DNA from: a virus
Length of the DNA: 21,227 nt
Virus record (IMG/VR): IMGVR_UViG_3300030107_003843
Location: 1 to 21,227 of that record
Reading direction: 5' to 3' (one strand)
Position numbers and translations under genes: made by a program. Shown here piece after piece: positions 1-21,227 of this stretch (its first letter is position 1; each line of letters begins with the position of its first letter). The notes beneath the pieces are model-generated. The model ran no database searches, had not been told where the DNA came from, and saw only the letters and a list, made by a program, of their open reading frames with translations.

Positions 1-258
1 GGATGTAATGATGACCTTGCCATGTGCTTGGTAATTTATGCGTGGTTGGTTGCTCAAGACTACTTTAAAGAACTCACAGATCAAGATGTAAGAAAGAGAT
101 TATATGACGAACAAAAGAATCAAATAGAACAAGATATGGCACCATTTGGTTTTATGTCTGATGGACTTACTGAGGAAAGTTCCTTTGTAGATCCAGAAGG
201 CCAAAGGTGGTATGCTGATGAATATGGAGATAGGTCATACATGTGGGACTACATGTAA
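1..258 (+). CDS. gp17: Terminase large subunit gp17, C-terminal fragment
   Basis: The window opens inside this gene; frame 1 is open from base 1 to the TAA at 256-258, leaving the last 85 residues. The visible start (GCNDDLAMCLVIYAWL) resembles the late part of the T4-type terminase nuclease domain, with the acidic pair NDD just before a hydrophobic helix. The tail is acidic and aromatic-rich and ends in WDYM. The complete protein packages DNA into the prohead, using an N-terminal ATPase and a C-terminal RNase H-like nuclease; only the nuclease end is here. Its position directly before the sheath gene gp18 fits the T4 order 17-18-19-20. Identification rests on this synteny plus the short match, because no ATPase motif is inside the window. 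Confidence 0.85.
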   Translation, partial: GCNDDLAMCLVIYAWLVAQDYFKELTDQDVRKRLYDEQKNQIEQDMAPFGFMSDGLTEESSFVDPEGQRWYADEYGDRSYMWDYM

Positions 259-282
259 TAATGCATGTAAGGGTATCTAATT

Positions 283-290
283 TATAAATA
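283..290 (+). promoter_or_regulatory. Late promoter TATAAATA upstream of gp18
   Basis: A perfect TATAAATA octamer lies in the gap between gp17 and gp18, 40 nt before the gp18 start. In T4-like phages this is the late promoter element recognised by host RNA polymerase carrying gp55, and gp55 is encoded in this window. A good ribosome binding sequence (AGAGGG at about 315-320) sits just before the gp18 ATG. Confidence 0.75.
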
Positions 291-329
291 ATTTTAGTAA
301 TTGAATCTTCTATAAGAGGGAAAAAAGAC

Positions 330-2780
330 ATGTCACTTAACTTAGTATCCCCTGGAGTTAAAGTAAGGGAAGTTGACTTAACTATTGGGAACATTAGTGG
401 AGCTAATGAACAGGTGGGTGCTATTGCTGGTCCCTTTGAGAGAGGTCCAGTCGAAGTTCCAACTTTGATTGAAACTGAACAAGATCTTCTTGCAACTTTT
501 GGGGAACCACAAACAGATAACAACCAATTTGAGTATTGGATGAGTGCATCATCATATCTTTCGTATGGTGGTGTTCTTAGGGTTGTTAGAGCAGATAATA
601 CAAACCTGAAAAGTGCAAACGTTTCGGTTAATAAAGGACAACCAGTTGGTGTTGATGGGATAGTATCTCTAGGTGCAACAACAATTAGAACCGCAGGAAC
701 ATATTATTATACTGATGCAGATTCTGGTACTGGATTCCAAATAGGAATAGTAACTACTGCAGGATCACCAACTGTTGCAATAACAACAATTGGTAAAAAT
801 ATGACAGATAACCAGACGGTAACTGTAGTTGCTGATACTTCTGGACTTTGGGGTGGTGGCACTGCAAATAACGTTGTATTTAATATTGATGGTGTAACAA
901 ATGGACAAAAAGATTTAAAAATTAAATCATATGAAGATTACAATGACAATCAAGTAACACCTACTACTTGGTTATATGCTGCTAAACATCCAGGATCATG
1001 GGCAAATAACTTAAAGGTATGCACAGTTGATGCAAAAGCAGATCAAATTATTAGTATTGGAGCAACTCAAGTAGGTCCAGGATTAGTTGGTTTGGGTGTA
1101 ACACAATCTTTGGAAACAAGGAAAGAAATTGGTGATGGAGTAACTTCAGATGCAACTGGATTCTTAAGAGGAGTTATTGTTGGTGTTAGTTCAGAGGCAG
1201 GAAAGAGTGAAATTCATGTTAAGATAACTGATACAGTTGATATAACTGGATCCGATTGGGTTTCTACTTCAGTAGAATATTCCAAAGGTGGAAATACAGC
1301 ATTTATTTCTACTGAGGATATAACAGTTGTTAATACAAGTGGATCTGGTGCTGCACATAATACAGGGTTTATTGCTGATGGTAAAACTAATCCATCATCT
1401 GTAGTTGATTGGTATGATCAACAAACTTTGGGATTGGATAATGCAACTGTTTATTGGAAATCTATAGCAGAAAAACCAGCAACTTCAGAGTATGCAAAAG
1501 AAAGAAGTGGAAAAAATGATGAAATGCATGTAGTTGTTGTTGATGATAAAGGAACAGTAACTGGAACTGCAGGAAATATTATTGAGAAGTTTTTGAATCT
1601 ATCAAAAGCATCTGATGGTAAAATATCTCCAGCAGAGAATATTTACTATAGAGATTCTATTGCAAATAAATCTCAATACATTTATGCTGGTGCTGCAGAA
1701 GTTGATAATGAAAATTCAACTGGTTTAGTTCAAACTAGCAATACTGTTGGATTTACATTAGCAGGAGTTGGAAATTGGGGAAGTGTTGTTCAGGGAAGAA
1801 CATTTTCTGGAGTTGGTGCAACTGTTTACAATTTAACGGAAGGACAAGATTATTCTGCTAGTGGTGGATACGGTGCAAATCTTGCAAATATTGTTAGTGC
1901 ATATGATCAATTTAAGAATCAAGCAGAATATGATATTGATTTCTTAATTCAAGGTCCATCTGGTGGATCAACTAGAGATGAGTCTTCCGCAAAGGCAAGA
2001 AAGTTAATTGCTATTGCAGAGCAAAGAAAGGATTGTGTTGCATGTATTTCACCTCATAGAGGAGATGTTGTAAGCATAGCAGATTCTGATACACAAACTG
2101 ATAATATTATAGATTTCTTTGATCCTTTACCATCTTCATCTTATGCAGTATTTGATTCTGGTTACAAATATGCTTTTGATAGATTTAATAATAAGTTCAG
2201 ATATATTCCTCTCAATGCTGATATTGCAGGATTGATGGCAAGAACTTCTATTAATCAGTATTCTTGGTTCTCACCAGCTGGTGCAGCAAGAGGTGCAATT
2301 AATGGTGCTATTAAATTAGCATATAATCCATCTAAAGCACAAAGGGATGCGATTTATCCTAAGAGAATAAATCCAGTTATTGCTTCTCCTGGACAAGGTA
2401 TTGTCCTATTCGGTGATAAGACAGGACTGGGATATGCTTCTGCTTTTGATAGAATAAATGTTCGTCGTTTATTCTTGACTATTGAATCAACAATAGAAAG
2501 GGCAGCAAAAGATCAATTATTTGAATTCAACGATGTTATTACAAGATCTAGTTTCTTGAATATTGTTGATCCTTATCTTCGTGATGTTAAGGCGAAACGA
2601 GGTGTTACTGATTATGTTGTTATTTGTGATGAAACAAATAACACACCAGATATAATTGATTCAAATCAATTTAGGGCTGACATCTTTGTCAAACCAAATA
2701 GGTCTATTAACTTTATCGGACTTTCCTTTGTTGCTACTCGCACAGGAGTAAGTTTTGAAGAAGTTGTTGGAAACGTTTAA
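330..2780 (+). CDS. gp18: Contractile tail sheath protein gp18
   Basis: This 816-residue protein is the contractile tail sheath subunit, which wraps the tail tube and shortens to drive the tube into the host. Its N-terminus (SPGVKVREVDLT) is the typical T4-type sheath opening. The C-terminal third carries conserved sheath features: the stretch around SPAGAARG, a region starting NVRRLFLTIE, and a C-terminal NFIGLSFVATRTGVSFEEV strand used for subunit linkage. It is clearly longer than T4 gp18 (659 residues). The extra length lies in the middle, a Thr/Gly/Val-rich region at about residues 90-420 that probably forms outward-facing insertion domains. AGAGGG precedes the start, and a late promoter lies 40 nt upstream. 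The next gene, gp19, follows after 25 nt without an obvious late promoter, so the two are probably co-transcribed. Confidence 0.95.
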   Translation: MSLNLVSPGVKVREVDLTIGNISGANEQVGAIAGPFERGPVEVPTLIETEQDLLATFGEPQTDNNQFEYWMSASSYLSYGGVLRVVRADNTNLKSANVSVNKGQPVGVDGIVSLGATTIRTAGTYYYTDADSGTGFQIGIVTTAGSPTVAITTIGKNMTDNQTVTVVADTSGLWGGGTANNVVFNIDGVTNGQKDLKIKSYEDYNDNQVTPTTWLYAAKHPGSWANNLKVCTVDAKADQIISIGATQVGPGLVGLGVTQSLETRKEIGDGVTSDATGFLRGVIVGVSSEAGKSEIHVKITDTVDITGSDWVSTSVEYSKGGNTAFISTEDITVVNTSGSGAAHNTGFIADGKTNPSSVVDWYDQQTLGLDNATVYWKSIAEKPATSEYAKERSGKNDEMHVVVVDDKGTVTGTAGNIIEKFLNLSKASDGKISPAENIYYRDSIANKSQYIYAGAAEVDNENSTGLVQTSNTVGFTLAGVGNWGSVVQGRTFSGVGATVYNLTEGQDYSASGGYGANLANIVSAYDQFKNQAEYDIDFLIQGPSGGSTRDESSAKARKLIAIAEQRKDCVACISPHRGDVVSIADSDTQTDNIIDFFDPLPSSSYAVFDSGYKYAFDRFNNKFRYIPLNADIAGLMARTSINQYSWFSPAGAARGAINGAIKLAYNPSKAQRDAIYPKRINPVIASPGQGIVLFGDKTGLGYASAFDRINVRRLFLTIESTIERAAKDQLFEFNDVITRSSFLNIVDPYLRDVKAKRGVTDYVVICDETNNTPDIIDSNQFRADIFVKPNRSINFIGLSFVATRTGVSFEEVVGNV

Positions 2781-2805
2781 TTAAATCAAATAGAGGCACA
2801 AATTA

Positions 2806-3441
2806 ATGGCAAACCTAAACATTCCAAATACAAGAGATAGAACCCTTGAGGCATTCAAGGGTCGTATGATTGGGGGTGGTGCAAGACCTAATTTATTTGA
2901 ATGTGAACTAAATTTTCCCTCAGACGCAATTCCATCTACAACAACTGTAGATGAAATTACTGATAAAGCAAGATTTCTTGTTAAAGCAGCAGCATTACCT
3001 GCATCAAATATTACTCCAATTAATATTCCTTTTAGAGGAAGGAATTTAAAAATTGCTGGAGATAGAACATTTGATCCTTGGTCAGTAACAATTATCAATG
3101 ATGTAGATTTCACAATTAGAACTGCATTTGAAAGATGGATGAATCTTATCAATAAACATGAAGATAATTCTGGATTAACCAATTCTATTGATTATCAAAG
3201 AGATGTTGTTGTTAGACAATTGGGTAGATCTTCTCTTTCTGGTGTCGCACCAAATAGTGCTGCACAAGTTCCTGTTCTAAAACAGTATAGATTTTATAGT
3301 GTATTTCCAACTAATGTTTCCGATATTGCTCTATCATATGATAGTTCTGATGCAATTGAAGAATTTAGTGTAGATCTACAAGTTCAGTGGTGGGATGCAC
3401 TAAATCCTGATGGATCAACCCAACTTGGCACAAATTCATAA
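2806..3441 (+). CDS. gp19: Tail tube protein gp19
   Basis: This 211-residue protein follows the sheath gene and has tail-tube signatures: an N-terminal segment GGARPNLFECELNFP, then the beta-strand-rich segments LVKAAALPASN and INIPFRGRNLKIAGDRTFDPW, and an FERWMNLIN helix. Homologues stack as hexamer rings to form the inner tube through which DNA passes. It is longer than T4 gp19 (163 residues), as is common in marine relatives. TAGAGG about 10 nt before the ATG serves as ribosome binding site. The TAA stop lies inside a CATAAATA late-promoter-like octamer that precedes gp20. Confidence 0.93.
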   Translation: MANLNIPNTRDRTLEAFKGRMIGGGARPNLFECELNFPSDAIPSTTTVDEITDKARFLVKAAALPASNITPINIPFRGRNLKIAGDRTFDPWSVTIINDVDFTIRTAFERWMNLINKHEDNSGLTNSIDYQRDVVVRQLGRSSLSGVAPNSAAQVPVLKQYRFYSVFPTNVSDIALSYDSSDAIEEFSVDLQVQWWDALNPDGSTQLGTNS

Positions 3442-3444
3442 ATA
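3437..3444 (+). promoter_or_regulatory. Late-promoter-like CATAAATA over the gp19 stop
   Basis: CATAAATA has one mismatch to the T4 late consensus and includes the gp19 TAA stop. It is 30 nt upstream of gp20. A second -10-like element, TATAAT, follows at 3449-3454, so either could start gp20 transcripts. No clear -35 box is seen. Confidence 0.5.
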
Positions 3445-3474
3445 GTGCTATAATAGTAGGAAAAAGTTTATACA

Positions 3475-5061
3475 ATGGCAAAACTGTTTGGATTTAAGTT
3501 ACCAAGTTCTGACGAAACCAAATCTAAAGGAGTTATTTCACCAATAGCTCCTAGTGATGAGGATAAGTCAGATTTTTATGTGTCTAGTGGTTTTTACGGA
3601 CAATACGTAGATATAGAAGGCGTATATAAAAGCGAACAAGATTTAGTTCGTAGATATCGTGAGATGTGTTTGCATCCAGAATGCGATAGTGCTATTGAAG
3701 ATGTAGTAAATGAAGCTATCGTTTCTGATTTAGATGATTCTCCTGTGGAAGTTGAATTATCAAATTTACCTGCATCTGATAAATTAAAAGATATAATTAG
3801 GCAAGAATTTAAATATATCAAACAACTCATGAACTTTGATAAGAAGTGTCATGAAATTTTTCGCACCTGGTATATTGATGGAAGAATTTTTTATCATAAA
3901 GTAATTGATTTAAAGAAACCTCAAGAAGGAATCCAACAAGTCAGATTTATCGATCCATTAAAAATAAGATTAATTCGTCAAGTAGAAAAGACAGGATCAA
4001 ATAGAATGTCACCTTTTGATGTAAGTAAAAATAGTGGTGATGTTACTAATTATGATGCACCAAAAATCAATGAGTACTATTTGTATGATCCGAATAGTGC
4101 TACAAATAAGGGATCTGGTATAATGCCAACAAAGGATCAAAAAGGTGCAGTAAAAATAGCAAAAGATGCAATTACATTTGTCACTTCAGGACTTGTAGAT
4201 CGTAATAAGCAAACAGTTTTATCATACTTACATAAAGCAATCAAAGCACTTAACCAATTAAGAATGGTTGAGGATAGTCTTGTTATTTACAGACTATCTC
4301 GTGCTCCAGAAAGAAGAATATTCTACATTGATGTAGGAAATCTTCCTAAGATTAAAGCAGAGCAATATCTGCGTGATGTTATGAACCGTTATAGAAATAA
4401 ACTGGTTTATAATGCTGAAATCACTACACTTCCTGGTGGACAAAACCTTGGAGAACTTACTGATATTGAATATTTCCAAACTAAACTTTATAAGTCATTA
4501 AATGTTCCATCAAGTAGACTTGACAGTCAAGGTGGATTTAATCTAGGTAGATCATCAGAGATCTTAAGAGATGAACTTAAGTTTACCAAGTTTGTTGGTA
4601 GACTTCGTAAGAGATTTTCTGGCATCTTTAATGATATGCTAAAGACTCAGTTAATTCTTAAGAATGTAATTACTCCAGAAGATTGGGATTCTTTAGAAGA
4701 TCATATTCAATATGACTTTTTATATGATAATCATTTCTCCGATCTTAAAGAGAATGAATTACTTCAAGAGCAATTAGGTGTAATTGCTTCTATGGAACCA
4801 TACATGGGTAAATATTTCTCTGCTCAATATGTAAGAACAAAAGTTCTAAAACAAACTGAAACAGAAATGAAGGAAATGGATGAGCAAATGGCAAAAGAAA
4901 TTGAGGATGGTATTATACCTGATCCAAATATGCCAGTTGATCCAGCAACAGGAATGCCAGCTGATCAAGCATTAGCAGGGTATGATATGATGGGAACTGC
5001 TCCAGAAGGAAGTTTAGAAGATCAATCAACAACTCAAATGCCGAAAGGTGGCGAGATATAA
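3475..5061 (+). CDS. gp20: Portal vertex protein gp20
   Basis: This 528-residue protein matches T4 gp20 in size (524) and position. It forms the dodecameric ring at one head vertex that nucleates prohead assembly, conducts DNA during packaging and later connects to the neck. Recognisable portal segments include the early block around HPECDSAIEDVVNEAIV, the RFIDPLKIRLIR region, YRLSRAPERRIFYIDVGNLPK (a hallmark of T4-like portals), and a stretch beginning NVPSSRLDSQ in the crown and wing region. The acidic, Met/Pro-rich C-terminus is probably flexible. This is the gene widely used as a marker for cyanomyoviruses. Its ribosome binding site is weak (TAGG about 14 nt upstream). The TAA stop is embedded in the next late promoter. 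Confidence 0.96.
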   Translation: MAKLFGFKLPSSDETKSKGVISPIAPSDEDKSDFYVSSGFYGQYVDIEGVYKSEQDLVRRYREMCLHPECDSAIEDVVNEAIVSDLDDSPVEVELSNLPASDKLKDIIRQEFKYIKQLMNFDKKCHEIFRTWYIDGRIFYHKVIDLKKPQEGIQQVRFIDPLKIRLIRQVEKTGSNRMSPFDVSKNSGDVTNYDAPKINEYYLYDPNSATNKGSGIMPTKDQKGAVKIAKDAITFVTSGLVDRNKQTVLSYLHKAIKALNQLRMVEDSLVIYRLSRAPERRIFYIDVGNLPKIKAEQYLRDVMNRYRNKLVYNAEITTLPGGQNLGELTDIEYFQTKLYKSLNVPSSRLDSQGGFNLGRSSEILRDELKFTKFVGRLRKRFSGIFNDMLKTQLILKNVITPEDWDSLEDHIQYDFLYDNHFSDLKENELLQEQLGVIASMEPYMGKYFSAQYVRTKVLKQTETEMKEMDEQMAKEIEDGIIPDPNMPVDPATGMPADQALAGYDMMGTAPEGSLEDQSTTQMPKGGEI

Positions 5062-5064
5062 ATA
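5057..5064 (+). promoter_or_regulatory. Late promoter TATAAATA over the gp20 stop
   Basis: A perfect TATAAATA octamer contains the gp20 stop codon (TAA at 5059-5061) and lies 25 nt before the small core gene. It probably gives a separate late start for the core, LamG and protease genes. Confidence 0.72.
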
Positions 5065-5089
5065 TCCACAGTAGTTATTTTTTATTAAA

Positions 5090-5308
5090 ATGGATGAATT
5101 AATGAACACAATGCTTGATAAAGGAGCGTCTGCTTCTGATGTGAGTGATAAAATAAAAGAAATTTTATTTGCTAAAAGTGCAGAAAAAATAGATGCAACA
5201 AAACCAGATGTTGCTGCAAAATTATTTGACGATCAACCAGAAGTAGAAACAGAAACAGAAATAGAAGTAGAAACAGATGATGGTGCTGAAACAGAATCCG
5301 AGGAATAA
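5090..5308 (+). CDS. Prohead core protein, gp67-like
   Basis: This 72-residue protein sits between the portal and protease genes, exactly where T4 has gp67 (the prohead core protein PIP). Its first 45 residues are amphipathic helix (DELMNTMLDKGASASDVSDK, then KIKEILFAKSAEKI). Residues 48-72 are an extremely acidic tail of Glu/Thr/Asp, encoded by a GAAACA-type simple repeat at about 5239-5295. T4 gp67 has the same design of a short helical part and an acidic tail, and is degraded by gp21 during maturation. Sequence identity is too low to name it from motifs alone, so the call rests on place, size and composition. Its stop overlaps the next start by one base (TAATG), suggesting translational coupling. 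Confidence 0.6.
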   Translation: MDELMNTMLDKGASASDVSDKIKEILFAKSAEKIDATKPDVAAKLFDDQPEVETETEIEVETDDGAETESEE

Positions 5309-6336
5309 TGAAAGTATTATCTGCCGAGACAAATTTGGGATCTGCTACAAATGTAGGTAAGGCTCCAGTAGTAAGAATTTATAACAGTGATTCTTCTGCT
5401 GTAACTCTTACTAGAAAGGATGCTGCTGGAATAGTTATTGGAACTTATTCTGTTCCTGCAGATAAAGTCATATATTGTCAAAAATCATTTACAGATACTT
5501 TAGAAGGTGGTGCAAATTTAAAGGCTGCTGCAATTGGATACAGTGAAATGTTGGATATTGTAACACTTGCTAGTGGTGCTGGTGGTGTTATAACTGATAA
5601 TTTAATGTTTCATTTGGATGCTGGTAATGCAGAATCTTATGGAGATCAAACAACTCTTTGGAAGGACTTAACAACTAATAATAACGACTTTCAGAAACAA
5701 GGTGCTCCTACTCACGATCCAGATACTAATGGGGGAATATTTACCTTCGATGGTACGGATGATGCATTCTTCTGTCCACACAATAGCACTCAACTATTAA
5801 CGGATAAAAACTTTACTTTTGAAATATGGGTAAAAGCCATATCACTCAATAGTGAACCTTGGACTAAAATATTGGCCAAAGATAGAGCAGTAAGTTCTTG
5901 GACTGGAACTGGAGTCCAATCGTATGCTGTGATGGGTTGGAATAATACTTATAAACCATATTCAACTCTTATTCAAAGAGAGAATGGAACTTCAGGTGCT
6001 AGTGAAATGGTTGCAGATGATGCTAACTTTCCTACAGGTGTATGGAAACATATGGTTGTGACTGCTGATTTTAATACCAGTATCAGTGATGGTTTTAAAT
6101 TGTATATGAATAATGTATTAGAAGACACTGGAGACATAAGTGATTTTAGTGGAGCTTCTGGTGAAATGAATCAGACTGGAGATTTTACTATTGGGAATCG
6201 TAAACAAGCATCTAGTTGGAGTTCTACGTATGCAAATATTAGTGCTTCGATAGTTAGAGTTTATGTTGATAAAGCATTAACAGCATCCGAAGTTGCCCAA
6301 CATTGGAACCATGAGAAAGCAAGACACGGATTATGA
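5308..6336 (+). CDS. LamG/concanavalin-like domain protein, candidate virion surface protein
   Basis: This 342-residue protein has two parts. Residues 1-80 form a small beta-rich domain that closely resembles the whole product of the next gene (for example RIYNSDSSAVTL here against RLVNTDSSAHLV there, then GTYSVPAD against GSFTLPAN). Residues about 96-342 look like a LamG/concanavalin A-type sandwich, with DNLMFHLDAGN, IFTFDGTDDAFF, FTFEIWVKA, TGVWKHMVVTADF, FKLYMNNV and a final IVRVYVDKALTASEVAQH. Such domains usually bind carbohydrate or act as adhesive decoration. There is no signal peptide or membrane segment. Lying inside the late head operon, it is probably a structural protein with the short domain as virion anchor and the LamG part exposed; that division of labour is inference. 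It overlaps the core gene by one base, and its stop lies in a GATAAATA octamer. Confidence 0.75.
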   Translation: MKVLSAETNLGSATNVGKAPVVRIYNSDSSAVTLTRKDAAGIVIGTYSVPADKVIYCQKSFTDTLEGGANLKAAAIGYSEMLDIVTLASGAGGVITDNLMFHLDAGNAESYGDQTTLWKDLTTNNNDFQKQGAPTHDPDTNGGIFTFDGTDDAFFCPHNSTQLLTDKNFTFEIWVKAISLNSEPWTKILAKDRAVSSWTGTGVQSYAVMGWNNTYKPYSTLIQRENGTSGASEMVADDANFPTGVWKHMVVTADFNTSISDGFKLYMNNVLEDTGDISDFSGASGEMNQTGDFTIGNRKQASSWSSTYANISASIVRVYVDKALTASEVAQHWNHEKARHGL

Positions 6337-6342
6337 TAAATA
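6335..6342 (+). promoter_or_regulatory. Late-promoter-like GATAAATA at the LamG gene stop
   Basis: GATAAATA has one mismatch to TATAAATA and begins inside the TGA stop (6334-6336) of the LamG gene, 27 nt before the next ATG. Confidence 0.42.
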
Positions 6343-6369
6343 ACTCATAGTTAAGTATATCTGAGTATA

Positions 6370-6639
6370 ATGTCAAGGACTTTGATTTTAGGTGCAGAAG
6401 CAGCATGTCCTACAACTACTGGAACTGCCACTAGTTTTAGTGAAGCATCAGCTGTTCGTTTAGTCAATACTGATTCTAGTGCTCACTTAGTAACTGTAGT
6501 AGAAACTCAAAGTGGAACCGTAAAGGGTTCCTTTACACTTCCAGCTAATGCAGTAGAGACACTTGAGAAGAACTATACTCATTGTGTTTTTGCAGCAAAT
6601 GCTGGAGTAAAGGGAGCAAAAGTAGGATTAACCAATTAA
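6370..6639 (+). CDS. Small structural-type protein, paralogue of the LamG protein N-domain
   Basis: This 89-residue protein has no family I can name. Its whole length aligns by eye with residues 1-80 of the preceding LamG protein: AVRLVNTDSSAHLVTV matches VVRIYNSDSSAVTLTR, and SFTLPANAVETLEK matches YSVPADKVIYCQK, followed in both by a small Ala/Gly-rich end. It is predicted to be all-beta, without signal peptide or membrane segment. Location between the core and protease genes, in the place of T4 gp68, suggests a head-associated protein. It could be a free form of a decoration module that occupies the same site as the anchor of the LamG protein. The ribosome binding site is weak (TGAG, 5 nt before the ATG). 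The function is not known. Confidence 0.7.
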   Translation: MSRTLILGAEAACPTTTGTATSFSEASAVRLVNTDSSAHLVTVVETQSGTVKGSFTLPANAVETLEKNYTHCVFAANAGVKGAKVGLTN

Positions 6640-6643
6640 GAAA

Positions 6644-7294
6644 ATGAAATTAATTACAGAAGAAGTATCACAAGTTAAATTTATCACTGAAGGTAAAGGT
6701 GCTAATAAAAAATTGTATATTGAAGGAGTTTTCCTTCAAGGTGATATTAAAAACCGTAATGGTAGAATGTATCCAGTAAATACTCTTGCTCGTGAAGTTG
6801 GAAGATATAATGAAGCATTTGTCCAAAAAGGTCGTGCTTTAGGTGAGTTGGGACATCCTGATGGCCCTACTGTAAATCTTGATCGTGTTTCTCATAAAAT
6901 TACTTCTCTTGTTCAAGAGGGAAATAATTTTAAAGGAAAGGCACAAATTCTTGGAACACCTATGGGTAAGATTGCATCATCACTTTTAGATGAAGGTGTA
7001 ACTCTTGGTGTTTCTTCTCGTGGTGTTGGTTCATTAAAAATGAACAACGAAGGAGTTAATTGTGTTGGTGAAGACTTCATGTTAGCAACTGCTGCTGATA
7101 TCGTTGCTGATCCTTCTGCTCCTGATGCTTTTGTATCTGGAATCATGGAAGGAAAGGAATGGGTTTGGGACGGAGGCACACTTCGTGAACAGATCGCAAC
7201 CCAAACAAAGAAGCGTATTAATACGCTAGTGAGTCAAAGAAAACTTGAGGAGCACAAACTCCAATTATTCAATGATTTTTTGACAAATCTTTAA
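6644..7294 (+). CDS. gp21: Prohead core maturation protease gp21
   Basis: This 216-residue protein is the serine protease that digests the scaffold and trims capsid proteins during T4-type head maturation. It carries the expected landmarks: GDIKNRNGRMYP near residues 33-44, the candidate catalytic histidine in GELGHPDGP (His71), and the candidate nucleophile in GVSSRGVGS (Ser124 or Ser125). A later DIVADPSAPDAF block is conserved in the family. Two ITE sites at residues 4-6 and 14-16 fit the (L/I)xE cleavage rule of gp21-type proteases and could be autocleavage sites. The size is close to T4 gp21 (212). It starts 4 nt after the previous stop and is followed by a late promoter for the scaffold gene. 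Confidence 0.93.
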   Translation: MKLITEEVSQVKFITEGKGANKKLYIEGVFLQGDIKNRNGRMYPVNTLAREVGRYNEAFVQKGRALGELGHPDGPTVNLDRVSHKITSLVQEGNNFKGKAQILGTPMGKIASSLLDEGVTLGVSSRGVGSLKMNNEGVNCVGEDFMLATAADIVADPSAPDAFVSGIMEGKEWVWDGGTLREQIATQTKKRINTLVSQRKLEEHKLQLFNDFLTNL

Positions 7295-7296
7295 TA

Positions 7297-7304
7297 TATA
7301 AATA
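7297..7304 (+). promoter_or_regulatory. Late promoter TATAAATA upstream of gp22
   Basis: A perfect TATAAATA begins 2 nt after the gp21 stop and 45 nt before the gp22 start. A good ribosome binding sequence (CGGAGAG at about 7335-7341) precedes gp22. Confidence 0.72.
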
Positions 7305-7348
7305 AATATAGTAAAATTACCAAAATAGGTTATTCGGAGAGAATTAAA

Positions 7349-8560
7349 ATGTCCCGTGGAAACAAATTACAAGAAATGGAAGTAGACGTTAAGGAATCCA
7401 ATGCCGTTACTGCTGGTGCAGATGCTGGAAACAAAGCACTTCCTAAAGCAGGAAGTAATGCTTCTGGTACAGTTACTCCAGGTAATAGCGGTTCATGGGA
7501 AGACTTAGGTGGTCCTACTCCAGAAAACTACAAAGTCGATGACGACTCTGCTAAGTTAAAAACACCTGGTGCTACCCTTAAGCAAGTTAAGGATGTAGTT
7601 AACAAGGGTGCAAAATCTGGTGTTAAATCTGGAGATGTCCAACCAGGAACAAGTTTAAACTCTGGCGATGAAGTCGAGGTCAAAGCAGACCAAGAAGTCG
7701 TTGCAGAAGAGCCTATTAAGGAAGAAGAAGTAGTTGCAGAAGACGATCTTAAGAAAAAGGTTGAAGATGCAATTACTGAAGAACCTGCAACAGAAGAGGA
7801 AGTAGTTGCAGAATCATCTAAAGAAGATCCTGAAGAACTTAACATCGAAGAAGATGTTGAAGCACTTCTACAAGGAGAAGAACTTTCTGAAGAGTTCCAA
7901 GCAAAAGCAAAGACTATCTTTGAGGCAGCAATTAATTCTAAAGTTGCAGCAATTAAAGAAGACTTAGAAAAAGCAAATGCTGAAAAACTCGAAGAAGAAC
8001 TTGAGTCAACTAAAACTGATCTTAAAGAAAGAGTTGATTCATATTTGGAATATGTAGCTGAAGAATGGCTACAAGAGAACCAACTTGCCGTTGATACTGG
8101 TCTTAAGGCAGAATTGTCTGAGTCCTTCATGAATGGCATGAAGAGTCTTTTTGAAGAACATTATGTATCAATCCCTGACGATAAATACGATGTACTTGAG
8201 AGCATGGTAAATAAACTTGATGAAATGGAGTCAAAACTCAATGAGCAAATCGATAAGAACGTTGCTCTAAACAAGAGACTAGCAGAATCTACATCAGATG
8301 GAATCCTTAGTGAAATTGCAGAAGGTCTTGCAGTTACTCAGAAAGAGAAGCTTGCTTCCCTTGCTGAAAGTGTTGAGTTTGAAAGTGAAGCAGACTACCG
8401 TGAGAAACTAGTAACGTTGAGAGAATCTTATTTCCCATCAACTGCACCTAGTGCTCAGAGAGACAATTCTGAAGTTTTAACAGAAGGTAGTGCAGATCCT
8501 AAAGAGGTTTCTGGCCATATGGCAAATTACCTAACAGCACTTCAGAGATTCTCGAAGTAA
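7349..8560 (+). CDS. gp22: Major prohead scaffold protein gp22
   Basis: This 403-residue acidic protein lies between the protease and major capsid genes, the place of T4 gp22, the main internal scaffold that is digested to peptides before packaging. Residues about 1-110 are Gly/Ser/Lys-rich and look disordered. Residues about 110-190 are Glu/Val/Ala-rich with repeated EEVVAE units. From about 190 onward it is heptad-like helix (coiled coil). A likely gp21-type cleavage site is VLTE/GS at residues 376-380, and LFEE is another candidate. It is longer than T4 gp22 (269) owing to the N-terminal part. Codons here are more C-rich than in neighbouring genes, as in gp23, which fits high expression. 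Confidence 0.88.
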   Translation: MSRGNKLQEMEVDVKESNAVTAGADAGNKALPKAGSNASGTVTPGNSGSWEDLGGPTPENYKVDDDSAKLKTPGATLKQVKDVVNKGAKSGVKSGDVQPGTSLNSGDEVEVKADQEVVAEEPIKEEEVVAEDDLKKKVEDAITEEPATEEEVVAESSKEDPEELNIEEDVEALLQGEELSEEFQAKAKTIFEAAINSKVAAIKEDLEKANAEKLEEELESTKTDLKERVDSYLEYVAEEWLQENQLAVDTGLKAELSESFMNGMKSLFEEHYVSIPDDKYDVLESMVNKLDEMESKLNEQIDKNVALNKRLAESTSDGILSEIAEGLAVTQKEKLASLAESVEFESEADYREKLVTLRESYFPSTAPSAQRDNSEVLTEGSADPKEVSGHMANYLTALQRFSK

Positions 8561-8619
8561 GTTTTATATCATAAATTAATAAACCCAAAACACTTTTTAA
8601 TTAAAAGAGGTAAAATCAA

Positions 8620-10011
8620 ATGCAAATGTTCAATGCTGAACAACTGCAGGAGAAATGGGCACCAATTCTAAATCACGAAGGATCCGAGAAAATCGAAGAT
8701 TCTCATCGTAGAATGGTTACCGCAGTTCTTCTGGAGAACCAAGAAAAATTTTTAAACGAGCAGAAGCAATTCTTATATGAAGCTGCACCTACCAACGATG
8801 CTGGTACTGGTGGTTTCGGTGCTGACTCTGCTGCAGGTGGTCCAACCGCAGGTTTCGACCCCGTTCTAATCAGTCTTATTCGTCGTTCAATGCCTAACTT
8901 GGTCGCATATGACCTAGCAGGTGTTCAACCAATGAATGGTCCTACTGGTTTGATCTTCGCAATGAGATCACGCTATACTAACCAGGCTGGAACCGAAGCA
9001 TTCTTCAACGAAGCAGACACAGCATTCTCATCTCAACCTGGTGGTTCTGATGAAAATACAGCAGGATTTACTGATGCTGCATCTGGTTTAGGTACTGTTA
9101 CTCAAGAAGGTACTAACCCAGGTCTACTTAACCCAGTTGGTGCTGCATCATCCCTAACATACGATGTTGGTCAAGGTATGACCACAGGTGATGCTGAAGC
9201 AATGGGCGACAGCACTAATAATGCCTTCAACGAGATGGCATTCAGCATTGAGAAAGTAACAGTTACTGCGAAATCTCGTGCGTTAAAGGCAGAGTACTCA
9301 CTAGAGCTTGCTCAAGACCTTAAGGCAATCCACGGATTGAATGCTGAAGCGGAATTAGCAAATATTCTCTCTACAGAGATCCTTGCTGAAATTAACCGTG
9401 AAGTTATCAGAACAATCTATAAGGTTGCTAAACCTGGTGCTCAAGCAAATACAGCAACTGCTAGTGTTTTTGATCTAGATACAGATTCAAATGGTAGATG
9501 GTCAGTTGAGAAGTTCAAGGGATTGATCTTCCAGATTGAAAGAGATGCCAACGCTATCGCACAGGAAACTCGTAGAGGGAAGGGTAACATGATCCTCTGC
9601 TCTGCAGATGTCGCTAGTGCCCTAACCATGGCTGGTGTTCTTGATTACACTCCAGCACTCAACGCTAACTTGAACGTTGATGACACAGGTAATACATTTG
9701 CTGGTGTTCTTGCTGGTAAGTTCCGTGTATACATCGACCCATATTCAGCAAACGTTTCTGCTAATCAGTACTACGTTGCAGGTTATAAGGGTTCATCTCC
9801 TTATGATGCAGGTCTGTTCTATTGCCCATACGTTCCTCTACAGATGGTTCGTGCAGTTGGTCAGGATACCTTCCAACCAAAAATTGGATTTAAGACTCGT
9901 TATGGTCTTGTTTCCAACCCATTTGCAGAAGGCACAACACAAGGTCTTGGTGGACTTAATGTTAACCAAAACGCCTACTACAGACGTGTTAAGGTTACTA
10001 ACCTTATGTAA
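8620..10011 (+). CDS. gp23: Major capsid protein gp23
   Basis: This 463-residue protein is the HK97-fold major head subunit. The N-terminal 54 residues (EKWAPILNHE, then a charged helix) are the delta-type propeptide. The site FLYE/AAPT at residues 51-58 fits the LxE cleavage rule of the gp21 protease, which would leave mature capsid starting at Ala55. Downstream are conserved T4-like capsid blocks: SLIRRSMPNLVAYDLAGVQPM, GLIFAMRSRY, the FSIEKVTVTAKSRALKAEYS segment, and the C-terminal FQPKIGFKTRYGLVSNPF. AGAGG lies 9 nt before the ATG. Codon choice is markedly more C-rich than in neighbours, as expected for the most abundant virion protein. A strong terminator follows the stop. No gp24 vertex-protein paralogue follows. 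Confidence 0.97.
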   Translation: MQMFNAEQLQEKWAPILNHEGSEKIEDSHRRMVTAVLLENQEKFLNEQKQFLYEAAPTNDAGTGGFGADSAAGGPTAGFDPVLISLIRRSMPNLVAYDLAGVQPMNGPTGLIFAMRSRYTNQAGTEAFFNEADTAFSSQPGGSDENTAGFTDAASGLGTVTQEGTNPGLLNPVGAASSLTYDVGQGMTTGDAEAMGDSTNNAFNEMAFSIEKVTVTAKSRALKAEYSLELAQDLKAIHGLNAEAELANILSTEILAEINREVIRTIYKVAKPGAQANTATASVFDLDTDSNGRWSVEKFKGLIFQIERDANAIAQETRRGKGNMILCSADVASALTMAGVLDYTPALNANLNVDDTGNTFAGVLAGKFRVYIDPYSANVSANQYYVAGYKGSSPYDAGLFYCPYVPLQMVRAVGQDTFQPKIGFKTRYGLVSNPFAEGTTQGLGGLNVNQNAYYRRVKVTNLM

Positions 10012-10038
10012 AAAGAAAGGATATATTTCCTTTATCTC

Positions 10039-10069
10039 AAAAGACTCCTCTTCGAGGGGTCTTTTTTTT
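10039..10069 (+). terminator. Intrinsic terminator after gp23
   Basis: AAGACTCCTC and GAGGGGTCTT (10041-10050 and 10054-10063) form a 10-bp stem with one G-T pair around a TTC loop. It is followed by a run of T to 10069. It ends transcription of the capsid block. Confidence 0.9.
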
Positions 10070-10070
10070 A

Positions 10071-10078
10071 TCTAAATA
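10071..10078 (+). promoter_or_regulatory. Late-promoter-like TCTAAATA upstream of gp3
   Basis: TCTAAATA has one mismatch to TATAAATA. It lies directly after the gp23 terminator and 25 nt before the next start, a sensible place to restart transcription. This is a terminator-promoter pair seen by position only. Confidence 0.45.
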
Positions 10079-10103
10079 ACTAAATGGAGACCTGTTTGAA
10101 CTA

Positions 10104-10649
10104 ATGGCAAAACCTTGGGCAAATCAAATTGAAAATAGGAACTACTTATCACCAGTAGGATTTAAATTTGTAATTACAAAAGTTCCAAAAGCAGATTTCT
10201 TTTCTAATTCTGCTTCAATTCCTGGAATTAATTTAGGATTTGCTTTGCAACCAAATTATCTAAAAGATATTGCAGTGGCAGGTGATAAATTAACTTATGA
10301 AGATTTTACTTTGAGTTTCTTTGTTGATGAAAATTTAGAAAATTATTTGGAAGTTCATAATTGGTTAAGAGGATTAGGATATCCTGAAAGTATTCAAGAA
10401 CATATTGATTTGAAAAAGAATGATATATACACACCAGATCCTTTGGGAAATAATCCATTAAATGAATATTCTGATGCTTCTCTTTTCATATATAATAGTT
10501 CATTTAATCAAATTGCAAAAGTTCATTTTAAAGATGTATTTCCAGTTTCATTATCAACTATTAACTTTGATGCAACTACAGGAGATATAGATTATGTTGT
10601 GGCCGACGCTACTTTTAAGTACTCTATATATGATATAGAAGTGATGTAA
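10104..10649 (+). CDS. gp3: Tail completion / sheath stabiliser protein, gp3-like
   Basis: This 181-residue protein lies between gp23 and uvsY, the position of gp3 in cyanophages, and has the size of T4 gp3 (176). In T4, gp3 caps the tail tube end and stabilises the sheath before head joining. Visible segments are an N-terminal YLSPVGFKFVITKVP strand pair, SASIPGINLGFALQPN, AGDKLTYEDFTLSFFVDENL, and the helix YLEVHNWLRGLGYPES. The ending DATFKYSIYDIEVM is beta-strand. The pattern of strands followed by EVHNWLRGLG also resembles tail-tube (gp19-type) folds, so a tube-like terminator role is plausible and a baseplate-tube homologue cannot be excluded. The ribosome binding site (GGAGA) is distant, about 14 nt from the ATG. 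Confidence 0.65.
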   Translation: MAKPWANQIENRNYLSPVGFKFVITKVPKADFFSNSASIPGINLGFALQPNYLKDIAVAGDKLTYEDFTLSFFVDENLENYLEVHNWLRGLGYPESIQEHIDLKKNDIYTPDPLGNNPLNEYSDASLFIYNSSFNQIAKVHFKDVFPVSLSTINFDATTGDIDYVVADATFKYSIYDIEVM

Positions 10650-10655
10650 TTTTTT

Positions 10656-11087
10656 ATGAATCTTGATGAAATTCAGTCGTTATGGAGTGAGGATTCGAAG
10701 TTAGACCCAGATAATTTACATACTGAGTCTACCAATATTCCAGCACTACATGCAAAATATTATAGGATCTTAAACCGAATACTTCTTCTTAAAAAAGCAG
10801 AGGAGAATAAATTCAAAGTACTTAAAAAAGAGAAGTGGCAATATTACTCTGGTAAAGCAGATCCCGAAGTCTATGTTGAGAAACCTTTTGATCATAAGGT
10901 TTTAAGAACAGATGTAGATAAGTATATGGATGCAGACGAGGATTTAATAAAACAATTATCTAAGATAGATTATTACCAAGTAATGATTACCTATCTAGAT
11001 AGTATTTTGAAAAATATAAACAATCGAACTTATCAAATTAAGAATGCGATTGAGTGGCAGCAATTTATTAGAGGATACAGTGACTGA
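10656..11087 (+). CDS. uvsY: Recombination mediator UvsY
   Basis: This 143-residue protein matches T4 UvsY (137 residues) in length and in the conserved opening LDEIQSLWSEDSKLDPDNL. It also has HAKYYRILNRILLLKKAEENK and a KKEKWQYYSGKADPEVY block. UvsY loads the UvsX recombinase on single-stranded DNA coated with gp32 and is needed for recombination-dependent replication. It starts 6 nt after the previous stop and runs into uvsW with an 8-nt overlap when uvsW starts at its GTG. Neither uvsX nor gp32 is in this window. Confidence 0.92.
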   Translation: MNLDEIQSLWSEDSKLDPDNLHTESTNIPALHAKYYRILNRILLLKKAEENKFKVLKKEKWQYYSGKADPEVYVEKPFDHKVLRTDVDKYMDADEDLIKQLSKIDYYQVMITYLDSILKNINNRTYQIKNAIEWQQFIRGYSD

Positions 11088-12549
11088 TATTACCATCCGA
11101 AAAAAGAATGAAGTATATGTGACTGTTAAAGCAGAACCACATATTAATCAAGAATTATCAGATTTATTTACATTTGATGTTCCTGGTGCAAAGTTCATGC
11201 CCCAATATCGTAATAAGTATTGGGATGGTAAGATTCGTTTATTTTCTCCTGCTACTGGAGAAATTTATGGTGGACTAGTAGATAAGATTGTTAATTGGGC
11301 AAGAAAATCAGAATATACAATAGAATTTGAAAATAATAAACATTATGGAACACCATTTGAAGAGAATGCAATAGTAAGTAGAGAAGGTGTTAAGTCTTAT
11401 ATGACTAAGATATCAAGACATAAACCAAGAAACTATCAGGTAGATGCTGTATATGATGCATTAAGATATAACAGAAAACTTTTAATATCACCTACTGCAT
11501 CAGGTAAATCATTAATGATATATGCTGTAGTAAGATATTTTGTAGAGACTAAAAAGAAAGTATTATTAGTTGTTCCTACTACATCATTAGTAGAACAGAT
11601 GTTTAAAGATTTTGAGGATTATGGTTGGAATGCAGAAGATTACTGTCATAGAATATATTCAGGAAAGGAAAAGACTAATGAATTTCCTGTTACTATTACT
11701 ACTTGGCAATCTATCTACAAATTAAAAAGACCATTCTTTAAAGACTTTGATGTTGCGATTGGAGATGAGGCTCATTTGTTTAAGTCAAAATCTCTTGTAA
11801 GCATCATGACAAAGATGGATGGTGCGAAATATAGATATGGGTTTACTGGAACTTTAGACGGTTCACAGACGCATAAATGGGTATTAGAAGGATTATTTGG
11901 TCCATCATACAAGGTAACTCAAACAAAAGAACTTATTGATAAAGGTCATCTATCAAAACTTCAGATTCGTATTCTATTATTGAAACACGATGCTCAAAAA
12001 TTTGAGACTTATGAAGAAGAGTTACAATATATTATAGGTCATCCAAAACGAAATAATTTTATTAAAAATCTAGTTCTAGACTTGAAAGGAAATACTCTTG
12101 TTCTATTCAGTAGAGTAGAAGCACATGGTGAAATTTTATTTAATTCTATAAATACATCAGTTGGTGATGAACGTAAAGTATTTTTCGTTCACGGTGGTGT
12201 AGAGACAGAAGAAAGGGAGGAAGTAAGAGAGATCACAGAAAAAGAAAGAAACGCTATTATTGTTGCATCATATGGAACTTTCTCCACAGGAATTAACATT
12301 AAAAATCTTCATAACGTCATTTTTTCTTCTCCCTCTAAGTCAAGAATTAGAAACCTTCAATCTATTGGACGAGTTTTGAGAAAAGGAGACAATAAAACAA
12401 AAGCAGTTTTATATGATATTGCTGATGATATATCATATAAAAGTCAAAAAAATTATACACTCAATCATTTAATAGAAAGAATCAAAATCTACAACGAAGA
12501 AAAATTTAATTATGAAATAGTTCAAGTTAGTCTTAAGAATAATGGATAA
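11080..12549 (+). CDS. uvsW: UvsW recombination helicase (GTG start preferred)
   Basis: This superfamily 2 helicase unwinds branched DNA and R-loops and helps switch T4-like phages to recombination-dependent replication. I place the start at the GTG at 11080 (489 residues) rather than the upstream ATG at 11044. Translation from the GTG begins TDITIRKKNEVYVTVKAEP, which matches the T4 UvsW start, and GAGG lies 5 nt before it. The N-terminal double-stranded DNA-binding part includes KYWDGKIRLFSP. Helicase motifs are SPTASGKS (Walker A, residues 137-144), DEAH (229-232), GFTGTLDG (motif III) and QSIGRVLRKG (motif VI, from 427). The start overlaps uvsY by 8 nt and the end overlaps the next gene by 8 nt, suggesting coupled translation. 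Confidence 0.95.
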   Translation: MTDITIRKKNEVYVTVKAEPHINQELSDLFTFDVPGAKFMPQYRNKYWDGKIRLFSPATGEIYGGLVDKIVNWARKSEYTIEFENNKHYGTPFEENAIVSREGVKSYMTKISRHKPRNYQVDAVYDALRYNRKLLISPTASGKSLMIYAVVRYFVETKKKVLLVVPTTSLVEQMFKDFEDYGWNAEDYCHRIYSGKEKTNEFPVTITTWQSIYKLKRPFFKDFDVAIGDEAHLFKSKSLVSIMTKMDGAKYRYGFTGTLDGSQTHKWVLEGLFGPSYKVTQTKELIDKGHLSKLQIRILLLKHDAQKFETYEEELQYIIGHPKRNNFIKNLVLDLKGNTLVLFSRVEAHGEILFNSINTSVGDERKVFFVHGGVETEEREEVREITEKERNAIIVASYGTFSTGINIKNLHNVIFSSPSKSRIRNLQSIGRVLRKGDNKTKAVLYDIADDISYKSQKNYTLNHLIERIKIYNEEKFNYEIVQVSLKNNG

Positions 12550-12940
12550 AAAGAAAGAAGAATTCTACGCAGTAATAAAGTTAATAACAGGAGAAGAAAT
12601 ACTCTCAAAAGTTTCTCCATGTGAAGAAGAGGATAGAATTGTTTTAATTCTCGACTCGCCAGTAACTTTTGAAACTATTATGCTTAAAAATTCTAATGGA
12701 GGTGCCATTAGAGTAATGCCTTGGTTAAAAATAAGCACAGAAAATATAATTGCTATTAATATGGATAGAGTAATTACTATTATAGAAGTTCATGATAAAG
12801 AACTTATAGGTGTTTATGAAAGATACTTAAAAGATAGAGAAAGAGGATCAAATCAATCTAATTTAAATCCTAATATGGGTTTCTTATCTTCTATAGCAGA
12901 TGCTAGAGTATCTTTTGAGAAGCTATATAAATCTAAGTAG
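12542..12940 (+). CDS. Unknown small beta-rich protein between uvsW and gp55
   Basis: I do not recognise a named family for this 132-residue protein. Residues about 8-80 show alternating short strands: YAVIKLITGEEILSKVSPC, RIVLILDSPVTFETIML, GGAIRVMPWL and ENIIAINMDRVITIIEV. This order of bent strands, with a G-E-x-L/I turn after the first strand, recalls Sm-like folds, though that is inference. Residues about 85-132 are charged helix ending in a Lys-rich tail. Its start overlaps uvsW by 8 nt, so it is probably co-translated. The neighbouring recombination and late transcription genes give no direct clue to its job. An RNA-binding or polymerase-associated role is possible but unproven. Confidence 0.75.
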   Translation: MDKKKEEFYAVIKLITGEEILSKVSPCEEEDRIVLILDSPVTFETIMLKNSNGGAIRVMPWLKISTENIIAINMDRVITIIEVHDKELIGVYERYLKDRERGSNQSNLNPNMGFLSSIADARVSFEKLYKSK

Positions 12941-12986
12941 TATATCTCTTATCAACCCTGACAGAGTTATTCTACATATATTTTAC

Positions 12987-13020
12987 AGACTTGTCAAGTC
13001 TTTGATTTTTGTGTTATAAT
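12987..13020 (+). promoter_or_regulatory. Sigma70-like promoter of gp55 with palindrome over the -35 box
   Basis: TTGTCA (12991-12996), an 18-nt spacer and TATAAT (13015-13020) form a good host-type promoter in the 112-nt gap before gp55. A perfect 15-base inverted repeat, AGACTTG-T-CAAGTCT (12987-13001), covers the -35 element. It could be an operator for a dimeric repressor or activator. Read as RNA, the same sequence followed by TTGATTTTT could act as a weak terminator for the uvsW unit instead. Confidence 0.65.
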
Positions 13021-13052
13021 ATGTTTACAGTTAGTCAGAGGATTAGCATGAA

Positions 13053-13526
13053 ATGCCTAGAGGAAAACGCAAATCAGAACATTATGTAAATAACAAAGAG
13101 TTTTTAGAAGCTATTGTTATCTACAGAAAAAAGTGTATAGAAGCAGAAGAGAAAGGTGAACCAAGACCTCGTATTACGAATTATCTTGGGGAATGTTTTC
13201 TTAAGATAGCAACACATCTATCTTACAAACCAAACTTTGTCAATTATATGTTCCGTGAGGACATGATTTGTGATGGCATTGAAAATTGTGTTCAATATAT
13301 TAAAAATTTTGATCCAGCAAAATCATCTAATCCATTTGCTTATTTTACTCAAATTATTCATTATGCATTTCTTCGTAGAATACAAAAAGAGAAACGTCAA
13401 ATGGACATAAGATCTAAAATAATCGAAAGGTCTGGTTTTGATGAAGTCTTTACTGCAGATGGACATTATGATGCTTCTGATTATAATACAATTAAGGAAA
13501 ATATACAATCTAAATTGTATTCATGA
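13053..13526 (+). CDS. gp55: Late promoter sigma factor gp55
   Basis: This 157-residue protein is the T4-type late sigma factor, a reduced sigma70 relative that directs host RNA polymerase to TATAAATA promoters such as those in this window. Matches to T4 gp55 include YVNNKEFLEAIV near the N-terminus, EDMICDGIENCVQYIKNFD, and NPFAYFTQIIHYAFLRRIQKEKRQ, which corresponds to sigma region 2. T4 gp55 (185 residues) ends in a hydrophobic-acidic sliding-clamp-binding peptide. This one ends IKENIQSKLYS and shows no clear equivalent. The AGAGGA motif at 13037-13042 lies 10 nt before this ATG, and an earlier out-of-frame ATG at 13048 is better spaced from it. The stop overlaps the gp47 start (ATGA). Confidence 0.92.
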   Translation: MPRGKRKSEHYVNNKEFLEAIVIYRKKCIEAEEKGEPRPRITNYLGECFLKIATHLSYKPNFVNYMFREDMICDGIENCVQYIKNFDPAKSSNPFAYFTQIIHYAFLRRIQKEKRQMDIRSKIIERSGFDEVFTADGHYDASDYNTIKENIQSKLYS

Positions 13527-14575
13527 AAATTGCTTTAATAACTGACACCCACTATGGGGCCCGTAAAGGGAGTAAAGTTTTTCATGATTACTTTCAGAAG
13601 TTTTATGATGACATTTTCTTTCCAACTATAAAGGAGAGGAAAATTAAGAATGTAATTCATCTTGGAGACTCATTTGATAATCGTAAGAGCATTGATTTTT
13701 GGGCATTAGATTGGGCAAAGGAACATGTATATGATAAGTTTAAAAAGTTAAAGACAAAGGTGCATACTATAGTTGGTAATCATGATGTTTATTATAAGAA
13801 TACAAATGAAGTAAATGCAGTAGATTCTCTATTGGCATCTTATAATAATATTGTTAGATATTCTGGACCTACTGAAATTGATATAGAAGGATTTAAAACA
13901 TTACTTCTTCCTTGGATATGTCAGGATAATTATGAGGAAACTGTAGAAGTAATTAAAAAATCTAAATGTAGATCAGTATTTGGTCATTTAGAATTAAATG
14001 GTTTTGCATTATTTCCTGGTCAAGTAATGACTCATGCATCTAGTGGATTAGATGTATCTGATTTTAAAAAATTTGACGTAGTATTTTCTGGTCATTATCA
14101 TACTAGATCTAATGATGGGAAAGTATTCTACTTAGGAAACCCTTATCAAATGTATTGGAATGATGCTGGTGATAGAAGAGGATTTCATATATTTGATACT
14201 GAAACTTATGAATTAGAATTTATTCAGAATCCATATGTTATTTTTGAAAAATTATATTATGAGGACGATAATTATAGACTTTTTGATGCAAGACATTTAA
14301 AGGATAAGATAGTAAAGGTTATTGTTCGTAAAAAATCTAGTCAGTTAGAGTTTGATAAGTATATTGATAAAATTGATAAAGCAGGGTGTAGTGATCTTAA
14401 AATAGTTGAGAATTTTAATATTGATGATGAAGAAGTAGAGTTTTCCACCGATGAATGTGCCGATACATTAACTTTACTTAATAAATATATTGAAGACTCT
14501 GATTTTGATTTGGATAAAGAAATTGTAAAAAATATTATGAAAGATGTCTATAGAGAGGCTTGTGAGGTCGAGTAA
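13523..14575 (+). CDS. gp47: Recombination endonuclease subunit gp47
   Basis: This 350-residue protein is the Mre11/SbcD-type nuclease subunit that works with gp46 to resect DNA ends for recombination and host DNA breakdown. All calcineurin-like phosphoesterase motifs are visible: TDTHYGAR with Asp8 and His10, HLGDSFDNRKS with Asp49, Asp52 and Asn53, GNHD at 85-88, then FGHLEL and SGHYHTRS. The downstream part is the capping domain and a helical arm that would bind gp46. The size is close to T4 gp47 (339). It starts at an ATGA overlap with gp55 and ends at a TAATG overlap with the next gene, so translation of the three is probably coupled. Confidence 0.97.
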   Translation: MKIALITDTHYGARKGSKVFHDYFQKFYDDIFFPTIKERKIKNVIHLGDSFDNRKSIDFWALDWAKEHVYDKFKKLKTKVHTIVGNHDVYYKNTNEVNAVDSLLASYNNIVRYSGPTEIDIEGFKTLLLPWICQDNYEETVEVIKKSKCRSVFGHLELNGFALFPGQVMTHASSGLDVSDFKKFDVVFSGHYHTRSNDGKVFYLGNPYQMYWNDAGDRRGFHIFDTETYELEFIQNPYVIFEKLYYEDDNYRLFDARHLKDKIVKVIVRKKSSQLEFDKYIDKIDKAGCSDLKIVENFNIDDEEVEFSTDECADTLTLLNKYIEDSDFDLDKEIVKNIMKDVYREACEVE

Positions 14576-14862
14576 TGTTCATCCTAAGTATAGCAGAAAA
14601 AGAAGATGAAGGTGCATATGCTGTAATGGATGAAGATGGATATAGAGCACTATATCTTTTTGAAGAAGAGGATGATGCAGAAAGATATGCTGGATTATTA
14701 GAGGCAGACGATCATCCACCAATGGTTGTTGTTGAAGTTCCTGATGAGCTTGCAATAAACACATGTAACATGTATAATTATAGGTATGTTATCATCTCCG
14801 AAGATGATTTTGTGATTCCTCCACCACAGTATGATTACATTCAAAAAGATAAGATGGCGTAA
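14575..14862 (+). CDS. DUF3110-like protein between gp47 and gp46
   Basis: This 95-residue acidic protein resembles the DUF3110 family of small proteins in cyanobacteria and cyanophages. The key part is ALYLFEEEDDAERYAGLLEADDHP, where a strand is followed by an acidic helix. Then come VVVEVPDELAINTCN and a final YRYVIISEDDFVIPP segment. The assignment is from memory of the family pattern and is moderately sure. The function of the family is not known. It overlaps gp47 by one base and the gp46 start by 32 bases, so it lies inside the resection-nuclease operon with no room for a separate promoter, and its dosage is probably tied to gp46 and gp47. Confidence 0.7.
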   Translation: MFILSIAEKEDEGAYAVMDEDGYRALYLFEEEDDAERYAGLLEADDHPPMVVVEVPDELAINTCNMYNYRYVIISEDDFVIPPPQYDYIQKDKMA

Positions 14863-16546
14863 TTTTCTTTCTACTGGCAACCAATTTACGGAGATTGATT
14901 TATCTGAAGCAAAAACCAGTTTAATTATTGGAAGTAATGGTGCTGGTAAGAGCACTGTATTGGATGCACTTACATTTACACTTTTCAATAAACCTTTTCG
15001 TAAGATAAGTAAAGGTCAATTAATCAATAGTGTTAATGAAAAGGATTGTGTTGTTGAAATAGATTTTTCTATTGGTAAAATAGATTGGAAAGTAGTACGA
15101 GGTATAAAACCAAATATTTTTGAGATTCATAAAAATGGAACTGTTCTTGATCAAAAAGCAGCAGCAACTGATCAACAGAAATGGTTAGAGGAACAGGTAT
15201 TAAAATTAAATTATAAATCATTTACTCAAATTGTTGTATTGGGTAGTGCATCATTCGTTCCTTTTATGCAATTGTCTGCACCTAACCGTAGGGAAGTTAT
15301 TGAAGATCTTTTAGATATTAAGATATTTTCTGTAATGGGATTAATTCTTAGAGAAAGAATTAGAGGAACTAATGAAAGATTGAGAGAACTTTCTATTAGA
15401 AATGATCTCTTAGAAGAGAAAATAGATATGCAAAAGAATTTTATTGAAGAAATAGAAGCAACTGGAAAGAAAGATATAAGTGAAAAGAAAAAGAAACTAA
15501 ACGAAATGAATGGAGAGATTAATGCATATGAAGGGGAGTTGCAAGAGATGAGTGATGAGTTGGGTGTGATTAATAAAGATATAGAAATGTTTTCGGGTTC
15601 TAACAAAAAGTTAAGAAAGTTAGGAAACTTAAGAGGTAAATTATCTCAGAAGGTATCAACGATTACTGAAGAGCATAAGTTTTTCACAGATAACACGGTT
15701 TGCCCTACTTGCACTCAATCTATCGAGGAATCATTTCGTATAGATAAAATTAATGATGCTAAATCTAAAGCCAAAGAACTTGAACAAGGTTACAAGGAAT
15801 TAGAGGAAGCTATCAGACTTGAAGAGGAAAGAGAAAACCAATTCAAGGAGTTTACAAAGGAGGCATCCAAACTAACGCATGAAATTTCTAAAACAAGCAC
15901 AAGGATTTCTGGACTTCAAAATCAGACCAGAGACATTGAACAAGAAATTCAAAGAATTAGAGAACAACGAGAAAGTAGAACTACTGAAAGACATGCGTTA
16001 GAAAAATTAATAGGTGAAAGGGAAGGACTTGAAAGGAATCAAGCAGATGAGAGTGAAAGAAATGTTTATAATGAATTTTCTCATGCTTTGATGAAAGATA
16101 ATGGTGTTAAGTCTAAGATTATTAAACGATATTTACCATTAATGAATCAGCAGATTAATAAGTATCTGCAGTTGATGGATTTTTATATCAATTTTTCTTT
16201 AGATGAAGAATTTAAAGAAACTGTAAAATCTCCTATACATGATAAATTTTGTTATGAGTCATTTTCTGAAGGAGAGAAGATGAGGATTGACCTTGCACTT
16301 CTTTTCACATGGAGAGAAATTGCACGAATGAAAAATTCTGCTAATACAAATTTACTAATTCTTGATGAGATATTTGATAGTTCTCTTGATGGATTTGGAA
16401 CAGAATATTTTACTAAAATTGTAAAGTATATTGTTAGTGACTCTAATGTTTTTGTGATTTCTCACAAGACGGAAGATCTTATTGATAACTTTGATAGAGT
16501 TATTAAATTTGATAAGGTAAAGGGATTCAGTAAACTAGTTGCTTGA
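14831..16546 (+). CDS. gp46: Recombination endonuclease subunit gp46
   Basis: This 571-residue protein is the Rad50/SbcC-type ATPase partner of gp47. The N-terminal half-site has IRWRNFLSTG and Walker A GSNGAGKST (residues 34-42), followed by NKPFRKISKGQLINS, which matches T4 gp46. A long coiled coil from about 180 to 420 is interrupted by the zinc-hook motif CPTC (291-294), used to dimerise. The C-terminal half holds the ABC signature FSEGEKMRID (478-487) and Walker B LLILDEIFDSSLD, with Asp512 and Glu513. The start at 14831 is chosen because its translation aligns with the T4 N-terminus even though it overlaps the preceding gene by 32 nt. A new promoter begins at the end of the gene. Confidence 0.97.
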   Translation: MITFKKIRWRNFLSTGNQFTEIDLSEAKTSLIIGSNGAGKSTVLDALTFTLFNKPFRKISKGQLINSVNEKDCVVEIDFSIGKIDWKVVRGIKPNIFEIHKNGTVLDQKAAATDQQKWLEEQVLKLNYKSFTQIVVLGSASFVPFMQLSAPNRREVIEDLLDIKIFSVMGLILRERIRGTNERLRELSIRNDLLEEKIDMQKNFIEEIEATGKKDISEKKKKLNEMNGEINAYEGELQEMSDELGVINKDIEMFSGSNKKLRKLGNLRGKLSQKVSTITEEHKFFTDNTVCPTCTQSIEESFRIDKINDAKSKAKELEQGYKELEEAIRLEEERENQFKEFTKEASKLTHEISKTSTRISGLQNQTRDIEQEIQRIREQRESRTTERHALEKLIGEREGLERNQADESERNVYNEFSHALMKDNGVKSKIIKRYLPLMNQQINKYLQLMDFYINFSLDEEFKETVKSPIHDKFCYESFSEGEKMRIDLALLFTWREIARMKNSANTNLLILDEIFDSSLDGFGTEYFTKIVKYIVSDSNVFVISHKTEDLIDNFDRVIKFDKVKGFSKLVA

Positions 16547-16576
16547 CATTGGATTTGAGATCTGATACAATAAATA
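16543..16576 (+). promoter_or_regulatory. Near-consensus sigma70 promoter with adjoining late-type octamer
   Basis: TTGACA (16543-16548), a 17-nt spacer and TACAAT (16566-16571) form an almost perfect host-type promoter that overlaps the gp46 stop. AATAAATA (16569-16576), one mismatch from the late octamer, overlaps the -10 box, so the site may fire both early and late. AGGGA at 16586-16590 is the ribosome binding site of the next gene. Confidence 0.75.
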
Positions 16577-16594
16577 CTCCAACGCAGGGATCGT

Positions 16595-16789
16595 ATGACT
16601 TCAAAGACTTATACAGTAGAAAAGAAGAATCCTAAACACTCTCAAGAGTGGTCGTGGGATGAAACCCCTGAAGTCCTGAATGCACTGGAGAAACTCGATG
16701 AAAGTTCCAAATTGGCAGCATCACTCGAAGAAAGAACAAAAAAGGCACCTAAAGCCCCAAATGCTGCGACAAGCAAAGGCAAAGCGTAG
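16595..16789 (+). CDS. Small charged hypothetical protein
   Basis: This 64-residue protein is real by context, having a strong promoter, an AGGGA ribosome binding site 4 nt before the ATG, and a hairpin and terminator behind it. It has no family I can name. Residues 1-30 contain KKNPKHSQEWSWDETPEVL, and residues 27-45 are an amphipathic helix (LNALEKLDESSKLAASLEER). The tail is Lys/Ala/Pro-rich and probably disordered or nucleic-acid binding. There is no membrane segment. Because it has its own early-type promoter and terminator, it may be a short early regulatory protein; this is inference. Confidence 0.72.
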   Translation: MTSKTYTVEKKNPKHSQEWSWDETPEVLNALEKLDESSKLAASLEERTKKAPKAPNAATSKGKA

Positions 16790-16835
16790 ACAGTTGATAA
16801 ACCGTCTACTTACCTCCCCCAAAGGGAGGTTTTTT
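16786..16835 (+). terminator. Hairpin plus intrinsic terminator after the 64-aa gene
   Basis: Two hairpins lie in tandem. The first pairs GTAGAC (16786-16791) with GTCTAC (16804-16809), with an inner GTT/AAC and a GATA loop, and includes the stop codon. The second is the terminator proper: ACCTCCC (16812-16818) with GGGAGGT (16824-16830), loop CCAAA, then a T run to 16835. Confidence 0.85.
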
Positions 16836-16837
16836 AG

Positions 16838-16843
16838 TATAAT
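16838..16843 (+). promoter_or_regulatory. TATAAT element directly after a terminator
   Basis: TATAAT follows the terminator T run by 2 nt and is 24 nt from the CobT-like gene. No good -35 box is visible, since that position falls inside the terminator stem. The same arrangement (terminator, then TATAATAGG) recurs before cobS. Confidence 0.4.
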
Positions 16844-16867
16844 AGGTATATCGGACACAAATGACAG

Positions 16868-19069
16868 ATGACATTACAGCACGAAATTAAATCCCAACTT
16901 GCAAAACTCCTTGCTACTGAAGACCTTATAGTAGAGCATAAGCAAGTAGAAACAGCACAGTTTAATGTTGGTACTCGTGTCTTAACCTTACCTTTATGGG
17001 ATAAGGCAAGTAATGTTGTATATGATATGTTGGTTGGACATGAGGTGGGACATGCATTATTCACACCAGACAGAAACTGGTATACTGAGGTTAAAATACC
17101 ACCACAGTTTGTAAATATCGTAGAAGATGTTAGAATAGAAAAATTGATGAAACGCAAGTATGCAGGACTTGCAAAATCTTTCTACCACGGTTATGAGGAA
17201 CTGAATGATGATGATTTCTTTAATGTTGTTGATGAAGATCTTGATTCTCTTATTCTTGCTGATAGGATTAATCTACATTTCAAGATTGGTAATTTCGTTG
17301 ACATACCTTTTTCAGATGCTGAGAAGGAGATTGTCAAGGTAGTAGATTCATGTCAGACATTTGATGAGGTTCTTAATGCATCTAAAGTTCTTTATGATTA
17401 TTGTAAACAGGCAAATCAGGAAGCAACAGAGCAAGTATCTCCAGATTCAGAAGGTGGGGAAGAGGATCCAGATTTCCAACCACAACCACAAAGTGGTCAA
17501 GACTCCGAAGATTCTGATGAGCAGAATGATGATGATTCATTTGAAGTGAAAAATCAACCAGTAAGTAAAGGTGAACCAGAAGAATCAGATAGTGATCAAT
17601 TACCACAATCTCAGCCAGGTAAGAGGAATAGTGATTTAGATCTTAAGACTGTAGAAGCATTAGAAGATGCACTTAAGGATCTTACAAATACTAATCAGGT
17701 TCATGAAACACAGTATTTTGAATTACCTAAACTAAGATTAGATAGAGTTATTGTTCCCAATGCTGAGATACATGAGAAGTGCGAATTAGCATGGTCACCA
17801 GCAAGTGATGAAGAATATCGTAAGAGAATGGAACTTTATGGTGATTCTAGACTTATTCCAGTAAATAGGTTCGAATATGCAGATCAAGAGTATATAAAAT
17901 TTAAGAGAAATGCACAGAAAGAAGTTAATTACTTAGTTAAAGAGTTTGAGTGTAAGAAATCTGCTAGTGCTTATGCTCGTGCTGCTACTAGTAAAACTGG
18001 AGTTTTAGATACAGCAAAACTTCATACTTATCAATTTAATGAAGATCTTTTTAAGAAAATAACAGTATTGCCTGAAGGTAAGAATCATGGTTTAATATTC
18101 ATTCTTGATTGGTCTGGATCAATGGGCCCAGTATTACTTGATACTTTGAAGCAATTGTATAACCTATTGTGGTTTTGTAAGAAAGTGAATATCCCATTTG
18201 ATGTTTATGCTTTTACTAATTGCTATCCTCTTCAGACTTATCTTTCTGATGGAACACCAGCAATAGCAAGAATGCCAGCATATGAAGCAAAGGAAGGTGT
18301 TGCTCATGTTGAAGATCATTTCTCTTTAATGAACTTTTTTACTAGTAAAGTAAGAGGTAAAGAACTTGAGCAGCAAATGAAAAATATATTTAGAATTGCA
18401 ATGCTTCATGAGGATCGTTATAATTGTTGTTATGATCTTCCATTAGGATTGAATCTTTCTGGAACTCCATTGAATGAGACAATGATTGCTCTTCATGAAA
18501 TACTTCCTAAGTTTAGAGAAGAGAATAAGGTTGAGAAAGTCCAGTGTGTTATTCTTACAGATGGTGAAGGATCTCCATTGAGATATCATAAGCAGGTTCA
18601 ACGTAATTGGGAGGATGAACCATACTTACGTACTGCTGCTATCAATTATGGTACTTTTCTAAGATGTCGTAAGACTGGAAGAACATATGCATTTAGGGGT
18701 GATTGGTATGCACAGACTGATGTATATCTTCAGAATCTTAGGGATAAGTTTTCTGATGTTAATTTTATTGGTATTCGTGTTGTTTCTCAGAGAGAAGGTG
18801 GTTCATTCATACGAAGATATGCAGGATCTTATGGAGATAAGTATGAGAAACTGATTAGGGATTGGAAGAAGAATAAGTCTTGTTCTATCAAGAATTCTGG
18901 TTATCATACTTACTTTGGATTATCATCATCTGCTTTGGATAATGAAATAGATTTTGAAGTTAATGAAGATGCTACTAAAGCACAAATTAGAACTGCCTTT
19001 AAGAAATCTCTTAATGGTAAGAAGATGAATAAAAAGATACTTGGCGAATTTGTAGAATTAGTGGTATAA
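16868..19069 (+). CDS. CobT-like protein: HEVGH metallopeptidase-like domain plus VWA domain
   Basis: This 733-residue protein has three parts. The N-terminal part carries GHEVGHALFTPDRNW with His58-Glu59-x-x-His62, followed by NIVEDVRIEKLM with Glu86 and Glu91. This is the layout of a zinc metallopeptidase of the gluzincin type. Residues about 190-260 are an acidic Gln/Ser/Asp/Pro-rich linker. The C-terminal part is a VWA domain with MIDAS residues in ILDWSGSMGP (Asp414, Ser416, Ser418), Thr533 and Asp565 in ILTDGEGS. The protein resembles CobT of the aerobic cobaltochelatase in its linker and VWA part, and cyanophage copies are often named so. VWA proteins of this type act with MoxR/CobS AAA+ ATPases, and one is encoded 1.2 kb downstream. 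The chelatase subunit CobN is not seen, so a protein-remodelling or proteolytic role is more likely; that is inference. Confidence 0.85.
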   Translation: MTLQHEIKSQLAKLLATEDLIVEHKQVETAQFNVGTRVLTLPLWDKASNVVYDMLVGHEVGHALFTPDRNWYTEVKIPPQFVNIVEDVRIEKLMKRKYAGLAKSFYHGYEELNDDDFFNVVDEDLDSLILADRINLHFKIGNFVDIPFSDAEKEIVKVVDSCQTFDEVLNASKVLYDYCKQANQEATEQVSPDSEGGEEDPDFQPQPQSGQDSEDSDEQNDDDSFEVKNQPVSKGEPEESDSDQLPQSQPGKRNSDLDLKTVEALEDALKDLTNTNQVHETQYFELPKLRLDRVIVPNAEIHEKCELAWSPASDEEYRKRMELYGDSRLIPVNRFEYADQEYIKFKRNAQKEVNYLVKEFECKKSASAYARAATSKTGVLDTAKLHTYQFNEDLFKKITVLPEGKNHGLIFILDWSGSMGPVLLDTLKQLYNLLWFCKKVNIPFDVYAFTNCYPLQTYLSDGTPAIARMPAYEAKEGVAHVEDHFSLMNFFTSKVRGKELEQQMKNIFRIAMLHEDRYNCCYDLPLGLNLSGTPLNETMIALHEILPKFREENKVEKVQCVILTDGEGSPLRYHKQVQRNWEDEPYLRTAAINYGTFLRCRKTGRTYAFRGDWYAQTDVYLQNLRDKFSDVNFIGIRVVSQREGGSFIRRYAGSYGDKYEKLIRDWKKNKSCSIKNSGYHTYFGLSSSALDNEIDFEVNEDATKAQIRTAFKKSLNGKKMNKKILGEFVELVV

Positions 19070-19089
19070 TATATAAAAATGTTTTAATT

Positions 19090-19302
19090 ATGGATTTTGA
19101 TTCTGAAAATGTTGTAATGGTCGATTTATTGGAAAGAATTGCTGATAGTCTTGAGAGAATATCCTCAAGTCTTGAGGATGGTCCTCTTCATATAAATATT
19201 GATCATGGACACATTGAACAAATTGAACATGTTGATCATGCTCATATAGATGATATCGCTGAAATACATGGCGATGTAACTACACACCCTAAAAATTTTT
19301 AA
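19090..19302 (+). CDS. Small histidine-rich protein
   Basis: This 70-residue protein is not from a family I know. Residues 8-29 form an amphipathic helix (VVMVDLLERIADSLERISSS). Residues 34-66 hold eight histidines (34, 39, 41, 47, 50, 52, 60, 66) spaced mostly with Ile and acidic residues, as in HINIDHGHIEQIEHVDHAHI. The alternating pattern suggests short strands with His on one face and possible metal binding. There is no signal peptide. It lies 20 nt after the CobT-like gene and 1 nt before the DUF2997-like gene, so it belongs to the same transcription unit. A metal-carrying or metal-sensing helper to the zinc-peptidase-like partner is conceivable but unproven. Confidence 0.75.
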   Translation: MDFDSENVVMVDLLERIADSLERISSSLEDGPLHINIDHGHIEQIEHVDHAHIDDIAEIHGDVTTHPKNF

Positions 19303-19303
19303 A

Positions 19304-19528
19304 ATGAAAAAAGAAACTATCAAATATACCATTCGTCAAGATGGTAATGTTACTGAGGAAGTTTTTAATGTTCCTGGTGATGTATGTCTTAAAATGACTG
19401 AGGATATAGAAATCAAACTTGGTGATTTAGAAAATAGAGTTTATACTTCTGATTATTATAATCAGGAACTTGATTTAACTAAAGACATAACAATTAATAC
19501 TACTGATACTGGAAATGTCACATTTTAG
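19304..19528 (+). CDS. DUF2997-like small protein
   Basis: This 74-residue protein shows the pattern of DUF2997, small proteins found beside DUF1257/Ycf35 genes in cyanobacteria. It opens with a strand pair TIKYTIRQDGNVTEEVFNVP, followed by a helix containing a conserved-looking GDVCLKMTEDIEIKLGD with one cysteine (Cys28), then YTSDYYNQE. The first 60 residues match the family shape, and the Thr/Asn-rich last 15 look like an extension. The function of the family is unknown. The end overlaps the DUF1257 gene by 14 nt, which supports coupled expression, and the pairing with DUF1257 strengthens the call. Confidence 0.72.
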   Translation: MKKETIKYTIRQDGNVTEEVFNVPGDVCLKMTEDIEIKLGDLENRVYTSDYYNQELDLTKDITINTTDTGNVTF

Positions 19529-19925
19529 CACAATTAAAACCAAGATCAAAGATCGTGATGCTTTAATTGAAGCACTAGAACGTCTTGGTGAAAGAGTAAA
19601 TGTTCCTTTTAAAGGGACAAAGGTAGTTGAATTGGTAATTTTAAATCCATCTCATGCAGAAAAACATCCTACTATGGAAGTTGATATTGCTATTGGAGTT
19701 GATGTTGGGTTTAAATGGAATCAGTATACTGAAACTTATGAATTGATTGCTGATCGTCAGACATGGGAAAAGAATGTTCCTATAGAAAGATTCATGGAAA
19801 AGGTTACACAGCAGTATGCTAGAATGATGCTTCATCGTGAAATTGAGGAAAAGGGTTATGAAATAGAAGAAGAGTGGGAAATGGAAGATAACTCAATTGA
19901 ATTAACAGTATCACGTTGGAATTGA
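19515..19925 (+). CDS. DUF1257 / Ycf35-like protein
   Basis: This 136-residue protein belongs to DUF1257, which includes plastid Ycf35 and its cyanobacterial homologues. Characteristic parts are the start MSHFSTIKTKIKDRDALIEA, the VDIAIGVDVGFKWN strand-turn, YELIADRQTWEKNVPIERF, and TQQYARMMLHREIEEKGYE before a final SIELTVSRWN. The length is typical. The role is not known; in cyanobacteria and algae it is a conserved small soluble protein near AAA+ ATPase or ferredoxin genes, as I recall. Here it is 14 nt overlapped with the DUF2997-like gene and lies in the CobT-to-CobS interval. Transfer from a cyanobacterial host is the simplest origin. Confidence 0.85.
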   Translation: MSHFSTIKTKIKDRDALIEALERLGERVNVPFKGTKVVELVILNPSHAEKHPTMEVDIAIGVDVGFKWNQYTETYELIADRQTWEKNVPIERFMEKVTQQYARMMLHREIEEKGYEIEEEWEMEDNSIELTVSRWN

Positions 19926-19962
19926 ATTATTACTAAATATTTGCAGTAATTAAATTAGACTT

Positions 19963-20205
19963 ATGAGCCATTTTGGAGATATATTTAAAGGTGCACCAAA
20001 AAAAGAACCAACTCCAGTAGCACCTCCTGTTGTAACACCACCAACAACTGTAGAACCAGAAACAGTTACTGGAGAAGTTGATTTGAAATCCTTAAGTAAA
20101 AAGGATTTAGAAGATTATGGTAGAACAGTTGGTATTGAATTGGATAGAAGGCATAGTAGATCTAAGTTAGTTAAGGAACTACAAGAACATATAGACAATT
20201 TATAA
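19963..20205 (+). CDS. Pro-rich protein with SAP/HeH-like C-terminal domain
   Basis: This 80-residue protein has a short start MSHFGDIFKG, a Pro/Val/Thr-rich linker at residues about 12-38, and a C-terminal 40-residue helical part (DLKSLSKKDLEDYGRTVGIE, then RRHSRSKLVKELQEHI). The C-terminal pattern of two helices joined by a turn with Gly and basic residues resembles SAP, HeH or Rho N-terminal-type DNA/RNA-binding folds. The linker suggests tethering of that module to a partner. It is the last gene before a strong terminator, so it may belong to the CobT-DUF2997-DUF1257 unit. Function is unknown. Confidence 0.72.
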   Translation: MSHFGDIFKGAPKKEPTPVAPPVVTPPTTVEPETVTGEVDLKSLSKKDLEDYGRTVGIELDRRHSRSKLVKELQEHIDNL

Positions 20206-20214
20206 AGTGTCCAC

Positions 20215-20238
20215 AAGGGGTCATCTGACCCCTTTTTT
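20215..20238 (+). terminator. Intrinsic terminator before cobS
   Basis: AAGGGGTCA and TGACCCCTT form a perfect stem, with the realistic loop ATCT, followed by a T run to 20238. It separates the CobT unit from the CobS-like gene. Confidence 0.9.
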
Positions 20239-20243
20239 ATTGT

Positions 20244-20262
20244 TATAATAGGTTCATAAATA
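20244..20262 (+). promoter_or_regulatory. TATAAT and CATAAATA elements upstream of cobS
   Basis: TATAAT (20244-20249) follows the terminator, and CATAAATA (20255-20262), one mismatch from the late octamer, lies 16 nt before the start codon. No clear -35 box exists. Either a sigma70-type or a late start is possible. The surrounding TATAATAGG matches the copy after the 16812-16835 terminator. Confidence 0.5.
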
Positions 20263-20278
20263 AGACACCTACATTATT

Positions 20279-21227
20279 ATGGCTTTTGAACTTAAAATGA
20301 CTGAACAGCAAGCAATCGATGGATTGAGAAGTACTTTTGGAAATGAATTTACCACTGCAGATGTTCGTGGATTTTGTGCTGCTAATGATATCGGTTACCA
20401 AACAGTAACTAAAAAGATCCAGAAGTATAAAGTATCTAAAGGTAGATGGAATCTTGAAGTTACTACTAAAGCAGTAGAAAACATTGAAAAATCATTCAGT
20501 GCTCCTGCAGTGGAATCAGTTGTAGAGAGAGACTTAGTTCCTGCTACTGATGATACTTTTGTTAAGTTTGGACCATTTGTAGATCTTAAAAAGATTATTC
20601 AATCAAAACAGTTCTATCCTACTTTTATTACTGGTCTATCTGGAAATGGTAAGACCTTTAGTGTAGAGCAAGCATGTGCTCAATTGAAGAGAGAACTTAT
20701 TCGTGTAAACATTACAATCGAGACAGATGAAGATGATCTTATTGGCGGTTTCCGTCTTGTTAATGGTGCCACAGTATGGCACAATGGCCCAGTCGTGGAA
20801 GCTCTCGAACGAGGAGCTATCTTGCTCCTTGACGAAATCGACCTTGCCTCTAACAAAATTCTCTGCCTTCAGAGCATACTTGAGGGAACTGGAGTTTTCC
20901 TTAAGAAAATTGGAAGGGTCGTTAAACCAGCAAGAGGATTCAACGTCATCGCAACCGCAAATACTAAGGGTAAGGGTTCAGACGATGGAAGATTCATTGG
21001 AACTAATGTGCTCAACGAAGCCTTCCTTGAACGATTCCCAGTTACCTTCGAGCAAGACTATCCCTCACCAGCAATAGAATCTAAAATCTTAGGTGGAGTT
21101 GCTGCCAAGTTAGGTGTTACTGACACTGATTTCTGTAAGAGATTAGTTGATTGGGGTGACATCATTCGTAAAACATTCTATGATGGTGGTATCGAAGAGA
21201 TCATCAGCACTCGTAGATTGGTTCACA
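20279..21227 (+). CDS. cobS: CobS-like MoxR-type AAA+ ATPase (5' part, runs off the window)
   Basis: An open frame from ATG 20279 to the end of the window gives 316 residues without a stop. The N-terminal 100 residues form a helical leader, including FCAANDIGYQTVTKKIQKYK. AAA+ motifs follow: Walker A GLSGNGKT (119-126), Walker B LLLDEID (Asp185, Glu186), sensor 1 ATANTKG (225-231), and an arginine-finger candidate in LERF (Arg252). This is the CobS/MoxR class common in cyanophages. CobS works with CobT in cobaltochelatase, while other MoxR ATPases work with VWA proteins to remodel substrates; the VWA protein upstream is the obvious partner. The stretch from about 20750 to 21060 has a clearly higher GC and more C-ending codons than the 5' part. 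There is no clear ribosome binding site before the ATG. Confidence 0.93.
   Translation, partial: MAFELKMTEQQAIDGLRSTFGNEFTTADVRGFCAANDIGYQTVTKKIQKYKVSKGRWNLEVTTKAVENIEKSFSAPAVESVVERDLVPATDDTFVKFGPFVDLKKIIQSKQFYPTFITGLSGNGKTFSVEQACAQLKRELIRVNITIETDEDDLIGGFRLVNGATVWHNGPVVEALERGAILLLDEIDLASNKILCLQSILEGTGVFLKKIGRVVKPARGFNVIATANTKGKGSDDGRFIGTNVLNEAFLERFPVTFEQDYPSPAIESKILGGVAAKLGVTDTDFCKRLVDWGDIIRKTFYDGGIEEIISTRRLVH

Follow-up and report, generated by a model that had tools for sequence, protein, structure and literature searches.

We identified, on a 21,227-nt stretch of viral DNA (IMG/VR record IMGVR_UViG_3300030107_003843, hereafter the window), a pair of genes that probably encodes a two-gene MoxR-type AAA+/VWA/metallopeptidase machine and not a cobaltochelatase. 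The initial annotation had seen in both proteins the parts of a substrate-remodelling or proteolytic machine instead of a cobalamin role, and this is supported by an invariant HExxH motif with its glutamate, a midasin/NorD-like VWA domain, an adjacent intact AAA+ protein and the lack of an accompanying CobN. The idea of a remodelling protease is not wholly new, as the relevant passages of Iyer et al. 2021 (PMC7824862) propose a MoxR-VWA-metallopeptidase system for another phage group, the group 2.2 jumbo phages, and databases already use the label 'peptidase', which Liu 2021 regards as a misannotation of CobT. The first gene of the pair has the following parts:

16868 to 19069, + strand: VWA protein of 733 aa with an N-terminal gluzincin-like domain (ORF; PHROG_459, E 5e-264)
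16868 to 17437, + strand: N-terminal zincin-like domain, residues 1-190 (AlphaFold2 model; PDB neighbours)
17039 to 17053, + strand: HExxH motif H58 E59 V60 G61 H62, within helix 49-65 (alignment; helix from the model)
17114 to 17140, + strand: N83-x-x-E86-D87-x-R89-x-E91 on helix 79-97, with E86 the predicted third zinc ligand (alignment; model)
17438 to 17629, + strand: acidic low-complexity linker, residues 191-254 (pLDDT <50 in the full-length model)
17897 to 19066, + strand: VWA domain region, residues 344-733 (VIA-align)
18107 to 18121, + strand: MIDAS DxSxS, D414, S416 and S418 (invariant alignment columns)
18464 to 18466 and 18560 to 18562, + strand: MIDAS T533 and D565, respectively (invariant alignment columns)

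Relatives of the VWA protein were found in 463 phage records, and database labels for the gene are 'peptidase' (PHROG_459) and 'CobT'. The HExxH motif previously read at His58, Glu59 and His62 lies at these residues of the ORF and is invariant in the relatives; it is kept in 159/159 phage sequences with a complete N-terminus, including 69 at <80% identity, and in 13/13 plasmid or cellular relatives, and is thus not a chance occurrence. N83, E86 and D87 are invariant in the same 159 phage N-termini, while the plasmid and cellular relatives keep D87 in 13/13 and E86 in 12/13 cases. An alignment of 68 sequences, reaching down to 17% identity, left ten invariant positions out of 190 (A30, P42, H58, E59, H62, N83, E86, D87, R89 and G100), among them the entire putative zinc site. 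Both acidic residues named by the initial annotation, Glu86 and Glu91, are present, but only Glu86 is conserved throughout the phage set (159/159); Glu91 is Asp in 24/159 phage sequences and was ruled out, so that Glu86, 24 residues past His62, is the likely third zinc ligand as judged from the alignments. Conservation of E59, a residue needed in catalysis but not in metal binding, argues against a pseudoenzyme.

The AlphaFold2 model of the N-terminal domain is confident (mean pLDDT 92.5, pTM 0.87) and places HExxH in helix 49-65 and E86 on a second helix, 79-97. Nearly all of its 50 listed PDB neighbours are zincins (VIA-align), the best among those listed being the minigluzincin jannalysin (4jix, Z 7.5), followed by ArdC (6sna, Z 7.2), Wss1 (Z 5.4) and IrrE (Z 5.2). 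The structure prediction hints at the proposed peptidase fold by the kind of neighbours found, but the similarity itself is weak, with Z at most 7.5 throughout and a best Foldseek E of 0.13. A sequence profile aligned the HExxH of the VWA protein with HELIH of jannalysin, also a weak match (E 0.15), and the VWA protein alone had no match among PDB sequences. The minigluzincins (jannalysin, abylysin, selecase), ArdC, Wss1 and IrrE share HExxH and probably the fold with the N-terminal domain, but their structures lack the AAA+/VWA fusion of the phage system. A PDB structure of CobT was absent from the fold lists, which is uninformative either way.

The MIDAS residues Asp414, Ser416 and Ser418 were located correctly before, and Thr533 and Asp565, equally invariant, make up the complete set (DxSxS, T, D). 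The best fold matches of the VWA domain are the MIDAS domain of MDN1 (8ql1, Z 16.2) and NorD (9qh6, Z 14.9; VIA-align). Midasin (Mdn1/Rea1) resembles the phage pair in its AAA modules and MIDAS domain but is, unlike the two-gene pair, a single giant eukaryotic ribosome-assembly protein. To our knowledge it has no peptidase domain. In the NorQ/NorD system (PMC9976466; PDB 9qh6, 9qhd) a MoxR ring is likewise combined with a VWA protein (VWA fold Z 14–15 against the phage VWA); it enables the insertion of iron into NO reductase, and the passages of PMC9976466 concerned describe no zinc-protease domain for NorD. A NorQD-like insertase, in which the HExxH domain would hold metal or deliver it to a phage or host metalloprotein and would cut no peptide, would suit this resemblance to NorD, the insertion of metals by the closest motor systems, NorQD and CobST, and the 2OG-Fe(II) oxygenase genes that commonly adjoin the pair in phages. 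We consider it improbable, given that the general-base Glu59 is invariant and that the plasmid and E. coli phage versions have no oxygenase neighbours in the stretches seen.

The second gene encodes the predicted motor of the AAA+/VWA/metallopeptidase machine:

20279 to 21227, open at the window end, + strand: MoxR/CobS-type AAA+ ATPase of 316+ aa, PHROG_249 (AAA_5, E 9e-19; PHROG_249, E 7e-121)
20633 to 20656, + strand: Walker A GLSGNGKT, residues 119-126
20831 to 20836, + strand: Walker B D185-E186
20960 to 20962, + strand: sensor 1 N228

As noted before, these ATPase motifs are intact, and Walker A, Walker B and sensor 1 are each at least 97% conserved in 56 relatives. The protein matches midasin, CobS (E 4e-17) and NorQ, the midasin AAA modules reaching an E of about 1e-46 in total. 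By one strict pattern the AAA+ gene lies downstream of the VWA gene in 56/64 loci; of the eight loci that do not fit, two carry an adjacent gene annotated as CobS-type and one has an AAA+ match directly after the VWA ORF. The vast majority of T4-like phages that infect ocean cyanobacteria carry the pair. AAA+ relatives occur in ANB28, Staphylococcus phiSA12 and Acinetobacter Herod as well, but these were not counted, since the adjoining genes lack HExxH; DLP6 as a query found no relatives among viral contigs.

CobT and CobS of the CobNST chelatase (PF06213, PF11775, TIGR01651; PDB 9uka) have homologous AAA+, VWA and N-terminal domains. The N-terminal domain of 31 genuine, alphaproteobacterial CobT sequences is homologous to that of the plasmid and cellular set (hhalign E 5e-8) but has no HExxH; the initial annotation had named the HExxH domain as the part that the cobalamin explanation leaves unused. 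A HEPAH string in one of the 31 CobT ORFs was attributed to a false start, because this ORF extends about 240 residues farther upstream than most. MAFFT placed RHHD..H of CobT opposite HExxH, with a gap, and hhalign placed HENGH opposite TADAY; as the two disagree, we use only the motif-level statement that CobT lacks HExxH. CobT forms one clade, sister to the HExxH-bearing CRP-810 (support 96/93), among HExxH-bearing proteins, and from these sequences looks like a decayed member of the metallopeptidase-VWA family, with which both opposed published readings fit. The VWA protein itself matches neither Pfam CobT nor TIGR01651 (E<=0.1), whereas distant relatives do match PF06213. Among them, the protein of PhiR41_1, a phage of E. 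coli K-12, exceeds the cut-offs of both Pfam CobT (E 9e-27) and CobT_C (E 8e-82) and nevertheless retains HEVAH..NALEDV.

That the pair might act as CobST subunits which hijack a host CobN (or ChlH) and so increase cobalamin, a role put forward for archaeal viruses and cyanophages (PMC8651126), accords with its real homology to CobS (E 4e-17) and, via intermediates, to CobT. No CobN is encoded within the 21-kb window, as had been observed, but this argument is weak alone because CobN/ChlH-type genes are present in the cyanobacterial hosts (20/20 genomes), which makes hijacking possible in cyanophages. Since the window is a fragment, complete relatives were searched instead, and CobN was found in 0/6; of 50,697 phage records two matched CobN, neither of them carrying the pair. 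Likewise, 7/7 cellular genomes that have the HExxH pair lack CobN, as does E. coli, the host of PhiR41_1. CobN hijacking is a quite improbable account: the HExxH pair is found in phages and plasmids of E. coli and in these seven cellular genomes, all without CobN; the VWA protein matches neither CobT model; and the CobT of CobNST, which works with CobN and stands in a clade apart, lacks a zinc site that the phage family keeps invariant.

Signals and genes around the pair are as follows:

16812 to 16830, + strand: terminator-like hairpin directly before the VWA gene
19963 to 20205, + strand: small protein of 80 aa, SAP-like by eye
20215 to 20234, + strand: terminator-like hairpin between the VWA unit and the AAA+ gene
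20255 to 20262, + strand: CATAAATA, a T4/cyanophage late-promoter-like box, 23 nt 5' of the AAA+ start

These signals suggest that the VWA and AAA+ genes belong to separate transcription units here, which we count against the reading as a two-gene machine. The late-promoter motif NATAAATA was described in PMC2984593; a late-type box precedes the AAA+ gene in 25/116 relatives against 5.3 expected, a minority signal, and the VWA gene in 4/152 against 3.8 expected, with none here. The excess before the AAA+ gene would suit a chaperone-protease of virion assembly with structural proteins as its substrates, after the group 2.2 jumbo phages of Iyer et al. 2021, whose pair, from gammaproteobacterial and other group 2.2 phages, is identical in architecture, the feature by which we liken the two, in the passages concerned; these place cyanophages in group 2.1 without mention of the pair there, and PMC7824862 is also the source in which a MoxR-VWA pair is cited as required for the tail assembly of one archaeal virus. 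Such a role is rather unlikely, as the VWA gene shows no late box above expectation, a prohead protease, gp21, is already encoded at 6644-7294 of the window, and close relatives reside on conjugative plasmids, elements that do not form virions. It is partly compatible with the AAA+/VWA/metallopeptidase machine, from which it differs in substrate. In the portions of the virion proteome papers covered, the VWA protein is neither named nor excluded as a virion component.

The MoxR-type AAA+ protein (from 20279) would form an ATP-driven ring onto which the VWA domain would dock, as in NorQD and midasin; the MIDAS metal would grip an acidic residue on a target protein, ATP hydrolysis would move or unfold the target for cleavage by the tethered N-terminal gluzincin, with Zn held by H58, H62 and E86 and with E59 as general base. 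Here zinc, proteolysis and a physical AAA+/VWA complex are what we infer. Genuine CobT would be a descendant of the HExxH family that lost the zinc site upon recruitment to cobalt insertion with CobN.

Phage neighbours of the pair include uvsW, gp47 and gp46 or gp45 and gp44, DNA polymerase III alpha, a pyrimidine-dimer glycosylase and, commonly, 2OG-Fe(II) oxygenase genes; plasmid neighbours are ssb, bet, lambda exonuclease and toprim. Apart from the oxygenases, these neighbours serve the replication, recombination and repair of DNA, and we speculate on this basis that the target may be a protein that works on DNA during replication or recombination. Against this argument from context, it partly reflects the ordinary T4 gene order. 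A tentative and somewhat doubtful extension is that one machine, shared by phages and conjugative plasmids, removes or cuts proteins on such DNA, and that CobST arose from it when the protease site was lost; the functional parallels offered are p97-SPRTN/Wss1 or a counter-defence protease.

Publications on cyanophages list cobS among the core auxiliary metabolic genes, with a role in vitamin B12 supply. Should the pair prove to be a remodelling protease, there would be no ground left for inferring that phages boost B12 synthesis, and one of the near-universal infection genes of abundant marine phages would acquire a function open to testing. A degenerate zincin-like domain in CobT itself would reconcile the two opposed published readings. 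The phage pair is now also tied to the AAA-DUF3150-VWA module of IncC, IncHI2 and other plasmids, which has HExxH, EDxRIE (DD in place of ED in the IncHI2 version) and MIDAS with an AAA+ gene nearby; unlike the phage pair, between whose genes no DUF3150 was seen, this module has DUF3150 as a third gene. The module is little studied and is carried by about a thousand plasmids.

Among the genes next to the phage pair, Ycf35-type neighbours (DUF2997, DUF1257) were rejected as a part of the machine, being present there only in this window. The 80-aa small protein had no Pfam match above cut-off and follows the VWA gene at about 31 nt in 26 related loci.

By its gene content the window, a fragment of 21 kb from IMG/VR, belongs to a T4-like virus of the cyanophage type, with T4-type genes for gp18, gp19, gp20, gp21, gp22, gp23, UvsY and UvsW and for gp55-, gp47- and gp46-type proteins. 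A gene for a concanavalin/laminin-G-like protein (5308-6336) is flanked by the portal gene gp20 on one side and the protease gene gp21 on the other. The region of the VWA and AAA+ genes is organized as follows.

16812-16830, terminator-like hairpin ahead of the VWA gene
16868-19069, VWA protein ORF (733 aa), HExxH at residues 58-62, MIDAS complete
19090-19925, 70-aa ORF, DUF2997 and DUF1257 (ycf35-like), inserted between the VWA gene and an 80-aa gene
20215-20234, terminator-like hairpin between the VWA gene and the AAA+ gene
20279 to beyond the window end, MoxR/CobS-type AAA+ ORF

The HExxH motif and the MIDAS of the VWA protein are both intact; the initial annotation had stated the intact HExxH and the MIDAS residues Asp414, Ser416 and Ser418. 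A late-type box lies 23 nt upstream of the AAA+ start. The VWA and AAA+ genes may differ in the timing of their expression. DUF2997 or DUF1257 occurred at the same place in no other locus examined; DUF1257 was also found in Synechococcus genomes. Relatives of the VWA protein were present in 463 phage records, the majority from Synechococcus and Prochlorococcus phages, and are most commonly annotated as 'peptidase'. The AAA+ protein had 459 relatives with good coverage, usually labelled CobS or porphyrin biosynthesis, and its gene is located downstream of the VWA gene in 56 of 64 loci by a strict pattern.

The N-terminal 190 residues of the VWA protein were modelled by AlphaFold2 with a pLDDT of 92.5, and the predicted domain comprises three strands, a helix with the HExxH motif (residues 49-65) and a helix with E86 (residues 79-97). 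In the comparison with gluzincins proposed in the initial annotation, nearly all structural neighbours among the VIA-align matches listed were zincins, with jannalysin on top (Z 7.5, a modest score), followed by ArdC (7.2), Wss1 (5.4) and IrrE (5.2); further matches were selecase, abylysin, BlaR1, ZMPSTE24 and M1 and M13 peptidases. Individual fold scores were modest (Foldseek E of at least 0.13) and the set of matches was coherent. An independent sequence profile aligned the HExxH onto the HELIH of jannalysin. The nearest structures for the VWA domain were midasin-MIDAS (Z 16.2) and NorD (Z 14-15).

HExxH, N83, E86 and D87 are conserved in 159/159 phage sequences, which correspond to 69 representatives at 80% identity. 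Among 68 sequences, including seven cellular ones and with identity as low as 17%, just ten positions are invariant, and H58, E59, H62, N83, E86, D87 and R89 are among them. This conservation indicates that the predicted zinc site of the VWA protein is under selection. E59 is not needed for metal binding, and its invariance therefore favours a putative catalytic function. Two downstream acidic residues had been put forward together with the motif; Glu86 holds in every phage sequence, whereas Glu91 is replaced by Asp in 24 sequences and was rejected as the best zinc-ligand candidate.

The N-terminal domains of the phage proteins and of the plasmid/cellular set, the HExxH-bearing VWA relatives outside phages, matched each other with an hhalign E of 6.5e-22, and the domain is also common to that set and genuine CobT, as defined by TIGR01651 (hhalign E 5e-8). 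In contrast to the phage VWA protein, genuine CobT has a RGxADAxALRLRHHD-type sequence in place of HExxH. All genuine CobT sequences group in one clade, whose sister is a protein with HExxH from Roseobacter phage CRP-810 (support 96/93), and HExxH is present on all other branches of the tree, so that its loss on the CobT branch would be the simplest history unless the root falls within CobT. The protein of E. coli K-12 phage PhiR41_1 scores above both Pfam CobT cut-offs, yet retains HEVAH..NALEDV. A MoxR-vWA-metallopeptidase system was proposed for group 2.2 jumbo phages in the part of Iyer et al. 2021 (PMC7824862) drawn on here, which places cyanophages in group 2.1 and does not extend the proposal to them, while Liu et al. 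2021 regarded the cyanophage 'peptidase' as a misannotated CobT. As judged from these sequence relationships, our comparison shows that both are correct on homology; it also shows that the chelatase inference is not a consequence of CobT homology. No published link between the phage pair and the plasmid AAA-DUF3150-VWA module was found in the literature searched.

CobN was detected in none of six complete phage genomes, in no phage record with the pair, and in none of seven cellular genomes that encode the pair with HExxH, a set that partly consists of draft or metagenome assemblies; a genome with true CobT searched beside these seven did contain CobN. E. coli, the host species of PhiR41_1, is without CobN. 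Because 20 of 20 cyanobacterial genomes carry CobN/ChlH-type genes, it is conceivable, for cyanophages alone, that the pair provides chelatase subunits that hijack host CobN/ChlH. Two phage records, OQ572414.1 and MT837301.1, contain a CobN-like gene; both records are unannotated and possibly bacterial sequence. Of 33 alphaproteobacterial genomes with a full CobT (TIGR01651 over cut-off), several of them drafts, 15 gave no CobN match, and Caulobacter vibrioides has CobT and lacks CobN; the orphan CobST of alphaproteobacteria may have another role.

If the pair acts as a metallopeptidase system, the sole hint to its substrate would come from neighbouring replication, recombination and repair genes, a recurrent setting that in part reflects T4 synteny. 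The pair is placed between gp46 and gp45/gp44 in five Kyanoviridae-type genomes, and DNA polymerase III alpha is encoded beside or near it in phages of E. coli, Klebsiella and Rhizobium. A pyrimidine-dimer glycosylase gene adjoins or lies near the VWA gene in P-SSM2 and CRP-810. In P-SSM2, a gene that follows the VWA gene (10211-10738 of that locus) is labelled 'DNA binding protein' and its product matches PF03013, pyrimidine dimer DNA glycosylase, with E 1e-14; in CRP-810, endonuclease V is encoded shortly after the VWA gene. The plasmid AAA - DUF3150 - VWA(HExxH) module adjoins ssb/bet/exo or toprim genes, in the order AAA - (hypothetical) - ssb - bet - lambda exonuclease - DUF3150 - VWA on IncC plasmids and AAA - DUF3150 - VWA - toprim on IncHI2 plasmids and on one Vibrio plasmid. 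Relatives of the IncC DUF3150 protein were found in 1102 plasmid records.
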